Origin: Lactiplantibacillus mudanjiangensis
GTDB lineage: Bacteria > Bacillota > Bacilli > Lactobacillales > Lactobacillaceae
Direction: 5' to 3'
Assembly: GCF_005405385.1 (NCBI RefSeq)
Contig: NZ_BJDY01000004.1
Span: 186,001 to 250,000, forward strand
Length of the DNA: 64,000 bases
Position numbers and translations under genes: made by a program. Below, in pieces: positions 1 to 64,000 of the stretch; the first letter of the stretch is position 1, and the number at the start of each line of letters is the position of its first letter. The notes below the pieces were generated by a model. The model was not told where the DNA came from. It saw only the letters and a program-made list of their open reading frames with translations, and did no database searches.

Positions 1-1
1 T

Positions 2-310
2 GCAATTGCTCGGCAGATCAATGTTTTACTTGATTTAAAGTACATTGATCAAACGACGAATACTCATGATCGACGTATTAAGTACCTGTCATTGACCCCA
101 GATGGTTTACGTGTTGAACAAGCAATTGATGAAGCGTCCGAAAAACGATTCCACCAGTGGTTACAAGTTTATGGAGAACAACGTGCTGATGATACGTTAC
201 GCTATATTACGGATGCTGAAAAGAAAGCCACAGCGTTAGGGTTTAGCGGCTTTAGTGGGTTGCACGATAAGCGGAGTTCACATAAGACTTACAGTGATCC
301 TGAATTTTAA
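2..310 (+). CDS. MarR-family transcriptional regulator, C-terminal part (start outside window)
   Basis: The reading frame is open from the left edge of the window and ends at the TAA at 308-310. About 102 residues are visible. They include the MarR wing signature (DRRIKYLSLTPDG), in which the DRR pair normally contacts the DNA backbone, followed by the long dimerisation helices. The DNA-recognition helix lies upstream of the window, so ligand and regulon cannot be judged. The stop codon falls inside the 8-bp duplication made by the repeat element that follows, so insertion occurred exactly at the gene end. Its own terminator probably is the hairpin at 861-910, now separated by the element. 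Confidence 0.8.
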   Translation, partial: AIARQINVLLDLKYIDQTTNTHDRRIKYLSLTPDGLRVEQAIDEASEKRFHQWLQVYGEQRADDTLRYITDAEKKATALGFSGFSGLHDKRSSHKTYSDPEF

Positions 311-857
311 AAAACTAAAGGTTGAAAGTTAAGTATGACGGTAAAAGCTTTACTATAATTGACTTAAGTTATGCTAAATTGATCACCTACGCCAGTCAGC
401 GATTCTGCCGGCTGTGGGGATCGGTTCCAGCCGAAGTACGGGCTTCCACCTCGCTTTTGAGCCTAGTCAAAACCACTAGTCTCAAAAGTCGTCCACATCG
501 TAAAGTCCGGGGAAATCACCCGGACTAACGATATTTTCACAGCCAGCGCCATCACTGACTGGCTCCGGTTGTATTGCAACTACCAATTCACCATCATAAC
601 CGAGAGTGAGTCCACATTGAGCCTAGCCGTGGGAGGCTCTTAGCGATTTATCGCTTAGAGACTGGCGTTTTTGAAACACGGGTTTAGTAGTTCAAAACGA
701 CGGTTCAGACCGCTTTTTGGCTGAACCGGTCCGCCCACAGCATTCCGGCTCAAGGTAGGCGAACGGCAAGGTGGCAAGTATGACTAGTTTTGATCGATAA
801 ATGCCTATCATATCAACGATTATTGCTAAAAATAGCTTTCAACCTTTAGTTAAAAAA
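307..857 (+). mobile_element. Repeat family 1, copy A (MITE-like, full length)
   Basis: The element spans 315-849 (535 bp) and is bounded by inverted repeats CTAAAGGTTGAAAG and CTTTCAACCTTTAG. It is flanked by the direct repeat TTAAAAAA at 307-314 and 850-857, read as an 8-bp target site duplication. The inside is dense in hairpins: a CACCTAC/GTAGGTG closing pair, CTTTTGAG/CTCAAAAG, GTCCGGG/CCCGGAC, a CTTAGCGA/TCGCTTAG stem and GGTTCAG/CTGAACC. No transposase is present. The 68-codon open frame at 322-528 is not convincing as a protein. It is about as long as copy G at 48990-49528 and clearly alike over its whole length. Confidence 0.85.
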
Positions 858-860
858 GTA

Positions 861-910
861 AAAATAGCCAGTTAAACGCGGTTCGACCGACGTTTAACTG
901 GCTATTTTGT
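861..910. terminator. Bidirectional terminator
   Basis: A perfect 18-bp stem (861-878 with 891-908) has A-rich and T-rich arms on both sides, so it can stop transcription from either direction. It overlaps the stop codon of the DUF1361 gene (minus strand) and would also end the MarR transcript after it has read through repeat copy A. Confidence 0.85.
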
Positions 911-1558
911 TTGATCATTAGCGGCAGCTAGTGTCCAACGCCAGACAAGATAAAAGAGGAGTTGCAATCCCCAGATAATCAAGACAAACGCAAACATTTT
1001 TTCTGACCACATTTCAATTAATTGTTTAATAATGTATTGTGGCGTAATGAGTAAATAGATCGAATGTAACCGTAAAAAACGACCCACATAGACGCCGATA
1101 CTGGCAAATAAGAATAAACCACCACTAATTAGGCTACGTCCCCATGGGAGCTTAGCGAGATGCAACCGCCGTTGAATTTCTAAGGCGATTTGATCAACGC
1201 TGTATGTGCCGACTAAGACGGACACAAGCATTGGGCCAACTAAGTAAGCAAAATCGCGCCACATTGGCAGATCGAATCGCAATAGGCCGTTGATGCCATA
1301 AGGCTTTAATAAACTTAGGTGAAATAAGTCAGTCATCAAATACGGCGCATTGGGATAAAATAATAACCAAATGACCGCAATCAACCAAAATAATAAGGCT
1401 GATCGCCGCTTAGTTAACCAAAAGCTTAGTTCGATCGGAATATAAGCAAGGATGGTATTTAAGAGTAAAAAGGAAAACGATCCATGGATCGAAAGCGCTG
1501 CGAAGCCGATGAATACCCAGTAGATCAGGCGAAGCAGCCAGCGCTGTAAACTTGTCAT
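902..1558 (-). CDS. DUF1361 family membrane protein
   Basis: A 218-residue polytopic membrane protein with about six hydrophobic segments. The stretch WLLFYPNAPYLMTDL near residue 64 is the hallmark of DUF1361 (W-x-L-F-x-P-N-A-P-Y-x-x-T-D-L). The function of the family is not known. The gene is transcribed alone, convergent with the MarR gene and divergent from cdaA; the 180-bp gap to cdaA holds both promoters. The ATG at 1556-1558 opens directly on the first amphipathic/hydrophobic segment. Family assignment is firm because of the motif; any role (for example in envelope maintenance) would be a guess. Confidence 0.8.
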   Translation of the reverse strand: MTSLQRWLLRLIYWVFIGFAALSIHGSFSFLLLNTILAYIPIELSFWLTKRRSALLFWLIAVIWLLFYPNAPYLMTDLFHLSLLKPYGINGLLRFDLPMWRDFAYLVGPMLVSVLVGTYSVDQIALEIQRRLHLAKLPWGRSLISGGLFLFASIGVYVGRFLRLHSIYLLITPQYIIKQLIEMWSEKMFAFVLIIWGLQLLFYLVWRWTLAAANDQTK

Positions 1559-1697
1559 TTGATCACCACACTTTCACCACTATTTTACCAGAAATATTAT
1601 GTAATCTATATTAAATAAATATAACGTTAATATTTAGTGGATTTCCGCGTTAAATGGGGTAGGGGACTGGAATTCACTCAACGTTGACAAGTTAGCG

Positions 1698-1706
1698 TGC
1701 TATAAT
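1698..1706 (+). promoter_or_regulatory. Extended -10 promoter of cdaA operon
   Basis: TGC-TATAAT is a perfect extended -10 element, 35 bp upstream of the cdaA start. A TTGACA at 1684-1689 is too close (11 bp) to act as its -35 box, so the extended -10 probably compensates. A strong ribosome binding site (AAGGAGGGGG) precedes the ATG. Confidence 0.6.
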
Positions 1707-1740
1707 GTGAAAGTAAAACATTTTCATAAGGAGGGGGAGC

Positions 1741-2583
1741 ATGAGTTTCAATTGGACCGATTGGTTGACTTTGAGCAATTTTGTGCGGCTATTAGATATT
1801 TTAGTCGTCTGGTTTGTCATTTATGAACTAATCATCTTACTGCGTGGAACCAAGGCTGTCCAGTTATTCCGTGGCATTATTGTGATTGCGGTGGTCAAAA
1901 TTCTAAGCGTGTTCATTGGCTTGGATACCGTATCATGGATCATGGATCAAATTATTAATTGGGCGGTTATCGCCATGGTTATCATTTTCCAACCCGAAAT
2001 TCGTCGTGGCCTAGAACATCTTGGTCGTGGGTCGATGTTTGTACGTGGTAAACGGCAAAATGAAGACGAAGAACGCATGATTGCCGAACTTGATAAAGCT
2101 ATCCAATATATGGCTAAACGCCGGATTGGGGCCTTGATGTCGATTAAGATGGATACTGGTTTGGAAGATTATATTGAAACCGGGATTTCTCTGAATGCGG
2201 CAATTACTGGGGAACTATTAATAAATATTTTTATTCCCAATACCCCACTACATGATGGTGCAGTTATCATTCAAGATAATGAAATTAAAGTGGCAGCGGC
2301 GTATTTACCATTATCAGAAAGTAATTTAATTCCAAAAGAACTCGGAACTAGACATCGGGCAGCGGTCGGGATTAGTGAAGTGACTGATGCTTTGACGATT
2401 GTTATTTCCGAAGAAACTGGGGAAGTCTCCATTACTAAAGATAATGAGTTGATGCGTGGCATGACTCAAGAAAATTATTTACGTTACTTCCGGCAAGTGT
2501 TACTCACACCAGAAGAGTCGACTCACCAAAATGTCTTTCAAAGTTGGTTCGGTCGAATCTTCGGAGGGGGGCCGCGTAAATGA
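1741..2583 (+). CDS. cdaA: Diadenylate cyclase CdaA
   Basis: A membrane-bound DisA_N (DAC domain) enzyme that condenses two ATP into c-di-AMP, the essential second messenger for potassium, osmolyte and cell-wall homeostasis in Firmicutes. The 280 residues match the usual CdaA length: three N-terminal transmembrane helices (about residues 10-85), a short coiled linker, then the DAC domain with the catalytic DGA motif (about residues 172-174) and RHR motif (about 204-206), both intact. It is the first gene of cdaA-cdaR-glmM; the ATGA overlap with cdaR indicates translational coupling. The start is supported by a very strong Shine-Dalgarno. Formerly called dacA or ybbP. Confidence 0.97.
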   Translation: MSFNWTDWLTLSNFVRLLDILVVWFVIYELIILLRGTKAVQLFRGIIVIAVVKILSVFIGLDTVSWIMDQIINWAVIAMVIIFQPEIRRGLEHLGRGSMFVRGKRQNEDEERMIAELDKAIQYMAKRRIGALMSIKMDTGLEDYIETGISLNAAITGELLINIFIPNTPLHDGAVIIQDNEIKVAAAYLPLSESNLIPKELGTRHRAAVGISEVTDALTIVISEETGEVSITKDNELMRGMTQENYLRYFRQVLLTPEESTHQNVFQSWFGRIFGGGPRK

Positions 2584-3557
2584 AAAAATTTATGAACAGC
2601 AATTGGTCACTACGGTTATTGGCCCTGCTATGTGCGTTGGCGTTGTTTGCGTACGTCAATAGTAGTAAGACGACACATACGAGTAGTTTATTGACGAATA
2701 GTGTGAATTCAACTTCAACTAACTCCAATCGAACGGTCACGATCAGTGCGCCGTTGGAATTGAACGTCAATAGCACTAAATATTTTGTGACGGGTTATCC
2801 AGAAAATATTAAGGTGAAAATTACCGGGCCAGCGGCGTTGGTGACGACAACGGCTAATACGCAAAACTTTAAAGTTTATGCAAACTTATCCGGTTTGTCA
2901 GTTGGCAAACACAGCGTTAAAGTCCAAGTGGATGGGTTGAATAAAGAGTTGAGTTATTCCTTGAATCAAAAGTATATTCATGTCAATATTCAACCTCGGC
3001 GAACAGCCAATTACAAAGTGACGGCTGACTTTAACCATACCAACGTGGCGTCTGGCTATGAAGTGGGGACGGCTCGTTTAGGAACGTCGTCCGTGAAGGT
3101 CACTGGGGCTGTTAATGAAGTTAGCAAAGTTGCTAAAGTTGTGGCTGTCGTCAATACTGACAAGAATTTGACGAAGTCGGTGAACCAACAAGCAATGATT
3201 GAAGCACTAGATGCTAACGGCCAAACCTTGAATGTGGTCTTGACGCCATCGACAACTTCCGTGTATATTCCCATTAAGCAAGCAACTGCTAAGAAGAAGC
3301 TAGCCGTTGATCTCAAAGCCAGTGGTAAGACGGAAGCTGATACCAGTTACTCATTCTCGACAACCACGAGTTCAGTAACTGTGACGGGGACTAAGGCGGC
3401 GTTGGCGAAGTTGAGTAAATTACCAGTTGATGTTGATGTGACTGATGTGACGAAGACAACCACGAAAACGGTTGATTTGTCGACTAGTGATGAAGATGGG
3501 GTTACTGCGGTCAGTCCATCTTCGATTAAGGTAAAGATTACCGTTAAAAGCAATTGA
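2580..3557 (+). CDS. cdaR: CdaA regulator CdaR (YbbR-domain protein)
   Basis: A 325-residue extracytoplasmic regulator of the diadenylate cyclase. One N-terminal transmembrane helix (about residues 8-26) is followed by tandem YbbR domains rich in Val/Thr beta strands outside the membrane. In relatives CdaR binds CdaA and tunes c-di-AMP output, and CdaA also contacts GlmM. The start ATG overlaps the cdaA stop (ATGA), and glmM follows after 25 bp, so all three proteins come from one message. The sequence is strongly Thr/Lys/Val-biased, as is usual for this fast-evolving family; identity rests on the domain pattern plus operon context. Confidence 0.93.
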   Translation: MKKFMNSNWSLRLLALLCALALFAYVNSSKTTHTSSLLTNSVNSTSTNSNRTVTISAPLELNVNSTKYFVTGYPENIKVKITGPAALVTTTANTQNFKVYANLSGLSVGKHSVKVQVDGLNKELSYSLNQKYIHVNIQPRRTANYKVTADFNHTNVASGYEVGTARLGTSSVKVTGAVNEVSKVAKVVAVVNTDKNLTKSVNQQAMIEALDANGQTLNVVLTPSTTSVYIPIKQATAKKKLAVDLKASGKTEADTSYSFSTTTSSVTVTGTKAALAKLSKLPVDVDVTDVTKTTTKTVDLSTSDEDGVTAVSPSSIKVKITVKSN

Positions 3558-3582
3558 AAATTTGAAATGAGGTAAACAAATA

Positions 3583-4938
3583 ATGAAATATTTCGGTACT
3601 GATGGTGTTCGTGGGATTGCAAACTCAGGCTTAACGCCAGAACTCGCTTTTCGCTTGGGTCGTGCGGGTGGTTATGTTTTAACTGAACATGCTGAAAATA
3701 AAACTACTCAACCACGGGTTTTAGTGGCACGTGATACGCGAATTTCTGGGCAAATGCTTGAAGAAGCGTTAGTAGCTGGTTTGTTATCTGCTGGGATTGA
3801 AGTATTGCGCTTAGGCGTGATTACGACGCCTGGGGTTGCTTATTTGGTTCGGATTCAAGATGCTGATGCTGGGGTCATGATTTCGGCTTCACATAACCCA
3901 GCGGAAGATAACGGAATCAAGTTCTTTGGTGGCGACGGCTTTAAGTTGTCAGATGCTAAAGAAGAAGAAATTGAAGAATTGCTTGAAAAACCAACCGATG
4001 ACTTACCGCGTCCAGCTGCCGAAGGGTTAGGAACCGTTGCTGACTTCCCAGAAGGAAACTTAAAGTATGCCCAATTCTTGGAACAAACGATTCCCGATGA
4101 TTTAAGTGGCGTTCATTTGGCTGTCGATGGTGCTAATGGCTCAACGAGTAACTTAGTGTCACGGATCTTTGCTGATTTAAACGTCGATTTTGACACAATG
4201 GCAACGTCACCTGATGGTTTGAATATCAATAAAGGTGTCGGGTCAACTCACCCAGAAGCTTTAGCTAAATTTGTGGTCGAAAAAGGTGCCCAAGTTGGGT
4301 TAGCCTTTGATGGTGATGGGGACCGTTGTATCGCAGTTGATGAATTAGGAAATGTCATTGATGGCGATAAAATTATGTATATCTGTGGGAAGTTCTTAGC
4401 CGAACGTGGCAAGTTAAAACAAGATACAGTTGTCACGACGGTGATGAGTAATATCGGTTTATACAAAGCTTTAGAAGCAGCTGGCTTGCACAGTGAACAA
4501 ACGCAAGTTGGGGACCGCTATGTGGTTGAAGAAATGTTGAAAGACGGCTTCAACTTAGGTGGCGAACAATCTGGTCACGTGGTCTTCTTAGACTTCAATA
4601 CAACTGGTGATGGGATGTTAACTGGGATTCAATTGTTACATGTCATGAAAGAAACGGGTAAGAAATTATCTGAATTGGCTGGTGAAGTCACAACTTATCC
4701 ACAGAAGTTAGTGAACGTGAAAGTTCAAGATAAGAAGGCTGCCTTAGACAACCAAGCTATTAAAGACGTTATTAGTGACGTTGAAGGCGAAATGGCTGGC
4801 GATGGTCGCGTCTTAGTTCGGCCTTCTGGGACCCAAGATTTATTGCGGGTTATGGCAGAAGCGAAGACTAACGAATTAGTTAATGCTTATGTTGATCGGA
4901 TCGTTGACGTGGTTAAATCTGAAGTTGGCGTCGATTAA
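3583..4938 (+). CDS. glmM: Phosphoglucosamine mutase GlmM
   Basis: Interconverts glucosamine-6-P and glucosamine-1-P on the way to UDP-GlcNAc for peptidoglycan and teichoic acids. The 451 residues have the expected alpha-D-phosphohexomutase layout: the phospho-serine loop ISASHNP (Ser near residue 103), the magnesium loop FDGDGDR, the sugar loop GEQSGH and the C-terminal phosphate loop RPSGT. After RPSGT the sequence reads QD rather than the more common EP. An AGG-type ribosome binding site (ATGAGG) precedes the ATG. It is the last gene of the cdaA operon and is closed by a terminator. The next pathway gene in reverse order, glmS, lies 0.5 kb downstream under separate riboswitch control. Confidence 0.97.
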
Positions 4939-4959
4939 TTAATCGTTCATAAAATATTA

Positions 4960-4991
4960 GCGTACTGGCAAGTTTGCCGGTGCGCTTTTTT
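4960..4991 (+). terminator. Terminator of cdaA-cdaR-glmM
   Basis: A 12-bp GC-rich hairpin (GCGTACTGGCAA with TTGCCGGTGCGC) is followed by six T residues. It separates glmM from the glmS leader. Confidence 0.85.
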
Positions 4992-5005
4992 GTTTAACTC
5001 AACCA

Positions 5006-5104
5006 TTGAACTTAACCAATGTCGCGCTAATTAGTTTTACTTTGGAAATTATCCTGATTATCGGTGGCATCATTGTCGTGTTCAAGCCGCGTGATTGGGC
5101 CTAA
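5006..5104 (+). CDS. Possible 32-residue membrane peptide or gene remnant
   Basis: A TTG-initiated frame of 32 codons between the glmM terminator and the glmS promoter encodes a hydrophobic helix (EIILIIGGIIVVF) followed by KPRDWA. I see no ribosome binding site ahead of the TTG, so it may be the tail of a lost membrane-protein gene rather than an active gene. It is listed because the hydrophobic pattern is protein-like and nothing else explains this stretch. Confidence 0.25.
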   Translation: MNLTNVALISFTLEIILIIGGIIVVFKPRDWA

Positions 5105-5133
5105 TGCGTGTAAGTGTTAGTGAGTTGTTTGAA

Positions 5134-5165
5134 TTGGTATACTCCTGATAAATAATATATACCAA
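5134..5165. promoter_or_regulatory. Inverted repeat upstream of glmS promoter, candidate operator
   Basis: TTGGTATA (5134-5141) and TATACCAA (5158-5165) form an 8-bp inverted repeat with a 16-bp spacer just upstream of the -35 box. A third TATACCAA lies at 5225-5232 in the leader. GntR/HutC-type regulators such as NagR recognise TGGTATA-ACCA type half sites, so control by an amino-sugar regulator is plausible. This is an inference; no such regulator is in the window. Confidence 0.4.
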
Positions 5166-5176
5166 TATAAAATGTG

Positions 5177-5205
5177 TTGACATTTATCGATAGTAACGTT
5201 AAAGT
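5177..5205 (+). promoter_or_regulatory. glmS promoter
   Basis: A consensus TTGACA (5177-5182) stands 17 bp ahead of a weaker TAAAGT (5200-5205). Transcription would begin near 5212 and give a leader of about 235 nt containing the ribozyme. Confidence 0.6.
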
Positions 5206-5270
5206 ATTACTGTTTCTAGGAAATATACCAATCGGAGGAAAAAGACGACCAATACTTAATTGGTTAAATC

Positions 5271-5415
5271 GGAATAGCGCCAGGACTTTAGATTCTAAAG
5301 TTGACGAGGATGATGTTTATCGACAATCGACGGGTGACATCAGGGACTGCACTCTACAGGTCAATTACAAAAACTAGTCGTGAGATTAGTGACAGATATA
5401 TTGACCACGCAGCTA
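5271..5415 (+). ncRNA. glmS ribozyme/riboswitch
   Basis: The leader of glmS contains the conserved glmS catalytic core. Landmarks are the AGCGCCAGGACTT start, the P2 helix (ACTTTAGA/TTCTAAAGT), the invariant GTTGACGAGGATG block, and the TTTATCGA and GACGGGTGAC segments of the double-pseudoknot core, then peripheral helices up to about 5415. By homology, self-cleavage uses glucosamine-6-phosphate as cofactor and would occur between A5276 and G5277. Cleavage destabilises the glmS message, giving product feedback on UDP-GlcNAc synthesis. The end coordinate is approximate because the outer helices vary. Confidence 0.93.
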
Positions 5416-5447
5416 GAAACAATTCAAATACAAAGGATGATTAACTT

Positions 5448-7265
5448 ATGTGTGGAATTGTCGGCGTTACAGGTAAAGATAGTGCAGTATCGATTTTATT
5501 GAATGGTTTGGAAAAGTTGGAATACCGTGGTTACGATTCAGCGGGTATTTATGTGAATGACCAAGATGGCCAAGATTACTTGGTTAAAGAAAAAGGTCGG
5601 ATTGATGATTTACGTAAAGAAGTCGGTGCTAATGTGCATGGGACGACTGGGATTGGGCATACTCGTTGGGCTACTCATGGTGAACCAAGTGTAGCTAATG
5701 CGCATCCCCAAGTTTCCGCTGACGGTCGTTTCTATTTGGTACACAACGGTGTAATCGAAAACTTCCAAGACTTAAAAGCAGAATACTTAAGTGATGTTGA
5801 ATTCACTTCACAAACAGATACTGAAGTGATTGTGCAATTAGTCGACCGTTTTGTGACTAAAGAAGGTTTAGACACCTTAGCTGCTTTCCGGAAGACGTTA
5901 AGTCTATTAGGCCATTCATCTTATGGGTTCTTGCTAATGGACAAGACTGATCCAGATACATTGTATGTTGCTAAGAACAAGAGTCCGTTATTAATCGGGG
6001 TCGGCGATGGCTTCCATGTGGTTTGTTCTGATAGTTTAGCGATGTTAGATCAAACGAAAGACTTTTTGGAACTCCATGATGGTGAAATTGTGGTCGTTAA
6101 ACCTAACGAACTTAAAATCACTGATCAACAAGGTAACGCGGTTCAACGCGATACGTTCCATGTGGATATCGATGCGGCCCAAGCTGATAAGGGGACTTAT
6201 CCTTTCTACATGTTAAAAGAAATTGACGAACAACCTAATGTGATGCGGAAATTGGCCCAGGTTTACTTAAACGATGCGGGTGACCCGGTCATTAATACCG
6301 ACTTGTTGGCAGCTTTAAAAGCGGCTGATCGGTTATATGTTGTGGCGGCTGGGACAAGTTATCATGCTGGTTTGGTCGGAGCTAAGTTATTTGAATCCTT
6401 AGCTAGTGTGCCAACTGAAGTGCATGTTTCTTCTGAATTCGCGTACAACCAACCATTATTATCTGAAAAACCATTCTTTATCTTCTTAACGCAATCAGGT
6501 GAAACCGCCGATAGCCGTGAAGTCTTATTGAATGTCAACGAACAAAAATTCCCAAGTTTGACGATTACAAATGTGCCAAACTCGACGTTATCACGTGAAG
6601 CAACTTACACGTTATTACTACATGCTGGTCCTGAAATTGCCGTAGCGTCAACCAAAGCTTATACCGCTCAAATTGCATTACAAGCCATTTTAGCCAAAGC
6701 TCTAGGTCAAGCTAAGCAACAGTCTGGAGCCAATGCCTTTGATGTGAAACAACAATTGGCCTTGGTTGCCAATGGGATGCAAGCCTTAGTTGATGAAAAA
6801 GATACTTTTGATCAATTGGCTAAAGCCGACCTATTACACACGCCTAACACGTTCTATATTGGTCGGGGCTTAGATTATGCGGTCTCATTAGAAACGGCCT
6901 TGAAGCTTAAGGAAATCTCTTATGTGCAAGCAGAAGGGTTTGCTTCTGGTGAATTGAAGCATGGGACGATTGCGTTAATCGAAAAAGATACGCCAGTTAT
7001 TGGGATTATTACCCAAGCGAATACAGCTGGATTAACCCGTTCAAACTTACAAGAAGTCTCAGCGCGTGGTGCTAAGACCATTACAATTGTGACTGATGCG
7101 TTAGCTAAAAATGACGATACGATTGTCTTACCAACAGTTGATGAACGGATGACCCCATTGTTGAGTGTTGTCCCTGGTCAATTACTGGCTTACTACACCA
7201 GTTTGAATAAAGGCTTAGATGTTGATAAACCACGGAACTTGGCCAAGAGTGTGACGGTTGAATAA
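5448..7265 (+). CDS. glmS: Glutamine-fructose-6-phosphate aminotransferase GlmS
   Basis: Makes glucosamine-6-P from fructose-6-P and glutamine, the committed step to amino sugars. The 605 residues comprise an N-terminal class II glutamine amidotransferase domain with the catalytic Cys directly after Met (MCGIVGV), then two SIS sugar-isomerase domains (TSYHAG, TQSGETADSR) and the conserved C-terminal end KSVTVE. An AAAGGATG ribosome binding site precedes the ATG. It is monocistronic between the ribozyme leader and a strong terminator. Expression should fall when glucosamine-6-P accumulates, through ribozyme cleavage. Confidence 0.98.
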   Translation: MCGIVGVTGKDSAVSILLNGLEKLEYRGYDSAGIYVNDQDGQDYLVKEKGRIDDLRKEVGANVHGTTGIGHTRWATHGEPSVANAHPQVSADGRFYLVHNGVIENFQDLKAEYLSDVEFTSQTDTEVIVQLVDRFVTKEGLDTLAAFRKTLSLLGHSSYGFLLMDKTDPDTLYVAKNKSPLLIGVGDGFHVVCSDSLAMLDQTKDFLELHDGEIVVVKPNELKITDQQGNAVQRDTFHVDIDAAQADKGTYPFYMLKEIDEQPNVMRKLAQVYLNDAGDPVINTDLLAALKAADRLYVVAAGTSYHAGLVGAKLFESLASVPTEVHVSSEFAYNQPLLSEKPFFIFLTQSGETADSREVLLNVNEQKFPSLTITNVPNSTLSREATYTLLLHAGPEIAVASTKAYTAQIALQAILAKALGQAKQQSGANAFDVKQQLALVANGMQALVDEKDTFDQLAKADLLHTPNTFYIGRGLDYAVSLETALKLKEISYVQAEGFASGELKHGTIALIEKDTPVIGIITQANTAGLTRSNLQEVSARGAKTITIVTDALAKNDDTIVLPTVDERMTPLLSVVPGQLLAYYTSLNKGLDVDKPRNLAKSVTVE

Positions 7266-7313
7266 TTAGGTTAAGCTAGACGGTGTTAGTGTGGGGACCA
7301 CGTCTAGTGTGAG

Positions 7314-7350
7314 AAAAAGAATCATCGTGTATAGCGATGATTCTTTTTTT
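7314..7350 (+). terminator. glmS terminator
   Basis: AGAATCATCG pairs with CGATGATTCT over a short loop, followed by eight T residues. A second weaker hairpin (CTAGACG/CGTCTAG) lies just upstream at about 7276-7306. Confidence 0.85.
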
Positions 7351-7392
7351 GGCGCATAATAGAAAGGTAATTTGGAATGAGGAGTGGACTAA

Positions 7393-8199
7393 GTGGCAAT
7401 TAAATTAATCGCAACTGACCTGAATGGCACGTTGCTCCATGGTGATCAGCACTATAATCGCCCATTACTACAACAAGTCTTAGCGCTTTTGCGCGATCGA
7501 GATATTCAATTGGTTTTGTCATCAGGCAACCAATACGAACATTTAAAACAATTGTTTGCGGGCATGCCGAATGACCATTTGACGATGATTGCTGAAAATG
7601 GCGCCTCGATTTTTAAACAAGATCAACAACTATTTGATGGTAGCTTGTCAACCGAGCAGTTGCATCAATTTGTGACCGTTGATCGTCTACAACCAATATT
7701 CAAACACGCCTATCTTATTTTGGTGGGTGCCCATGGTTCGTATACGGAAGTGGGCGCGCCACAAGCGTTATTGGATGCGGCGACTAAATTTTATGATCAG
7801 TTGCAACAGGTTCCAAGCTTAACGCAAGTAGATGACACGATTAAAAAGATTAGCGTCTCGACGACCCCAGCTAAGGCAGCTGAGCTCGTTCGTGAGTTGA
7901 ATACTTATTTTGCTGGTCGCTTACAGGCTCATGATAGCGGCTATGGGGTAATTGACTTGGTAAATGCGGGTGTTGGCAAATTGCCAGCAGTTCAGTGGTT
8001 AATGCAGCAATGGCAGATCACAGCCGATGAAGTCATGGCGTTTGGCGATGGCGATAACGATGGACCATTATTACAGTTTGCGACGCACAGTTATGCCATG
8101 TTAAATGCGCCTGAAAAGATTCAAGCGCTGGCGGCTAATGTCACCGAGTTAGATAACGAACATGATGGTGTTTTGGAGACCATTCAAAGAGTATTGTAA
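7393..8199 (+). CDS. Cof-type HAD-family hydrolase with altered motif I
   Basis: A 268-residue Cof/IIB-type HAD phosphatase, normally acting on sugar phosphates or similar small phospho-metabolites in the cytosol. A C2 cap and the C-terminal motif GDGDNDGPLL (Mg-binding aspartates) are present. Motif I reads DLNGTLL instead of DxDGT: the nucleophile Asp9 is kept but the usual general acid/base Asp is Asn11. This could lower phosphatase turnover or change its use. The start is a GTG preceded by GAGGAG. It stands alone between two terminators. Paralogues with other motif I variants exist, so inactivity is not proven. Confidence 0.85.
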   Translation: MAIKLIATDLNGTLLHGDQHYNRPLLQQVLALLRDRDIQLVLSSGNQYEHLKQLFAGMPNDHLTMIAENGASIFKQDQQLFDGSLSTEQLHQFVTVDRLQPIFKHAYLILVGAHGSYTEVGAPQALLDAATKFYDQLQQVPSLTQVDDTIKKISVSTTPAKAAELVRELNTYFAGRLQAHDSGYGVIDLVNAGVGKLPAVQWLMQQWQITADEVMAFGDGDNDGPLLQFATHSYAMLNAPEKIQALAANVTELDNEHDGVLETIQRVL

Positions 8200-8202
8200 T
8201 TA

Positions 8203-8238
8203 AAAAGATCGCTGCCAATTAGGCGGCGATCTTTTTTT
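8203..8238. terminator. Bidirectional terminator
   Basis: AAGATCGC-C and G-GCGATCTT arms with flanking A and T tracts lie between the convergent HAD and TetR genes. Confidence 0.8.
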
Positions 8239-8815
8239 AGTGGTCTTCAGGATAAAAGAATTGATGAACGCCATAGGAATTAAGTGAAATTAGCCGGTCT
8301 TTAAATTCTGCCGGCGTAAAATCGAGTTGATTGGTGAAGTATAGCCGAAAAAAGGTCAACATATTGTGAATCAGAAAGCTCGCACAGAGGAAGGCATCGG
8401 CTTGTGATAACTGGTAGGTGACCTGAATATTTTTCGTCAGGCCCCGTGCCACTTCATTTTGGACGCGCCGTGATAAAAAGCTGTAGTCATCACTTGTTAA
8501 TACAACGCGATAAAATTCTTTGTTTTGATGATAAAAATAATCTAGCTGGTCGAAAATACTGCCAGAATGGGAAAAACTGGTTCGTAGATCTTGTTGATTG
8601 ATAATTTTTAAGATTTCTTGCGAACTTTCATGACTAAAACTCGCGGCTAAGTCATCAATTGAATCGTAGTGTAAATAGAATGTTTTACGGTTGATGTTGG
8701 CGACTGCAGTTAGTTGTTTGACCGTAATATCATGATATTGATGGGTAACGGCTAAGTCGCGAAAGGCTTGGCGTAAAGCATGTCTGGTGCGCAGAACGCG
8801 ACGATCGGTTGTCAT
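8237..8815 (-). CDS. TetR/AcrR-family transcriptional regulator
   Basis: A 192-residue regulator with an N-terminal TetR helix-turn-helix (about residues 8-55: LRQAFRDLAV, then NINRKTFYLHYDS, the typical recognition helix and Y-x-H/Y-F segment). The C-terminal ligand domain resembles the TetR_C group found next to YhgE/Pip genes. It is divergent from the YhgE-like gene, separated by about 175 bp with inverted repeats, so it most likely represses that gene and itself. The ligand is unknown. Confidence 0.88.
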   Translation of the reverse strand: MTTDRRVLRTRHALRQAFRDLAVTHQYHDITVKQLTAVANINRKTFYLHYDSIDDLAASFSHESSQEILKIINQQDLRTSFSHSGSIFDQLDYFYHQNKEFYRVVLTSDDYSFLSRRVQNEVARGLTKNIQVTYQLSQADAFLCASFLIHNMLTFFRLYFTNQLDFTPAEFKDRLISLNSYGVHQFFYPEDH

Positions 8816-8846
8816 TTGTTAAGTAACCTCCAATTAGTTAGACCCC

Positions 8847-8879
8847 AATTGTGGTGTAAATGGGGCTTATTCCACAATT
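8847..8879. promoter_or_regulatory. Inverted repeat, candidate TetR operator
   Basis: AATTGTGG (8847-8854) and CCACAATT (8872-8879) are perfect inverted arms 17 bp apart. A further TTGTGG lies at about 8892-8897, giving alternating half sites in the divergent tetR/yhgE promoter region. Confidence 0.45.
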
Positions 8880-8991
8880 TTAAGGTGCGTGTTGTGGTAT
8901 TTGTGAGTCACCCTCGGTATGATATTGCCACACGTGAGGATTATCTCAGCCATACTATAGCATATATTGACGGTAACGGGGGATTAAAAAA

Positions 8992-11793
8992 ATGATTAAA
9001 GCTGAATGGCGGTATTTACTAAAACACAAATTATTATTGATCGTGGTGATTGTCATTGGATTTATCCCATCGATTTATGCGGTCACCTTTTTAAAGTCGA
9101 TGTGGGACCCATACGGACAACTCAAAGACTTACCAGTGGCGGTGGTTGATCAGGATCAACCAGTCACTTATCAAGGGACTAAATTGAAAGTGGGGCATCA
9201 ATTAAGCCAGCAATTGGCGAAGTCTACTTCACTTGAATTCAAAGTTGTCGATTCGGAATATGAGGCGCAACAAGGCTTAAAAAACGGCAAATATTACATG
9301 GTCGTCACGATTCCAAAGCACTTTTCAAAAAATGCGACAACGATGCTCAACAAAAAGCCTAAAAAGATGGTCCTACATTATACGACCAGTTCTGGTCATA
9401 ACTTTACGGCTGGAAAGTTAACGGCAACGGCGGCACAAAAGATCGCCAATAATGTTTCGGAGAAGATTACGAAGACTTATGCGAAGACCATGTTTGCTAG
9501 TATTAAGCAATTGAGTCAAGGCTTAACTAGCGCGGGCAAACATAATCGAACGATTGCCAAAGGTGATAAAAAATTGTTGACGGCCAATCAAACGATGACG
9601 CGTGGATTAAATCAGTTATCTAAAAGTACGTTGACATTATCCAGTGGGGCTAAAACGCTCACGACGGGTCTCAATCAATATATCAGTGGTGTTAAACAAG
9701 CCACTGCAGGGAGTCAGCAAGTGACAACTGGATTAGACCAGTTACTCAGCAGCACGGGTACGTTGGCTTCGGGAGTCCAAAAATTGGCAACTGGGAGTAC
9801 CCAGTTGAATTCAGGCGTTAAACGTTATACAGCTGGTGTTGGTCAAGCTAATACGGCGGCTGGCAAGCTGCAAACTGGTGCGCAAACGGTCAGCACAGGG
9901 ACTCAGAAATATGTCGCTGGCGTTGGTACCGTCAATCAAGGGGCTAGTCAGGTCAGCAGTGGGTTGAGTCAATTAAGTCAACAGACCCAGTCGTTAACCA
10001 CTGGGATCAAAACGTTGGCTAGCGGTAGTCAGCAATTAGCGACGGCGATGCCACAACTGACCACGGGTAGCCAAAAGTTAGCAACCGGTTTGGATCAGGT
10101 AACAACCGCGTTAACGAGTGCGCAAACGCAACAGACTGCCTTAAAAAGTCAGCTGACGGCGATGGCACAAAGTTTGGGTGGCAGTACCAGTCAGACTCAG
10201 GCGGCTGCCAGTCTTCAAACAGCGTTGACGAAGTTGCAAACGGCCTTAACGACTGATCAGACGAGTGAGTCGACAACGGCCATTAAAGCTAAAGTCGCGG
10301 CTGCCGCCGACCAGCAAAAATTGACCGCAACGCAAAAAGCGGCGATGGTCGCCGCTGTCGGATCATCGAGTTCGACATCGTCAAATACGGCGGCTACAGT
10401 GGCCTTAAAAGAAGCCCAATCGGCTTTGAGTACCTTAACCGCATCACAGTCGACTGGCAGTGCTAAGACGCAACTAAGCGCGTTACAATCAGCTTTGGAT
10501 AAATCTGCAAGTAATCAAGCCACTTTGTTGGCCACGTTAACGACTTTAGGTAGTGGTGCCCAAGAATTAACGACTAAGCTACAACAAACGGCTAGTGGTA
10601 TGAACACTTTGAATCAAGGTATTCAAAGTTTAACGCAAAAGACCCCAGCCTTAACCAGTGGCGTCGCACAATTAACTGATGGGGCGCATGCAGTGGCCCA
10701 AGGGACGCAAAAATTGACCAGCTCTGGCTCAACCTTGACGAGTGGCACGCAACAATTAGCTAGTGGGACGACGCAATTGGCTAGCGGAACCCAAACCTTG
10801 GCTGGACAAAGTAGTCAGTTAACCAGTGGCACGCAGACCTTAGCCTCTGGATTAGGGCAATTGAATCAAAAGGTTCCTAGCTTAACCAGTGGCGTTACGA
10901 AATTAGCAACGGGGTCAAAGAAGGTCACTAGCGGACTATCAACGTTGAGTAGCAAAGGGTCACAATTGACGAGCGGTGGTCAAAAGCTTGCGACTGGCGC
11001 GACTGAGTTAGCTGCTGGTGGGACCAAACTTGCTACCGGTTCAACTAAACTTGGTGATGGCCTAACAACCGTTAAAAATGGGAATAACTTGTTGGCGACG
11101 AAATTAACCAAAGCTGGTAAAAAGTCACAAGTCAATCCAACCAAATTAACTTATGCGCAAGTCGCTAAACCGGCGACTAGCAAGCAAACTGAACGTGACG
11201 ATGCCCCGAATAACGGAACTGGGATGGCCCCTTATATGATGTCTGTATCCTTGTTTGTTGGCGCTTTAGCGTTCAATATGATGTTTGATATGTATACACC
11301 ACGCAAATATCCGAAAAATGGTTTTCGGTGGTGGACTGCAAAAGCGTCTATCTTAGGTGCATTCGCAGTATTGGAAGTTGTCTTAATTGAAAGCTTTATG
11401 ATTGGCATCGATGGTTTAGCACCAGTTCATCCATGGGCGACATTGGGCATGTTGTTCAGTATTGCCTTGGCATTCATGAGTATTGTTTACTGGCTCAATC
11501 TGGTCTTTGGCAAAGTCGGGGCCTTCTTCAGTATGATCCTATTGGTCTTACAATTAGGGGGTTCAGCAGGGACGTATCCAATTCAATTATCGAATGGCTT
11601 TTTCCAAGCCATTCATCCTTGGTTACCGATGACTTACGCGGTTAGCGGCTTGCGAGAAACGTTGATGATTAGGGATAGTGCGGTGACAGAAATGCTCATC
11701 CTAATTGGGATTGCGATTGTCTTCTCGATTTTTAGTATGTTATTCTATGGCCGGCGTCATGGTCGTATTAAAGAAATCGAGTTTGAATCTTAG
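8992..11793 (+). CDS. YhgE/Pip-family membrane protein
   Basis: A 933-residue protein of the YhgE/Pip (phage infection protein) type. An N-terminal transmembrane helix (about residues 11-31) is followed by a conserved extracellular domain (KDLPVAVVDQD). Residues about 165-735 form a long Gln/Thr/Ser-rich region built of repeated L-x-x-G-x-x-x-L units such as LASGTQTL and LATGSTQL, predicted as a long coiled stalk. The C-terminus has about five transmembrane helices of ABC-2 permease type. In Lactococcus, Pip is a phage receptor; ESX-type secretion accessory roles are known for relatives. A GGGGG ribosome binding site fits the ATG. Control is probably by the divergent TetR gene. Confidence 0.88.
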   Translation: MIKAEWRYLLKHKLLLIVVIVIGFIPSIYAVTFLKSMWDPYGQLKDLPVAVVDQDQPVTYQGTKLKVGHQLSQQLAKSTSLEFKVVDSEYEAQQGLKNGKYYMVVTIPKHFSKNATTMLNKKPKKMVLHYTTSSGHNFTAGKLTATAAQKIANNVSEKITKTYAKTMFASIKQLSQGLTSAGKHNRTIAKGDKKLLTANQTMTRGLNQLSKSTLTLSSGAKTLTTGLNQYISGVKQATAGSQQVTTGLDQLLSSTGTLASGVQKLATGSTQLNSGVKRYTAGVGQANTAAGKLQTGAQTVSTGTQKYVAGVGTVNQGASQVSSGLSQLSQQTQSLTTGIKTLASGSQQLATAMPQLTTGSQKLATGLDQVTTALTSAQTQQTALKSQLTAMAQSLGGSTSQTQAAASLQTALTKLQTALTTDQTSESTTAIKAKVAAAADQQKLTATQKAAMVAAVGSSSSTSSNTAATVALKEAQSALSTLTASQSTGSAKTQLSALQSALDKSASNQATLLATLTTLGSGAQELTTKLQQTASGMNTLNQGIQSLTQKTPALTSGVAQLTDGAHAVAQGTQKLTSSGSTLTSGTQQLASGTTQLASGTQTLAGQSSQLTSGTQTLASGLGQLNQKVPSLTSGVTKLATGSKKVTSGLSTLSSKGSQLTSGGQKLATGATELAAGGTKLATGSTKLGDGLTTVKNGNNLLATKLTKAGKKSQVNPTKLTYAQVAKPATSKQTERDDAPNNGTGMAPYMMSVSLFVGALAFNMMFDMYTPRKYPKNGFRWWTAKASILGAFAVLEVVLIESFMIGIDGLAPVHPWATLGMLFSIALAFMSIVYWLNLVFGKVGAFFSMILLVLQLGGSAGTYPIQLSNGFFQAIHPWLPMTYAVSGLRETLMIRDSAVTEMLILIGIAIVFSIFSMLFYGRRHGRIKEIEFES

Positions 11794-11804
11794 TCGTTAT
11801 TAAT

Positions 11805-12266
11805 CTAAAAGGTTGAAAGTTAGATATGGCGGTAGAGGTCAACTCAGTACTGGCTTGAGTCAGGCTAAATTAGTCACCTACGTCAGCCAGTGATTCTGCC
11901 GGCTGTGGGACCGGCTCCAGCCACAGGTCGGGCTTCCGCCTCGCTTTTAAGCCTAGCTAAACCCGCTAGTCTTAAAAGTCGTCCACATCGTAAAGTCCGG
12001 GAAAATCACCGGACTAACGATGTCGTCACGGCCGGCGCCATCACTGACTGACTCCGGTTATATCGTGGAATTAATCTAGTAACTATCATAGCCGAAAGTG
12101 AGCCCACATTGAGCCCAGCCGTGGGGGCTTTTAGCGATTTATCGCTTAGAGCCTGGCGTTTTTAAAACGCGGGTTTGGCGGTTCAAAACGACGGTTCAGA
12201 CCGCCTTTTGGCTGAACCGGTCCGCCCACAGCGGTGGGCGAACGGTAGGTGGCAAGTCAGTCTAGC
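11805..12266 (+). repeat. Repeat family 1, copy B (right end lost)
   Basis: The left terminal repeat is present with one extra A (CTAAAAGGTTGAAAG), and most internal hairpins can be followed to GGTAGGTGGCAAG at about 12245-12257. The right inverted repeat is missing. One hairpin reads CTTTTAAG/CTTAAAAG where other copies have CTTTTGAG/CTCAAAAG, a paired compensatory change. It lies between the YhgE stop and the next terminator. Confidence 0.8.
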
Positions 12267-12271
12267 AATAA

Positions 12272-12315
12272 AAGAAACGCCCTTCAAGTTGAGTTAGCTT
12301 GAGGGGCGTTTCTTC
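12272..12315. terminator. Bidirectional terminator
   Basis: AGAAACGCCCCTCAAG-type arms (AGAAACGCCCTTCAAG with CTTGAGGGGCGTTTCT) form a long stem between repeat copy B and galM. It can serve both convergent genes. Confidence 0.85.
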
Positions 12316-12362
12316 GTGCTTGTCTTTTTGATTGATGTTAAGCTATTTAGTCACATACTGGG

Positions 12363-13385
12363 CTAAACGTCATAAATGTTTGAGAATTGATAAGCGGTTT
12401 GGTAAGTGACGGGCACGTTTGGTTCAATAATAATGCTGCCAAACGCTTTGTGGTGAATCGCATCAGGTAAGGTCTGGGCTTGTAATGAGAGGCCAAGTTG
12501 TGAACGCATTGATTTACCGCCATTCAGACGGAAACGATCGTCACGGTAATGGGTGGCACTAGAAACAACTACAGCTTTAGCGTTGGTGCGCATCGTGAGT
12601 TTACGGCCACTAACCCGATCAAAAAGTTCTACTTGGGGATAAGGGGTATCATTCAAGACGAATCCGTGATGCAAACCGGTTGGCAAACTGGCAATTTGCG
12701 GTCCAATTTCTTCACGACCACGAAAGTCAAAGGGCGTATTGGTTACCCATGGTAATTTGCCAGTTGGTAAACCGTGTTTATTTAAGCTGGCATACTCATC
12801 GGCGTTAATTTTTAAGATATGATGATCGATGGTCCGTTCGGCATCACCACTTAGGTTAAAGTAGCTGTGATTAGTTGGATTGAATAAGGTCGTTTTGTCA
12901 CTTTTCCCGGTGTAACTGATGGTGAACTTTCCGTGGTCATCCAAAATGAAGTTCGCGGTAATGGTCATCGTCCCAGGATAGCCATTTTCACCATCAAGCG
13001 TAATGTATTGCATGACTAAGCCGACCTGATCTTTGGTTTGGAGCTTGCGTTCTAAAAACCAAGGTTCAAAGGCGATCTGGGGTAAATCACCACCGTTTAA
13101 GTGATGTTCACCAGCATTCTGCGTCAACTCATAGTCACGCCACTGGGCATTTTTGATGATGCCGGCAACGCGTGCAATCGTCGCCCCAAAAAAGGATCGA
13201 GTCGTAATGTAGTCTTCCAGATTATCAAATCCTAAGACGACGTTAGCAAAGTGGCCATCTTTATCGTGGGTGCGAATTGCCGTTACCGTGGCGCCCCAAT
13301 CCATGATGGTCACACTCATATGATGGTTGTTAACTAGTGTATAAGAATTAATACCATTTGCCTGATGTTCAATAATTTTCATCAC
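12363..13385 (-). CDS. galM: Aldose 1-epimerase (mutarotase) GalM
   Basis: Interconverts alpha and beta anomers of galactose/glucose in the cytosol, feeding the Leloir pathway. The 340 residues show the mutarotase beta-sandwich pattern: GATVTAIRT near the N-terminus, the NHSYFNL catalytic histidine segment, and the C-terminal SIIIEPNVP with the catalytic Glu. The two opening Met codons follow a GGAG-type site; the first is used here. It is monocistronic, with a cre-like site upstream. No other gal genes are near. Confidence 0.93.
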   Translation of the reverse strand: MMKIIEHQANGINSYTLVNNHHMSVTIMDWGATVTAIRTHDKDGHFANVVLGFDNLEDYITTRSFFGATIARVAGIIKNAQWRDYELTQNAGEHHLNGGDLPQIAFEPWFLERKLQTKDQVGLVMQYITLDGENGYPGTMTITANFILDDHGKFTISYTGKSDKTTLFNPTNHSYFNLSGDAERTIDHHILKINADEYASLNKHGLPTGKLPWVTNTPFDFRGREEIGPQIASLPTGLHHGFVLNDTPYPQVELFDRVSGRKLTMRTNAKAVVVSSATHYRDDRFRLNGGKSMRSQLGLSLQAQTLPDAIHHKAFGSIIIEPNVPVTYQTAYQFSNIYDV

Positions 13386-13457
13386 AATTCACCTACTCCA
13401 ATAATATGCCTAAGCAATTAACCGTTCACTTCCAGTATATTTCATCTAGCACCAGAA

Positions 13458-13471
13458 TGCTAACGATTACA
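13458..13471. promoter_or_regulatory. Candidate cre (CcpA) site upstream of galM
   Basis: TGCTAACGATTACA matches the cre consensus TGWAANCGNTNWCA at 9 of 11 informative positions and lies about 75 bp upstream of the galM start. Catabolite repression of galM by CcpA is plausible. Confidence 0.4.
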
Positions 13472-13514
13472 TGGTCTTATTGTGATCTTTTTAACATAAT
13501 GACCAAGTTCTGTT

Positions 13515-13531
13515 TGTAATAAAACTGTAAT
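13515..13531 (+). promoter_or_regulatory. Candidate WalR (YycF) box
   Basis: TGTAAT-AAAAC-TGTAAT exactly fits the WalR consensus TGTWAH-N5-TGTWAH. It lies about 80 bp upstream of the -35 box of a secreted peptidoglycan hydrolase, the classic WalKR target class. Confidence 0.5.
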
Positions 13532-13611
13532 ACAAATGCAAACTTGGACCCTCAGTGAACGGCTATCTTAGTCGTTAGGTTACAAACGTTGATTTTACGG
13601 GGTTTAACTGC

Positions 13612-13640
13612 TTGCGAATCATCATAAAATCCGGCATAAT
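13612..13640 (+). promoter_or_regulatory. Promoter of the glucosaminidase gene
   Basis: TTGCGA (13612-13617) and CATAAT (13635-13640) with a 17-bp spacer, about 40 bp before the start codon. Confidence 0.55.
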
Positions 13641-13680
13641 ACAACTTAGACAGTAAAACGATATAGGGGTTGGCAGGAAC

Positions 13681-14688
13681 ATGGTAGCAAAGGATTCATT
13701 CAAACATATCGGCAAGCAATTGCTTTTGGGATTACTCGTGATTATCACCGTGATCGGGTGGTTAGGAACGCCGCGAGTGGCAGCCTCAACTCAGACGAAA
13801 TTTATCAGTAAACTTGGTCCTAAGGCTGTGACTGTTTCTCAAAAATATAAGCTATATGGTTCCGTGATGGTGGCACAAGCAATCGTCGAAAGTGGCTGGG
13901 GCAAAAGCACCTTGTCTAAAAATGCCAAAAATTACTACGGGATGAAGGGGAGTTATCATGGACAATCGACAACCCTTCGGACCGCTGAATACTCGGCTAA
14001 TGGGACGTTATATTACACGAATGCCAAGTTTCGTAAGTATCCGTCAATTAAGGCATCGATGACAGATAATGCCAAAAAGTTACGGTACGGCACGACTTGG
14101 GATAAGAATTATTATTCAGGTACGTGGCGTGCCAATGCGAAGACCTATCAACAGGCCACCTCGGCATTGTCATTACGTTATTCGACCAATGCATCCTATG
14201 GCAAGCAGTTAAATCAGATTATTAGTGCTTGGAATTTACAAAAGTACGATAAAAAATTTGCTGTTGCGACTTATGATGCTTATAACGCCTATACGATTAT
14301 GAAGTCTTCCAATCATCGACTCTATTCGCATATTGTGAATACGCAGGCGAATATAACGTCACGGACAACCCAACCTTATGCTAACCAGATTGTGGCTATC
14401 GACATGAAGGGAACTAAGACGACGGGCACCAAAACCTGGTACCGGGTAAAAGTGGGCAATCAAAAAGGTTGGTTGGCCAAAAGCGCTGTGATGCATACTA
14501 GTAAACTTAAAGCCAACGTGATTGCAGCTCACAATAAGTTATTAAAGCCAGCAGTTAAGGTACAAGCTAAAACTAGCGAGAGCAGTAGTCAAGACTCCAC
14601 TAGCACGAGTAGTTCTAGTCAATCGGCAAAGACTGAGGCCGCAACAACTAGTGAGACCAGCACGACGACTGCCACCACCCAAGAATGA
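13681..14688 (+). CDS. Secreted glucosaminidase (GH73) with SH3-like domain
   Basis: A 335-residue peptidoglycan hydrolase. It has a signal peptide (hydrophobic residues about 15-33, cut near VAAS), a GH73 glucosaminidase domain at about residues 40-190 with the catalytic Glu in AIVESGWG and the downstream YYGMKG segment, then an SH3/GW-like wall-binding region (about 195-275; TWYRVKVGNQKGWLAKS), and a Ser/Thr/Glu-rich tail. There is no LPxTG anchor. It would cut N-acetylglucosaminyl bonds during wall turnover. A WalR box upstream fits such a role. It is monocistronic with its own promoter and terminator. Confidence 0.9.
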   Translation: MVAKDSFKHIGKQLLLGLLVIITVIGWLGTPRVAASTQTKFISKLGPKAVTVSQKYKLYGSVMVAQAIVESGWGKSTLSKNAKNYYGMKGSYHGQSTTLRTAEYSANGTLYYTNAKFRKYPSIKASMTDNAKKLRYGTTWDKNYYSGTWRANAKTYQQATSALSLRYSTNASYGKQLNQIISAWNLQKYDKKFAVATYDAYNAYTIMKSSNHRLYSHIVNTQANITSRTTQPYANQIVAIDMKGTKTTGTKTWYRVKVGNQKGWLAKSAVMHTSKLKANVIAAHNKLLKPAVKVQAKTSESSSQDSTSTSSSSQSAKTEAATTSETSTTTATTQE

Positions 14689-14698
14689 CCCCTCATTG

Positions 14699-14735
14699 AA
14701 GCGAGTTTGGACTTAGTCCAGGCTTGCTTTTTTTG
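14699..14735 (+). terminator. Terminator of the glucosaminidase gene
   Basis: AAGCGAGTTTGGAC pairs with GTCCAGGCTTGCTT, followed by a run of T residues. Confidence 0.8.
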
Positions 14736-14880
14736 ATTGTTAGAGCTGAAGCGTGCGTTTAAAGACGGTGACTTCCGGATAGCTACGAAATCATGATCAT
14801 TGGCCTGACTAGACTGGGCTCCGTCACACATCGTCTTTACACACACTCTGTTAATTTAGTTTTAAGCTCACTTATAACGC

Positions 14881-14909
14881 TTGACGCTTGCGCGGTTCTC
14901 TAGTAACAT
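14881..14909 (+). promoter_or_regulatory. tagH promoter
   Basis: TTGACG (14881-14886), 17-bp spacer, TAACAT (14904-14909). The message would start about 65 nt before the tagH ATG. Confidence 0.5.
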
Positions 14910-14980
14910 GAAGCAGTTACTTTAGTAATGAAGAAAGAAATAGCGGGTTGTGAATCGCTTATAATTTAGGAAGTATTAAA

Positions 14981-16066
14981 ATGACAACTGATTACAAGAT
15001 TAAAGTTCAAAATGTGACCAAGGAATTTGATTTATTCAAGACACGTTCGGATCAATTAAAGGCCTTTTTCTCACTTTCAAATCAACCGATTCCCGAATTC
15101 TGGGCCCTTAAAGGGATTTCATTAGAAGTCCATGCCGGCGAAACGCTCGGCTTAATTGGGGTCAATGGTTCTGGTAAGTCAACCTTATCAAACATTATTT
15201 CGGGAGTGATTCCTCAAACAACTGGGATCGTCGATGTTCGTGGCGAAACCTCAATTGTTGCCATCAAGTCTGGATTGCGCGGTCAATTGACCGGGTTAGA
15301 AAATATTCGATTGAAAGCTTTGATGATGGGAATGACCAATCAAGAAATTGATGGGATGTTAGATGACGTTGTGGCCTTTGCCGATATCGGTGACTTCTTA
15401 TACCAACCAGTTAAGAGTTATTCTTCCGGGATGAAGTCACGGTTAGGTTTTGCGATTGCTGTTCACATTAATCCAGATATTTTGATTATTGATGAAGCCT
15501 TATCCGTCGGTGATGATACTTTTTACCAAAAGTGTGTGGAAAAGATCAAAGAATTTAAGGATGAAGGCAAGACGATTATCTTCGTCAGTCATTCGTTGAA
15601 ACAAATCGAAATGATTTGTGACCGCGTTGCTTGGATTCAATACGGTGATTTAAAGCAAATCGGTGCGACTGAACCAGTCGTTAAAGAATATCGCGAATTC
15701 ATCAAATGGTTTAAGGCGTTGTCGAAAAAAGATAAACGTAAATATCAAAAAGAAGCAAAAGAAAAGCAAAAACACTTTGATATTAAAGCTTATCAAGAAG
15801 AAGTCACGGCTGAACGCCAAGCTGCGGAACCAGATAATCCACATGTGGCTAAAGATGTTCAACATGATTTTTATAGTAGTGTTATTTCAGAAACGATGCC
15901 ATTGCGGACCAAAATCTTCTCATGGGCGTTGCTAATTGTCTTAGTTTTCTTAATGCTAGTCAATGTTTCTGGACATTCACTGACCAATGTCGTGTCTAAT
16001 CCAAGTTCGATTTTGCATCCAACCTCGACGTTAGTTGGTCCAGGGGTGACAAAGTCGGTCAAATAG
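14981..16066 (+). CDS. tagH: Teichoic acid ABC exporter ATPase TagH
   Basis: The ATP-binding subunit that powers export of wall teichoic acid with the permease TagG. The 361 residues show Walker A GVNGSGKST (about residues 61-69), the ABC signature YSSGMKSR and Walker B ILIIDEAL, then a charged Lys-rich linker (about 245-290) and one C-terminal transmembrane helix (about 312-332) followed by a short outside tail, the TagH-type extension. No tagG permease lies next to it, unlike the usual tagGH pair, so its partner must be elsewhere. It has its own promoter and terminator. Confidence 0.88.
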   Translation: MTTDYKIKVQNVTKEFDLFKTRSDQLKAFFSLSNQPIPEFWALKGISLEVHAGETLGLIGVNGSGKSTLSNIISGVIPQTTGIVDVRGETSIVAIKSGLRGQLTGLENIRLKALMMGMTNQEIDGMLDDVVAFADIGDFLYQPVKSYSSGMKSRLGFAIAVHINPDILIIDEALSVGDDTFYQKCVEKIKEFKDEGKTIIFVSHSLKQIEMICDRVAWIQYGDLKQIGATEPVVKEYREFIKWFKALSKKDKRKYQKEAKEKQKHFDIKAYQEEVTAERQAAEPDNPHVAKDVQHDFYSSVISETMPLRTKIFSWALLIVLVFLMLVNVSGHSLTNVVSNPSSILHPTSTLVGPGVTKSVK

Positions 16067-16075
16067 ATCAAAGTT

Positions 16076-16112
16076 AAGTCTTGCTTGCCAATTGGTGAGC
16101 AAGACTTTTTTG
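16076..16112 (+). terminator. tagH terminator
   Basis: AAGTCTTGCTTGCC and GGTGAGCAAGACTT form a stem followed by T residues. Confidence 0.85.
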
Positions 16113-16324
16113 ACGTCATAATATAAAATGGTTAATGAAACTAAAATAGGATAACTAAAAAAGTAAAGAAACTGATTAGTTGAACTAGTTTAATGATGTC
16201 AATCATAAATGCCGTTATTAGTGCGTTAGTAACTGCTTTATCAAGTGAGAAAAAGAAATTCACCAGTTAAAATTAGGAATAAGTATCAATTATGAATAAT
16301 TTTTCTATTTATTTTCTCTAAGTA

Positions 16325-16353
16325 TTGACAACGCTTTCAATATCGCTTATTCT
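16325..16353 (+). promoter_or_regulatory. Promoter of a putative small RNA
   Basis: A consensus TTGACA (16325-16330), 17-bp spacer and TATTCT (16348-16353). No start codon with a ribosome binding site follows before a terminator 70-80 nt downstream. Confidence 0.6.
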
Positions 16354-16359
16354 AAGCAT

Positions 16360-16437
16360 GTAAGGTATTTAGTTACCTTCTAATCAATTCTCTTTCTCTC
16401 TTATGCCGACCACTATCTTTGGATAGTGGTTTTTATT
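16360..16437 (+). ncRNA. Putative small regulatory RNA
   Basis: The predicted transcript is about 75-80 nt. It has a 5' hairpin (AAGGTA-TTTAGT-TACCTT, 16362-16379), a single-stranded CU-rich linker (TTCTCTTTCTCTCTT, 16388-16402) and a 9-bp terminator (ACCACTATC/GATAGTGGT, 16409-16430) with a T tract. Two hairpins joined by a CU-rich strand that can pair with purine-rich ribosome binding sites is the layout of CiaR-type csRNAs of streptococci, although the CiaR repeat is not seen here. Between tagH and the EAL gene nothing else explains this stretch. The region 16113-16324 upstream holds only AT-rich sequence and a 25-codon frame without a ribosome binding site. Confidence 0.55.
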
Positions 16438-16439
16438 TT

Positions 16440-16613
16440 GAGAGTGGGACAAAAGACGGTTTGCTACCAAGCATAGCCTAGGAATACGAATGATTGTGTA
16501 CTTTCAATCGTTTGTATTCCGTAGCTCGGGTGCATCGTTAGTCTTTTGTCCCACGTTTTGACTATAAATATTTGAAGATGCAAATACGAGTTTGGTTTTT
16601 TGTCCCAAACTCC
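16440..16613 (+). repeat. Repeat family 2, copy 1 (GTGGGACAAAAG palindrome)
   Basis: GAGTGGGACAAAAGAC (16442-16457) pairs at a distance with GTCTTTTGTCCCAC (about 16541-16554), and an inner GAATACGAATGATTG/CAATCGTTTGTATTC hairpin sits within. A third arm TTTTGTCCCAAACTC follows at about 16597-16611. The same sequence occurs in reverse orientation at 62255-62427 and in shorter form at 45792-45908. It directly follows the small-RNA terminator and lies in the 3' region of the EAL gene. Confidence 0.75.
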
Positions 16614-16636
16614 AATTTGATGATCTAACAATTTAC

Positions 16637-17311
16637 TTAATAATTAAAATTAAGTGCTAAAGCTTTCGGTGCCACGGGTTGGCTATAAAAATACCCTTGA
16701 TGAATCGTCACTTGATACTTCGCGGCGAGGGCCTGATCTTGAGGATCTTCAATACCTTCCAAAATCATCGTCAGTTGGTTTTTTTCAGCTTGTTGTGTCC
16801 AAAAGGCTAACTGTTCTGGGATTTTGTCTGCATCGCCAGTCATGCGCAAGTTTTGCATGGCAAACTTAATCTTATCAGCATAGGGTAAAAACGCTTTAAT
16901 ATTGGCGTATGTATTGGAACCAGTTCCGACATCATCTAGATCAAGCATCATATCGTGTGCATGTAAGACCTCACTGTAATGTTTCATTTGCGCTAATGTC
17001 GGTGCTTCAGTGAATTCAATAGCTAGATTGACCGACTTTAAGCGTTGCTTGAGTTTAAGAATCGTTGGCAGCGTATCTGGTAGATCGAATTGAGCCTGGT
17101 TTAAGTTGAAGGCTAAGAATTGATGTGCCAGTTTCGGGCCTAGTTCTTGCGCGGTTTGTTCAAGCAATGTGGCCTGTTCAGCAATAGATAATTCAAGAAA
17201 GTTGGTTGGGACGCGCCAACCATCGGGACCATATTTACGTAGCAGTGTTTCGTAACCGTAGACTTGTCGGTCATGGACATCCACTTGAGGTTGTACGAAA
17301 AATTTAAAAAT
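16637..17311 (-). CDS. EAL-domain protein, likely AUU (or AUC) start
   Basis: A stand-alone EAL domain, predicted cyclic-di-GMP phosphodiesterase, about 224 residues. The first canonical start (GTG at 17284) would remove the conserved N-terminal strand FFVQPQVDV and has no ribosome binding site. Upstream in frame, only ATC and ATT follow a perfect AGGAGG (17320-17325), with ATT at 17309-17311 at ideal 8-nt spacing, and a TAG closes the frame just before. Active-site residues appear kept: Glu of YGYETLL (EAL variant ETL), Asn of FNLNQ, Glu of IEFTE, the DD of LDLDDVGTG, Lys of KIKFA, Glu of LEGIED and Gln of HQGYFYS. No GGDEF gene is in the window. Confidence 0.85.
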   Translation of the reverse strand: MFKFFVQPQVDVHDRQVYGYETLLRKYGPDGWRVPTNFLELSIAEQATLLEQTAQELGPKLAHQFLAFNLNQAQFDLPDTLPTILKLKQRLKSVNLAIEFTEAPTLAQMKHYSEVLHAHDMMLDLDDVGTGSNTYANIKAFLPYADKIKFAMQNLRMTGDADKIPEQLAFWTQQAEKNQLTMILEGIEDPQDQALAAKYQVTIHQGYFYSQPVAPKALALNFNY

Positions 17312-17518
17312 GATACTCTCCTCCTAACGCCTGGTGGGTCCAATTCAGGCGCGATATTAGTTAAACTTATTGTATGATAAAACTATTTAGGGCGCAATTA
17401 GTTTGTAACGAAAACGCTTAAAAATATAATATTTTTTATAGACTGAAAGAGTTGACGGTTATTTTTTTGCAATCCTTACTGGTTAGCATAGGTGGCTAAG
17501 CGACTAAAACACTGGGTT

Positions 17519-17547
17519 TTGACAATAACCGGATGGCTCGCTATACT
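17519..17547 (+). promoter_or_regulatory. Promoter of the 102-residue protein gene
   Basis: TTGACA (17519-17524), 17-bp spacer, TATACT (17542-17547), a near-ideal sigma-A promoter 24 bp before the start codon. Confidence 0.65.
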
Positions 17548-17570
17548 AGCATTTGAAGTGAGGGATTAAG

Positions 17571-17879
17571 TTGAAAAATCATGAAGTTTTAGATTTGATT
17601 CAAGAAATTACCCGCAATGACGGGACGACTTATATGGAAATTGGGAATATGGTCATGAATGGCCGGGCTGAACTAGCAGCTGAACGCGGGTTCATTAAAC
17701 AAGTTCGTATCTTGCAATTGAACATTCCACATTCAATCCATGTGGAAAATTATCAACAATACATTAACGAAAATTTTGAGATTCCAGACGAATCAATGGA
17801 TCATTGGGAAGAATGGACGAAGACGCCCGATATGCAAGCAGAAGTTGATTTGATCTTAAAAGAAAACCATGTTGGTTAG
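17571..17879 (+). CDS. Uncharacterised 102-residue cytosolic protein
   Basis: I do not recognise a family. The protein starts with TTG behind GTGAGGG, is acidic, soluble and mostly helical by composition, without membrane segment or cysteine pair. It has a near-consensus promoter 24 bp upstream and an intrinsic terminator, so it is very likely a real, well-expressed monocistronic gene. No neighbour gives a functional hint. Confidence 0.7.
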   Translation: MKNHEVLDLIQEITRNDGTTYMEIGNMVMNGRAELAAERGFIKQVRILQLNIPHSIHVENYQQYINENFEIPDESMDHWEEWTKTPDMQAEVDLILKENHVG

Positions 17880-17884
17880 GATTA

Positions 17885-17918
17885 ATTGCGCTTGAGAAAA
17901 CTCAAACGCTTTTTTTAT
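17885..17918 (+). terminator. Terminator
   Basis: GCGCTTGAG-AAAA-CTCAAACGC hairpin followed by seven T residues. Confidence 0.8.
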
Positions 17919-17970
17919 ACGGCGATTGCGTGGTATCTTTAATGATGCTTGCTTAGAGAGGGGACTTAGC

Positions 17971-18393
17971 TTGAATAACGAGCTTTATCAATTTATGCAA
18001 AGTCATTTTCAAACTAAATTTCGATTTCGAAATGAATTTGAAGCGAACTTAACACTAAAAATTTTAGTTCATTTGGTTGAAGAACATGCTGACAGCTGGC
18101 TGTTAACTAGGCGTGAGATTGAAGCGATGGTCGGTCAATCGCTAGATGCACCAGCATTGCGGCGGGCCTATTTCCCGCTAAAAACGATTGCGCTATTGGA
18201 GACCGCTTTAGATGAACTCAGTACACTGAGTCTGATCGTGTCGCAATCAGAGGGACGGACCCGGTATCCGGTTTTTCAAAGCATTCAATTGGATCAAGTT
18301 TGTGAACGTTTAATGTTTCATTTGAATGTAGCGGTGCTACCTCGATTAACGCAATGGGCCGGCGAATTGGCACAAGTGAAGAATAGGAGATAA
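17971..18393 (+). CDS. Uncharacterised 140-residue protein
   Basis: No family recognised. The frame is open from 17926, but the best start is the TTG at 17971, preceded by GAGAGGGGA at normal spacing. The middle (about residues 35-95) has an alternation of helices and a short charged loop that could be a winged-helix fold (REIEAMVGQSL, then LETALDELSTLSLI, then a wing-like SEGRTRYPVF), so a DNA-binding role is possible but unproven. It is followed after 5 bp by the nitroreductase gene and is probably co-transcribed with it. Confidence 0.65.
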   Translation: MNNELYQFMQSHFQTKFRFRNEFEANLTLKILVHLVEEHADSWLLTRREIEAMVGQSLDAPALRRAYFPLKTIALLETALDELSTLSLIVSQSEGRTRYPVFQSIQLDQVCERLMFHLNVAVLPRLTQWAGELAQVKNRR

Positions 18394-18398
18394 GATCA

Positions 18399-19160
18399 TT
18401 GTCTAATAGAGTGATTGATACATTAAATGCTCACCGAACACGGCGAAACTTTACGGACCAAGCGGTGAGTGATGAAACGTTAGCGACAATTGTGACGACT
18501 GCCCAACAGGCACCCACGAGTCAGTATTTACAGGCATATAGCTTAGTAGAGGTTACTGACCCAACGGTTCGCCAGCGTCTGGCCTCGATTACCACTAAAA
18601 AGACGGTTGCAGGTAAAGGTCGTTTGCTGGTCGTTTTAGCTGATCAGAATCGTAATGTCCAATTAGCGGCAACGCCAACGGCCAAGCGCGCATTGACCGA
18701 ATTAGATCGGTTTATGGGGAGCGTGGAAGATGCGACCTTATTCACCGAAGCCATGGTGATGGTGACGGAAAGTCTTGGTTTAGGTAGTGTTGTCTTAGGA
18801 TCTATTAATAATGATACGCAGGCCGTGATTGAGTTATTGAACTTACCTGCATTAACGTTACCGGTATTTGGATTTCAAATTGGGTATCCAGCTACAACAC
18901 CCGAACGAAAACCGCGTTTAGGTTTGGATGCGATTCTATTTAAAGATCGGTATGCACAACCAGCTAGTTATCAAGCGAGCTTAACGGCGTTTGATCAGCA
19001 GTTACACGATTATTATCAACAACGAGGCAGTCACGCTCGCGATGAACATTTGAGTCAGATGACGCAAGAAGCATTGGGTTCATCTGCGAAACGACATGAC
19101 TTTTTAAAAATTGCGCGGCAACAGGGCTTTTTACCTGAATTGACTGAATTAAGCGATTAA
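18399..19160 (+). CDS. NfsA-like FMN-dependent nitroreductase/oxidoreductase
   Basis: A 253-residue nitroreductase-family flavoprotein, probably NADPH-dependent with FMN. The N-terminal HRTRRNFTDQAVSDE motif binds FMN, QAPTSQYLQ is the second flavin contact, and GLGSVVLGSI plus FQIGYPATTPERKPRLG form the NfsA-type C-terminal part. Reductases of this type act on quinones, flavins or nitro compounds. The start is a TTG behind AGGAGA at 7-nt spacing, consistent with the two TTG starts just upstream. It is probably the second gene of a two-gene unit with the 140-residue protein. Confidence 0.87.
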   Translation: MSNRVIDTLNAHRTRRNFTDQAVSDETLATIVTTAQQAPTSQYLQAYSLVEVTDPTVRQRLASITTKKTVAGKGRLLVVLADQNRNVQLAATPTAKRALTELDRFMGSVEDATLFTEAMVMVTESLGLGSVVLGSINNDTQAVIELLNLPALTLPVFGFQIGYPATTPERKPRLGLDAILFKDRYAQPASYQASLTAFDQQLHDYYQQRGSHARDEHLSQMTQEALGSSAKRHDFLKIARQQGFLPELTELSD

Positions 19161-19170
19161 GTTAATGTAA

Positions 19171-19221
19171 ACAAAACAGCGAGTCGTTCGGTATTTTCTA
19201 CCGAGCGACTCGCTGTTTTAT
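19171..19221 (+). terminator. Terminator of the nitroreductase unit
   Basis: AAAACAGCGAGTCGTTCGGTA pairs with TACCGAGCGACTCGCTGTTTT in a very long, almost perfect stem ending in T residues. Confidence 0.9.
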
Positions 19222-19283
19222 TTGCGGTTAAAGATTGAACCTTATATTTTTAGGATAAGCATTAAACGATCAAGCGTTATCAC

Positions 19284-19362
19284 ACTTGCCACCTACCGTC
19301 CGGCTCAATGTGGACTCACTCTCGGTTATAACAGTTGTCACTGGCTGGCGTAGGTGGCAAGT
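19284..19362 (-). repeat. Repeat family 1, copy C (minimal palindromic relic)
   Basis: Only about 79 bp remain, bounded by a perfect 13-bp inverted repeat (ACTTGCCACCTAC / GTAGGTGGCAAGT). It joins the two outermost core arms of the family with an internal deletion and keeps the CCGGCTCAATGTG and CTCACTCTCGG blocks. The terminal repeats are gone. It lies in the 3' region of glpK. Confidence 0.7.
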
Positions 19363-19380
19363 CTCACGCACGATTGGCAG

Positions 19381-20910
<1,530 letters not shown>

Positions 20911-20931
20911 TCATTAATTAATATCGCCTTT

Positions 20932-20945
20932 TGAAAGCGATTTAT
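20932..20945. promoter_or_regulatory. Candidate cre site upstream of glpK
   Basis: TGAAAGCGATTTAT fits the cre core TGWAANCGNT and differs at the last two informative positions. It is about 40 bp upstream of the glpK start. The rest of the 349-bp gap to the next gene holds AT-rich sequence and a small GGGGCCTAGCCC hairpin near 21018. Confidence 0.4.
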
Positions 20946-21172
20946 TGATTAGTTATTTACGATTAAGATTAGCATGATTTGTTAGATTTGTGAATAAATA
21001 TAAGAAACTTAATAAGTAGGGGCCTAGCCCTAACTAATCAACTTTTTAGGCTTGAAAGTAACTATTGAATGTAGACCAATCTTTTGATTTAGAAAGGGTT
21101 ACCATTGTCAACAAGACACACTTTACTAAAAATAACGGATTTTAGTCACATGATAACGGGCTGTGCAAATGC

Positions 21173-21200
21173 TTGAAAAATAGACCAATTCCAATATAAT
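21173..21200 (+). promoter_or_regulatory. Promoter of the DUF2812-like gene
   Basis: TTGAAA (21173-21178), 16-bp spacer, TATAAT (21195-21200), about 45 bp before the start. Confidence 0.6.
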
Positions 21201-21244
21201 AGGGCCTTAACTAAGTGGTGATTTATTCTTGGAGGTGACAAACG

Positions 21245-22027
21245 ATGAAAAAAACACGTTATTTTTTAAAGGGTGCGATTGCAGAACAACGGTGGTTAGC
21301 GAAACAGGCTCAGCGTGGGTGGCAATTGGTGGCTATTCAAAAGAATCAATACCATTTTGTCGCACAACGTCAGCCGCAATTATGGCAAGCTGAATATGTG
21401 CCAACGGCTACCGTCACGGCGCAGGCGGATTTGTTTGCGAATTTACTGACTTATACAGATGAGCAAACTGCAATGACTGCTGTCTATACACCGGCGCCAG
21501 CTACCGCACGGTTGGTAACGGCGGATGCGCCTCAGCGATTAAAAGTTTATCGTTATGCCCGTGATCGTGCGATTAATTGGTTAAATGCTTGGGTGATTGG
21601 TGTATGGCTGCTAATGTGTGCCGCCGTTGTTGGTTCGGCTCAAGCACCGGTTAGTCTGGCTAATACTACTTTATTGCTAAGTGGATTAGGGATTGGTGCG
21701 GGCATCATGTTACTTGGGTTAGTGACGTGTGGCCGGCTGGTGCTTCGTTATCATCGTCAAGTTCGTATTTTGGTTCAGCGAACGGATGATACTAAACATT
21801 CATGGCAACCAACATTTCATATCCAGTTTCACCATCAAGATTTGGCCCCAGATACTGAGCGGTTGGCGTCATTAGGCAAGTGGTTGATGACGATGCAGAA
21901 TCAAAAGGGCGATTATTGGTTCGACTTACGAACCACCTTAAGTGCGCATGAACTACAAGCGGAGTTACAGAAATATCTGAAACAAACTGATTTTACGGTG
22001 GTTTCGTTTCTTGGGGTTTACTCATAA
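21245..22027 (+). CDS. DUF2812-like membrane protein
   Basis: A 260-residue protein whose N-terminus (EQRWLAKQAQRGWQL, residues about 14-28) resembles DUF2812 proteins, which carry an E-x-x-W-L-x-x-x-A-x-x-G-W element and usually two central transmembrane helices. Here the helices lie at about 112-130 and 140-165. DUF2812 genes often accompany PadR regulators, but none is adjacent here. A GGAGG ribosome binding site precedes the ATG. The C-terminal soluble half has no recognised motif. Function unknown. Confidence 0.7.
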   Translation: MKKTRYFLKGAIAEQRWLAKQAQRGWQLVAIQKNQYHFVAQRQPQLWQAEYVPTATVTAQADLFANLLTYTDEQTAMTAVYTPAPATARLVTADAPQRLKVYRYARDRAINWLNAWVIGVWLLMCAAVVGSAQAPVSLANTTLLLSGLGIGAGIMLLGLVTCGRLVLRYHRQVRILVQRTDDTKHSWQPTFHIQFHHQDLAPDTERLASLGKWLMTMQNQKGDYWFDLRTTLSAHELQAELQKYLKQTDFTVVSFLGVYS

Positions 22028-22070
22028 TGTTGTAAAATGTGAATTAGATTTAAAAATGATTAAAAAACAC

Positions 22071-22099
22071 TTGCAACTATCTGAGCAGGGTGGTATATT
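22071..22099 (+). promoter_or_regulatory. tRNA promoter
   Basis: TTGCAA (22071-22076), exactly 17 bp, TATATT (22094-22099), with an A/T-rich tract upstream that could act as an UP element. The predicted start is about 8 nt before the mature tRNA. Confidence 0.75.
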
Positions 22100-22113
22100 A
22101 TTGACATAGTCAT

Positions 22114-22185
22114 TGCTCGGTAGTTCAGCGGTAGAATAATTGACTGTTAATCAAGAGGTCGCTGGTTCGATCCCAGCCCGAGCAG
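22114..22185 (+). tRNA. tRNA-Asn (GTT), single-gene unit
   Basis: The 72-nt sequence folds as a cloverleaf: acceptor TGCTCGG/CCGAGCA, D-arm GTTC-AGCGGTA-GAAT, anticodon loop CTGTTAA (anticodon GTT at positions 34-36) and T-arm GCTGG-TTCGATC-CCAGC, with discriminator G. The CCA end is not encoded. The first anticodon-stem pair is A-G, a mismatch, and the D-stem contains a G-T pair. The acceptor and D-arm differ from the usual Firmicute tRNA-Asn (which begins TCCGC in B. subtilis). It stands alone with its own strong promoter and terminator. Confidence 0.85.
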
Positions 22186-22202
22186 TTGTCATTTTTGTTA
22201 GT

Positions 22203-22234
22203 AGCGGTATCTCAGTCAGAGATACCGCTTTTGT
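22203..22234 (+). terminator. tRNA-Asn terminator
   Basis: AGCGGTATCTC-AGTCA-GAGATACCGCT hairpin followed by TTTTG, about 17 nt after the tRNA. Confidence 0.85.
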
Positions 22235-22336
22235 GACCTAACATTAATGGACAAAGCCGCGTCAGATCAACGTCAAGTGTTCAAAGTTTAGTCATAAAAA
22301 GAACATGAAAAACTTTCTGACAAACCTTGACTATTC

Positions 22337-22373
22337 TTGACTATGGCCGTATACTTACTATATAAAAGTAAGT
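22337..22373 (+). promoter_or_regulatory. spx-paralogue promoter with overlapping inverted repeat
   Basis: TTGACT (22337-22342) and TATAAA (22361-22366) form the promoter. The perfect inverted repeat ACTTACT-N7-AGTAAGT (22353-22373) covers the -10 box, and a third ACTTACTG lies downstream at about 22381. TACT/AGTA-type palindromes of this shape are recognised by HxlR-family redox regulators; B. subtilis YodB represses spx through a similar site. No such regulator gene is in the window. Confidence 0.55.
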
Positions 22374-22410
22374 GATAAAGGACTTACTGTAAATTTAGGA
22401 GGAATTCATC

Positions 22411-22833
22411 GTGACAGTAAACTTATATTATTCAACATCTAGCAAGTCAAGCCGTAGTGCGCGGGCATGGTTGGTTGCTAACAGCATTGCTTTCAATGAA
22501 CGCGACATTATTGCGAACCCACTAGATCGCGATGAATTGAAACAAATCCTCCGGCTGACTGAAAATGGCTTCGAGGACATTGTTTCAACGCGTTCTAAAG
22601 CTTTCAAGGCCTTGCATATCGACTTGTCAGATTTAGGTTTCAACCAGTTGTTAGACTTATTAGTCGAAAAACCCCAACTCTTGAAGCGACCAATCATTTA
22701 TGATGGGCGCCGGTTGCAAATTGGTTATAACGAAGAAGATATTCGCGCATTTTTGCCGCGTTCAGTTCGTAAGTCGGAATTACGTGAAATTCAACAAAAA
22801 CTATATGATGATGATCAACAAGCCGTTGGTTAA
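22411..22833 (+). CDS. Spx/ArsC-family regulator lacking the CxxC redox switch
   Basis: A 140-residue Spx-type regulator, which in relatives binds the RNA polymerase alpha C-terminal domain to redirect transcription under thiol stress. The conserved LRLTENGFEDIVSTRSK and RRLQIGYNEEDIRAFLP segments are present. At the N-terminus, where Spx has C-x-x-C in a SPSCTSCRKA context, this protein has STSSKSSRSA, so both switch cysteines are serine. It cannot form the regulatory disulfide and may act constitutively or be controlled by amount. The start is a GTG behind AGGAGGA. Confidence 0.9.
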   Translation: MTVNLYYSTSSKSSRSARAWLVANSIAFNERDIIANPLDRDELKQILRLTENGFEDIVSTRSKAFKALHIDLSDLGFNQLLDLLVEKPQLLKRPIIYDGRRLQIGYNEEDIRAFLPRSVRKSELREIQQKLYDDDQQAVG

Positions 22834-22845
22834 CATTAATTAAAC

Positions 22846-22876
22846 CAAGATCTCGGGTAACCGGGGTCTTTTTTTG
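22846..22876 (+). terminator. Terminator
   Basis: AGATCTCGG-GTAA-CCGGGGTCT hairpin followed by seven T residues. Confidence 0.8.
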
Positions 22877-22951
22877 AGCTGATTAATTGGTTTTTGGTAG
22901 TCCATTGTGTACAATTGGAATAATCAAAATGGTAAAAGGGAGTTATGAATC

Positions 22952-23146
22952 ATGAGCACAACCGATCAAGCTGCTTGGGCGATGCAAGAATTAGCCAAGC
23001 TAAAAACAACTGAAAATGACGCCATAGTCGACGGCATCATCAAAGTGATTGACGATCAGCAAGCCGAGATTGAAAGTTTGCGTGGGTCGATGGAAGGTCA
23101 ATTATGGAGTCCAACGAGTTGGCATCAAGATCAACAAAATCGTTAG
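22952..23146 (+). CDS. Uncharacterised 64-residue protein
   Basis: A small, acidic, soluble protein with a predicted helical middle (AIVDGIIKVIDDQQAEIESLR) and no recognised family. An AAAAGGGAG ribosome binding site lies 8-10 nt before the ATG, and a strong terminator follows, so it is probably expressed. No functional inference is possible from the neighbours. Confidence 0.65.
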   Translation: MSTTDQAAWAMQELAKLKTTENDAIVDGIIKVIDDQQAEIESLRGSMEGQLWSPTSWHQDQQNR

Positions 23147-23156
23147 GTTTAGTTAA

Positions 23157-23201
23157 AATAGCCTGTTTCTGGAATGTTATCCGGAAACAGGCTATTTATT
23201 T
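23157..23201. terminator. Bidirectional terminator
   Basis: AAATAGCCTGTTTC and GAAACAGGCTATTT arms form a stem between the convergent 64-residue gene and cadD. Confidence 0.85.
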
Positions 23202-23805
23202 AGATTAGCGTTAAGAGATGTTGAACAGTGCCACTTTCTAACATGATGTAAGCACCTAAACCGATGTACACAACAGCGGTGATGTAACGACCATAGCGTT
23301 CGAGCAAATCGGCGACTTTTGGAATCTTAATGAGTAAGTAACCTAAATAGCAAAACACACTCAGCATGACTAAGAAAGTGAATAGTATGATGAATAGGGC
23401 TGATGGCTTGGCCTGGGTGAAGATCGGGACATAAATCCCAATATTATCTGCACCACATGTTGCAATTGTGACGACGGCCACGTTGAGTATAATGTTGCGG
23501 CGTTGTTGCATTTGAGTGGTGACCACCGCGTCATCATCTTTTTCGCCCACAACCAGCAGTTGTATGCCCATAAAGATGGGGATGAGTCCTAGTAGACCAA
23601 GCAGCCATTCTTGCGGCACGAAACCTAAGACGAAGGCCATGATCAGACTGGCAGCGACTAAGACAGCGGTACCTAAGAGATCGCCCCAGTAAACTAACCA
23701 ACGTTGTTTAGCCGGAACAGATCCGAAAATGACCATTAAAATAATTAGGTAGTCAATACTTGTTGAAATATAGGCGGTAATGCCAGTTAGAACAGCAGCT
23801 TGCAT
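23200..23805 (-). CDS. cadD: CadD-family cadmium resistance transporter
   Basis: A membrane protein of the CadD/LysE-like superfamily that exports Cd2+ or a related substrate. About five to six transmembrane helices are visible, and the CadD signature TCGADNIGIYVP (about residues 118-129) is intact. Two in-frame ATGs exist; the second (23803-23805) is favoured because GGAG lies 9 nt before it, while the first touches the Shine-Dalgarno. CadD genes are often paired with the ArsR-type repressor CadC, which is missing here, yet tandem repeats overlap the promoter. Confidence 0.85.
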   Translation of the reverse strand: MQAAVLTGITAYISTSIDYLIILMVIFGSVPAKQRWLVYWGDLLGTAVLVAASLIMAFVLGFVPQEWLLGLLGLIPIFMGIQLLVVGEKDDDAVVTTQMQQRRNIILNVAVVTIATCGADNIGIYVPIFTQAKPSALFIILFTFLVMLSVFCYLGYLLIKIPKVADLLERYGRYITAVVYIGLGAYIMLESGTVQHLLTLI

Positions 23806-23841
23806 GCGTATCATCTCCAGTAATTTTTATATATGCTATTT

Positions 23842-23882
23842 TTAACATATGTAGATATTAACATATATTCATAAACTTGCAA
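23842..23882 (-). promoter_or_regulatory. cadD promoter with tandem repeats
   Basis: Read on the minus strand, TTGCAA (23877-23882), 16-bp spacer and TAATAT (23855-23860) make a promoter. The 9-bp sequence TTAACATAT (plus strand) is repeated at 23842-23850 and 23858-23866, flanking and overlapping the -10 box at a helical spacing of 16 bp, as expected for an operator. Confidence 0.45.
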
Positions 23883-23911
23883 GTCTTTATTGAACAAACG
23901 TAAAGTGGTTT

Positions 23912-24064
23912 TCTGGGCTCAAAAGTGGGGTGGCAGCCCGCACTTTGGCTGGAACCGGTCCCCACAGCCGGCAGAATCGATGGCTAGCGTAGGTGACAAA
24001 TTTAATCCAACTTAGGTCAATGTTGGTAAGGTTTCGACCAATACAGTTAATTTTCAACCTTTAG
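23912..24064 (-). repeat. Repeat family 1, copy D (right-end fragment)
   Basis: About 150 bp of the family in reverse orientation. It runs from the GGCTCAAAAG hairpin arm through GGTGGCAGCCCGCAC and GCAGAATCG-GTAGGTGAC to the terminal TTTCAACCTTTAG. The other half and its terminal repeat are missing. It lies upstream of cadD and downstream of the polyphosphate operon. Confidence 0.75.
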
Positions 24065-24073
24065 TTAACCAAC

Positions 24074-24120
24074 AAAAAGTCATCACTGCCCTAATAAGGA
24101 TGACAGTGATGACTTTTGAT
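24074..24120. terminator. Terminator of the polyphosphate operon
   Basis: AAAAGTCATCACTG and CAGTGATGACTTTT form a perfect 14-bp stem around a 15-nt loop, followed on the minus strand by T residues. Confidence 0.85.
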
Positions 24121-25064
24121 TAGCCCTTTATTTTTTGATCGAGTGCGGTCAAATGCTCAAAGAAGACGCCTTCGCGTAACCCGTTTTGTGAGAAGATCAT
24201 GCGATCAGCATCTAAGAAACGCATTAATGTAATAGCCGGAATCATGCCACCGACGATAATATCAGCACGTTCTTTAGCGAGACCGGGAATCTTGGCGCGA
24301 CCAACTGAATCTTGTGTCAAGATTGTGTTAAAAGTTTGATAGATCGCGGTATGTGATAAACGATAACCGTGAATATCTTCAAAATTTAAGAAATGACCTT
24401 GCCGACGGTTGATTTTGGCTAAGGTCCGATTACTACCACCAAGACAAACTAATGGTAGGTTCAAGCCTTGGCGCAACCACCAGACACTGTTGAAAATTTT
24501 GTCGACAAACGTCATGGCTTCAAATAAATTACTGGCGGTTACTTGATCATTCAAGTCGAATTTTTCGGATAAATTAACGGCGCCAATTGGCAAACTAATT
24601 GAATGCTTAGCCTGACCATTGATAATTAGAACCAGTTCGCAACTTCCACCGCCAGTGTCCATCATGACGCAGTTGGTGGTCGGTAATGTATTGACGACTC
24701 CAAGATAGTCGTAATAAGCTTCGGTCGTGCCAGGAATGACATTTAAGTCTAAGCCGACTTCAGCTTTGACCTGTCTTAAAAACTTCTTTTGATTCGTGGC
24801 CACGCGCGTTGCCGCGGTCGCCACCGCTTTGAGGGTGACATTGGGTAAATGCGAGTAGACGGCTTTAAATGCCTGCAAAGCCGTAATGGTTCGTTCGATT
24901 GCGGCCGGTTGCAAGGTGGGTTCATCCGTTAGCATTTCGTCTTCAGATAACCGCACCATTTCTTTTAATTGATGGGTGACTTGATAGCTCCCATCTTTTT
25001 GAATTTGCGTTACAGTCATGCGACAAGAGTTGGAACCCAAGTCGATGACGACTAAATTTTCCAT
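24120..25064 (-). CDS. ppx: Exopolyphosphatase (Ppx/GppA family), short form
   Basis: A 314-residue Ppx/GppA phosphatase that removes terminal phosphate from polyphosphate (or acts on pppGpp). The actin-like fold signatures are present: N-terminal VIDLGSNSCRMTV and central MMDTGGGSCEL. It lacks the HD extension of longer relatives. Its ATG overlaps the ppk stop by one base, so it is the last gene of a translationally coupled ppx2-ppk-ppx1 unit. Having it in one operon with the kinase suggests polyphosphate turnover is set by activity control rather than by separate expression. Confidence 0.93.
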   Translation of the reverse strand: MENLVVIDLGSNSCRMTVTQIQKDGSYQVTHQLKEMVRLSEDEMLTDEPTLQPAAIERTITALQAFKAVYSHLPNVTLKAVATAATRVATNQKKFLRQVKAEVGLDLNVIPGTTEAYYDYLGVVNTLPTTNCVMMDTGGGSCELVLIINGQAKHSISLPIGAVNLSEKFDLNDQVTASNLFEAMTFVDKIFNSVWWLRQGLNLPLVCLGGSNRTLAKINRRQGHFLNFEDIHGYRLSHTAIYQTFNTILTQDSVGRAKIPGLAKERADIIVGGMIPAITLMRFLDADRMIFSQNGLREGVFFEHLTALDQKIKG

Positions 25065-27220
25065 TAATTGTCACTCCCACCATCATCTAGAGGTTGCGTG
25101 TCATTTTTGGGACTCATCATTGGAATGAATTGATGGGCCGTACTGGTAGCCGTTGGTTCTTCGTGATCATGATGAGCCAAGGTTTGGGCCTCATGAATAA
25201 AGTAATCTTGTGAATCCAACGTAGGTAAACCGCGGCGATCAACTTTGACATAAGTGTCATCAGGTTTCAGCACGCGGGTCTTAACGGTATCTTGCCACAT
25301 GGTATCAAAAATCTGCATAGCCCGATGACTAATTTCTGGTTGCAACAGTGGGAAAAGTAGTTCAACGCGCCGATTTAAGTTGCGAGTCATCATGTCGGCA
25401 CTGGACATATAGATCTGGGGTTCACCGTCATTACTGAAGTAATAGATCCGACTGTGTTCTAGCAACCGGCCAATGATCGAGTGAACTTCAATATTGTCAG
25501 AAATGCCTTTGATGCCGGTCTTCAAGCAACAAATACCGCGAATAATTAAGTGCACTTTCACGCCGGCATGCGAAGCCTCGTATAATTTACTAATAATTTG
25601 TGGATCGGATAATGAATTCATCTTCATCTTAACGACGGCCGGTCGACCTGCTTTGGCTGTTGCGATTTCATCATCAAGTTTTTCATTGATGAAGTCGCGA
25701 ATGCCTTCTGGTGAAATGTGGAGCTTATGGAAGTAGGGCGGTTCTGAGTAACCAGATAACATGTTAAAGATATTTGAAGCGTCGATTCCCATGTCGGTAT
25801 CGGCGGTAAATAAGCCCATATCCGTATAGAAGTGAGCTGTGACATCATTATAGTTCCCAGTTCCCATATGCATGTAACGCTTAATGCCTTCCGCTTCACG
25901 GCGGACAACGAGCGCTAACTTACAGTGTGTTTTTAACCCAATCAAGCCATAAATAACATGACAGCCCATGGCTTCGAGCTTTTTGGCCCAATGCACGTTG
26001 TTTTCTTCATCAAAGCGGGCCTTAACTTCGACTAAAACGGTCACTTGTTTGCCGTTTTGGGCCGCTTGTCCCAGATATTTGATAATTGGCGAATCGGCTG
26101 AAACCCGGTAAAGGGTCATTTTAATGGCCAAAACGTCATCATCTTCGGCTGCTTCACGAATGAAATCAACAACTGGTTGGAAATCATCGTAAGGATACTG
26201 CATCAAAATATCGTGATCGGCAATCAAGTTAAAGATCGAATGCTCACGATAGACAGCCGGATAGTACGCTTGATATTTAGGGTAATTTAAGTTGTCATGA
26301 CCGGTGACCGCTTTAACGAGCTTTGATAAGAAGGTGAGGTTCAGCGGGCCATTAATGATATATAGATTATTTTCATCAAGACTTAGAGCCTTAGATAGCC
26401 GTGTCCGTTGATGCTTACTCATATCTTTTTCAACTTCAAGCCGCATGACCTTACCACGTTCACGCATTTTTAGTTGCTTTTGGACTTCTTTTAATAGGTC
26501 TGACGTGTCTTCTTCCGCCACATCCAAGTCCAGATCGCGAATGACTCGATAAGCGCTGGCTTCTTTGACGGTGTAGTTGATGAATAAAGACCCGACAAAG
26601 GCTTTAATAATATCTTCAATTAAAATAAATTGGTTATCGGCTCCCGGTAAAGCAATCACTCGTGGGAAGACGTCTGGGACTTGAACAGTCGCAAATTTCC
26701 GGTCCTTTTTATTGCCATTTTTATAAATTCGCAAAGCGATGTTTAACGTATTATTGGCAATAAATGGGAATGGTCGTGATGAGTCATCAGCCATCGGTGT
26801 TAGTGCTGGATAAAGCTCATTATCAAAGTAATTTTTGATAAAGGTTTGTTGTTCAGTGGTCAAATCAGGCACTTTTAACAACCGAATGTCGTGTTGTTCC
26901 AAGAGTGGTAGTAGTGAGCGGTTTAACGTGTCGTATTGCCGTTTGACCATTTCGTGGGCCTTGGTGTTAATCGCGGCAACCTGTTCACTTGGTGTCAAAC
27001 CAGCTGGATCAGGCTTAGTGTAGTTAACAGAGGTCAATTTGTGTAAAGACGCCACGCGGACGGTAAAGAATTCATCTAAGTTACTTTGGGTAATACTTAA
27101 GAAGCGCACCCGTTCCAGTAAAGGATTATCCTTGTCGCGTGCTTCATCTAAAACGCGGTAGTTAAAGTCCATCCAACTTAACTCGCGGTTAGTATAATAA
27201 TTTTCCTTTTGATAATTCAT
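25064..27220 (-). CDS. ppk1: Polyphosphate kinase Ppk1
   Basis: Makes inorganic polyphosphate from ATP, reversibly. The 718 residues show the four-domain PPK1 layout: the N-terminal domain (YYTNRELSWMDFNYRVLDEA), the head domain, then two PLD-like catalytic domains. The autophosphorylated histidine lies in LKTHCKLALV, with the ARFDEENN and YMHMGTGNYN segments and a second His in LEHSRIYYF. The C-terminus carries a His/Glu/Asp-rich tail of about 40 residues. It starts one base after the stop of the longer ppx gene and overlaps the next ppx, so all three are co-translated. Confidence 0.97.
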   Translation of the reverse strand: MNYQKENYYTNRELSWMDFNYRVLDEARDKDNPLLERVRFLSITQSNLDEFFTVRVASLHKLTSVNYTKPDPAGLTPSEQVAAINTKAHEMVKRQYDTLNRSLLPLLEQHDIRLLKVPDLTTEQQTFIKNYFDNELYPALTPMADDSSRPFPFIANNTLNIALRIYKNGNKKDRKFATVQVPDVFPRVIALPGADNQFILIEDIIKAFVGSLFINYTVKEASAYRVIRDLDLDVAEEDTSDLLKEVQKQLKMRERGKVMRLEVEKDMSKHQRTRLSKALSLDENNLYIINGPLNLTFLSKLVKAVTGHDNLNYPKYQAYYPAVYREHSIFNLIADHDILMQYPYDDFQPVVDFIREAAEDDDVLAIKMTLYRVSADSPIIKYLGQAAQNGKQVTVLVEVKARFDEENNVHWAKKLEAMGCHVIYGLIGLKTHCKLALVVRREAEGIKRYMHMGTGNYNDVTAHFYTDMGLFTADTDMGIDASNIFNMLSGYSEPPYFHKLHISPEGIRDFINEKLDDEIATAKAGRPAVVKMKMNSLSDPQIISKLYEASHAGVKVHLIIRGICCLKTGIKGISDNIEVHSIIGRLLEHSRIYYFSNDGEPQIYMSSADMMTRNLNRRVELLFPLLQPEISHRAMQIFDTMWQDTVKTRVLKPDDTYVKVDRRGLPTLDSQDYFIHEAQTLAHHDHEEPTATSTAHQFIPMMSPKNDTQPLDDGGSDN

Positions 27221-27221
27221 G

Positions 27222-28751
27222 TTAGCGAACCCCCCGACGTTTAATAACTGGTGTTAAGCCAAAGACTTCTTTGAAAAATTTAGCCTTTTGTGAAAAGACC
27301 CAGTTTTCTAAAAATAAATCGTCATTGGCAAAACACGTAATGATAATTTTTGGATTTTTAATAGAGACGGAAATCTTGCGAATCTTCTGTTGCCGACCAT
27401 CATCTAAAGCATCGGCAATCCGCAAAATGGCCGATAGCTTCGAAATAACGAGTCGTTGTTTGAGACTCATGTGTTCAAAATGCTTGATATCTTTTGATGG
27501 TGTTTGCGCACTATGATAACGAGCGATGGTGGCGATGGTTTGCTTTTCTTCGTTAGTCAAGCCTGTCAGTTCAGTGGCTCGCAAGATGTAGTCTGAATGC
27601 ATGTAATGTTCATGAGGATCGATATAACTACCCACATCATGGACAATAGTGGCAACTTGCAAGAGTAATCGATCACGTTTTGTTAGATGGTGCAATGGCT
27701 TAAGTTGGTCAAATAAATGCAACGCAAACTTGGTTACCAAATCACGATGTTTAGGTTCAACATTGTAGCGATTAGCCAAATTTTTGGCGGCAGTCACAAT
27801 CTGATCGTTGAAGTTGTATTTCTTGTAGCCGCGTTTGACGGCTTCTTGAACAATCAACCCGTCTAAAGCCGTGACGTTACCAAGCCAAATCGTTTTAGCA
27901 TTCGTTAATTGGAGTAATTCGTTAATGAGCAGAAGCTCTGGAATGATTAACTTAACGTCTTCTTCATCGACCGCGTATTTATCCATTAAATATTGGTCAG
28001 ACGCGTTAATGGCATCGTTATATAACGTCTTAAAATCATCTGGCCGTAATTCATGAATGTCAGATTCAGTTTCAGCCGGTTGAAAGAGGTTTGAAAAAGG
28101 TGCCACACCTAACATGACGACATTACTAGGTTCTTGACTACGGGTGGGGAGAAAGCGGCCGAAATCGATGATCTGACTCGAAATATAATCATCTAAAACT
28201 TCAACGTAATTAGGGACGGTTGATTGTAGATCTTCCAGAACTTCTGCAATTCGAACCGGGCCTAAACGCAAGCTACGTGAGAAGGCAAAATTGCCTTGAT
28301 CATAATGTGAAATACCGACACTACCAGAATTAATCCCCAATAAATAAGTTGGATTTTGGCTGATTGCTTTGAATTTAGGAAAGTTGACGGCAACTGCAGC
28401 CGAGCGCAAGTAGGTTTCTTGGCTGCTAGATAGCCAATCAATTTTAAGACCGGTGCGGACAAAAAGTTGGTCTTGAATGTAATCAGCATTATTAGCAGTT
28501 GATAATGACCATGAACCCCATAAATGATAGTTAGTGACCCCATAATCGTTCATGATTTGAATAAAGCCCGATAAGGCTTTGGTGGCTTGTTCAACAGAGT
28601 CGTAATCGATAGTGTGTTGATCGTAAATATCTTCGCCTAGCGCGACGTCGGAATGAACCCGTTCAACTTGTTTTAACGTTCGTAAATTCACAATGGATAA
28701 CTCAATGTTTTGTACATTGATCATCATAATCCCAAAAAGTTTTACTGCCAT
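27222..28751 (-). CDS. ppx2: Exopolyphosphatase (Ppx/GppA family) with C-terminal HD domain
   Basis: About 509 residues. The N-terminal Ppx/GppA actin-like domain is degenerate: the second phosphate loop reads LLGINSGSVGISHY instead of the DTGGGSCEL type. The C-terminal part is an HD-type domain (HDVGSYIDPHEHYMHS) as in long Ppx enzymes. The start is taken at the ATG at 28749-28751 (MAVKLFG), which follows GGGGG; the upstream in-frame codons have no ribosome binding site. It is the first gene of the operon, and an extended -10 (TGGTATGAT, minus strand) lies at 28808-28816. The weak phosphate loop hints at a regulatory rather than hydrolytic role. Confidence 0.88.
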   Translation of the reverse strand: MAVKLFGIMMINVQNIELSIVNLRTLKQVERVHSDVALGEDIYDQHTIDYDSVEQATKALSGFIQIMNDYGVTNYHLWGSWSLSTANNADYIQDQLFVRTGLKIDWLSSSQETYLRSAAVAVNFPKFKAISQNPTYLLGINSGSVGISHYDQGNFAFSRSLRLGPVRIAEVLEDLQSTVPNYVEVLDDYISSQIIDFGRFLPTRSQEPSNVVMLGVAPFSNLFQPAETESDIHELRPDDFKTLYNDAINASDQYLMDKYAVDEEDVKLIIPELLLINELLQLTNAKTIWLGNVTALDGLIVQEAVKRGYKKYNFNDQIVTAAKNLANRYNVEPKHRDLVTKFALHLFDQLKPLHHLTKRDRLLLQVATIVHDVGSYIDPHEHYMHSDYILRATELTGLTNEEKQTIATIARYHSAQTPSKDIKHFEHMSLKQRLVISKLSAILRIADALDDGRQQKIRKISVSIKNPKIIITCFANDDLFLENWVFSQKAKFFKEVFGLTPVIKRRGVR

Positions 28752-28896
28752 AGTATCCCCCTGTTTCCAATCGTTTGGTGATGGTCTGATGTTAAACGCT
28801 AACACCTATCATACCATACGTTTATACGTGTTTTATGCATACCGAAAAATAAATAATTGGATATTTAACATCTAATATTAACCAAGTTGAGATTAA

Positions 28897-28942
28897 CCAA
28901 AAAGGGTCATCCAGATCCTTAGTAACGGACTGAATGACCCTC
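28897..28942 (-). terminator. licD terminator
   Basis: On the minus strand, GAGGGTCAT and ATGACCCTT arms form a hairpin followed by TTTTTGG, just after the LicD gene. Confidence 0.75.
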
Positions 28943-28947
28943 ATCAT

Positions 28948-29757
28948 TTACAAAATTTCTTGATTGTTGATGATTAATTTGTTGAGATGTTTTTCAACCC
29001 GTTGACTAGTTGGTGGCAGCTGCATATAGTCGCCGTACATCCGCGTCAAAATGGCATCGTAGGCCACCGGAATCTTAACTTGAATCGTTTCAAAGGGCGC
29101 GAACTTTAATTGCGTTAACTCATCAGCTGTCAAAATTTCTTTATCATAATCATACTGTGAGGCTAGATTTTTATAAGTGCGTGAATCAGAATTTTCATAT
29201 AAGCGCATATATTCTTCGCGTTGTTGTTTATGTTCATTAACTTCAGCTAATTGTTGGGCCGTCTTTTTAGTGATTAACTTTCGCAACGGTGTTTTGACGA
29301 AATTATAGTTAAGTCGCAATAAAATGGCGGCATCTTCAAGTTTAAAGTGCATAAGTTGTGAACGACGTAGGTCAGCGTCATCAGGAATCTTATCAAATGG
29401 AAAAATATCCACAAATACGCCTTTGAAAGCATTATTGACGTTGTTTTTTTCTTCAATGTACGTATTCACGTCTAAAAGTTTCATATAACTTAAGGCATAG
29501 TCTGGATCACTGGCCCCGGTTTGTAAGAAATAGGCATCGGGGTCTAAATAGTGGTTAGCAACGGCAATAAAGCGCTGATAGTCAGACCGGCGCATGCCAA
29601 TATCGATGTCATCATCCCAGGGAATAAAGCCCTGATGACGAACGGCACCTAATAGGGACCCACCAATTAGGAAGTAATCAATCTTTTCAGCATCGCAGAT
29701 GTTAATTACAACTTGCATTAAGTTTAATTCGACTTGATGTAACGGGGTGAGCGTCAT
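28948..29757 (-). CDS. LicD-family phosphotransferase
   Basis: A 269-residue LicD-type nucleotidyl/phosphotransferase-fold enzyme. The family signature GGSLLGAVRHQGFIPWDDDID is present near residues 32-52, with the DDD metal site. In pneumococcus LicD proteins attach phosphocholine to teichoic acids; in lactobacilli homologues are thought to decorate wall polysaccharides or teichoic acids, with the substrate unknown. It is monocistronic. No choline uptake genes are nearby, so phosphocholine transfer should not be assumed. Confidence 0.88.
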   Translation of the reverse strand: MTLTPLHQVELNLMQVVINICDAEKIDYFLIGGSLLGAVRHQGFIPWDDDIDIGMRRSDYQRFIAVANHYLDPDAYFLQTGASDPDYALSYMKLLDVNTYIEEKNNVNNAFKGVFVDIFPFDKIPDDADLRRSQLMHFKLEDAAILLRLNYNFVKTPLRKLITKKTAQQLAEVNEHKQQREEYMRLYENSDSRTYKNLASQYDYDKEILTADELTQLKFAPFETIQVKIPVAYDAILTRMYGDYMQLPPTSQRVEKHLNKLIINNQEIL

Positions 29758-29945
29758 GCTGTCAACTCCTTATCTATAAACATTTTAAGCTACTTTTATC
29801 ATACACGTTTTGATTTAAAATTGTTAGGCAGACTGCCTTACATTGCGGAATCGTTAACAAGAGTTAGTCTATTGATACAAAATAGTTAAAGCCGTGCTAT
29901 ATTTTATATGTAAATTAGACTAGTTAATGAGGTGGTGGTGAGTAG

Positions 29946-30431
29946 ATGCAAGACCAAGCTAAGCTAAGTCAATTATTAGACCTGTACTTTGAGGCATATC
30001 AACAAGTGACTAAAATCATGACGGGACTTGTCACTTGGCCATTAACCCAACATAAATTGTCATTGGAACAATTTTTAATTTTACGCCGATTAACGTTTGA
30101 TAAGCCGGTGACGCTGAATGATATTGCCAATCAGCGACAAGTGACACGCAGTGCAATTTCACGACAAATTAAAGCATTATTGGCGCAAAACTATATTTCA
30201 CAAGAGCCAGATCCTGAAGATCGTCGGCGATTATACTTACATTTAACCAGTGAAGGTGCTCAAACCGAAAAATTAGTGGATCAGGCGATAACGGCGCACT
30301 TTGGCGCGTGGGTTCAAGAACTCGGTACATCACAAGTTGAAGAAATGATTGCGCAATTTCAATTAATCGACCAACGAATCAATCAGCTACAGACACAGAC
30401 CGATGCGGCCAACTTAAAATATCATCAGTGA
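29946..30431 (+). CDS. MarR-family transcriptional regulator
   Basis: A 161-residue MarR protein with a clear winged helix (VTLNDIANQRQVTRSAISRQIKALLAQNYISQ, about residues 55-86) and the wing motif DPEDRRRLYLHLTSEG. GTGGTGG-type ribosome binding sites precede the ATG. The promoter region has TATATT near 29898 and the near-palindrome ATTAGACTAGTTAAT at 29914-29928 between it and the start, a candidate self-operator. It has no adjacent transporter in the same direction; its terminator follows at once. Confidence 0.88.
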   Translation: MQDQAKLSQLLDLYFEAYQQVTKIMTGLVTWPLTQHKLSLEQFLILRRLTFDKPVTLNDIANQRQVTRSAISRQIKALLAQNYISQEPDPEDRRRLYLHLTSEGAQTEKLVDQAITAHFGAWVQELGTSQVEEMIAQFQLIDQRINQLQTQTDAANLKYHQ

Positions 30432-30433
30432 CC

Positions 30434-30472
30434 ATTAAAGCCAGCGTGGCAAAGTCGCGCTGGCTTTAACTT
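30434..30472. terminator. Bidirectional terminator
   Basis: TTAAAGCCAGCG and CGCTGGCTTTAA arms lie between the convergent marR and the 53-residue membrane protein gene. Confidence 0.8.
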
Positions 30473-30633
30473 TAGTGTTTGAAAAAATTGCAATAAATAC
30501 CTTCACAAGCTTCGAGTAGCATCCCTGCGGCCATCAAAAGCATCGCAAGTTGATTTTGCATGGTTAACACGAAGTAAAAGAGCACTACATATAAGACAAA
30601 AAAGAAAATAGCACTAATTTTGGAACTAGCCAT
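30472..30633 (-). CDS. Small membrane protein, 53 residues
   Basis: A short frame starting with ATG (30631-30633) behind GAGGAAG. It encodes a protein with two predicted transmembrane helices: about residues 7-25 (AIFFFVLYVVLFYFVLT) and 28-43 (LAMLLMAAGMLLEA). The C-terminus has Cys-Glu-Gly and Cys-Asn-Phe-Phe. It shares the terminator with marR. No family recognised. Coding potential is supported by the ribosome binding site, the hydrophobic pattern and its placement. Confidence 0.6.
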   Translation of the reverse strand: MASSKISAIFFFVLYVVLFYFVLTMQNQLAMLLMAAGMLLEACEGIYCNFFKH

Positions 30634-30740
30634 CAGACTCACTTCCTCACTAAAGCTAATATCATTAGTCTGTAATCACTTACATTTTAGTACAACGTGC
30701 TTGAAATTAAAAATAGAAATTAAATTGTCTTAAAATAGTT

Positions 30741-30816
30741 TTCGTTCGGATATTGATTTTGAAGAATGACAATGATAAGATAATAGACGTTATTGAGATA
30801 CAAAACACGAACGTTT
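30741..30816. promoter_or_regulatory. Two candidate PurBoxes upstream of the purine permease
   Basis: On the minus strand, ATATCCGAACGAA (30741-30753) fits the Gram-positive PurBox AWWWCCGAACWWT at 11 of 13 positions. On the plus strand, AAACACGAACGTT (about 30803-30815) fits at 10 of 13. Inverted CGAAC pairs are the binding pattern of PurR in Bacillus and Lactococcus. Control of a purine transporter by PurR is therefore plausible. No purine riboswitch was seen. Confidence 0.45.
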
Positions 30817-30859
30817 ACAAATGTGCAAAATGCTATCATCACAAATTCTGGAGGGAATC

Positions 30860-32167
30860 ATGAATAAAATTGCGGCATATTTTAATTTTTCGGAACTCAA
30901 TACCACGATGCGAACCGAGTCTTTGGCGGGACTTACCACGTTTGTATCGATGGCGTACATTCTGTTTGTTAACCCAAGTGTTTTAGGCGCTTCGGGAATG
31001 AACGCTGGGGCGGTCTTCACCGCCACGGCCTTAGCTTCAGCGTTAGGGTGTTTATTGATGGGATTAGTTGCAAAATATCCCATTGCTATTGCACCAGGGT
31101 TAGGGGTTAATGCGTTCTTTACGTATTCAGTTGTCATCGGGATGGGCGTGAAGTGGGAAACCGCTTTGGCTGGTGTCTTCGTGGCTTCCGTTATTTTCAT
31201 GATTATTACCATTTTCAAATTGCGAGAAATGATTATCGATGCGATTCCACGTGATATGAAGTTGGCAATCTCAGCTGGGATTGGCTTTTTCATTGCCTTT
31301 ATTGGCTTGCATGGTGGTGGCTTGATTGTTGCCAACAAATCAACGGTCGTCGGTTTAGGCTCATTGAGCGTTGGGACCACTTGGTTAACGATCTTTGGCT
31401 TAATCGTCACGTTGATTCTCATGAGTCGCCAAGTACCTGGTGGGATCTTTATCGGGATGGTCTTAACCTCTATCTTAGGGTTGGCAACTGGTTTGATTAA
31501 AATGCCAAGCCATATCGTTTCAGCGGCGCCATCTTTGAAACCAACTTTTGGGGTCGCTTTGGCCCATGTTGGGGATATTAATAGTTTGCAATTGATTATT
31601 GTTGTTTTGACGTTTTTATTAGTTACGTTCTTTGATACAGCCGGGACCTTAGTTGGTTTAGCTGAACAAGCAGGCTTCATGAAGAACAACAAAATGCCAC
31701 GAGTTGGGAAAGCCTTGATGGCTGATTCAACGTCAATGTTAGTCGGTTCCGTGTTAGGGACGTCACCAACTTCTGCTTATGTGGAATCTTCAGCGGGGAT
31801 TGCCGTGGGTGGTCGCTCTGGGTTTAGTGCCGTAGTTACCGGCTTGCTATTTATCTTTGGGTTATTCTTCTCACCATTATTGAATGTCGTTACCGATCAA
31901 GTGACCGCACCGGCCTTGATTATTGTTGGGGTGTTAATGGCCGAATCATTGAAAGGCATTCATTGGGAACGTTTTGAAATTGCCGTACCCGCTTTCTTAA
32001 CTGTTATCGGGATGCCATTGACTTACAGTATTTCTGATGGGATTGCGTTAGGGTTTATCTCTTACGTGATTACGATGGTTGCCACTAAGCATGCCAAAGA
32101 AGTTCACCCATTAATGTACGTACTATTCTTTGTATTTATCCTGTTCCTATGGATCTTAAATGTTTAA
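30860..32167 (+). CDS. NCS2-family purine permease (AzgA/PbuG type)
   Basis: About 435 residues, 12-14 transmembrane helices. The AzgA/PbuG branch of NCS2 takes up hypoxanthine, guanine or adenine by proton symport. Characteristic segments are TESLAGLTTFVSMAYILFVN at the N-terminus, IAPGLGVNAFFTYS (helix 3) and GTSPTSAYVESSAGIAVGGRSG (helix 10 region). The start is set at ATG 30860, 5 nt after GGAGGG. It is single, with candidate PurBoxes upstream. Repeat copy E lies between its stop and the next plus-strand terminator. Confidence 0.92.
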   Translation: MNKIAAYFNFSELNTTMRTESLAGLTTFVSMAYILFVNPSVLGASGMNAGAVFTATALASALGCLLMGLVAKYPIAIAPGLGVNAFFTYSVVIGMGVKWETALAGVFVASVIFMIITIFKLREMIIDAIPRDMKLAISAGIGFFIAFIGLHGGGLIVANKSTVVGLGSLSVGTTWLTIFGLIVTLILMSRQVPGGIFIGMVLTSILGLATGLIKMPSHIVSAAPSLKPTFGVALAHVGDINSLQLIIVVLTFLLVTFFDTAGTLVGLAEQAGFMKNNKMPRVGKALMADSTSMLVGSVLGTSPTSAYVESSAGIAVGGRSGFSAVVTGLLFIFGLFFSPLLNVVTDQVTAPALIIVGVLMAESLKGIHWERFEIAVPAFLTVIGMPLTYSISDGIALGFISYVITMVATKHAKEVHPLMYVLFFVFILFLWILNV

Positions 32168-32185
32168 ATAAGGATTGAGGGTTAC

Positions 32186-32685
32186 TTTTTGGCAATCATC
32201 ATTGATATGATGGTCAGCCACTACTAAAAGTAGTCTTACTTGCCACCTACCGTTCGCCCAAATTGAGCCGGAACGCTGTAGGCGGACCGGTCCAGCCAAA
32301 AGGCGGTCTGGACCGTCGTTTTGAACCACTAAACCCGTGTTTCAAAAGCGCCTAGCTCTAAGCGATAAATCGCTAAGAGCTCCCACGGCTGGGCTCAATG
32401 TGAGTTCACTCTCGGCTAGAATTGTCGATGACTAGATCGAGTTGTATTCGCAATACAGCCGAAGTCAGCCAGTGATGGCGCCGACCGTGAAAACATCATT
32501 AGTCCGGATGGTTTTGCCGGACTTACGATGTGGACGACTTTTGAGACTAGCGGTTTTGGCTAGGCTCAAAATCGAGGTGGAAGCCCGCACTTTGGCTGAA
32601 GCCGGTCCCACAGTCGGCAGAATCACTGGCTGACGTAGGTGACAATTTTAGCTTAACACAGGCCAATATTGGTACGATTTTATCA
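32186..32685 (-). repeat. Repeat family 1, copy E (ends degraded)
   Basis: About 500 bp in reverse orientation with all internal hairpins but decayed termini; no terminal repeat or target duplication can be read. In the family orientation one stem is GGTCCAG/CTGGACC where other copies have GGTTCAG/CTGAACC, a paired compensatory change. It lies between the purine permease stop and the hairpin at 32701. Confidence 0.75.
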
Positions 32686-32700
32686 TTAAATAAATTAGTC

Positions 32701-32733
32701 GAAAGCTGCGGCAATTGTCGCAGCTTTTTTGTC
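32701..32733 (+). terminator. Terminator after repeat copy E
   Basis: AAGCTGCGGCAA and TTGTCGCAGCTT form a stem ending in six T residues. It is probably the original purine permease terminator, displaced about 0.5 kb by the element. Confidence 0.75.
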
Positions 32734-32790
32734 GTGCTGGGTAAGAAATAATCACCACTATCAGTTAGAGTTAGATGATGAAATTCAGAA

Positions 32791-32832
32791 CAAAAAAATC
32801 GACCCCTCACAATTGTGAGCGATCGACGTAAA
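32791..32832 (-). terminator. pepI terminator
   Basis: On the minus strand, CGATCGCTCACAATTGTGAGGGGTCG is a hairpin (CTCACAATTGTGAG core) followed by seven T residues. Confidence 0.75.
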
Positions 32833-32834
32833 AA

Positions 32835-33764
32835 TTAGTTGTTTTTGTTGAAACTATCGTCTTCAACATCCTTGATGAATTGTTCCAAGTGGTCGAAGTA
32901 AACGGGGGCGTTATCAATCATGTGATGATGACCACCGTTTGGCGTGGTGACTAACCGTGAGTTAGGAATGTCACGGGCCATCCGCCGAGCCGTATCTAAT
33001 GGCATCGTTTCGTGTTCGCCAAAGGTTAATAGGGTTGGCACTTTGATGTTATGGATTTGGTCGCGGATATCCCACTCCTTAAGTTTACCAGTGATGACGA
33101 ATTCATTGTCACCTTGGAAGGCATTGTAAACGGGAGTGGCCATCGTGCTGATCAAGTGTGAGATAGCTAATGGTTGTTTACGATCAACATAGTTGGCGTT
33201 TAATACGTCCACGTATTCTTGATACTTAGGATCGTTCCAGTTGCCTTCAGCTTCTTTTTGTTTCATATAAGCCACGGCATCGGCTGGTAAACATTCTTCA
33301 CGACACTTGTTGACGTTAACCACATATTCGTCAATATTGTCGACCATGCTAGAAATGATCGCGCCTTTTAAGTGTTGACCATACTTCAATGCATAAAGCA
33401 TGGTTAAAGCGCCACCCCATGATTGACCGATTAAGTAGAAGTTGTCTAAACCAAGTTTTTGACGAACTTCTTCAACTTCATCTAAATAGTAATCATATGA
33501 TAGATATTTTTTAGCAATTTCAGGGTCAGAGTAGTCAGGTTGGTCAGAGTACCATGAACCAAGTTGGTCATACATGGTGACTTGCACGCCTAAATCGGCT
33601 AGTTTTTCACCAAAGTTTTCCCAGTATTCATGATTGCCACCAGGGCCACCATGTAAACAGAGTAATTGAATGTCGCCTTCACCTTGGGTATTGGTCCATA
33701 GATGGTAACCATTATCTAAAGTCAGGATCGTTGTACCTTGTTTCAAAAGATCACCTAATTTCAT
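32835..33764 (-). CDS. pepI: Proline iminopeptidase PepI
   Basis: An alpha/beta hydrolase that releases N-terminal proline from peptides in the cytosol, part of the casein-peptide breakdown of lactic acid bacteria. It has about 309 residues with the oxyanion segment LLCLHGGPGGNHEYW, the nucleophile elbow GQSWGGAL (Ser near residue 113), and the late Asp/His parts FGEHETMP and GGHHHMID. The start is placed at ATG 33764; an in-frame GTG lies four codons upstream. The -10 (TATGAT, minus strand) is so close to the start that the leader is very short, and no good Shine-Dalgarno is seen. Confidence 0.93.
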   Translation of the reverse strand: MKLGDLLKQGTTILTLDNGYHLWTNTQGEGDIQLLCLHGGPGGNHEYWENFGEKLADLGVQVTMYDQLGSWYSDQPDYSDPEIAKKYLSYDYYLDEVEEVRQKLGLDNFYLIGQSWGGALTMLYALKYGQHLKGAIISSMVDNIDEYVVNVNKCREECLPADAVAYMKQKEAEGNWNDPKYQEYVDVLNANYVDRKQPLAISHLISTMATPVYNAFQGDNEFVITGKLKEWDIRDQIHNIKVPTLLTFGEHETMPLDTARRMARDIPNSRLVTTPNGGHHHMIDNAPVYFDHLEQFIKDVEDDSFNKNN

Positions 33765-33851
33765 TATATTTAACACCCATCATACCACCGTTTGAAATGG
33801 TTTGGCAACGCGGGTTATCAGCAGAAAAACAATTAAAAGTCCATTTTAGTC

Positions 33852-33890
33852 TTGTGACTAGTTAACCAGTATGAAATAATAGGTTAACAA
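33852..33890 (+). promoter_or_regulatory. birA promoter with BirA operator
   Basis: TAGTTAACC (33859-33867), 14 bp, GGTTAACAA (33882-33890) matches the Firmicute BirA box (TTGTTAACC-N14/15-GGTTAACAA). It overlaps a promoter TTGTGA - 17 bp - AATAAT. This predicts that biotinyl-AMP-bound BirA represses birA-bioY. Confidence 0.75.
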
Positions 33891-33912
33891 ATTTAAGAAG
33901 TGGGGTATGATG

Positions 33913-34905
33913 ATGAGCACCCAAACTGAAGTTTTAAATGAGTTGTTGCAAGCAGCGCCTGATTATTGTTCAGGAGATCAATTGGCGCAAGCACTAGCGG
34001 TCAGCCGGACGGCAATTTGGAAGGCAATTCAAGGCTTACAGCAAGCCGGTTATTCGATTGATAGTCGGCATGGTCGCGGGTATCGCTATGTCGCCAATAA
34101 CCAATTAAGTGAACCCGCAATTACAGCTGGGTTAACTAGCTCGGTTCAACCAACTATCATTGTGTTACCAACGGTTGATTCGACGAATGCGTACTTAAAA
34201 CGATTGATTAGTCAGCAACCGTTGACACAGCCAACAGTAGTCATTGCGGATACCCAAACAGGCGGGTATGGCCGCTTTGGTCGAACGTTTTATTCACCAA
34301 GTGAAACGGGGATTTATTTGAGCATCGGCTTACCAATCGATGCGACACAACCATTTGATCCGGGGTTGTTAACCACCAGTACGGCCGTCGCCGTTGCTAA
34401 AACGTTAGAACAGTTATTTGACGTACCAGTTGCCTTAAAATGGGTGAACGATGTGTTGGTTAATCATCATAAGGCCGTCGGTATCTTATCGGAGGCCACG
34501 ACCGATTTAGAAACGGGTCAAATTGCCACCGTTATTGTTGGGATTGGGATTAACTTAACGACACCGACAACCGCGTTTCCATCAGCCTTACAAGTGAAAG
34601 CGGGTGCCGTGACTACCACAACGGCAGTAACGCGCAATCAAGTCATTAGTACGTTGCTGTCAAAGTTTGTTGATAGTTATGCGACCTATACTAGCGGGGA
34701 CTTTATGACTGACTATCGGCGCCTATCGATGGTGATTGGTCAGACCGTTGATTTACAAAGTGGTGGGCAGGTGATTCATGGTGTCGTGCAAGATATTAGC
34801 GATACCGGGGCATTAATCGTCAAGCAAGCAACTGGTGAGATTCACCAATATACTTCTGGCGAAATTACAAAAGTCAACTTACAAACGGGGGATTATCATG
34901 GGTAA
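33913..34905 (+). CDS. birA: Biotin-protein ligase / biotin repressor BirA
   Basis: Attaches biotin to acetyl-CoA carboxylase and represses biotin genes. About 330 residues: an N-terminal winged helix (SGDQLAQALAVSRTAIWKAIQGLQQAG), the central ligase with the biotinyl-AMP loop GGYGRFGRTF, then KWVNDVLV with the catalytic Lys, and a C-terminal SH3-like cap. Three ATGs lie in tandem; the third (33913) has the best distance from GTGGGG. The winged helix means this is the bifunctional type. The last codons overlap bioY by 8 bp, so the pair is coupled. Confidence 0.95.
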   Translation: MSTQTEVLNELLQAAPDYCSGDQLAQALAVSRTAIWKAIQGLQQAGYSIDSRHGRGYRYVANNQLSEPAITAGLTSSVQPTIIVLPTVDSTNAYLKRLISQQPLTQPTVVIADTQTGGYGRFGRTFYSPSETGIYLSIGLPIDATQPFDPGLLTTSTAVAVAKTLEQLFDVPVALKWVNDVLVNHHKAVGILSEATTDLETGQIATVIVGIGINLTTPTTAFPSALQVKAGAVTTTTAVTRNQVISTLLSKFVDSYATYTSGDFMTDYRRLSMVIGQTVDLQSGGQVIHGVVQDISDTGALIVKQATGEIHQYTSGEITKVNLQTGDYHG

Positions 34906-35443
34906 TATTAAACTGCTAAAACAATTGATCATTGCGGCCGAATTGGCGGTCGGATTAGCATTATGTTCTAAAATCACGATTCCATTAGGACTAATTCCGT
35001 TAACTGGGCAAACCTTGGCTGTTGGTTTGATTGCCAGTATTGTCCCAACCGTAATCGGTATGTGGGCGATTGGTATTTATTTGTTGTTAGGACTAATCGG
35101 AATACCCGTGTTTGCGAGCAGTGCAGCCGGATTAGCGGCCATTTTTGGGCCAACTGGTGGTTATCTTTGGGGATTCTTCTTGTATATTTTGGTCGTCGGC
35201 TTATGTTATCGTCGTGAGCAACCACTATGTAGTTTAATTATTGGTAATTTATTGGGGGCATTTTTACAACTAGTCGCGGGAGCGGCTTGGTTGATGGTTG
35301 TGGCCAAATTGTCGTGGCTAGCTGCTTATAATGCCGGTGTATTACCATTCCTTGTACCAGCGGTGATTAAAATTGTGTTAGTTGTTGTCGTTGCGCGGGC
35401 GATTGTTCGTCGCTTACCAGCACGGTTTAATGTTCGTTCATAA
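34898..35443 (+). CDS. bioY: Biotin transporter substrate-binding subunit BioY
   Basis: A 181-residue S-component that binds biotin in the membrane and works with an ECF module encoded elsewhere (or alone at low affinity). About six transmembrane helices are visible. The ICSKITIPLG-like stretch LCSKITIPLGLIPLTGQTLAVGL and the GPTGGYLWGF segment are typical BioY motifs. The start ATG at 34898 follows ACGGGGGA and overlaps the end of birA. Regulation by the BirA box upstream of birA follows from the shared message. No biotin synthesis genes are present, which fits a biotin auxotroph that imports the vitamin. Confidence 0.94.
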   Translation: MGNIKLLKQLIIAAELAVGLALCSKITIPLGLIPLTGQTLAVGLIASIVPTVIGMWAIGIYLLLGLIGIPVFASSAAGLAAIFGPTGGYLWGFFLYILVVGLCYRREQPLCSLIIGNLLGAFLQLVAGAAWLMVVAKLSWLAAYNAGVLPFLVPAVIKIVLVVVVARAIVRRLPARFNVRS

Positions 35444-35618
35444 ATAAAGTTATACCCTGTAAAATTTTTGGGATTGATCAATAAAGTGGTTAATAAAAAT
35501 AATTAAAGAAGTCTAATTAATACTGGCTAAAAGTTCGTGTCCATATTATAGTGGAACTACTGGAAAAATTAAGTATTAGTTAATCACGGCAGGAACAATT
35601 TCAAGGGGTAATGGGAAA

Positions 35619-37601
35619 ATGAACGATAATTTAACGGGTGTTAACATGAGCCGCACAATGGCACGGATGAATCGCCAGCGACTGCATCCGCGACGGTACA
35701 TCACCGGGTTCGATGGTATTCGAACGCTGGCAGTTTTGGGGGTCATTATTTATCACTTAATGCCAGCCTCATTACAGGGTGGTTATCTAGGGGTGCCAAT
35801 TTTTTTCGTCGTTTCTGGCTATTTAATTACAGATATTTTATTACAAGAATGGGATCAATTCGGCACGATTCATTTATGGCAGTTTTATGGTCGACGCTTA
35901 CGGCGTTTATATCCAGCATTAGTAACGATGTTATTAGGGACAACCACCTATATTACGTTGTTTCAGCGGTCGCTGTTGACGAATATTCGGGCGACAGTGA
36001 TGACCAATTTACTGTACGTTTATAATTGGTTTGAAATTGGTCACGGCCAAAGCTACTTTGATCGCTTTAATGGTGAATCACCGTTTACTCATCTATGGTC
36101 ACTCTCGATTGAAGGCCAATATTATTTGTTTTGGCCATTGATTGTGGTGTTTTTAATGTTAGTTTTTCGTCAGCGGCAACGCATCTTTTTAATCATGATG
36201 GCGGCGGCCGTTATTTCGGCGCTAACGATGGCGATATTGTATGATCCAGCGAATACGAACCGTGTTTATTATGGGACGGATACGCGAATGTTTGCCATTT
36301 TGATTGGGTCGGGGTTAGCTTTTGCCTGGCCATCACGGCAATTACCAGATACTTTAGCACCAGCTAATCGGCTAACGCTTGATTTATTAGGTGGTGGCTC
36401 ATTGATTGGGTTAGTTTTGCTGTTCTTCAAACTTTCTGGTGAATCGGCCTTCACGTATCGTGGCGGGATGTTTTTATTTACGGTGTTGTCTGGTATTTTG
36501 GTGGCAACGGTTGCCCATCCGGCGAGCCATATGAATCGGTTATTAACGAATCCAGTCTTTACGTATATCGGTCAGCGGAGCTACGGCATTTATTTGTATC
36601 AATTCCCGGTCATGATTTTTTATGAGAGTCGTGTGCAAAATATTGGGGATCATCCGTTGCTCAATAGTTTGATTGAAGTAGCGTTAATTATGGTCTTTAC
36701 TGAATTAAGCTATCGATTTATTGAAAATCCCATGCGACATTACAATTATCGTCGGGCATTTACCGATTGCCGGGACTTCTTACGAAATCCGCGGTTTAAT
36801 CGCGTGACTGGTTCAATTACGGGCTTGGCCGTGTTGTTGTTTGCAGTGACTGCAGTAGGGTTTGTCCAACAACCTTCCAAAGCTTCCAGTGCCAAGCAAA
36901 CGGCGTTCCAAAAGAGAATTACGCAAAATGCCACTAAGGCTAAACAACAAAATGCAGCAGCTGTAAAGCAACAAAAAGCGGCTGCTAAGGCTTCGGCTAA
37001 ACAGGCCAAACAAGTTGCGGCGGACAAATTGGCGACGAAGCAGGCGATGGCTAAGTTAAATAAAAAGCAAAAGTCAGTGGTGAAGACGTATCAATTGAAA
37101 CCGCAAGTCGTGCTAGCGATGGGGCAGACTGAATTAACCGCGGTTGGTGATTCCGTTCTGTTAGATGTTTCAAGTGATTTACAAACGGTGATCCCCGGGA
37201 CGGTTGTTCAAGGGAAAGTCGGTCGTCAAGTCACCGAAGTGCCAGGAATTATCAGTGCGTTGAAAAATCAAGGTCAACTGGCACACAATGTGTTGGTGAA
37301 CATCGGGACGAATGGGACAATTACACCTAGTCAGGCTGATCAAGTCGTTCAGGCGATTGGTAAGGATCATCAAATCTTCTGGGTAACGGCTCATGTCCCA
37401 ACTAGAAGTTGGCAAAATCAGGTTAATCAGCAGATTCATCGAACTGCCAAGAAGTACCCAAATGTTCATGTTATTGACTGGTATAGTACCGCTTTGAAAC
37501 AATCTAAATGGTTTGTTAGTGACAATGTCCATCCAAACTCGACCGGTAATCGGCATTTGACCGCTTTAATTGCCAATCAAATTGCTAAAACAAATCAATA
37601 G
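35619..37601 (+). CDS. OatA-like acyltransferase (AT3 + SGNH domains)
   Basis: A 660-residue membrane O-acetyltransferase, probably modifying peptidoglycan muramic acid or a wall polymer and raising lysozyme resistance. The N-terminal acyltransferase-3 domain has about 11 helices (starting FDGIRTLAVLGVIIYH, with the conserved His). A Lys/Ala/Gln-rich coiled linker (about residues 425-495) leads to an extracellular SGNH domain: GDS (Ser near 511), GTNG block, and DNVH (Asp near 635, His near 638). The catalytic triad is complete. L. plantarum has OatA and OatB paralogues and the sequence alone does not decide between them. It is monocistronic. Confidence 0.88.
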   Translation: MNDNLTGVNMSRTMARMNRQRLHPRRYITGFDGIRTLAVLGVIIYHLMPASLQGGYLGVPIFFVVSGYLITDILLQEWDQFGTIHLWQFYGRRLRRLYPALVTMLLGTTTYITLFQRSLLTNIRATVMTNLLYVYNWFEIGHGQSYFDRFNGESPFTHLWSLSIEGQYYLFWPLIVVFLMLVFRQRQRIFLIMMAAAVISALTMAILYDPANTNRVYYGTDTRMFAILIGSGLAFAWPSRQLPDTLAPANRLTLDLLGGGSLIGLVLLFFKLSGESAFTYRGGMFLFTVLSGILVATVAHPASHMNRLLTNPVFTYIGQRSYGIYLYQFPVMIFYESRVQNIGDHPLLNSLIEVALIMVFTELSYRFIENPMRHYNYRRAFTDCRDFLRNPRFNRVTGSITGLAVLLFAVTAVGFVQQPSKASSAKQTAFQKRITQNATKAKQQNAAAVKQQKAAAKASAKQAKQVAADKLATKQAMAKLNKKQKSVVKTYQLKPQVVLAMGQTELTAVGDSVLLDVSSDLQTVIPGTVVQGKVGRQVTEVPGIISALKNQGQLAHNVLVNIGTNGTITPSQADQVVQAIGKDHQIFWVTAHVPTRSWQNQVNQQIHRTAKKYPNVHVIDWYSTALKQSKWFVSDNVHPNSTGNRHLTALIANQIAKTNQ

Positions 37602-37608
37602 TATGAAA

Positions 37609-37641
37609 ATTAGTGTCTGAGATTAGTCTCAGGCATTTTTT
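37609..37641 (+). terminator. Terminator
   Basis: GTCTGAG-ATTA-GTCTCAGGC hairpin followed by seven T residues. Confidence 0.8.
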
Positions 37642-37746
37642 TGTTGAACGTGATTTGATGGCGACTTGACGCCTAGGCTAGGCTTCGTGATAATATAATG
37701 ATGATACCGCTTACTAATTAGATTGGCGGTTAATAACGGAGGCACT

Positions 37747-38907
37747 ATGTATACCTTATTATTGTTACTGATTTATTTGGCTTTTATCAGTTTAGGCCTA
37801 CCGGATTCTTTATTAGGTGCGGGCTGGCCAGTGATGCATACTGCTTTGCAGGTGCCGGTATCTTATATGGGACTAATATCGATGGTGATTTCTGGTGGCA
37901 CAATTGTTTCTAGTCTGTTGTCCGATCGACTGACCCACAAGCTGGGCACTAATCGGGTAACCGCGACAAGTGTGTTCTTAACCGCGATTGCTTTGGGTGG
38001 TTTTTCCATCTCGTCACAGTTTTGGATGCTGGTGGTTTTTGCGGTGCCTTATGGTTTAGGTGCTGGTGCGATTGATGCGGCTTTGAATAATTACGTGGCG
38101 TTACATTACTCATCTAAACATATGAGTTGGCTACACTGCTTTTGGGGTGTGGGGACTGTCATTAGCCCATTTGTGATGAGTTATGCCCTGACGACAGGGT
38201 CTTGGCAGTTAGGCTATCGGTTGATTGCCTTGATTCAATTAGGCATTGCGTTATTGCTAGTGTTTACGTTACCATTGTGGCGCGTGAATCAAGACCCAGC
38301 GAAGCCGACGCCAACGACAAAAAGTTTAGGACTTATTGCAGTTTTAAAAATCAAAGGAGTACCATTTTTGTTAATGGGATTCTTTGCTTACTGTGCGGTC
38401 GAGGCAACGACCATGTACTGGGCTAGTACTTATCTGGTCGCTGTTAAAGGGGTGACGAGCGCACAAGCAGCTGCATTTGCAGCGCTGTTTTATATTGGGA
38501 TGACAGTGGGCCGTTTTTTAGGTGGCTTCATTATGGATGGTCTAGGTGATCACAAAATGATTTTGCTAGGAACGGCTATCTTACTGATTGGAATTGGCTG
38601 CTTGTTAATGCCGATTGTTAGTGATCAGTTGGCCTTAGTGGGGTTTGTCGTGATTGGTTTAGGTTGTGCGCCAATTTATCCTTGTATTATTCATGCGACC
38701 CCCAGTAACTTTGGCGCTGAGCATTCCGGGGCGATTATCGGGATTCAAATGGCTAGCGCTTATGTAGGGACCACGTTAGTGCCACCATTGTTTGGACTTT
38801 TAGGCAAATGGATTAGCTACAGTATTTTACCGGTTTATTTGATTCTTTTTGTTGGGTTGATGATTTTCATGATTGAAAAAACCTTTAGCATCGCCCAAAA
38901 AGCCTAA
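37747..38907 (+). CDS. MFS transporter
   Basis: A 386-residue major facilitator with about 12 transmembrane helices in two halves. Segments such as GAGAIDAALNNYVALHY (helix 4), LHCFWGVGTVISPF (helix 5) and GLGCAPIYPCIIHATP (helix 10) resemble the FucP/GluP-like branch of MFS, which moves sugars, but the substrate cannot be read from sequence. The start is set at ATG 37747 behind ACGGAGG; earlier in-frame codons overlap that site. It is monocistronic and convergent with pepX. Confidence 0.85.
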   Translation: MYTLLLLLIYLAFISLGLPDSLLGAGWPVMHTALQVPVSYMGLISMVISGGTIVSSLLSDRLTHKLGTNRVTATSVFLTAIALGGFSISSQFWMLVVFAVPYGLGAGAIDAALNNYVALHYSSKHMSWLHCFWGVGTVISPFVMSYALTTGSWQLGYRLIALIQLGIALLLVFTLPLWRVNQDPAKPTPTTKSLGLIAVLKIKGVPFLLMGFFAYCAVEATTMYWASTYLVAVKGVTSAQAAAFAALFYIGMTVGRFLGGFIMDGLGDHKMILLGTAILLIGIGCLLMPIVSDQLALVGFVVIGLGCAPIYPCIIHATPSNFGAEHSGAIIGIQMASAYVGTTLVPPLFGLLGKWISYSILPVYLILFVGLMIFMIEKTFSIAQKA

Positions 38908-38908
38908 T

Positions 38909-38945
38909 AAAAACGCCTCGCAAAATGTTGCGAGACGTTTTTTCG
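38909..38945. terminator. Bidirectional terminator
   Basis: AAAACG-CTCGCAA and TTGCGAG-CGTTTT arms with A and T tracts lie between the convergent MFS and pepX genes. Confidence 0.85.
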
Positions 38946-41390
38946 TTAAGCTTCAAATGGTTTAGTTGGGATATGCAGGGATAAATCGTTTAATTGTAAT
39001 GAATATTGTAAATCTTGATTGCCGCGAATGGTCATCCGCATGTCAGTCGCATAGACAATTAAGCCGATTTGATGCCCAGTCAAGAGGTGATGGAAGATTG
39101 GCTGTAATTCAAGACTAAAGTCATAAAACTCATAAGGCTTTAAAGCTTCTGCGTGCCAAGGGACTTGGCGATTTTGTAAATTTAAATGACCGTGAGTAAT
39201 CACCTTATAAGGTGAGACAGTCTGCGCGAGTTTAAAGTCTTTTAAGTCGTCCTCACGCCAATGATAACCGAGATCTAAAGCTTTGGACGCAATTAATTGC
39301 GGACTAACGGTTAAGCGTTTCGCATCGCCAAAGTCGACTAGCATAAAGCTTAACATCCCGAAGTTTTGGTTAACCGCAACGGAACCAGCGACATGGGGCT
39401 TACCGACTAACAGTTGATCCACTGGAGCTTGCCAACTCTTGAACAGCAACCGGTGATCATAAAGGGGACTAGTTTTGTCTTCACTAATCAGATCCACTTG
39501 CCAAGCATTCAAATCGGTACAGTAATGTTTGAACAATTTATCAGGTAACTTATCAGTAAAGTGTGCGGCCCGTTGATCCACTGGATGATCGGCAGGGACC
39601 AGTTCCTTGTATTGTACCTTGAAATCTAGTGCTTGATCGGTATCTTGCCACCAATTGTCATGGGCGTGCCAGGTTTGCGCGGCCGTATTATCTTGAACTA
39701 AGACATTAGGCAACAAACTTTCGGCATGATTGTCTAGGCCATACAATTCATGACTTAACCACATGTTCATCATGTCAGTGAAGTCGAGTGACTGTAAATT
39801 ATTGATATAAATATGCTGGCCTTGATGCAAGATGAGCTTTTTAGCGACCGGCACATCTTGGAGTTTGTCCCATAAGTTTGCGACATTGCGTGGTTTAACG
39901 TTCCAGTCATTGAGTCCATGGACCATCACGATATCGGCTTTAATCTGATCGACATTTTTCAAGTAATTGCGAGCGTCCCAGAATTGGTTGTAACTGCCAG
40001 TTGCCCGATCTTGACCTTGTTCAAGCTCAGCTAGTTTAGCTTGGAATTTGGCTTTGATTTGATGGTCATCGCCAGCTTTTAAGCTACGTGAGAAGACTTC
40101 GGCAGCCAACACATCGGTATCTTCACCTTGGAAGGTATCAGGCGCAACGACTAACCCGTTATCCCGATAATAGTCATACCAACTGGAAATGGCCGCTTCA
40201 GAAATGATGGTCTTTAAGCCATCAACACCGGTGGTTGCTGCCGCTGTGGCTAAGGTTCCTAGATAAGAACGGCCTGTCATGGCCACGTTGCCGTTGGTCC
40301 ACCAAGCCTCAATGGCCACATCGCCGTCACGGGTGGTAAAGGCGTGACGTTTACCTGTTAGCCATTCGATAATCGCAACAGTTGAGGTGGTTTCATCTTC
40401 ATCTCCAGTGGGGGCTAGTCCATCAGAATCGACAGACCCAATTCCGGCTGCGTAAACGACCGCAAACCCACGAGCTAAGAAGTAGTCATTTAACGTATAA
40501 GATTTTTCACGACCAAAGGTTTCTTCGGCTTCAGTACTGATTTCGTCAACTGGTCGTTCAGCTGGTAATTGTTGCTTTTTATCAGGTGCTTTGACGTCTG
40601 CATAAGTGTGATCGTCAGGTTCTTTGGCAGTCAATGGAACGTTGACATCATGCATAGTCGCTTCACCGGCCACATCGTTAATGCCTTGGTTGTAAGGGCT
40701 AGCCGTATATAACACGGGGACTTTTAAGCCAGTGGCGGTTTCAGCTGGCCGTAAGATTTCAACTTTTAATAAATCGCGTTGACCATCTTCATCAGTATCA
40801 AGCGGTGCTTCGACGTAAACCACATCACGAATTAAATCGTTGGTGTTAAAGACCGCTTGCGCTTTGCCATTGAAAAATAGTGGTTTGGCGGTATTGGGTA
40901 AGTCATAATCGGGAACAAAGTAACCACGAGTTGTTAAATTTTCAATGAGTGTTTGACCTTGGACGCCTCGTGTATTTAGCAATAAGTACCAAGCGTAGTA
41001 GAGCGATTCACGATCAAAAGCGGTGTCACCGACCATTGGTAAATGAATATCACGCATGGCTAACAATGGGTCCGCGAGATCGAAATCTTGACCAGGTAAA
41101 AAACCAAGTAGTTGTAAACCAATATTATAAAAGACTTGATTGCTGACAATGGTTGCTTGTGCTAACCAATCGTTTAAGTTGAGTTGACTGGTGGCCATTA
41201 GATTGGCGAATTTATGAGTTAAACCGGCGGCCGAATGTACTTCTGGAAAACTTTCGGCTAACAATGCCCGGTATACAGCGGGTACCGTTTTCAAATCGGC
41301 CATCGCTGCGGTAATAAAATGGATCTTTTGAAGTTCTGCAATTGCCGATTCTGAATCAGTCGGCACGATCGCAAATTGATTATTTTGCAT
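38946..41390 (-). CDS. pepX: X-prolyl dipeptidyl aminopeptidase PepX
   Basis: A serine peptidase (S15) that frees X-Pro dipeptides, central to casein-peptide use. The 814 residues match the family length. They show the N-terminal helical domain typical of the lactic acid bacterial enzymes, the catalytic core with GRSYLGTL (nucleophile near residue 375), HGLNDWNVKP with the Asp, the His in QGQHIY, and a C-terminal beta-sandwich. It is monocistronic with a TTGGGC - 17 bp - TATAAT promoter. A cre-like sequence sits just upstream of the -35 box, which suggests CcpA control. Confidence 0.97.
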   Translation of the reverse strand: MQNNQFAIVPTDSESAIAELQKIHFITAAMADLKTVPAVYRALLAESFPEVHSAAGLTHKFANLMATSQLNLNDWLAQATIVSNQVFYNIGLQLLGFLPGQDFDLADPLLAMRDIHLPMVGDTAFDRESLYYAWYLLLNTRGVQGQTLIENLTTRGYFVPDYDLPNTAKPLFFNGKAQAVFNTNDLIRDVVYVEAPLDTDEDGQRDLLKVEILRPAETATGLKVPVLYTASPYNQGINDVAGEATMHDVNVPLTAKEPDDHTYADVKAPDKKQQLPAERPVDEISTEAEETFGREKSYTLNDYFLARGFAVVYAAGIGSVDSDGLAPTGDEDETTSTVAIIEWLTGKRHAFTTRDGDVAIEAWWTNGNVAMTGRSYLGTLATAAATTGVDGLKTIISEAAISSWYDYYRDNGLVVAPDTFQGEDTDVLAAEVFSRSLKAGDDHQIKAKFQAKLAELEQGQDRATGSYNQFWDARNYLKNVDQIKADIVMVHGLNDWNVKPRNVANLWDKLQDVPVAKKLILHQGQHIYINNLQSLDFTDMMNMWLSHELYGLDNHAESLLPNVLVQDNTAAQTWHAHDNWWQDTDQALDFKVQYKELVPADHPVDQRAAHFTDKLPDKLFKHYCTDLNAWQVDLISEDKTSPLYDHRLLFKSWQAPVDQLLVGKPHVAGSVAVNQNFGMLSFMLVDFGDAKRLTVSPQLIASKALDLGYHWREDDLKDFKLAQTVSPYKVITHGHLNLQNRQVPWHAEALKPYEFYDFSLELQPIFHHLLTGHQIGLIVYATDMRMTIRGNQDLQYSLQLNDLSLHIPTKPFEA

Positions 41391-41425
41391 AATGGCATCC
41401 TTTGTTTTAGTTAGTTTTACCGTCC

Positions 41426-41477
41426 ATTATACGCTAAATGAAAAGAATGCCCAACTGAGTCCTGACAGCGCTTTCGG
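41426..41477 (-). promoter_or_regulatory. pepX promoter and candidate cre
   Basis: On the minus strand: TTGGGC (41449-41454), 17 bp, TATAAT (41426-41431). TGACAGCGCTTTCG at 41464-41477 fits the cre consensus with two mismatches and abuts the -35 region. Confidence 0.5.
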
Positions 41478-41488
41478 TTTGTGCTAAA

Positions 41489-41878
41489 TTAAAACTGAAG
41501 GTTGGAAGATCTTTTTAGCAATAGTTAGTGATATGGCAAGGATTCGTTAATCCAGAATAGTCATGTTTGCCGCCTGCCGTTCGCCCACCTTGAGCCGGAA
41601 CGCTGTGGGCGGACCGGTTCAGCCAAAGTGCGGTCTGAACCGTCGTTTTGAACCGCCCAACCCGCGTTTCAAAAGCGCCAGGCTCTAAGCGATAAATCGC
41701 TAAGAGTCTCCCACGGCTGGGCTTAATGTGAGCTCACTCTCGGCTATACTGGTGATTACAAACTTGATTAACATTTGTAATTCAACCGGAGTCAGCCGGC
41801 AGAATCACTGGCTGGCGTAGGTGACTATTCAAGTCAATTTCTCACTATCACAATGATCTTTCAACCTTTAGATTAAAA
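41489..41878 (-). mobile_element. Repeat family 1, copy F (internally deleted)
   Basis: The element 41496-41871 (376 bp) is in reverse orientation with both terminal repeats (CTGAAGGTTGGAAG and CTTTCAACCTTTAG) and flanking ATTAAAA (41489-41495 and 41872-41878), a 7-bp remnant of the target duplication. The part holding the GTCCGG and CTTTTGAG hairpins is deleted. Its right end is about 20 bp from the osmC ribosome binding site, so it must separate or supply osmC promoter sequence. Confidence 0.82.
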
Positions 41879-41903
41879 GCAGTTAGAGAAGGGAATGGTT
41901 AAT

Positions 41904-42308
41904 ATGGCAGAATTTCCAACGTTATATACGACTAAAGCGATTAATGAGGATGGGATTGAAGGTCAGGCATACATACAGGATGGGTTAAAAGTGGCGGTAT
42001 CTAGTCCATTGAAGTCGGTGCCAGGGACCAATCCTGAGCAACTAATTGGTTTGGCGTTGAGCACCTGTTTGAATGCAACGTTAGAGGCCATTGAAGGTGA
42101 GCATCAACAGGCACACCAAAGTTCGGTAGTCACGACCGTTAAAATGTCGCGTGATCGGTTTGGCTATCAATTCTGGGTAGACGCGGCTGTGACGATTCCG
42201 GAGGTTGATGATGAAACGGCGGCACACTGGTTAGCGATTGCGGAAACGCGCTGCCCGGTGGCTAAATTAGTAGGTGATAGTTCGAACGTGACGATTCATC
42301 TGGCATAA
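41904..42308 (+). CDS. OsmC/Ohr-family peroxiredoxin-like protein
   Basis: About 134 residues, OsmC/Ohr fold; these proteins reduce organic hydroperoxides through two cysteines. Both are present: LSTCLNATLEA (first Cys on the central helix) and ETRCPVAKLV (second Cys). The ATG at 41904 is preferred, with GAAGGGA 9 nt ahead; an earlier in-frame ATG touches that site. The gene starts only 32 bp after repeat copy F, so its promoter lies within or before the element. The exact subgroup (Ohr or OsmC) is uncertain. Confidence 0.88.
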   Translation: MAEFPTLYTTKAINEDGIEGQAYIQDGLKVAVSSPLKSVPGTNPEQLIGLALSTCLNATLEAIEGEHQQAHQSSVVTTVKMSRDRFGYQFWVDAAVTIPEVDDETAAHWLAIAETRCPVAKLVGDSSNVTIHLA

Positions 42309-42345
42309 TGAGCGCGAACCGTCAGATATTAAAACAACGCAAGTT

Positions 42346-42392
42346 AAAAATAGAACCTTCAGAATGAAATCTGAAAGTTCTATTTTTTTAGG
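42346..42392. terminator. Bidirectional terminator
   Basis: AAAATAGAACCTTCAG pairs with CTGAAAGTTCTATTTT, with T tracts on both strands, between osmC and the convergent 99-residue gene. Confidence 0.8.
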
Positions 42393-42406
42393 TCGTAAAC
42401 GTTAAG

Positions 42407-42706
42407 TTAATGCTTAAAATGCCGACAAAGATGATCATGAATCATGGCTGGACAGTGATGTGGCGCTTTAACTTTAGTTGTTACATGTTCCACTTGTGCT
42501 AAAGCAAGTTGTTTCGTCTTTTCACGTTCAATCTTGAGTTGGTTGTGTAGTGCGCGATTCTTCCAGAAGCCGTGAATGGTTAAAGCAACTGGAATTAAAT
42601 GGACGATCATCACCGTTGGAATTAACCAAGGTTGGCTTTTGACTAGGGTATAGGCACGTTCATGATGTTCTTTGATCTCGTGATGCCAGTCTTGTGGCGT
42701 TAACAT
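42407..42706 (-). CDS. Uncharacterised 99-residue membrane protein
   Basis: One transmembrane segment (about residues 27-47, PWLIPTVMIVHLIPVAL) with a His/Glu-rich N-terminal part (HHEIKEHHERAY) and a Lys/Glu then His-rich C-terminus (PHHCPAMIHDHLCRHFKH). The clustered His and Cys at the end could bind metal, but no family is recognised. AGGATG precedes the ATG at normal spacing. It is monocistronic. Confidence 0.6.
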   Translation of the reverse strand: MLTPQDWHHEIKEHHERAYTLVKSQPWLIPTVMIVHLIPVALTIHGFWKNRALHNQLKIEREKTKQLALAQVEHVTTKVKAPHHCPAMIHDHLCRHFKH

Positions 42707-42828
42707 ACGATCACATCCTTTGTTTAGTTGCCCTCATCATACCGTAAAATGTAACCGATGTCATTCTAAACAGAGCAGGTTGAGTGTTTATGCGGAAAGC
42801 GTCGGTTTTGACCCCTATTTAGCACGAC

Positions 42829-42866
42829 AAAAAAACACGTCTGGCAGTTAAGCCAAACGTGTTTTA
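42829..42866. terminator. Terminator of the APC permease gene
   Basis: AAAACACGTCTGGC and GCCAAACGTGTTTT arms form the stem, with T residues on the minus strand after the hairpin. Confidence 0.8.
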
Positions 42867-42868
42867 TG

Positions 42869-44263
42869 TTAACGATCTTGATTCAATTTGCTGTGACGAA
42901 TCCCGTAACTAAAGTAAATAATTAGTCCGAGGACAAACCAGATGAGTGAAGCAATCCAAGTTTCTTTGGATAACTGAGTCATCATAAAGATACAAGCCAG
43001 TCCTGAAATGATAGGTAAGACGGGATAAAGTGGTACCCGGAACCCTTTGATTTGATTCAACTTCTTGTTTTGTCGTAATAAGATAATCCCAAATGACACG
43101 ATTGTAAACGCAATTAGTGTCCCGATATTAACAAGGTTGGCTAACTGGCCTAATGGAATCAGACCACCTAAGATCGAGATGACAATCGTGACGGTAATCA
43201 TGGCATGTTTTGGCGTGTGATGTTCATCAATTTTACCTAAGAAGCTAGGCAAAAGGCCATCGCGACCAATCGAGTAAAGTAGTCGCGAACTACTATAGAT
43301 GGTGGTGACCATCATCGTAAACATCCCGGCTAAGGCCCCGATGGAGACGATTCCGGCCACAAAGTTTTGATGCACGAGTTTTAAAGCAAACGCAACGGCG
43401 TCGTCAACGTTTAATAATTTATAAGACGTCATCCCGTTTAAGACCGCGGCCACGAGAATATAGAAGATGGTACAGATCACTAATGTGCCGATAATCCCAA
43501 TCGGCATATTGCGTTTGGCGTTTTTGACTTCAGCAGCCGAAGCAGAAACCACGTCAAAACCAAGATAAGCGAAGAAAACAACGGCGGCACCTTTGAAGAT
43601 TCCGTGTACCCCAAATGGGGCGAATGGTGACCAGTTGCTGGGTTTGACGTAGAATGAGCCGACTAATAAGAAAATGACAATAATTGCAATTTTTAAGACA
43701 ACCATAATGTTATTGAGTCGGATTGACGTTTTAAGCCCGGCACTGATGATCCAAGCAATTAAGCAAACAATCAGGATCGCCACAAGGTTAATATAAGTGC
43801 CATGTGCCGGATCAAACGAACCGGTAATCGCTTTTGGCAGATGTAAGCCAAAACCAGCAATAAATGAATTAAAGTATGCAGCCCAGCCAACTGAAACGGT
43901 TGCGACAGCTAGAACATATTCTAAGACTAGTGCCCAACCGGTAATCCAACCGATGAGTTCCCCATAGACGATGTTCCCATATGAATAAGCTGATCCCGCA
44001 ACTGGTAGAACGGACGAAAATTCCGCGTAACACATTGCGGCCAAGGCACAGACAATCGCGGCCAAGACGAAGGAAACAATGATCCCCGGTCCGGCGGTTG
44101 TTGCGGCCACGGTACCAGGAAGAATAAAAATCCCAGTCCCGATAACCGCACCAATCCCAAGGGCAATCAGGTCGATTGCGGATAATGTACGGACAAATTG
44201 TCCGTCTGCTTGTAAATAACGATCCAGATTTTCTTTTTGAAAAATCCGTTGACGAATCCCCAT
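42869..44263 (-). CDS. APC-superfamily amino acid permease (cationic type)
   Basis: A 464-residue transporter with about 12 helices, close in pattern to the CAT/YfnA branch. Characteristic parts are the helix 1 substrate loop GIGAVIGTGIFILPG, the GPGIIVSFVLAAIVCALAAMCYAE segment, and FFAYLGFDVVSASAAEVKNAKRNMP. The likely substrate is a basic or branched amino acid, but this is not decided by sequence. It is monocistronic. The N-terminus (RIFQKENLDRYLQADGQFVRTL) is typical of Firmicute CAT-like permeases. Confidence 0.88.
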   Translation of the reverse strand: MGIRQRIFQKENLDRYLQADGQFVRTLSAIDLIALGIGAVIGTGIFILPGTVAATTAGPGIIVSFVLAAIVCALAAMCYAEFSSVLPVAGSAYSYGNIVYGELIGWITGWALVLEYVLAVATVSVGWAAYFNSFIAGFGLHLPKAITGSFDPAHGTYINLVAILIVCLIAWIISAGLKTSIRLNNIMVVLKIAIIVIFLLVGSFYVKPSNWSPFAPFGVHGIFKGAAVVFFAYLGFDVVSASAAEVKNAKRNMPIGIIGTLVICTIFYILVAAVLNGMTSYKLLNVDDAVAFALKLVHQNFVAGIVSIGALAGMFTMMVTTIYSSSRLLYSIGRDGLLPSFLGKIDEHHTPKHAMITVTIVISILGGLIPLGQLANLVNIGTLIAFTIVSFGIILLRQNKKLNQIKGFRVPLYPVLPIISGLACIFMMTQLSKETWIASLIWFVLGLIIYFSYGIRHSKLNQDR

Positions 44264-44491
44264 TAGCGTGTAGCCACCTTTTTTAGTTATTTTTAACAGT
44301 TACTTGTCACTAATTGACAATTTTACCATGCCAACATGATACCGTGAACGATTATTAAAAGTCAATGAGAATTATGAATTGTCATGAAAAAGGGTGCTAA
44401 TTAACCGTTTAAAACGGATGGCTTGAGATTACAAGTGCGTTGAATTCTGATAAGATAATGAATATTTAGAAAAAGTATGGAGGCAGACACC

Positions 44492-45313
44492 ATGGCATCA
44501 ATGTTAGTAGCAGAAGATTTATCAGCAGTGGGGGGGATCTCACTAAGTGCGGCGGTGCCAGTATTAGCCGCGTTTGACTATCAAGTCGCCGCCTTACCAA
44601 CGAGTTTGTTGTCGACGCACACGAGTGGTTATGGTCGGCCGGCCATTTTGAGCTTGGCAGACTGGTTACCCCAAGTCTTTGAACATTGGACGGTCGCGCA
44701 ATTACAGTTTCAACAAGCCTTAATTGGTTATGTCGGTTCGGTGGAACTGTGTGATCTGTTAACAGCGTATTTACGCGACGCACAATTACAGTTGATTGTG
44801 GTTGATCCTGTTTTAGGGGATCTTGGTAAACTCTATGCGGGCTTTGACGCGGCATATGTTGACGCAATGCGGCGAATGCTAACAGTGGCTGATGTGATTT
44901 TACCTAATGTGACGGAAGCTAGCCTTTTAACCGGGGTCCCTTATCAGGCTGAACCTGATTTGGCCCGTTTGTTGACAGAACTACAGCAACAATTAAAGCT
45001 GGGCGCACATGCCATTATGACTGGCGTGACACAAGCTGATCAGATCGGTTGTGCCTGGTTAGTCGATGGACAGGTTCAGTTCGTCGGCCAGCCCCGGTTA
45101 GCGGGACACTATAATGGCACGGGCGATGCGTTAGCGGCGGTGCTAGCGGGCTTGTTGGGGCAAGGGCGTGATTTAGCGATGAGTATTCAATTAGCTAATC
45201 AGTGGCTACAGGCCGCAGTTGCGGCGACGTTAGCGTTGCCGGATCATGATGAACGCCAAGGGATTCAGTTGCGACCAATTTTACGGGCAATTTTAGCGTT
45301 AGATCCAGCTTGA
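44492..45313 (+). CDS. Pyridoxamine/pyridoxal kinase (ribokinase superfamily)
   Basis: A 273-residue PfkB/ribokinase-fold kinase of the PdxY/PdxK type that phosphorylates vitamin B6 vitamers. Matching parts are DLSAVGGISLSAAVPVL at the N-terminus, GYVGS, VVDPVLGDLGKLY, ILPNVTEASLLTG and the C-terminal anion hole GTGDALAAVLAG with catalytic Asp. The ATG at 44492 follows GGAGG by 8 nt. It is followed 55 bp later by the Nudix gene and may share its message. A phosphomethylpyrimidine kinase activity is an alternative, but the overall length and motif order favour pyridoxine kinase. Confidence 0.85.
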   Translation: MASMLVAEDLSAVGGISLSAAVPVLAAFDYQVAALPTSLLSTHTSGYGRPAILSLADWLPQVFEHWTVAQLQFQQALIGYVGSVELCDLLTAYLRDAQLQLIVVDPVLGDLGKLYAGFDAAYVDAMRRMLTVADVILPNVTEASLLTGVPYQAEPDLARLLTELQQQLKLGAHAIMTGVTQADQIGCAWLVDGQVQFVGQPRLAGHYNGTGDALAAVLAGLLGQGRDLAMSIQLANQWLQAAVAATLALPDHDERQGIQLRPILRAILALDPA

Positions 45314-45368
45314 AAATGGTATACTAACTAAGGTAGTTTGGTGATTCGATGAAGAAGGAGTACATGCG

Positions 45369-45785
45369 ATGAGTACAGAAGTAGCCAGTGGTGCGGTGGT
45401 TTATCAACAAAAGGATGGCCATCCCGCTTATTTATTGTTACAAAGTGCGACCAGTGATTTTTGGGGCTTTCCTAAAGGTCATTTGGAAGGTAATGAAACT
45501 TTAGCCGCAACGGCCAAACGGGAAATTAAAGAAGAAACGCAATTAGATGTTGACTTGGATACGGACTTTAAAGTCTATACCGAATATGACTTACCTAATG
45601 GCAATTTAAAACAAGTGACCTTGTTTGTCAGTGAAGTGCCATCAGGGGTTGCTGTTACCCGCCAGACTGAAGAAATCAGTGCGATTGGCTGGTTTGATTA
45701 TGCGGCAGCACGCGAACGATTGACCTACGATAATTTGAAAAAAATGTTGGATCAAGCCGATGCGTATATTACGAATAAAGGGTAA
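45369..45785 (+). CDS. Nudix hydrolase
   Basis: A 138-residue Nudix enzyme, probably of the diadenosine tetraphosphatase (Ap4A) subgroup, judging from the N-terminal SGAVVYQ and WGFPKGHLE. The Nudix box is GHLEGNETLAATAKREIKEE: G-x5-E-x7-R-E-x-x-E-E is intact, but the usual Gly after it is Gln (EETQLDV). GAAGGAG precedes the ATG. It lies 55 bp after the pyridoxine kinase gene. It removes Np4N or other toxic nucleotide derivatives. Confidence 0.88.
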   Translation: MSTEVASGAVVYQQKDGHPAYLLLQSATSDFWGFPKGHLEGNETLAATAKREIKEETQLDVDLDTDFKVYTEYDLPNGNLKQVTLFVSEVPSGVAVTRQTEEISAIGWFDYAAARERLTYDNLKKMLDQADAYITNKG

Positions 45786-45791
45786 AAAAAT

Positions 45792-45908
45792 TAAGAGTGG
45801 GGCAAAAGGCGGGTTGCTACCGAGCATAGCCTAGAGTGTCAAATGATTGGGTGTTTCAATCGTTTGACACTCGTAGCTAGGCGGAGGGAGCAGCCTTTTG
45901 TCGCACAT
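45792..45908 (+). repeat. Repeat family 2, copy 2
   Basis: GAGTGGGGCAAAAGGC pairs with GCCTTTTGTCGCAC at the ends, with an inner GTGTCAAATGATTG/CAATCGTTTGACAC hairpin. The inner stem differs from copies 1 and 3 (GAATAC/GTATTC there, GTGTCA/TGACAC here) while staying paired. It directly follows the Nudix gene. Confidence 0.7.
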
Positions 45909-45931
45909 TTCGGGGAACATCAGCTCGAACA

Positions 45932-45979
45932 TAAAAAAATTACCGGCACCGTCGCATAAACGGTACCGGTAATTTTAAA
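45932..45979. terminator. Terminator hairpin
   Basis: AAAATTACCGGCACCGT and ACGGTACCGGTAATTTT form a near-perfect stem with flanking A/T tracts between the Nudix gene and the small minus-strand gene. Confidence 0.8.
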
Positions 45980-46024
45980 CTACCAAGTGAATCATTAATT
46001 GTTTAAGTTAAATTAGAACGATTT

Positions 46025-46174
46025 TTAGGCTTGCGTTTTTAAGTTAGCAACTGCATCTTCGATGGTTACGCCTTCTGCGCGTAATTCTGGATGAAGTTTG
46101 TCAGTTGCCACAAATAATTGGCGTTGCGTGTCTAAAACGACACTGAACCAGCTATCAGTTGTTTGAAATCTCAT
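46025..46174 (-). CDS. Small uncharacterised protein, 49 residues
   Basis: An ATG at 46172-46174 follows GAAGGGAG at 9 nt. The 49-residue product is soluble with a beta-like start (SWFSVVLDTQRQLFVAT) and a C-terminal helix (IEDAVANLKTQA), a shape seen in short HicB-like or antitoxin-like fragments, but no family can be named. No partner toxin gene is adjacent. The coding signal rests on the ribosome binding site, the terminator just downstream and the lack of another explanation for the gap. Confidence 0.55.
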   Translation of the reverse strand: MRFQTTDSWFSVVLDTQRQLFVATDKLHPELRAEGVTIEDAVANLKTQA

Positions 46175-46336
46175 TTGACAAAACTCCCTTCATGAAAATT
46201 ATTAGGTTTGCTACGAGATGTTTTTCACCATCATGAACCTTACAAGTAACTAACTATACGCTGGTCCTTGATATAATGCAAATGAAAAGCCTTACAACTC
46301 TGTGAAATAATCAGCTAAATTTTAGGAGAAAAAGTA

Positions 46337-46900
46337 ATGACAACCCAACGAGTGTTGGTCGTAACTGGGCCAACTGGCAGCGGTAAAACGACCGTTTGCC
46401 GCTATTTATTAGAAAAATATCAAATTCCGCAAGTGATTACGCATACAACGCGTGCGCCACGAACGGGTGAGACCAATAATGTGGATTATTATTTTGAAAC
46501 CCCAGCTAGTTTTGCCACCAAACATTACTTGGAGCATGTCACTTATAGTGGCAATCAATATGGATCGTCCCGCGAAGGTTTAGCCGCGGCATGGGAAAAG
46601 TCGCCACTGATTAGTATTGTTTTAGATACGGCCGGGGCGGTGACTTATGCCGAGGCGCTTGGTGATCAGGCCGTGATCGTTTATTTAGAGGTGACTGAGC
46701 AAGCAGCGTTGATCGACCGATTGACCGCGCGCGGCGATGCGGCTGAGCGGATTCAAAAACGGGTGGCTAGTGATGAATATGCTCGTGACCAACAATTGCC
46801 GGCCAGCTTAGTGGGTCACGCACAAGTGATCGTAAACGATGACTGGGCCCAGACTGCGGCCGCGCTAGATGCGTTAGTCGCCAAATATCGGATCGCGTAA
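46337..46900 (+). CDS. Guanylate-kinase-like P-loop protein
   Basis: A 187-residue protein of the guanylate kinase fold. Walker A is GPTGSGKTT; the GMP-binding region THTTRAPRTGETNNVDYYF is conserved, as is YGSSREGL. The lid and later parts diverge from housekeeping Gmk, which is typically about 205 residues, so this is probably a paralogue. AGGAGAAAAAG precedes the ATG. It lies directly ahead of the fur gene, but there is a 70-bp gap with a separate Fur box. It might phosphorylate a nucleotide or serve a regulatory role. Confidence 0.8.
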   Translation: MTTQRVLVVTGPTGSGKTTVCRYLLEKYQIPQVITHTTRAPRTGETNNVDYYFETPASFATKHYLEHVTYSGNQYGSSREGLAAAWEKSPLISIVLDTAGAVTYAEALGDQAVIVYLEVTEQAALIDRLTARGDAAERIQKRVASDEYARDQQLPASLVGHAQVIVNDDWAQTAAALDALVAKYRIA

Positions 46901-46933
46901 TATCTTTTCTGTGACCACTATGCTAAACTAAAT

Positions 46934-46952
46934 AGTAATGATTATGATTTAC
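46934..46952. promoter_or_regulatory. Candidate Fur/PerR box
   Basis: AGTAATGATTATGATTTAC matches the 19-bp Fur box GATAATGATTATCATTATC at 14 positions and lies 22 bp upstream of the fur-family start, next to an extended -10 (TGCTAAACT). This points to autoregulation. Confidence 0.55.
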
Positions 46953-46973
46953 AGTTCAGGGGGCGCAAACCAG

Positions 46974-47417
46974 ATGGAATCAGCACTGGAACAAGCGGTA
47001 GCCGTATTACGCCGCAATCAATTAAAAATTACCAAGCAACGGCAAGCCCTGTTAGATTATTTAGTGACTTATCAGGACCATTACGTGGCGATTTCAGCCG
47101 TAGATGAGCACATGCGAACCTTATTTGCTGGCATGAGCCACAACACGATTTATCGCAATATTAAAGAGTTTGAAACCTTAGGCTTACTGGAACTAAAAGC
47201 CCAAGCCAACCAAACGTTAGTTAAATATCAATGTGATTTTAAGCATCAACACCATCATCACTTTGTTTGTTCAAATTGTGGTCGGGTGATGGAACTGCAA
47301 GAATGTCCATTAGATGACTATGTGGCACAGTTGCCGGGGTGTACCATTACGGGTCACCGGATTGAAATTTATGGCTTATGTGCAGATTGTACGGCTAAGT
47401 TAAAAGCTGACGCTTAG
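46974..47417 (+). CDS. Fur-family metalloregulator
   Basis: About 147 residues. An N-terminal winged helix (LKITKQRQALLDYLV, then NTIYRNIKEFETLGLL) is followed by the metal domain KHQHHHHFVCSNCGRVMEL, with the first CxxC, and a final YGLCADC with the second CxxC, so the structural zinc site is complete. Which of Fur, PerR or Zur it is cannot be settled; the run of five His-rich residues (HQHHHHF) before the first Cys pair is typical of the regulatory site of all three. The ATG at 46974 follows GGGGG. Confidence 0.9.
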   Translation: MESALEQAVAVLRRNQLKITKQRQALLDYLVTYQDHYVAISAVDEHMRTLFAGMSHNTIYRNIKEFETLGLLELKAQANQTLVKYQCDFKHQHHHHFVCSNCGRVMELQECPLDDYVAQLPGCTITGHRIEIYGLCADCTAKLKADA

Positions 47418-47433
47418 GTCGGCTTTTTTTGTA
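47399..47433 (+). terminator. Terminator overlapping the fur stop
   Basis: AAAGCTGAC and GTCGGCTTT form the stem around the stop codon, followed by seven T residues. Confidence 0.75.
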
Positions 47434-47557
47434 ATTTAGCTTAATAAAGAGTTTATTAATTTCGGGCAGAATTGAGTGCACTTTTGGGCATTCCATGGTT
47501 AAATAGAGTTTCGAGATCAACAGAACGGTTATTAAGAATGAGAAGGGAATGACATCG

Positions 47558-48079
47558 ATGGCTTATCGGACACCGCCATTTATATCACCATTTGCAATTG
47601 TGTCAATTGTCCTCGCGTTAGGGGCCACCAACGTGGTTGTGAACAAGACGACCCATACGGTTAATGGGGCCTCAGCAACGAGTTCTAGTGTGGTGCAATC
47701 ATCGACCATGAGTGGCAGCACAAGCAGTAGTGATAAGAAACAGTCAGATGATAAATCAAGTTCTGACGACAGTAGTAAAGATAAAAGTAGCAGTGATTCA
47801 TCGAGTTCAGACTCTAGCTCAGATGATAGTAGTTCGGACGAAAGCTCAAGTAGCTCAAGCGATACGACAGAAGCAAGTAGTTCATCAGCTAAGAAGAACA
47901 GTACAACTGCACAATCTAGTGCCAAGAAGACGTCAAGCAGTACTGAAGATACTACTGACAATGCAGATGAGAGCGGTACTGAAAGTGCTTCGTCTTCATC
48001 GGCCAAGCACAGTTCAACCACAGCGACGACCACTAGCGACACGACGGACGATACTAGTACCGATGACGGAGGCGAATAA
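47558..48079 (+). CDS. Ser/Asp/Thr-rich membrane-anchored protein
   Basis: About 173 residues. One N-terminal hydrophobic helix (about residues 10-28, PFAIVSIVLALGATNVVV) acts as a signal anchor, then almost the whole rest is low-complexity Ser/Asp/Thr/Lys (SDDSSSDESSSSSS). Such sequences are disordered, acidic and likely to be outside the cell, often glycosylated. The ATG at 47558 has GAAGGGA at the right distance; an earlier in-frame ATG touches it. It is followed 3 bp later by a membrane protein with which it is surely co-transcribed. No LPxTG motif. Function unknown. Confidence 0.75.
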   Translation: MAYRTPPFISPFAIVSIVLALGATNVVVNKTTHTVNGASATSSSVVQSSTMSGSTSSSDKKQSDDKSSSDDSSKDKSSSDSSSSDSSSDDSSSDESSSSSSDTTEASSSSAKKNSTTAQSSAKKTSSSTEDTTDNADESGTESASSSSAKHSSTTATTTSDTTDDTSTDDGGE

Positions 48080-48082
48080 TCG

Positions 48083-48925
48083 ATGTTTAGTATTTTAGAT
48101 ATGATTAATCATGCCTTAGGCTACGTGAACGTCAACGTTAAGATCAAAAATCAAATTTATACGCTATTGGGTGCAGCTGGGAACTGTTACTTAGGCTATG
48201 TTGCGGTTCGTCTAATGCAAAATGGTAGCTGGTTACGTGGCATTATTTATATGCTGGTCTTCCTAGCTGTTATTTACTTTTTGATGTTAAATATTATTTA
48301 TTACTTTACTGAAAAGAAACCACCATTTGACTTGTCACCAAAGATTGAAAAATTATTGGGTGGAAAGCCTAAAGAGGCTATTGCGGCGGAAAAACAAGCA
48401 GCCATGGGTAATCAGAATCAACCTTATATTCCGGCTAATGGGATTTTTGATGGCCAAGAATTGTTGCCGGCAGCGGTACACACCTCGCATACAGAACAAA
48501 GCAACGTGCATCAAATTGTTGATCAACTCCAAGCTGCCAATATTATCCGCTTGGATTATGGTGGCATGAGTGATCGTGATATTATGCAACAAGTTCGTGC
48601 CACCGGCGAACCAGTACCGGCGATTGGTCAAGGCATTCAAATTCCTTATTCGCAATTAAAGCTGGAAAATCACAAGTTAGTGATTTATGCCGGGATTAAT
48701 CAAATTGATCAATTACCAGTGGGACATATTACCCGAGTGGGATTAACCGATGTGCATGATGCGCATGAGGACTACAAGTTATATTTGGCATCTACCTTAA
48801 TTACAGGTGGGATCGCTAAAATTGCCGGTCGGACGGCGACAATTGAACAACCAGGTGATTACCAAATTACCGCGCAAGTGGCATTTGAAGATCGTGAAGA
48901 AACCACCACGACACCGACTTATTAA
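48083..48925 (+). CDS. Uncharacterised membrane protein, partner of the Ser/Asp-rich protein
   Basis: 280 residues with two N-terminal transmembrane helices (about 31-45 and 50-72) and a soluble C-terminal domain (about 120-280) with beta-rich signature segments such as GIQIPYSQLKLENHKLVIYAGINQI. I recognise it only as a type found in Lactobacillaceae, without known function. Its ribosome binding site (GGAGGCG) is inside the end of the previous gene, so the two are translationally linked. A strong terminator closes the pair. Confidence 0.75.
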   Translation: MFSILDMINHALGYVNVNVKIKNQIYTLLGAAGNCYLGYVAVRLMQNGSWLRGIIYMLVFLAVIYFLMLNIIYYFTEKKPPFDLSPKIEKLLGGKPKEAIAAEKQAAMGNQNQPYIPANGIFDGQELLPAAVHTSHTEQSNVHQIVDQLQAANIIRLDYGGMSDRDIMQQVRATGEPVPAIGQGIQIPYSQLKLENHKLVIYAGINQIDQLPVGHITRVGLTDVHDAHEDYKLYLASTLITGGIAKIAGRTATIEQPGDYQITAQVAFEDREETTTTPTY

Positions 48926-48935
48926 TGACAACAAA

Positions 48936-48982
48936 AACAAGCTGTGTATCCAGATAAATGGGTACACAGCTTGTTTTTGTAT
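48936..48982 (+). terminator. Terminator
   Basis: AAAAACAAGCTGTGTA and TACACAGCTTGTTTTT form a near-perfect stem with a T tract, just upstream of repeat copy G. Confidence 0.85.
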
Positions 48983-49536
48983 TTAAAGGCTAAAGGTTGA
49001 AAGTTAAGTATGACAGTAAAAGCTTTACTAGAATTGACTTAAGCCCTGCTAAATTGATCACCTACGCCAGCCAGCGATTCTGCCGACCGTGGGGACCGGC
49101 TCCAGCCAAAGTGCGGGCTTCCACCTCGCTTTTGAGTCTAGCCAAAACCACTAGCCTCAAAAGTCGTCCATATCGTAAAGTCCGGAGAAATCACCCGGAC
49201 TAACGATATTTTAACGGCTGGCGCCATCACTGGCTGGCTCCGGTTGTATTGCGAATACCAATAGCAGTCACTATCATAACCGAGAGTGAGCGCACATTGA
49301 GCCCAGCCGTGGGGGCTCTTAGCGATTTATCGCTTAGAGCCAGGCGTTTTTGAAACGCGGTTTAGGCGGTTCAAAACGACGGTTCAGACCGTTTTTTGGC
49401 TGAACCGGTCCGCCCACAGCGTTCCGGCTCAAGGTGGGCGAACGGTAGGTGGCAAGTATGACTAGTTTTGATCGATAAATGCTTATCATATCAACGATTA
49501 TTACTAAAAAATAGCTTTCAACCTTTAGTTTAAAGG
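48982..49536 (+). mobile_element. Repeat family 1, copy G (reference full-length copy)
   Basis: The element 48990-49528 (539 bp) has terminal inverted repeats CTAAAGGTTGAAAG and CTTTCAACCTTTAG and is flanked by perfect 8-bp duplications TTTAAAGG (48982-48989 and 49529-49536). Like copy A it has the closing pair CACCTAC/GTAGGTG around a set of hairpins and no transposase. It sits after a terminator, between two convergent genes. The 68-codon frame from 48997 is the same shadow as in copy A. Confidence 0.88.
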
Positions 49537-49553
49537 TTGGTGTAGTTGGATCA

Positions 49554-50177
49554 CTAAAAGACTCGTAAGATATCTAATGGATTTTCAAATCGATAAGCAG
49601 TCATCTGATGGTTGGCGTTGGGGTCCATGCCCCAAACCGCTAAGCCGAAATCAACATTGGCCGCGGCCGCCGTTTGTTCGTCACTCAAAGAGTCACCAAC
49701 GAATAGCGCGTCTTGTGGCGCAACCTTGATTTTTTGTAAGGCTGTGAGTAATGGTAAAGGATCGGGTTTGCGTTTGGGCGTGTCGTCAGCGCCAATCACC
49801 ACAGCCATTCGGTCCATGATGTCATATTGCGCCATGCCAGCTTCGATTTCATTACGACGTTGTGACGTCACAATCCCGATCTTGAGATCGCTAGGTAACT
49901 GACTAAACAAAGCTTCAATGCCGTCATACAAGGTAATATCAGTGAAGTGATCAGCCATTACGGCCTCGTAGCGGGCTTGAAACTGGTCAAATTGGTCAGC
50001 TGGAATACCTAAATGGGCCATGGCTTGTTCCGCCGACATTGGAAAAGTTGTTTTTGCATCAGCATCAGTAAACGATTTGCCGTATTCGGTTAAAACGGCC
50101 CGCATCACTTGGGTGTAGGCGGGTTGGCTATTGGTTAAAGTCCCATCAATATCAAAAATTAGTGCTTGGTAAGTCAT
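49554..50177 (-). CDS. HAD-family hydrolase, phosphoglycolate-phosphatase-like
   Basis: A 207-residue HAD subfamily IA phosphatase. Motif I DIDGTLTNSQ is complete, motif II lies in GIVTSQR, the conserved Lys in KRKPDPLP and motif IV in FVGDSLSDEQTA. The cap is the helical C1 type. Likely substrates are small phospho-sugars, phosphoglycolate or pyrophosphate (PpaX-like), but these cannot be told apart here. A GGACG-type site precedes the ATG. It is monocistronic and divergent from the attenuator-controlled operon. Confidence 0.88.
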   Translation of the reverse strand: MTYQALIFDIDGTLTNSQPAYTQVMRAVLTEYGKSFTDADAKTTFPMSAEQAMAHLGIPADQFDQFQARYEAVMADHFTDITLYDGIEALFSQLPSDLKIGIVTSQRRNEIEAGMAQYDIMDRMAVVIGADDTPKRKPDPLPLLTALQKIKVAPQDALFVGDSLSDEQTAAAANVDFGLAVWGMDPNANHQMTAYRFENPLDILRVF

Positions 50178-50227
50178 AAATCAACGTCCTTTCGCCAGAA
50201 ATTACTTTCAGTATAGCAAATTAGGCG

Positions 50228-50256
50228 TTGACAGTCAGAATTTGGATTGTTATAGT
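50228..50256 (+). promoter_or_regulatory. Promoter of the attenuator leader
   Basis: TTGACA (50228-50233), 17-bp spacer, TATAGT (50251-50256): near-consensus. Transcription should begin at about 50263, giving a leader of over 320 nt before the aminotransferase start. Confidence 0.8.
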
Positions 50257-50286
50257 TGGATTATAAATTGATGAGGAGCAAATGCT

Positions 50287-50346
50287 ATGACATTATCGTT
50301 AACTCAAAAACCTAAAACTAGCTTTTACTTTTGGTATTTTCGCTAG
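50287..50346 (+). CDS. Aromatic leader peptide (19 residues)
   Basis: ATG at 50287 is preceded by GAGGAG at 8-nt spacing, an excellent initiation site. The 19 codons end with TAG at 50344. The peptide is MTLSLTQKPKTS followed by FYFWYFR: six aromatic residues in a row (Phe, Tyr, Phe, Trp, Tyr, Phe) just before Arg and the stop. A run like this directly upstream of an aromatic aminotransferase operon is the mark of a translation-coupled attenuator peptide, comparable in logic to pheA or trp leaders. The aromatic codons (50323-50340) fill the loop of a stem ACTAGC/GCTAGT. Against this, a one-base slip after the Ser codon opens a second frame of about 40 hydrophobic codons, so a decayed membrane-protein gene cannot be excluded. 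Confidence 0.65.
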   Translation: MTLSLTQKPKTSFYFWYFR

Positions 50347-50526
50347 TGTTTGTGCCAGCAGCTTTGGTGCAAACACGATTCCGATGTTTGCATCGATGCG
50401 GCTTGCCAAAGGCTATTTGAGTTTGACGGCGCCCATGGATGTTTGAAAATTCCAAGGGCGGCTCCAATTTAAACCAACGTTATTTTTAACGCATCCCTTG
50501 GAAGATTTTCCGGGATGCGTTTTTTG
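50347..50526 (+). promoter_or_regulatory. Attenuator: competing stems, antiterminator and terminator
   Basis: Mutually exclusive pairings follow the leader peptide. TGTTTGTGCCA (50347-50357) can pair with TGGTGCAAACA (50365-50375), and GGTGCAAACA can pair instead with TGTTTGCATC (50385-50394). An anti-antiterminator CGCCC-A-TGGA / TCCA-A-GGGCG (50430-50460) hides the 5' arm of an antiterminator in which GAAAATTCCAAGGG (50445-50458) pairs with CCCTTGGAAGATTTTC (50495-50510). That arm in turn is part of the terminator AACGCATCCC/GGGATGCGTT (50488-50521) with a T tract. The set allows read-through or termination depending on ribosome position. Confidence 0.65.
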
Positions 50527-50585
50527 TTGCAAACAACTGGCCGGTGCTGATGCTGTCCCATCAAAAAAATTTGGAGGCTTGTCCT

Positions 50586-51782
50586 ATGTCTATTGATAGT
50601 CAAAGTTTAGTGCAACACATGAATAACCGTTTAGCAGAAATCCAACCATCTGATATTTTAGCGTTCAATGCGGAAATCGCGAATATTCCAGGAATTGTCC
50701 GTTTGACGTTAGGAGAACCTGATTTCAATACGCCCGACCATGTTAAAGCCGCCGCGATTGACAGTATCAAAAACAATGAAAGCCATTATGCGCCATCAAA
50801 TGGGACAATGGCCTTGCGGGAAGCCGCTGCTAACTTCTTAGCGAAAAAATATGATGTTCATTACGATCCAGCTAGTGAAGTGATTATTACCGCAGGGGCA
50901 ACTGGTGGGATTTACACCGCATTGAGTTCAATTTTAAATCCGGGTGACGAAGTGTTGATTCCAACGCCGATCTTCCCACTTTACATTGCGATCGCAAAGT
51001 TGGCTGGGGCGACACCGGTCTTCATGGATACTTCAAAAAATGGTTTCGTTTTGTCACCAGCACAATTAAAACAAACGTTAGCTGATCACCCTAAAGCTAA
51101 AGCTGTGGTCTTAAACTTCCCTTCGAATCCGACTGGCGTGACTTACCATGCCGATGATTTGAAGGCCTTAGCGGATGTCTTGAAAGATCAACCTGTTTTT
51201 GTGTTATCTGATGAAATTTACAGTGAACTCACCTATGACGCCACGCATGTGTCGATTGCCAACTATTTGCCTGAACAAACGATTTTACTCAATGGGGTCT
51301 CGAAGTCGCATGCGATGACCGGCTGGCGGATTGGGATCATGTGTGCACCTAAAGCGATCACGACGCAATTAGGTAAGATTCATCAATTCACGGTGACAAC
51401 GACAACCGCTAATGCGCAAGCGGCCGCCGCTGAAGCATTAAGCAATGGGTTAGATGATGCGCAAGTGATGAAGCAAGAATATCAAACTCGGCGTGATTAC
51501 TTATATGGCGCGTTGACTAAGTTAGGTTTTGAATCTGCTAAACCAGAAGGGGCGTTCTACTTATTCAGTAAAATCCCTGCTGGTTTACCACAAGATAGTA
51601 TGGCCTTTTGTCGTGAATTAGCCCATGATGCGCGTGTTGCCTTAATTCCTGGGAGTTCATTTGGCCCTGGTGGTGAAGGATACGTTCGGATTAGTTATGC
51701 AGCTTCAATGGCTGATTTACAAACGGCGGTTGAACGAATTGGGCAATATGTCACTGAAAAAGCCACAACGGAGGCTAAGTAA
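50586..51782 (+). CDS. araT: PLP aminotransferase, aromatic type (AraT/PatA-like)
   Basis: A 398-residue class I aminotransferase. Matching parts are LTLGEPDFNTPDHVK, SHYAPSNGTMALREA, the NFPSNPTGVTY block, VLSDEIYSELTY, the PLP-lysine segment NGVSKSHAMTGWRIG and RISYA near the end. The pattern is that of lactic acid bacterial AraT, which transaminates Phe, Tyr and Trp with 2-oxoglutarate, but other substrates are possible. The true start is ATG 50586 after GGAGG. It precedes a D-hydroxyacid dehydrogenase with a one-base overlap and sits behind a leader that codes for an aromatic-rich peptide, which supports the aromatic assignment. Confidence 0.85.
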   Translation: MSIDSQSLVQHMNNRLAEIQPSDILAFNAEIANIPGIVRLTLGEPDFNTPDHVKAAAIDSIKNNESHYAPSNGTMALREAAANFLAKKYDVHYDPASEVIITAGATGGIYTALSSILNPGDEVLIPTPIFPLYIAIAKLAGATPVFMDTSKNGFVLSPAQLKQTLADHPKAKAVVLNFPSNPTGVTYHADDLKALADVLKDQPVFVLSDEIYSELTYDATHVSIANYLPEQTILLNGVSKSHAMTGWRIGIMCAPKAITTQLGKIHQFTVTTTTANAQAAAAEALSNGLDDAQVMKQEYQTRRDYLYGALTKLGFESAKPEGAFYLFSKIPAGLPQDSMAFCRELAHDARVALIPGSSFGPGGEGYVRISYAASMADLQTAVERIGQYVTEKATTEAK

Positions 51783-52777
51783 TGACTAAAATTTTAATGT
51801 ATAGTGTGCGGGATGATGAAGAAGCGGCAATTAAAGCCTGGGCAACCAAACATGACGTACAAGTTGATACGAACGCGTTAGAATTCCATCCAAAAACTGC
51901 CAACCTTGCTAAAGGTTACGATGGTTTAGTGATTCAACAACGCAGTGCAATTGGTGACGATCCTAACGTTTATCAACAACTAGCGGACTATGGCTTGAAA
52001 CAATTGACGAGTCGGACAGCTGGTGTGGATACGATCGATATTCCAGCGGCCAAAGCTGCCGGGTTAACCGTGACGAATGTTCCAGCTTACTCACCAAATT
52101 CGGTCGCCGAAATGGCGGTGACCCAAACGATGCGTTTGATTCGCAATTTAGAGTTGTTTGATCAACGGATTGCCAATCAAGATTTCCGTTGGGCTGGGTT
52201 ACAGGCCCGTGAAATTCGGTCATTAACCGTTGGTGTCATTGGTGCTGGTCGGATTGGCGGAACGGTTGCCAAATTGTTCCATGGCTTAGGTGCCAAAGTT
52301 ATCGCCTATGACGTGGTGCGCCGTCCAGAATTAGAATCAGTTTTAACTTATGTGGCCTCGAAAGAAGAACTGTTAAAACAGGCTGATGTCGTGACCTTGC
52401 ATGTTGATCTAAATGACACGTCTAAAGCGTTGATTGATGCGGAAGCCTTAAGTCTGATGAAACCCGATGCGTTCATCATTAATGCATCGCGTGGCCCCGT
52501 GATTGTGACTAAGGCTTTAGTCGCAGCTTTAAAGGCAGGTAAATTAGCGGGGGCTGCTTTGGATACGGTTGAAGGGGAAGAAACGTTATTCAACCAAAAT
52601 CATCAAGGTGAACCCTTACCGGATGCCTTGGTCAGTCAACTACTACAAATGCCTAATGTGATTTTGACGCCACATGTCGGGTTTTACACGAACTTGGCCG
52701 TGCAAAACATGGTTGATATCAGTCTTGATGATGTGTTAACCATTATTAATGGTGGTCAAACTGAACACGCTTTTTAA
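51782..52777 (+). CDS. D-2-hydroxyacid dehydrogenase
   Basis: A 331-residue NAD-dependent dehydrogenase of the D-LDH/HicD family that reduces 2-oxoacids to D-2-hydroxyacids. The Rossmann loop is GAGRIGG; catalytic residues appear as Arg in NASRGPVI, Glu in TVEGEE and His in TPHVGFYTN. It overlaps the aminotransferase stop by one base (TAATG), so the two enzymes work together: transamination of an aromatic amino acid gives phenylpyruvate or similar, which this enzyme can reduce to phenyllactate (a known antifungal product of lactobacilli). Which oxoacid it prefers is inferred from context. A plain D-lactate dehydrogenase role is an alternative. Confidence 0.88.
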   Translation: MTKILMYSVRDDEEAAIKAWATKHDVQVDTNALEFHPKTANLAKGYDGLVIQQRSAIGDDPNVYQQLADYGLKQLTSRTAGVDTIDIPAAKAAGLTVTNVPAYSPNSVAEMAVTQTMRLIRNLELFDQRIANQDFRWAGLQAREIRSLTVGVIGAGRIGGTVAKLFHGLGAKVIAYDVVRRPELESVLTYVASKEELLKQADVVTLHVDLNDTSKALIDAEALSLMKPDAFIINASRGPVIVTKALVAALKAGKLAGAALDTVEGEETLFNQNHQGEPLPDALVSQLLQMPNVILTPHVGFYTNLAVQNMVDISLDDVLTIINGGQTEHAF

Positions 52778-52782
52778 CTAAA

Positions 52783-52826
52783 AATCACCCGTAACACCAA
52801 TTTGGCGTTGCGGGTGATTTGTTTTA
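52783..52826 (+). terminator. Terminator of the aminotransferase operon
   Basis: AAATCACCCGTAACACCAA and TTGGCGTTGCGGGTGATTT form a long stem ending in T-rich sequence. Confidence 0.85.
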
Positions 52827-52834
52827 AGATTTAA

Positions 52835-53106
52835 CTAAAGGTTGAAAGCTATTTTTAGCAATGATCGTTGATATGATAGGCGTACTTGCCACCTACCGTT
52901 CGCCCACATTGAGCCGGAACGCTGTGGACGACTTTTGAGACTAGCGGTTTTGGCTAGACTCAAAAGCGAGGTGGAAGCCCGCACTGTGGCTGGAACCGGT
53001 CCCCACAGCCGGCAGAATCGCTGGCTGGCGTAGGTGATCAATTTAGCATAACTTGAGTCAATTATAGTAAAGCTTTTACCGTCATACTTTAACTTTCAAT
53101 CTTTAG
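52835..53106 (-). mobile_element. Repeat family 1, copy H (deleted by microhomology)
   Basis: A 272-bp copy in reverse orientation with both terminal repeats (CTAAAGGTTGAAAG left, CTTTCAATCTTTAG right, one change). The middle of the element is missing: the sequence runs from CCGGAACGCTGTGG directly into ACGACTTTTGAG, and both breakpoints in full copies have TGTGG, so the deletion used 5-bp microhomology. No clean target duplication remains. Its right terminal repeat provides the last codons of the small zinc-ribbon gene. Confidence 0.82.
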
Positions 53107-53263
53107 GTTTAACTTGCACACAGTTGGTGCAATATGGTTGTGCGGTAAGCTTTAGATTGGCCTGGATTTCGGTGAATCCTTTGGCTGGTAAAGGCAGTTT
53201 GAAAAAGACTGGTTCATTAACTGCCAAAGGTTTACCACAACGGGTACAGGTGAATTTTGCCAT
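53096..53263 (-). CDS. Small zinc-ribbon protein, 55 residues
   Basis: ATG at 53261-53263 follows a GAGG site. The product has two CxxC pairs: CTRCGKPL near the N-terminus and YCTNCVQV near the C-terminus, 40 residues apart, a zinc-ribbon layout. The last codons (Pro-Lys-Asp and the TGA) are read from the terminal inverted repeat of repeat copy H, so the original C-terminus has been replaced or trimmed by the insertion. It may be co-transcribed with the 86-residue gene upstream (gap about 20 bp). Function unknown. Confidence 0.6.
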   Translation of the reverse strand: MAKFTCTRCGKPLAVNEPVFFKLPLPAKGFTEIQANLKLTAQPYCTNCVQVKPKD

Positions 53264-53284
53264 GATTGTGATGCCTCATTTCAA

Positions 53285-53545
53285 TTAATTTGCCACTTGT
53301 GGGGTATTGACTAACCAGCCATCGTCAAGTAATTGATGGTAATGTTTACCAATCGGCACCCATAAGCGGGCTTTTAAAATACTACGAAGTTCGTCCCAGA
53401 ATAATGGATCGGCTTGTTCAGTCGCGGATAAGTTTAATTTTAAGTAGTCGCCGGTTTCAGTTTTAGCAATCACAAAGGGGTAGAAAACTTTGATGATTTG
53501 GGCGGCAATAATATTTTTAATTTTCATATCTTGATCTAGTAACAT
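53285..53545 (-). CDS. Uncharacterised 86-residue protein
   Basis: A small, soluble alpha/beta protein with no recognised family (MKIKNIIAAQIIKVFYPF, then YLKLNLSA, then RLWVPIGKHYHQLLDDGW). AGGAGG precedes the ATG at 8 nt, a very strong site. The zinc-ribbon gene follows after 22 bp on the same strand, suggesting a two-gene message. No neighbour gives a role. Confidence 0.65.
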   Translation of the reverse strand: MLLDQDMKIKNIIAAQIIKVFYPFVIAKTETGDYLKLNLSATEQADPLFWDELRSILKARLWVPIGKHYHQLLDDGWLVNTPQVAN

Positions 53546-53770
53546 AATGGTAACCTCCTAGGTTGCTTTAAGTGGTTCTAGCATACGTGAAAATAGTTAA
53601 GCAAACTAGTCAAATGAATTAAGATTTAACTGAGATTTTTTAAGAAAAGGTTGGTAGTTTTTTAGCGACCGACAAACTGAAAAAAATTCAGAATTTGTTT
53701 CTTTTTTGTGAGTGGTTGGCCAAAATAAACCTCGGTATACTAGGATCATCAATTAAGTGAGGCGAGGGTT

Positions 53771-53941
53771 ATGCCATTTAAAATTAGCGTTTTTCTTTTA
53801 CATCTTTTAAGCGAGCAATCAATGCGGCCAGTGGCATCCATCTTACTGTGGATCGGCTTAGTATTAGCTGGCAGTGGTTATTTATGGCTCATTACGCGGC
53901 CACGACACCATTTTGTTCGTCGTCCTAAAAATCAAGTATAA
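53771..53941 (+). CDS. Small membrane protein, 56 residues
   Basis: ATG at 53771 follows GAGGCGAGGG. The protein has an amphipathic N-terminus, one transmembrane helix (about residues 21-41, VASILLWIGLVLAGSGYLWL) and a basic C-terminal tail (TRPRHHFVRRPKNQ), i.e. a positive-inside anchor. No family recognised. A hairpin with a T tract follows at 53969-54008. Confidence 0.6.
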   Translation: MPFKISVFLLHLLSEQSMRPVASILLWIGLVLAGSGYLWLITRPRHHFVRRPKNQV

Positions 53942-53968
53942 AATTAAAAAAAATGTGAATTTGAGTTG

Positions 53969-54008
53969 GATTTTGTCATTCTTGACAAAATCGGCTTATT
54001 TTTTTTGC
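53969..54008 (+). terminator. Probable terminator
   Basis: GATTTTGTCA-TTCT-TGACAAAATC is a perfect 10-bp palindrome followed after a few bases by eight T residues. The rest of the gap to the ABC operon contains a TCAGTTA-AAA-TAACTGA palindrome at 54068-54084 of unknown meaning. Confidence 0.6.
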
Positions 54009-54141
54009 TCTGTTTCCGAATATTAAAACTGATTCTATCAGCCTTTGTTCAAGTTGGCTGACTTAATTCAGTTAAAATAACTGATAATTGTGGTTTAAAT
54101 GATCATTATTATGGTTATATCGAACAATAGAATTACCATTT

Positions 54142-54170
54142 TTGACAGATTTACTAATTATGTATTAAAC
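54142..54170 (+). promoter_or_regulatory. Promoter of the ABC transporter operon
   Basis: TTGACA (54142-54147) with TATTAA (15-bp spacer) or TTAAAC (17-bp spacer) as -10. The leader is about 100 nt. No GlnR site (TGTNAN7TNACA) was found. Confidence 0.5.
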
Positions 54171-54278
54171 TATTTAAATAGCATTAACGAAAGATAAGGA
54201 TTTATTAAGTATCCCCATTAATGCAATAATTCAAAACCATCAGTACATGTATTGATGAAGAAAGCGAAGGTGACTGCA

Positions 54279-55019
54279 ATGTCAATGATCGAATTCCATA
54301 ACGTTGAAAAGTATTATGGGGATTTTCATGCCCTGACCAATATCAACTTAACGATTAATGAAGGCGAAAAAGTGGTGTTGATCGGACCATCTGGTTCCGG
54401 GAAGAGTACCTTGATTCGAACGGTTAATGGTTTGGAACGGGTACAAGCGGGTCAATTGCTAGTCAATGGGTTTGATTTAGCGGATAAGAAAACCGATATG
54501 AACAAGATTCGGAAAAATGTCGGTATGGTTTTCCAACATTTCAACTTATATGCCAACAAAACGGTCTTAGAAAACATTATGATTGCGCCACGGCTTGTCT
54601 TGAAACGACCAGAAGCTGAAAATAAAAAGTTAGCGATGGAACTCCTTGATAGTGTTGGCTTAGCTGATAAAGCGGGTAACTTACCAAGCCAATTGTCTGG
54701 TGGTCAATCGCAACGGATCGCAATTGCGCGTTCGCTTGCGATGAAGCCAAAATGTTTATTATTTGACGAACCAACTTCAGCACTAGATCCTGAAATGATC
54801 GATGATGTGTTGAATGTTATGAAGGAAGTCGCCGAAGATTCAAGTATGACCATGCTAGTGGTTACGCATGAAATGGGCTTCGCTCGTGAAGTGGCCGATC
54901 GCGTGATCTTTATGGCTGATGGTCAAATCTTAGAAGACGACCGTAAAGAAAAGTTCTTTGAGGGTGAACCTACTAATGAACGGGCTCGTCAATTCTTGAG
55001 TAAAATTATCACACACTAA
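54279..55019 (+). CDS. glnQ: Polar amino acid ABC transporter ATPase (GlnQ-like)
   Basis: About 246 residues. Walker A GPSGSGKST, Q-loop VFQHFNLY, signature LSGGQSQR, Walker B CLLFDEPTSALD and the switch His in VVTHEMGFARE are all intact and of the PAAT (polar amino acid) type. The start ATG 54279 has GAAGGTGA at normal distance; an earlier in-frame ATG lacks a site. It is the first of four genes (ATPase, binding protein, two permeases) that together import glutamine/glutamate or a similar polar amino acid. Confidence 0.93.
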   Translation: MSMIEFHNVEKYYGDFHALTNINLTINEGEKVVLIGPSGSGKSTLIRTVNGLERVQAGQLLVNGFDLADKKTDMNKIRKNVGMVFQHFNLYANKTVLENIMIAPRLVLKRPEAENKKLAMELLDSVGLADKAGNLPSQLSGGQSQRIAIARSLAMKPKCLLFDEPTSALDPEMIDDVLNVMKEVAEDSSMTMLVVTHEMGFAREVADRVIFMADGQILEDDRKEKFFEGEPTNERARQFLSKIITH

Positions 55020-55043
55020 ATCATCCGGGGAGGTAAATAGCGT

Positions 55044-55880
55044 ATGAAAAAGACTTATCGTTTCCTGGGTGTCATTGGACTATTAGGGTTATTGATCGTA
55101 GGTTTAAGTGCCTGTGGGTCAAGAAAAGCCCTATCACAGCAAGATGTTTTGACTAACGATAAAGCTAGCAAAACGATTACCTGGGGTGTTAAAGCCGATA
55201 CCAAATTGTTCGGTTTGATGGATGTGAAAGACAACACCATCAAAGGATTTGATGCTGATATCGCGACCGCCATTACCAAAAAGATTCTCGGTAAAGACGG
55301 GAAAGCGAAGTTCGTGCAGGTCACGAGTCAAACACGGATTCCATTACTTAAAAATGGGAATATTGATGCGATCATCGCGACGATGACCATTACACCTGAA
55401 CGTGAAAAACAAGTTGATTTTTCGAATTCATACTTTGATGCGGGACAATCACTGTTAGTTAAAAAAGGTAGTAGCATCAAATCGGTTAAAGATTTGAATA
55501 AGGCTGGTACCAAAGTGATTGGGGTAACTGGGGCCAACTCAGTGGCGAATATTAAAAAGTATGCGCCTAAAGCCCAGGTCCTCGAATTATCAGATTATGC
55601 GCAAGCTATGACCGCGCTAAAGTCTGGTCAAGGGGTTGCGTTAACGACTGATAACGGGATTCTTTACGGGATGGCGTCACAAAATCCAGGCTATCAAGTT
55701 GTCGGTGGGGCCTTCACTAAGGAACCTTATGGGATTGCGATTAACAAGGGTCAAGGTCCTTTCAAGAAGGAAGTTAACCGTGCGTTAAAAGAAATTGAAG
55801 CTGATGGCACGTACAACCGCATTTTGAAAAAATGGTTCGGAAACGTGGCCGGATTCAACTATAAGGAGGCGTCGCGCTAA
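55044..55880 (+). CDS. Amino acid ABC transporter substrate-binding lipoprotein
   Basis: A 278-residue family 3 solute-binding protein. The signal peptide ends in the lipobox LSAC (Cys near residue 24), so it is a lipoprotein outside the membrane. The type 1/2 signature is GFDADIATAI, then TRIPLLKNGNIDAIIATMTITPER. Ligand likely glutamine, glutamate or aspartate, not fixed by sequence. GGGGAGG precedes the ATG. Its stop overlaps the start of the first permease (TAATG). Confidence 0.93.
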   Translation: MKKTYRFLGVIGLLGLLIVGLSACGSRKALSQQDVLTNDKASKTITWGVKADTKLFGLMDVKDNTIKGFDADIATAITKKILGKDGKAKFVQVTSQTRIPLLKNGNIDAIIATMTITPEREKQVDFSNSYFDAGQSLLVKKGSSIKSVKDLNKAGTKVIGVTGANSVANIKKYAPKAQVLELSDYAQAMTALKSGQGVALTTDNGILYGMASQNPGYQVVGGAFTKEPYGIAINKGQGPFKKEVNRALKEIEADGTYNRILKKWFGNVAGFNYKEASR

Positions 55881-56518
55881 TGCTTTATATTCTTACACAT
55901 TACTGGTCAGAGTTAATTCAAGGGCTCGGCTACACCTTATTGTCGAGTATTATTGCCTTGATTTTTAGTACGATTATCGGGACCATGTTTGCGATTTTTG
56001 AAGTTTTGCCTAATCGGGCGATGCAGATCATTGGTCGCGTCTATATCGAAATTTTCCGGAACATTCCATTGTTAGTCATTGCGATGTTCTTCTACGTGAT
56101 TATCCCGATGTATGTTGCAAAAATTGATGGTTTTACGGCCGGAACGATTGGGTTGACCATTTATACGTCGTCCTTTATCGCGGAAACTGTCCGGGCCGGA
56201 ATTTTGGCTGTTGATGATGGTCAAATGGAAGGCGCGCGGGCTAACGGGATGAGTTACTGGCAAGCGATGCGGTTCATTGTCTTACCCCAAGCTTTTAAAA
56301 TTGTGATTCCACCGTTGGGTAACCAATTCATTAACTTGGTTAAAAACTCGTCTGTGTTAGCCTTTGTGGCTGGGTTTGATTTGATGTATCAAGGGAACTC
56401 CATCGCGTCATTATCGTTAGATACGATTAATAGTTACGTGGTCGTCGGACTCTTCTACTTAGTCATTACGTTGCCACTGAGCTATTACATGCGGCATTTG
56501 GAAAAACGGTTAGCTTAA
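55880..56518 (+). CDS. Amino acid ABC transporter permease 1
   Basis: A 212-residue HisM/GlnP-type permease with about five helices. The EAA loop that docks on the ATPase is GARANGMSYWQAMRFIVLPQA (near residue 115), and ETVRAGILAVDDGQMEGAR is the family hallmark. Its ATG overlaps the binding-protein stop by one base. With the second permease it should form a heterodimeric channel. Confidence 0.93.
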   Translation: MLYILTHYWSELIQGLGYTLLSSIIALIFSTIIGTMFAIFEVLPNRAMQIIGRVYIEIFRNIPLLVIAMFFYVIIPMYVAKIDGFTAGTIGLTIYTSSFIAETVRAGILAVDDGQMEGARANGMSYWQAMRFIVLPQAFKIVIPPLGNQFINLVKNSSVLAFVAGFDLMYQGNSIASLSLDTINSYVVVGLFYLVITLPLSYYMRHLEKRLA

Positions 56519-56534
56519 AGGGGGCGGCTAAAAC

Positions 56535-57188
56535 ATGCAAAACTTTATTGAAGCTTATTCTTGGGTCAATCTCCGGTTCTTGCTCGAAGGCCTCTGGGTG
56601 ACCGTTGAAGTGTCGATCATCTCGATTATTGCCAGTTTTGTTATTGGTTCGATTCTTGGGGTCTTACGATACGTTAAAATTAAGTATTTATCCGCGGTCG
56701 TTGGTTTCATCGTGGATATCATTCGGAACTTGCCGTTGATTTTGATCATTTTCTTCACGTACTTCGGGTTGCCACATTTAGGCTTTAAACCTGGGATCAT
56801 TTTCGCGGCAGTCTTAGCCATGACTATCTTTGAATCCGCTATGTTGGCTGAAATTATCCGTTCTGGGATTTTAGCGGTTGATTACGGTCAGATGGAAGGG
56901 GCCCGGGCCAACGGGATGTCTTACGTCCAAGCCTTGTGGCACATCGTCTTTCCACAAGCAATCAAAAAGACGATTCCAACGATTGTGAGTCAATTCATCT
57001 CATTGATCAAGGATACGTCTTTGGCCACGATTATCGTGTTGCCAGAACTATTGAATCATGCGCAAATCATTTACGGTCAAAATTCAGCGTACATCTTACC
57101 GATGTTCTTGATGATTGCCTTAATGTACTTCATTATTTGTTACGCCCTATCAGTCTTGTCACGGATTTTGGATAAGAAGTTAGCGTAA
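56535..57188 (+). CDS. Amino acid ABC transporter permease 2
   Basis: A 217-residue PAAT permease with about five helices. Hallmarks are EIIRSGILAVDYGQMEGARA and the EAA loop NGMSYVQALWHIVFPQA. It resembles permease 1 and probably arose from the same ancestor by duplication. A GGGGGCGG site precedes the ATG 16 bp after permease 1. A strong terminator follows. Confidence 0.93.
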   Translation: MQNFIEAYSWVNLRFLLEGLWVTVEVSIISIIASFVIGSILGVLRYVKIKYLSAVVGFIVDIIRNLPLILIIFFTYFGLPHLGFKPGIIFAAVLAMTIFESAMLAEIIRSGILAVDYGQMEGARANGMSYVQALWHIVFPQAIKKTIPTIVSQFISLIKDTSLATIIVLPELLNHAQIIYGQNSAYILPMFLMIALMYFIICYALSVLSRILDKKLA

Positions 57189-57192
57189 TCTA

Positions 57193-57230
57193 ATTAACGT
57201 CCTTGGCTCGTGCCAGGGACGTTTTTTTGT
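57193..57230 (+). terminator. Terminator of the ABC operon
   Basis: ACGTCC-TTGGC and GCCAGGGACGT arms form the hairpin, followed by seven T residues. Confidence 0.85.
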
Positions 57231-57259
57231 TATGCTCTAAGTAAAAAGGGGGGATCACA

Positions 57260-57433
57260 GTGGGAACTATTCATCGTTCGATAAAAGATCGCGTTTTTTT
57301 AGGGGTTTGTGGCGGCTTAGCTGTGGCATTGAATTTACCAAGTTGGCTAGTGCGCGGTGTGTTTGTTTTTGGTGGTGGGATTTTCTTTTGGATTTATCTC
57401 ATCCTAGCTAATGTTTTGCCAGTTGAAGACTAA
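57260..57433 (+). CDS. PspC-domain protein, 57 residues
   Basis: A GTG at 57260 follows AAAAGGGGGGA. The 57-residue product is a minimal PspC domain: RSIKDRVFLGVCGGLAVALN, then one transmembrane helix (VFVFGGGIFFWIYLILAN) and the end LPVED. PspC proteins take part in envelope stress responses; short single-domain forms are common in lactic acid bacteria. It is monocistronic, closed by its own terminator. Confidence 0.85.
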   Translation: MGTIHRSIKDRVFLGVCGGLAVALNLPSWLVRGVFVFGGGIFFWIYLILANVLPVED

Positions 57434-57440
57434 GGAGTTG

Positions 57441-57471
57441 ATGACGTTGCCAGTGGTGACGTCATTTTTTA
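57441..57471 (+). terminator. PspC gene terminator
   Basis: ATGACGT and ACGTCAT arms with a T tract directly after. Confidence 0.75.
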
Positions 57472-57592
57472 ATAACGATAGAAGATGATTCAATTCGTGA
57501 ATTAATTATCAAAAAAGTATTCCAATTGTAAACTCTTTCATACGTAATTATGGCATATTAAACGATTATTAATTTACTAAGGGAATGTTGAA

Positions 57593-58186
57593 ATGTTTAG
57601 TCCAGCAGAAATTTTGTCGCAAAGTATTGAGAAAGGCACCGCTAAAACCAAGAATACGTTAATGGTTAAGTTAATTCTAGGATTCTTAGGTGGGGCGCTA
57701 ATTGCACTTGGTTTTCTGGCCAATGTGTGAGTATCGGCTTCAATTCCGGCGAGTTTGGGAGGTGTGGCATCATTAGTCGGCGCTTCTGTGTTTCCAATTG
57801 GCTTGATCATTATTTTACTAGCTGGTGGCGAATTGGTGACTGGAAATGTGATGGCGGTCAGTACGGCAATGTATGCGCGCAAGATAACCGTGGGCGACTT
57901 TCTCATCAACTTATTGGAAATCACCTTGGCAAACTTTGTTGGTGCAGTGTGCGTGGCTTATTTCTTTGGACACTTTGTTGGGTTAACCCATGTGGGAATT
58001 TTCCAGAGTGCGGTCATTATGATGGCTAAAGGCAAGATCGCAACGCCATTTTGGCAGAGTTTTGTTTCTGGAATTGGTTGTAACTGGTTAGTCGGGATCG
58101 CTGTTTGGCTATCGTTTGGGGCTAAAGACGGTGCTGGGATTGTTGGCGGGCTGTATTACCTTAGTTTTGGCGCTAAAAAAGGGTGA
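57593..58186 (+). pseudogene. Formate/nitrite transporter (FNT family), inactivated
   Basis: The reading frame begins at ATG 57593 with a good FNT N-terminus (FSPAEILSQSIEKG, LGFLGGALIALGFLANV), but codon 46 is an in-frame TGA at 57728. The conserved FNT sequence ANVRVSAS places Arg at this point, so CGA has become TGA. The frame then continues with intact FNT motifs: GASVFPIGLIIILLAGGELVTGN, NFVGAVCVAYFFGHFVGLTH and SGIGCNWLV. The product would still end about 60-80 residues early (GAKDGAG then unrelated residues). So there are two lesions: a nonsense mutation and loss of the 3' part. The gap next to it holds foreign-looking DNA with the AlbA_2 gene. Confidence 0.85.
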
Positions 58187-58191
58187 AATGA

Positions 58192-58272
58192 ATGACCAAA
58201 TATTTCAACGCTACTAAAGTTGATTTTGATAAGTTAGACAAAGATAATAGAATCAGTTATATGTACTATTAA
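58192..58272 (+). CDS. Possible 26-residue fragment or peptide
   Basis: ATG at 58192 behind AAGGGTGA opens 26 codons (charged, Tyr-rich end SYMYY). It is AT-rich like the AlbA_2 gene that follows. It may be the start of a gene lost in the rearrangement that truncated the FNT gene, or a leader; I do not recognise it. Confidence 0.3.
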   Translation: MTKYFNATKVDFDKLDKDNRISYMYY

Positions 58273-58293
58273 GTGTGAGGAGGGATGAATGAT

Positions 58294-59661
58294 ATGCTGA
58301 ACTTGGATGATTCACAGCCTTTTCCAGTAGAAGATGAGACTGTTGAATATAAAGAAATATTCAATGAGAAGTGCAAGAAGGAAATTGCAGCCTTCTTAAA
58401 TGGTACCCAAATTGCCTATCTTTATCTAGGTGTAAAGGATGAAACTAGATGTATGACACATGTCTATTCTGAAACAGCATTACACCATATTGAAGAACAA
58501 TTAGGACGTTGGGTATCTAGTTCGATTTATTATCCAAGTCCAGTAGGATTAGTTCGACTTCATTTTAATGGCGGGCTACTTTGCATTGAAGTTCATCCTG
58601 GTAAATCTAAGCCATATTTTTTAGATGAAAGAACTTATATTAGAAATGGCTCGGAATCAATCAAAGCATCTCCGGAGCGCGTGACAAAAATGATTGCTAA
58701 TCAAAATTTAGATTCATTTGATACTTCTGAATCAATTGTACAAGAATTGAAATTTGATGAAATTAGCGATTGTTTTAAAAGTCTAAATATATCTTTCAAA
58801 CCTAGGGCACTTGGTTTTTATAATTCAAAATCAAAATTTACAAATGCAGCGTTATTGACTAGTAATCAAAATCCTTTTACTGTGAAAGTTGTCGTTTTTG
58901 ATGGGGTAACGGTTGAACGCTTTAAAAACCGACGTGAATTTAGAGGAAGCTTGGCTAAGCAGATTAATGAGGTACTAGCATTTTTAGACTTGAATAATCC
59001 ATTAGCTGCAAGAATAACGGGTCGAGCCCAAAGAATCGAACAAAGAGGGTATCCTAGTGTTGCTATTCGAGAAGCTGTCATTAATGCGATCGTTCATCGT
59101 TCTTATTTTAGTAGATCGCCAGTACAAATTGAAATATTTGATGATCGGTTAACAATTCTATCACCAGGCCCGCTACCCGGAGGTATGAAGTTGGAAGCTG
59201 TTTTGGATGGACAAACGCTACCGAGAAACCCGCAAGTGATAAAGATACTTAACAAGTTGAAGTACATTGAGGGTTACGGTACGGGAATAAGAAGAATAAT
59301 AAGTAGTTACGAGAAGAGAAAAAAGTTTCTAAAGTTTGTGGCTAAAGAGGGTTACGTTGAAGTAAATTTACCTAATTTAAATTATCAAGAGCAAATGAGT
59401 GTGCCAGCTGATATTAATGTATTGTCAACAAGTGAGCATGGAATGGCGATGATGGTTTCTGATGAACAAGGGCAAATTATTGAGTATCTAAAAAATCATC
59501 GTTCAATTACAAGAGCTATTACTGAAGGGTTATTGGATATTAAGGGGACTAAGGCTAATAAAATTTTAAAACAGTTAGTAGATAATAATGTCTTGAAGAA
59601 AGTCGGTGGTGGTTCAGCCACCATGTATGTACTGGTACAACAAATTGTAAATAATAAGTAG
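58294..59661 (+). CDS. AlbA_2 (Schlafen-like) DNA-binding/ATPase-fold protein
   Basis: About 455 residues of the COG2865 type. An N-terminal AlbA_2 (Slfn) domain (TVEYKEIF, AAFLNGTQIAYLYLGVKD) is followed by a GHKL-type ATPase segment (REAVINAIVHRSYF, GTGIRRI) and a C-terminal winged helix (about 385-450; ITEGLLDIKGTKANKILKQL). Such proteins are regulators or defence-linked factors of unknown action. The start ATG 58294 has GGAGGG at 9-10 nt; the ATG at 58285 touches it. The DNA is visibly more AT-rich than its neighbours and uses many AGA codons, which suggests horizontal gain at the site of the broken FNT gene. Confidence 0.82.
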   Translation: MLNLDDSQPFPVEDETVEYKEIFNEKCKKEIAAFLNGTQIAYLYLGVKDETRCMTHVYSETALHHIEEQLGRWVSSSIYYPSPVGLVRLHFNGGLLCIEVHPGKSKPYFLDERTYIRNGSESIKASPERVTKMIANQNLDSFDTSESIVQELKFDEISDCFKSLNISFKPRALGFYNSKSKFTNAALLTSNQNPFTVKVVVFDGVTVERFKNRREFRGSLAKQINEVLAFLDLNNPLAARITGRAQRIEQRGYPSVAIREAVINAIVHRSYFSRSPVQIEIFDDRLTILSPGPLPGGMKLEAVLDGQTLPRNPQVIKILNKLKYIEGYGTGIRRIISSYEKRKKFLKFVAKEGYVEVNLPNLNYQEQMSVPADINVLSTSEHGMAMMVSDEQGQIIEYLKNHRSITRAITEGLLDIKGTKANKILKQLVDNNVLKKVGGGSATMYVLVQQIVNNK

Positions 59662-59680
59662 CGGGAGATCGCGGGAGATC
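59661..59680. repeat. Tandem repeat of 10 bp
   Basis: GCGGGAGATC occurs twice in tandem directly at the stop codon of the AlbA_2 gene. It is GC-rich in an AT-rich setting and could mark the junction of acquired DNA. Confidence 0.6.
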
Positions 59681-59701
59681 ATGTTTTAGCTATCGATGAC
59701 A

Positions 59702-59757
59702 AAAAAGTAACGATGAATTGGCCTGTATTTGCCCAGTTCATCGTTACTTTTTTAAGT
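59702..59757. terminator. Bidirectional terminator
   Basis: AAAAAAGTAACGATGAA and TTCATCGTTACTTTTTT form a 17-bp stem between the AlbA_2 gene and the convergent permease gene. Confidence 0.85.
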
Positions 59758-59761
59758 TGAT

Positions 59762-61096
59762 TTAGTTTTTAGTCGGATAGTGTCGTTGTTGATAGTAATA
59801 AATTGGAATCCCAATTAACACAATTACAAATGACAATAAGACGCCGGGCAGATCTGCGCTGATTTCACTAATAATGACGAACAAAGCACCAAGAATGGCG
59901 ATCAATGGTGTAATCGGAAAACCAGGCGTTGAGAAGGGCCGGGCTTTCGCCGGATTGCGACGTCGTAATAAGAAGACGCCAATAAAGGTTGCTACGTAGA
60001 AACAATACACTGTAAAGATACATAAGTCCGATAACCGATCGGGATCGAAGAAGCCAATCATGATGCTGGCTAAGACTAAGACAACGACGGTTGCGACGAT
60101 TGGTTCGTGCGACTTACGGTTGATGTAGCTCAGTTGTTTTGAAAATGGCAATTGATGGCGTTCGGCCATGGCATACATAATTCGTGGGAACGTCATGATT
60201 TTCCCATTTAAACAACCGACCATCGACACGATCACCCCGATATTTAACAGGCGACCACCGATAGTTCCAAATGCCGCTTGGGCAAAGTAAACGGTCGTTT
60301 GTTGACCTAAAGCCTGGATCTTAGCGGCGGGAATAAAGTGCAAAATCCCATAACTTACTAAGGTGTAGGCGATCAGGACTAACGAAATACCTAAAATAAT
60401 GGCTTGTGGCAAGATTTTTTGCGGCTCTTTGATTTCGCCACCTAAGTTAGCGACTAGAATCCAGCCATCATAGGCAAATAACGTCGCTAAGACAGCTACC
60501 CCAAAGCCCCCGGTCGATTGACTGACCGTCTTTAAAGAGTGCCCAAAAGCGTTTTGATCGCCATAGAAGAGACCAAAGATAATGATAGCAGCAATCGGTA
60601 ACAACTTTCCTAACGTGGTGATGATTTGAAAAGCAGCACCCCAACGATTTTCAAACATATTCAAAATACCAATCAGGGCAATGACCCCAATCGCTAAAGG
60701 TGCTTGCCAGCCGTTGTTGAGGTGGAAGAAGCCAACTAACAGGATGCCCAAGTAAGAAGCGATCGAGGCAATAATGGCAGGACCATAGATGGATACTTGC
60801 ATCCAACCGGATAAGAAGCCCCAAATTTTACCGTAGATTTCTTCCATATAAACGTACAAGCCGCCGGTATGCGGCATTTGGGCGCCAACCTCGGCAATCG
60901 TTAAGCCGGCAGTTAAGGTGATCAAGCCCCCCAATAACCAAGCCAACAGCGCGTTGGTCGTTGAACCGGCACTGTCGAGCACGGACGATTGCTTGAAGAA
61001 GATGCCAGACCCGATGACGGTCCCAACGACTAAAGATAGGGCAGACCAAAAGCCTAAAGAACGGTTTAAAGTTGGTTCAGATTTTGCAGATTGCAT
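59762..61096 (-). CDS. APC-superfamily amino acid permease (LAT/SteT type)
   Basis: A 444-residue transporter with about 12 helices. The helix 1 motif SLVVGTVIGSGIFFKQ and GGLYVYMEEIYGKIWGFLSGW resemble the SteT/L-type exchangers (serine/threonine and neutral amino acids), as does the later FAYDGWILVANLGGEIKEP. The substrate is not certain. It differs from the CAT-type permease at 42.9 kb. It is monocistronic. Confidence 0.87.
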   Translation of the reverse strand: MQSAKSEPTLNRSLGFWSALSLVVGTVIGSGIFFKQSSVLDSAGSTTNALLAWLLGGLITLTAGLTIAEVGAQMPHTGGLYVYMEEIYGKIWGFLSGWMQVSIYGPAIIASIASYLGILLVGFFHLNNGWQAPLAIGVIALIGILNMFENRWGAAFQIITTLGKLLPIAAIIIFGLFYGDQNAFGHSLKTVSQSTGGFGVAVLATLFAYDGWILVANLGGEIKEPQKILPQAIILGISLVLIAYTLVSYGILHFIPAAKIQALGQQTTVYFAQAAFGTIGGRLLNIGVIVSMVGCLNGKIMTFPRIMYAMAERHQLPFSKQLSYINRKSHEPIVATVVVLVLASIMIGFFDPDRLSDLCIFTVYCFYVATFIGVFLLRRRNPAKARPFSTPGFPITPLIAILGALFVIISEISADLPGVLLSFVIVLIGIPIYYYQQRHYPTKN

Positions 61097-61310
61097 GCAG
61101 GTGACGGCCTCGCTTTCGTGATCAAATCATTGAATGCATTTAGCATACCAGAATTTTTCATTGGAAACAATTAAGAAAACACTGAGTTTTATCATTTTTA
61201 CCCTAAATAACGAACTTATCCAATCTTGATGTAAGCTAAAGTTCGATAAAATTATTTATTCGTCGTTTCGTATAAATAAAACGTTCGACTTTTACAATAA
61301 AAGTGATTTT

Positions 61311-61339
61311 TTGGCATGCCTATCGTTTTCCGGTATAAT
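61311..61339 (+). promoter_or_regulatory. Promoter of the TSUP gene
   Basis: TTGGCA (61311-61316), 17 bp, TATAAT (61334-61339). The leader is about 20 nt. This also shows that in-frame start codons before 61368 cannot be used. Confidence 0.7.
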
Positions 61340-61367
61340 CTGTAAAGCAGAGAAGAGAGGCACACAG

Positions 61368-62249
61368 ATGGTAATTATAATTGTCAGCCTACTTACAGTG
61401 AGTAGTCTAGGCCTATTTTGGCTATTAGTGCGTGGTGCTCATCGACAACAACATCACACCACCGGTCGTGAATTTGGTATCGGGATAGTGATCGGTGGCA
61501 TCACTGATTTTTTAGATACGTTAGGGATTGGGAGTTTTGTGACGACAACGGCCATTTTTCAGGCCAGTCACTATTTAAAAGATGAACGTAAATTACCCGG
61601 GACACTTAATACCGTCCATGCGATTCCAACGGCAGTTGAAGCCTTGTTTTTTGTGACTACCGTAACCGTAGAGCCCATTACTTTAATTAGTTTAGTACTG
61701 GCGGCCGCGGCGGGAGCAGCCCTGGGTAGCGAAGTGATGGTCAAGCTTAACCAGCGACGGATTCAATGGATTATGGCGGTAGCCTTAGTTGTGACGGCAA
61801 TTTTAATGGCCGCAAAATTATTAGGCTGGATTAGTTTGTTAGGTGTGGCCAATCAGGCGACGAGTTTACGTGGCTGGCCGTTAGTGATTGGGATCGTGGG
61901 TAACTTCATTTTAGGATTATTAATGGCAGCCGGTGTTGGGCTGTACGCGCCTTGTATGGTGATGGTCTACTTCTTAGGCTTGACGCCATTGGCCGCTTTT
62001 CCGATTATGATGTTGTCTTGTGCGCTACTCATGCCGAGTTCGGCGATTAACTTTATTCGTCGTGATCGGGTGGATTACCGCGGGTTGTTCGGCATTATTT
62101 TTGGTGGCATTATCGGAGTGATTTTAGCGGCAACGGTCGTTAAATCCTTATCGTTAACGGCGTTAAGTTGGTTAATTGTGGTGGTGAGTCTATGGACCGC
62201 TACCTCGTTAGCACGCGCTGCAAGCCGGAAAAAGGGATTAACTCAATAG
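61368..62249 (+). CDS. TSUP-family permease (TauE/SafE type)
   Basis: About 293 residues, eight transmembrane helices in two repeats. Family signatures are GGITDFLDTLGIGSF in the first half and the matching GLLMAAGVGLYAPCMVMVYFLGLTP in the second. TSUP proteins move sulfite, sulfonates, sulfoacetate or other small organic anions; the substrate here is unknown. The ATG at 61368 follows AGAGAGG. Repeat family 2 copy 3 follows at once and its first hairpin acts as terminator. Confidence 0.87.
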   Translation: MVIIIVSLLTVSSLGLFWLLVRGAHRQQHHTTGREFGIGIVIGGITDFLDTLGIGSFVTTTAIFQASHYLKDERKLPGTLNTVHAIPTAVEALFFVTTVTVEPITLISLVLAAAAGAALGSEVMVKLNQRRIQWIMAVALVVTAILMAAKLLGWISLLGVANQATSLRGWPLVIGIVGNFILGLLMAAGVGLYAPCMVMVYFLGLTPLAAFPIMMLSCALLMPSSAINFIRRDRVDYRGLFGIIFGGIIGVILAATVVKSLSLTALSWLIVVVSLWTATSLARAASRKKGLTQ

Positions 62250-62254
62250 ATGTT

Positions 62255-62427
62255 AGAGTTTGGGACAAAACCCGAACTCTTTTTTGCATCTCCGAATATT
62301 TATAGTCGAAACGTGCGACAAAAGACTAACGATGCAACCGAGCTACGGAATACAAACGATTGAAAGTACACAATCATTCGTATTCCTAGGCTATGCTCGG
62401 TAGCAAATCGTCTTTTGTCCCACTCTC
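62255..62427 (-). repeat. Repeat family 2, copy 3
   Basis: The same element as at 16440-16613 in the opposite orientation. AGAGTTTGGG-ACAAAA-CCCGAACTCT with a T tract (62255-62286) is also the terminator of the TSUP gene. The GAATAC/GTATTC hairpin and the GACAAAAGAC...GTCTTTTGTCCC arms follow. Confidence 0.78.
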
Positions 62428-62462
62428 TTTTTTTCGAAGATTTTCTGAAAATAATGTTGGAC

Positions 62463-62493
62463 TTTACAAAACTATACAGTGTGCTGTATAGTT
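62463..62493 (+). promoter_or_regulatory. marR-MFS promoter with palindromic operator
   Basis: AACTATACAG (62470-62479), TGTG, CTGTATAGTT (62484-62493) is a perfect inverted repeat of 10-bp arms. It overlaps TTTACA (62463-62468) and TATAGT (62487-62492), so a bound regulator would block polymerase. This suggests autoregulation by the MarR protein encoded next. Confidence 0.75.
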
Positions 62494-62511
62494 TAAGCAT
62501 GAGGTGAGCAG

Positions 62512-62937
62512 ATGAATAATGATGAAATGATTGCGCGGCAGCTATTAGTATTAGCACGTAAAATTAAACAGCGTCGAAATTTACATATTCAAGATTTGAA
62601 TTTAACGACCGGCCAAGCCGATGCGTTGAAGTATTTTGCTGATCATCCTAATCAAACGATTGCCATGTTTAAGGATTATCAAGAAATTACCCATCAAACC
62701 GCACGGGTTATCGTGCAACATTTGGTGACTTTAGGCGTGGTGACTTTAGCACCGAACCCTAATGATGGTCGTGCGAAATTAGTGGTGGTGACACCTTTAG
62801 GCTTGACCAAACGCGCCCAGTTAAATGAGCATGGCTGGCGAACAAGTGAAGAACTCTTTGCCGGCTTTACAGCCGAGGAGCAACAACAATTTTTAGCATT
62901 AGTGCGGCGTGCCAATGCGAATTTAGAAGGGGAATGA
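62512..62937 (+). CDS. MarR-family regulator of an efflux pump
   Basis: A 141-residue MarR protein with winged helix (about residues 35-95; EITHQTARVIVQHLVTLGVV) and the wing motif NPNDGRAKLVVVTPLG, in which the usual DRR is DGR. GAGGTGA precedes the ATG. The MFS gene follows after 6 bp on the same message, and a perfect palindrome overlaps the promoter, the typical arrangement of a drug- or solute-responsive repressor with its exporter. Confidence 0.9.
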   Translation: MNNDEMIARQLLVLARKIKQRRNLHIQDLNLTTGQADALKYFADHPNQTIAMFKDYQEITHQTARVIVQHLVTLGVVTLAPNPNDGRAKLVVVTPLGLTKRAQLNEHGWRTSEELFAGFTAEEQQQFLALVRRANANLEGE

Positions 62938-62943
62938 CCTAGC

Positions 62944-64000
62944 GTGAGTACGCGTTTATATACCAAAGATGTGAAATTAGTTTTAGCAGCAAGTTTCTTT
63001 TATTTAATGAGTCCGATGTTGATTAATCCGGTCATTGCCGGATTTGCGGCCAATATTGGGGCCAGCAGTATTTTAGCCGGAGTCGTTGCCGGCGCGATGA
63101 ACTTAACCTCGCTAGTTTTACGGCCACTAGCTGGTAATTTAACCGACCGCGTGTCTAAATATCACTTAACGTTTGCTGGTGGTGTGCTGATTTTATTAGC
63201 GAGTTTAGGCTATAGTTTGACAACCAATGTGGCATTAATCTTAGTATGTCGGGTGATTAACGGCTTGGGTTACACATTATGCTCAGTTTGCATGGCAACG
63301 TGGATGGCCAGTTTATTACCAGCTGATCGGATTGGCTCTGGAATGGGGATCTATGGGTTAGCCAATGCGTTAGGGATGGCGGTTGGCCCGGCGGTTAGTG
63401 TTTATTTGTATCAGCATTACAGTTACCAAAGTGTGTTTTGGTTAGCGGCAGCGTTTAGTTTGTTAATGTTGATCGTGATTCAATTTGTTGGCAATCGGAG
63501 TGTTCCTAGTGCTAATTATCAACAGACGACGACTAAAAAGTTACGTTTAGTTCAACTAAAGGTCGTACCAGTGGCATTAATTTTAATGTTATTCTCGTTA
63601 CCGTATTTTGCCACCCAAACGTATATCGTGAGTTATATTGCACATCGCCACTTTGCTGTATCGGCCGGCATCTTTTTTCCGATTTACGCCACCATTTTGT
63701 TGGTGATGCGGTTAGTCTTACGTGATGCCTTTGATCATGTGCCATTCAAAAAGTTCATTTGGCTTTGCTTAGGGTTCAACTTGTTAGGGTTAATTGGATT
63801 AACCGATTTAAGTAATTGGTTCATGCTGTTAGTTGGAGCGTTCGGTTTGGCAGCCGGTTATGGGCTCATGTTTTCAATTTGCCAAGCTAAAGCGTTAATG
63901 CTGGTACCCGAAGCCGATCACGGTTTGGCAAATAGTACGTTTTACATTGGCGTTGATCTTGGCATGTCATGTGGGCCGATGTTGGCTGGGGTCATTACCA
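62944..64000 (+). CDS. MFS transporter (C-terminus outside window)
   Basis: A GTG at 62944 behind AAGGGGAATGA starts a major facilitator of which 352 residues are visible. The first helices (FFYLMSPMLINPVIAGFAAN) and the motif A region RPLAGNLTDRVSKY after helix 2 are normal, as is RVINGLGYTLCSVCMATWMA in helix 4. It belongs to the DHA1-like branch close to YfcJ/YwoG-type proteins, which export drugs or sugars. It follows the MarR gene by 6 bp and is regulated with it. The end and the stop are beyond the window. Confidence 0.88.
   Translation, partial: MSTRLYTKDVKLVLAASFFYLMSPMLINPVIAGFAANIGASSILAGVVAGAMNLTSLVLRPLAGNLTDRVSKYHLTFAGGVLILLASLGYSLTTNVALILVCRVINGLGYTLCSVCMATWMASLLPADRIGSGMGIYGLANALGMAVGPAVSVYLYQHYSYQSVFWLAAAFSLLMLIVIQFVGNRSVPSANYQQTTTKKLRLVQLKVVPVALILMLFSLPYFATQTYIVSYIAHRHFAVSAGIFFPIYATILLVMRLVLRDAFDHVPFKKFIWLCLGFNLLGLIGLTDLSNWFMLLVGAFGLAAGYGLMFSICQAKALMLVPEADHGLANSTFYIGVDLGMSCGPMLAGVIT

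Follow-up and report, generated by a model that had tools for sequence, protein, structure and literature searches.

A putative ribosome-mediated attenuator ahead of an aminotransferase–dehydrogenase operon in Lactiplantibacillus and its likely relatives across Lactobacillales

What controls an aminotransferase–dehydrogenase operon that is preceded by a short reading frame with six consecutive aromatic codons? The operon lies in the window, by which we mean the whole 64,000-nucleotide stretch of Lactiplantibacillus mudanjiangensis DNA that was analysed. Its + strand genes encode a class I/II aminotransferase (AT; 398 aa, 50586-51782) and a D-2-hydroxyacid dehydrogenase (DH; 331 aa, 51782-52777), the latter sharing one base with the stop codon of the former. 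Both enzymes presumably act on aromatic substrates. A sequence-only reading of this DNA had proposed that ribosomes stalling on the aromatic codons attenuate transcription of the operon, and this proposal is supported by conservation, by compensatory codon changes and by folding with the ribosome placed at successive positions. Given these observations, we consider it very probable that the leader acts in vivo, as modelled below, as a ribosome-mediated transcription attenuator that is on under aromatic starvation.

All leader elements lie on the + strand. The promoter (-35 TTGACA at 50228-50233, -10 TATAGT at 50251-50256) matches 11 of 12 consensus letters with a 17-nt spacer and is conserved across a 21-genome alignment of the genus. 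It is followed by a Shine-Dalgarno sequence, GAGGAG (50273-50278), that stands 8 nt 5' of the ATG at 50287 and is conserved in the same alignment. The predicted leader peptide (MTLSLTQKPKTSFYFWYFR, 19 residues; 50287-50346) ends in FYFWYF, a single Arg and a TAG stop. The control codons Phe-Tyr-Phe-Trp-Tyr-Phe occupy 50323-50340 and, judged from codon tables and gene families, are presumably cognate to the pathway of the operon. Promoter, ribosome-binding site and peptide thus agree with what had been read from the letters. The reading frame, Shine-Dalgarno sequence and start are conserved in 21/21 genomes, as expected if the peptide is translated. A consensus scan of the + strand, which is weak evidence, found no promoter-like site at 50527-50586, where a promoter would bypass the leader.

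Downstream of these elements, the RNA can be divided into segments with alternative partners. Segment 0 (CTTTTGGTA, 50328-50336) lies inside the control codons and is complementary to motif M (TTGCCAAAGG, 50403-50412). Segment 1 (GTGTTTGTGCC, 50346-50356) pairs with segment 2 (GGTGCAAACAC, 50366-50376) in a stem that in the window spans 50346-50357 and 50365-50376 and contains the somewhat smaller stem described earlier (50347-50357/50365-50375). Segment 2 can instead pair through 50368-50375 with 50385-50392 of segment 3 (TGTTTGCATCGATG, 50385-50398), a competing stem previously placed at 50366-50375/50385-50394, and 50391-50398 of segment 3 can pair with segment 4 (CCCATGGATG, 50432-50441). 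Segment 4 is the 5' arm of an anti-antiterminator whose 3' arm, segment 5 (TTCCAAGGGCGG, 50450-50461), doubles as the antiterminator 5' arm; segment 6 (CGCATCCCTTGGAA, 50490-50503) serves as both the antiterminator 3' arm and the terminator 5' arm. The anti-antiterminator, earlier given as 9 bp within 50430-50460, pairs 50432-50439 with 50451-50458 around one A-A mismatch, and the antiterminator, earlier 50445-50458/50495-50510, pairs 50450-50458 with 50495-50503. The intrinsic terminator at 50488-50526 was found as described, with a 3' arm (GGGATGCG, 50512-50519) followed by a T tract and a hairpin (50488-50521) of -19.4 kcal/mol. A terminator and a mutually exclusive antiterminator thus precede the first gene.

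Two further pairings fared less well. The stem that loops out the aromatic codons (50317-50347; ACTAGC at 50317-50322 with GCTAGT at 50342-50347) is present in the window and the genus but broken in the sister-genus loci L157 and L158. Pairing of TGTTTG, in the loop of the anti-antiterminator, with an upstream CAAACA had been suggested as a possible link from stalling to the terminator; the letters are present in the window, but the loop varies among relatives. The core of the earlier reading is thus retained without this link, and the signal instead seems to be relayed through the mutually exclusive helices and the control-codon helix.

Each of the 21 Lactiplantibacillus genomes searched, including the window's own, keeps the leader, with a 19-20 codon reading frame ending in (T/A)SFYFWYFR. 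In other genera it is present at 76 of 83 AT-DH loci by a strict rule supplemented by eye; the strict complement rule missed 11 leaders that are visible by eye (L157, L158, L161, L167, L198, L200, L204, L209, L216, L221 and L222). An operon lacking the leader, which had been named as a finding that would count against attenuation, was met at 4 of 103 AT-DH loci (L159, L160, L058 and L255), where a different reading frame, which by eye resembles a transporter gene or trpS, terminates a short way upstream. Three apparent leaders without a dehydrogenase (L062, L064 and L105) were judged by eye to be chance matches. Searching the 3.29 Mb genome with a leader model turned up no further copy; the model includes the window, so that its E-value there (3e-29) follows by construction. 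A DNA pattern for the aromatic run was too noisy to be of use, matching 377 of 397 genomes with similar results for reversed-pattern controls; its sole other exact match in the own genome lies, by eye, inside a long gene. A Bifidobacterium candidate (MQGTRFTYWWHGFDL; L043 and L044) had no terminator that we could find, and an Rfam scan of 20 paralogue loci returned no cis-regulatory RNA at gathering score.

The control codons are themselves part of the structure. The stretch C UUU UGG U forms one arm of a helix with CCAAAAG in the downstream motif, and codon changes are compensated in M: across 13 codon types, native codon:M duplexes average -7.8 kcal/mol, versus -5.1 kcal/mol when types are swapped. 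Three of the 13 types, comprising five leaders for which the codon frame was mis-set (three from Sporolactobacillus, L161 and L241), pair no better than swapped ones, and the gain for UUU UAU is just 0.7 kcal/mol. The sister loci L157 and L158 carry a one-base difference that is compensated. In alignment A2 (34 leaders, 33 distinct), 97.2% of cells in helices 0:M, 2:3 and 4:5 are paired, compared with 32-42% in slid controls, and 31 cells changed on both sides, compared with 9.8 +/- 4.5 in shuffled alignments (0/500 as high). Both-side changes in helices 1:2 and 3:4 of A2 were not above shuffles (400/500 as high). The 0:M helix is broken at two positions in five leaders (L238, L243, L248, L249 and L254), all 11 pairs of stem 1:2 are intact in 23/23 sequences, the Lactiplantibacillus helix 3:4 is invariant with a G-G mismatch in 23/23, and the terminator stem 6:7 covaries. 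Estimates of segment 1 spacing by duplex search were discarded because matches ran into the edge of the stretch searched, whose start was set at the Trp codon.

Folding with the ribosome placed codon by codon, an equilibrium treatment that ignores kinetics, indicates when antitermination would be favoured. For 59 short leaders, whose codon 4 is usually Trp, opening the terminator 5' arm costs on average 6.4 without a ribosome, 12.2 with codon 4 in the A site and 5.3 with the ribosome at the stop codon, while shuffled sequences are flat (5.6-5.8). The statistic T, a fairer figure than counts of leaders with the run above the ribosome-free and stop states, which are biased by taking the best of four positions, is 5.48 for these leaders versus about 0 for shuffled ones (54/59 positive). 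In Lactiplantibacillus and its sister genus, where segment 4 was measured, T is 2.04 (22/22 positive); this segment was chosen post hoc because the terminator arm behaves inconsistently in long leaders. The RF02863 set described below gives 1.70 versus about 0 (65/89 positive). T is zero or below in 5/59 short, 3/19 other long and 24/89 RF02863 leaders.

The effect is small in the window alone, where opening segment 4 costs 1.6 ribosome-free, 3.3 at Trp and 0.8 at the stop, and the window's terminator arm shows no clear response to ribosome position (4.9-6.2 throughout). With the ribosome on the run, the 22 Lactiplantibacillus-type leaders reach 3.6-3.7, barely more than shuffles (3.3-3.6); the contrast stems from lower ribosome-free (1.3) and stop (1.9) states, and only 12 of the 22 exceed all eight shuffles. 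Taken as the sole measure, the terminator arm responds clearly in short leaders but not consistently in long ones. Across the whole set of 116 leader-terminator pairs it rose in 36 and fell in 7, and a second analysis placed 77 higher than +1 kcal/mol and 9 lower than -1 kcal/mol. In silico, antitermination is thus favoured for the group when a ribosome sits on the control codons and not otherwise, with a weak signal in the window by itself.

We propose the following relay. In the absence of a ribosome, the control codons would be paired with M. When aromatic tRNAs are uncharged, a ribosome stalled on the run would cover segment 0 and leave segment 1 free, allowing 1:2, then 3:4 and then, in the long form, 5:6 to form; the terminator's 5' arm would thereby be held and read-through permitted. 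When these tRNAs are charged, the ribosome would reach the stop codon and cover segment 1 too, so that 2:3 and 4:5 form together with the terminator and transcription ends. Such a stall-dependent relay would therefore open the operon when Phe or Tyr runs short and, with most AT-DH leaders, also when Trp does. It would comprise five segments in many genera and seven in Lactiplantibacillus, the two extra segments preserving the sign. Translation of the peptide, stalling and the sign in vivo are all expected on this model, and starvation rather than excess as the trigger is a prediction from folding. The benefit may lie in producing aromatic amino acids out of keto acids or, if the dehydrogenase works in reverse, out of hydroxy acids. 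A starvation-induced hydroxyacid dehydrogenase is metabolically odd, which counts against this model.

The leader also appears to be related to Rfam RF02863 (Enterococcus sRNA 2410), an entry filed as a small RNA. The window leader has no match to the Rfam RF02863 model at E up to 10 and does not reach its gathering score, and a Bombilactobacillus leader (L256) scores 40.8 bits versus 61 on that model. In the other direction, a model of Lactiplantibacillus-type leaders (R1), tested on 32 of the 90 RF02863 loci, recovers 32/32 of these, 28/33 AT-DH leaders from other genera and 0/15 controls at E up to 1, and 30/32, 26/33 and 0/15 at E up to 0.01; a shared sequence-structure model thus points to common descent. 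RF02863 loci have an aromatic run of the same kind (such as YYFSYFR), a similar extra hairpin and the same codon:M helix, here formed by CUUUAGC and GGCUAAAG. In 89 of 90 loci the run is in frame before a stop codon and a terminator precedes the gene. Codon 5 encodes Tyr or Phe in 89/89 (TAT 53, TAC 30, TTT 3, TTC 3), and codon 6 keeps its aromatic identity in 89/89 loci, read from the core alone. This codon table is less constrained than that of the AT leaders, whose pattern limits codons 1-5 and requires Phe at codon 6, so that 102/102 there holds by construction. The RF02863 leaders differ in having Ser at codon 4 (AGC in 89/89, AGC being part of the anchor) rather than mostly Trp, with M differing accordingly. 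Their first genes are TrpX-like, aroE, DAHP synthase, aroC and pheA, and all 64 loci scanned lead into a shikimate/phenylalanine-pathway gene or a TrpX-like transporter gene, which fits control that is on when starved. Judged by these models, RF02863 and the window leader are one family.

The same evidence bears on other explanations. Arrest as in TnaC, in which a free aromatic compound would hold the nascent peptide at the stop codon, cover segment 1 and cause termination irrespective of decoding speed, is unlikely. A ribosome at the stop codon does yield the terminating fold, and the residues QLN before the run in 44/87 AT leaders outside the genus and in 64/89 RF02863 loci hint at a role of the peptide; however, QLN is absent there in Lactiplantibacillus and in roughly half the remaining AT leaders, Phe and Tyr swap freely at codons 1 and 5, run and stop codon are not a fixed distance apart (Arg-stop, Gln-Ser-stop, His-Glu-Cys-Leu-stop) and the ribosome positions that favour antitermination are those on the codon run. 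We give still less weight to the reverse sign, with aromatic excess opening the operon, as would be expected for catabolism to phenyllactate. The Sporolactobacillus inulinus dehydrogenase behind the same type of leader is identical to 4XKJ/DLDH744, described as converting phenylpyruvate to D-phenyllactate (PMC4580590), but read-through is favoured in the folding when a ribosome occupies the run, and biosynthesis and TrpX-like transport genes stand behind leaders of this family. The ribosome-position folding was the ground for rejecting this sign.

That the family is a free-standing small RNA with an incidental reading frame, as the RF02863 filing implies, is very improbable. The E. faecium sRNA_2410 is described as two transcripts on Northern blots and as 195 nt by RNA-seq (PMC5593968), but a terminated leader would probably look alike on a blot, and the in-frame runs, the terminators and the 64 first genes set out above argue for a leader. 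Hardly credible is a decayed membrane-protein gene or chance, for which the hydrophobic peptide and a second short frame seen in the sequence-only reading might speak: the end of the reading frame is invariant in 21/21 genomes, the helices covary and, in the genus alignment, a 3-nt indel falls inside the frame while indels after it are not multiples of three.

Attenuation by stalling on aromatic codons therefore stands as the preferred reading, but its restriction to the AT-DH setting does not: across Lactobacillales, members of the family also stand before genes for the shikimate pathway, chorismate synthase, prephenate dehydratase and TrpX-like transporters. We regard as likely a widespread Lactobacillales aromatic attenuation regulon that operates besides T-boxes: one RNA family, catalogued in part as a small RNA, in which control codons double as a paired segment, codon 4 is structurally free (Trp, Ser, Arg, Lys, Tyr, Gly or Leu, with M changing to match), and the position of the ribosome is signalled along 4-6 helices, a relay that grew by pairs so as to keep its sign. 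This family would control shikimate-pathway genes, TrpX-type uptake and the AT-DH operon. Control in lactic acid bacteria is usually explained by T-boxes. If the proposal is correct, leader-peptide attenuation would be a major form of aromatic amino acid control in these bacteria, RF02863 would gain a function, and one could predict under which conditions lactobacilli of food and gut express genes connected with aromatic keto and hydroxy acids. The compensated codon changes would also provide a natural set for studying attenuator evolution.

The trp, pheA and pheST attenuators of enterobacteria combine a leader reading frame carrying a cognate codon run, control codons within a pairing segment, and alternative antiterminator and terminator structures. 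The leader described here shares all of these features but differs in having 4-6 mutually exclusive helices instead of three, a mixed Phe/Tyr/Trp run and a codon 4 that behaves as a structural wild card; the Rfam Phe_leader, Trp_leader and His_leader covariance models give no match to the window leader at E up to 10. Ribosome-mediated His-leader attenuators have been predicted in the Bacillus cereus group, Peptostreptococcaceae and Erysipelotrichales (PMC9413887); these are likewise Firmicutes attenuators, but they use histidine codons in other lineages, with none for Lactobacillales in the part of that source drawn on here. The uORFC-13-1 motif before aroF in Acholeplasma, proposed to combine an upstream reading frame containing a Phe codon with a terminator (PMC8632094), differs as described there in its lineage and in having a U run coding for at least one Phe rather than a YYF-x-YF run. 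The T-box model (RF00230) finds 37 matches in the own genome, 11 of them over the cut-off, and none in the leader. T-boxes resemble the leader in sensing tRNA charging 5' of amino acid genes, but they bind the tRNA directly, whereas here charging would be sensed through the ribosome.

The leader region of the window (50228-50586) combines a sigma-70-type promoter, 11 of whose 12 letters match the consensus, with an intrinsic terminator (-19.4 kcal/mol) and several stems that compete with one another. It encodes a 19-codon ORF with a Shine-Dalgarno site (50287-50346) that ends in Phe-Tyr-Phe-Trp-Tyr-Phe-Arg-stop. Downstream of the terminator, a class I/II aminotransferase gene (50586-51782) is followed by a D-2-hydroxyacid dehydrogenase gene (51782-52777), and a HAD-type hydrolase gene lies upstream of the leader in the opposite orientation. 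By eye, a long imperfect inverted repeat, apparently non-coding, is seen 3′ of the operon (52870-53040). Elsewhere, the window contains a low-complexity ORF rich in Ser and Asp (47549-48079) and a glmS ribozyme (RF00234; 5265-5416; 96.9 bits).

A search with the leader DNA gave a match in 21 of 21 Lactiplantibacillus genomes (own genome counted), each of which contains an ATG-initiated ORF of 19-20 codons with a peptide ending in TSFYFWYFR or ASFYFWYFR. In the genus alignment, approximately 115 non-coding nucleotides 3′ of the ORF are largely invariant and the stretch just 5′ of the aminotransferase gene is variable, with non-triplet indels. We further aligned 23 leaders (the window, 20 genus relatives and two from a sister genus), numbering the pairing segments from 0 to 6. 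Stem 1:2 is paired at all 11 positions in 23/23, helix 3:4 carries a G-G mismatch in 23/23 and the terminator stem covaries. The sequence-only reading of an attenuator with an aromatic codon run and competing stems was borne out within the genus for the run, stem 1:2 and the terminator.

Beyond the genus, an aminotransferase was found at E up to 1e-150 in 120 of 397 genomes of the family, representing 20 of 40 genera. Loci were fetched for the 92 listed places outside Lactiplantibacillus that did not yet have one (one more, starting 145 bases from a contig end, was omitted), the best 80 of at least 588 found in named relatives, whose records supply the genus names used here, were added, and 14 judged to be duplicates were removed, giving 187 tabulated loci with the window not counted. 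At 103 of these (AT-DH loci), the aminotransferase gene is followed in the same orientation, no more than 600 bases away, by a dehydrogenase gene. An aromatic leader was identified at 85 of the 103 by a strict complement rule and at 11 more by eye; two Bifidobacterium loci and one from Periweissella have divergent candidates, and four loci (L159, L160, L058 and L255) have no leader. Outside the genus, 76 of 83 carry a leader. The 84 loci without a dehydrogenase, by comparison, include 13 with a leader, three with matches that by eye look like chance and 68 with none. These counts thus tie the leader mainly to the AT-DH operon rather than to aminotransferase paralogues.

Several individual loci are described here for their architecture. 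The Bifidobacterium loci L043 and L044, which have a similar AT-DH pair, contain, roughly 180 nt ahead of the aminotransferase gene, a short ORF (MQGTRFTYWWHGFDL) that has its own Shine-Dalgarno site, and a search of the two for a terminator found none. At L193, L205, L228 and L187, a few hundred bases of inserted DNA, repeat-like by eye, part the leader or its terminator from the aminotransferase gene. Just upstream of the operon at L173, L058 and L255 is a peptide end that we take, by eye, to resemble tryptophanyl-tRNA synthetase. The Sporolactobacillus leaders L037, L040 and L041 have two terminators in succession before the aminotransferase gene.

Comparison of these leaders indicates that the control codons also serve as a pairing segment of the RNA. 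The core of the run, C UUU UGG U(A), here called segment 0, has its complement in a downstream motif, (A)CCAAAAG (segment M), and duplex comparison and the printed leaders reveal that the motif changes along with the codons. UUU AAG is accompanied by ACUUAAGG or ACUUGAGG, UUU CGC by GCGAAAG, UUU CGU by AACGAAAG or AAAUGAAAG, UUU UAU by AUAAGAG, and UUC UGG by CCAGAAG in L233, though not in L238, L243, L248, L249 or L254. Across 13 codon types, the mean codon:M duplex is -7.8 kcal/mol for native pairs versus -5.1 kcal/mol with codons swapped between types (-9.2 versus -4.9 for the 77 UUU UGG leaders); in three types (five leaders, mis-set frame) native pairing is no better than swapped. A one-base difference between sister loci L157 and L158 is compensated. 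In an alignment of 34 leaders, 97.2% of cells in helices 0:M, 2:3 and 4:5 are paired, and 31 cells are changed on both sides versus a shuffled mean of 9.8 (0/500 as high); 0:M is broken at two positions in five leaders. Helices 1:2 and 3:4 are 91.6% paired, with a covariation score of 0.108 versus 0.089 (1/500), but two-sided changes are no commoner in them than in shuffles.

We next modelled the ribosome by cutting away the RNA it covers (first base of the A site plus 12, an assumed footprint) and measured the cost of opening the 5′ arm of the terminator in a transcript ending before the 3′ arm. For 59 short leaders, the mean cost is 6.4 without a ribosome and 5.3 with the ribosome at the stop codon. 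It rises to 10.5-12.2 when run codons 1-4 occupy the A site, peaking at codon 4 (usually Trp), and is 10.7 at codon 5 and 7.5 at codon 6. Shuffling the leader 3′ of the run with dinucleotides kept (eight shuffles each) flattens the profile to 5.6-5.8. We define T as the mean over codons 1-4 less the mean of the states without a ribosome and at the stop codon; it is 5.48 versus -0.27 to 0.20 in shuffles, being positive in 54/59 and above all eight shuffles in 47/59. Scanned in two-base steps, short leaders show an antitermination window some 14 nt wide, comparable to the run in length. The 19 other long leaders give a T of 1.79 versus about 0.3 (16/19 positive, 9/19 above all shuffles). In Lactiplantibacillus and the sister genus (n = 22), the terminator arm has no consistent response to ribosome position. 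For segment 4 of these leaders, T is 2.04 versus about 0 (22/22 positive, 12/22 above all shuffles), because the states without a ribosome and at the stop codon fall below the shuffles and not because the run state is clearly higher. Segment 4 of the window itself responds in the expected direction by a small amount (1.6 without a ribosome, 3.3 at Trp, 0.8 at the stop codon).

If starvation does induce the hydroxyacid dehydrogenase, one conceivable benefit is that the AT-DH pair makes amino acids from aromatic keto or hydroxy acids; alternatively, amination of the kind described for DLDH744 might supply the aminotransferase. The S. inulinus dehydrogenase encoded 3′ of a leader is identical to 4XKJ (DLDH744) over 335 residues, and the window enzyme shares about 66% identity with its counterpart at L040. 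One report describes reduction of phenylpyruvate to D-phenyllactate by the 4XKJ enzyme (Km 3.32 mM), as well as glutamate dehydrogenase activity (PMC4580590). Another S. inulinus study assigns most phenylpyruvate reduction to a 341-residue D-LDH1 and describes a 335-residue D-LDH3 as weak on phenylpyruvate and pyruvate (PMC9618312).

The literature searched, in which subscription papers are mostly outside coverage, yielded no description of this leader and no occurrence of four peptide strings. Panina et al. 2003 reportedly treats aromatic regulation in low-GC Gram-positives and could bear on it.

A connection to a catalogued RNA is provided by the Bombilactobacillus leader L256, which RF02863 ('Enterococcus sRNA 2410') matches at 40.8 bits, under the cut-off of 61, with the match lying on the leader. 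With E limited to 1e-3, RF02863 occurs in 214 of 395 Lactobacillales genomes (98 over the cut-off), covering 52 of 80 genera, and in 0 of 14 control genomes. Among 90 places examined (the 30 best and 60 picked for spread), 89 have an in-frame aromatic run followed by a stop codon, and the same 89 have a terminator; QLN precedes the run in 64 of the 89. Scanning the first gene at 64 loci (59 of the 60, without L331, and five of the best 30) identified 39 ABC_sub_bind, 20 shikimate dehydrogenase, three DAHP synthase, one chorismate synthase and one prephenate dehydratase. Three ABC_sub_bind-type proteins tested match NCBIfam TrpX under its cut-off. The 759-residue ORF that follows the RF02863-type leader at L331 carries a different amino acid binding-protein domain and seems to encode another binding protein. 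A model made from 20 leaders (the window, 17 genus, two sister genus), which finds one copy in the window's own genome, matched 28 of 33 other AT-DH leaders and 32 of 32 RF02863 loci with E no greater than 1; with an E limit of 0.01, these become 26 and 30. None of the 15 paralogue loci tested was matched at either limit. In the ribosome scan, RF02863 loci have T of 1.70 versus about 0 (65/89 positive, 52/89 above all three shuffles).

Codon identity suggests that decoding matters besides RNA structure. When the 89 RF02863 loci are read using just the core, Tyr or Phe occupies codons 2, 5 and 6 in 89/89 (codon 5: TAT 53, TAC 30, TTT 3, TTC 3) and codon 1 in only 68/89. The 102 aminotransferase leaders, retrieved with a pattern in which codon 6 is fixed and the other run codons are constrained (five other-frame leaders omitted), have Phe or Tyr at codon 1 in 100 and codon 5 in 101, and Phe at codon 6 as TTT in 58 and TTC in 44; at codon 4, which falls within the helix, 84 have Trp and the other 18 have Arg, Tyr, Lys, Gly or Leu. 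These counts point to Phe and Tyr as the likely constant signals, with Trp optional.

By comparison, the leader is well supported as a ribosome-mediated attenuator, whose sign and signals we infer. The sRNA_2410 of E. faecium Aus0004 is described in its source paper as 195 nt long with two transcripts on Northern blots, and none of 'leader', 'attenuat' and 'T-box' occurs in that text (PMC5593968). Judged from the loci collected here (L264-L353), 'Enterococcus sRNA 2410' has the look of an aromatic leader attenuator that acts in cis, situated before TrpX-like, aroE, DAHP synthase, aroC and pheA genes.
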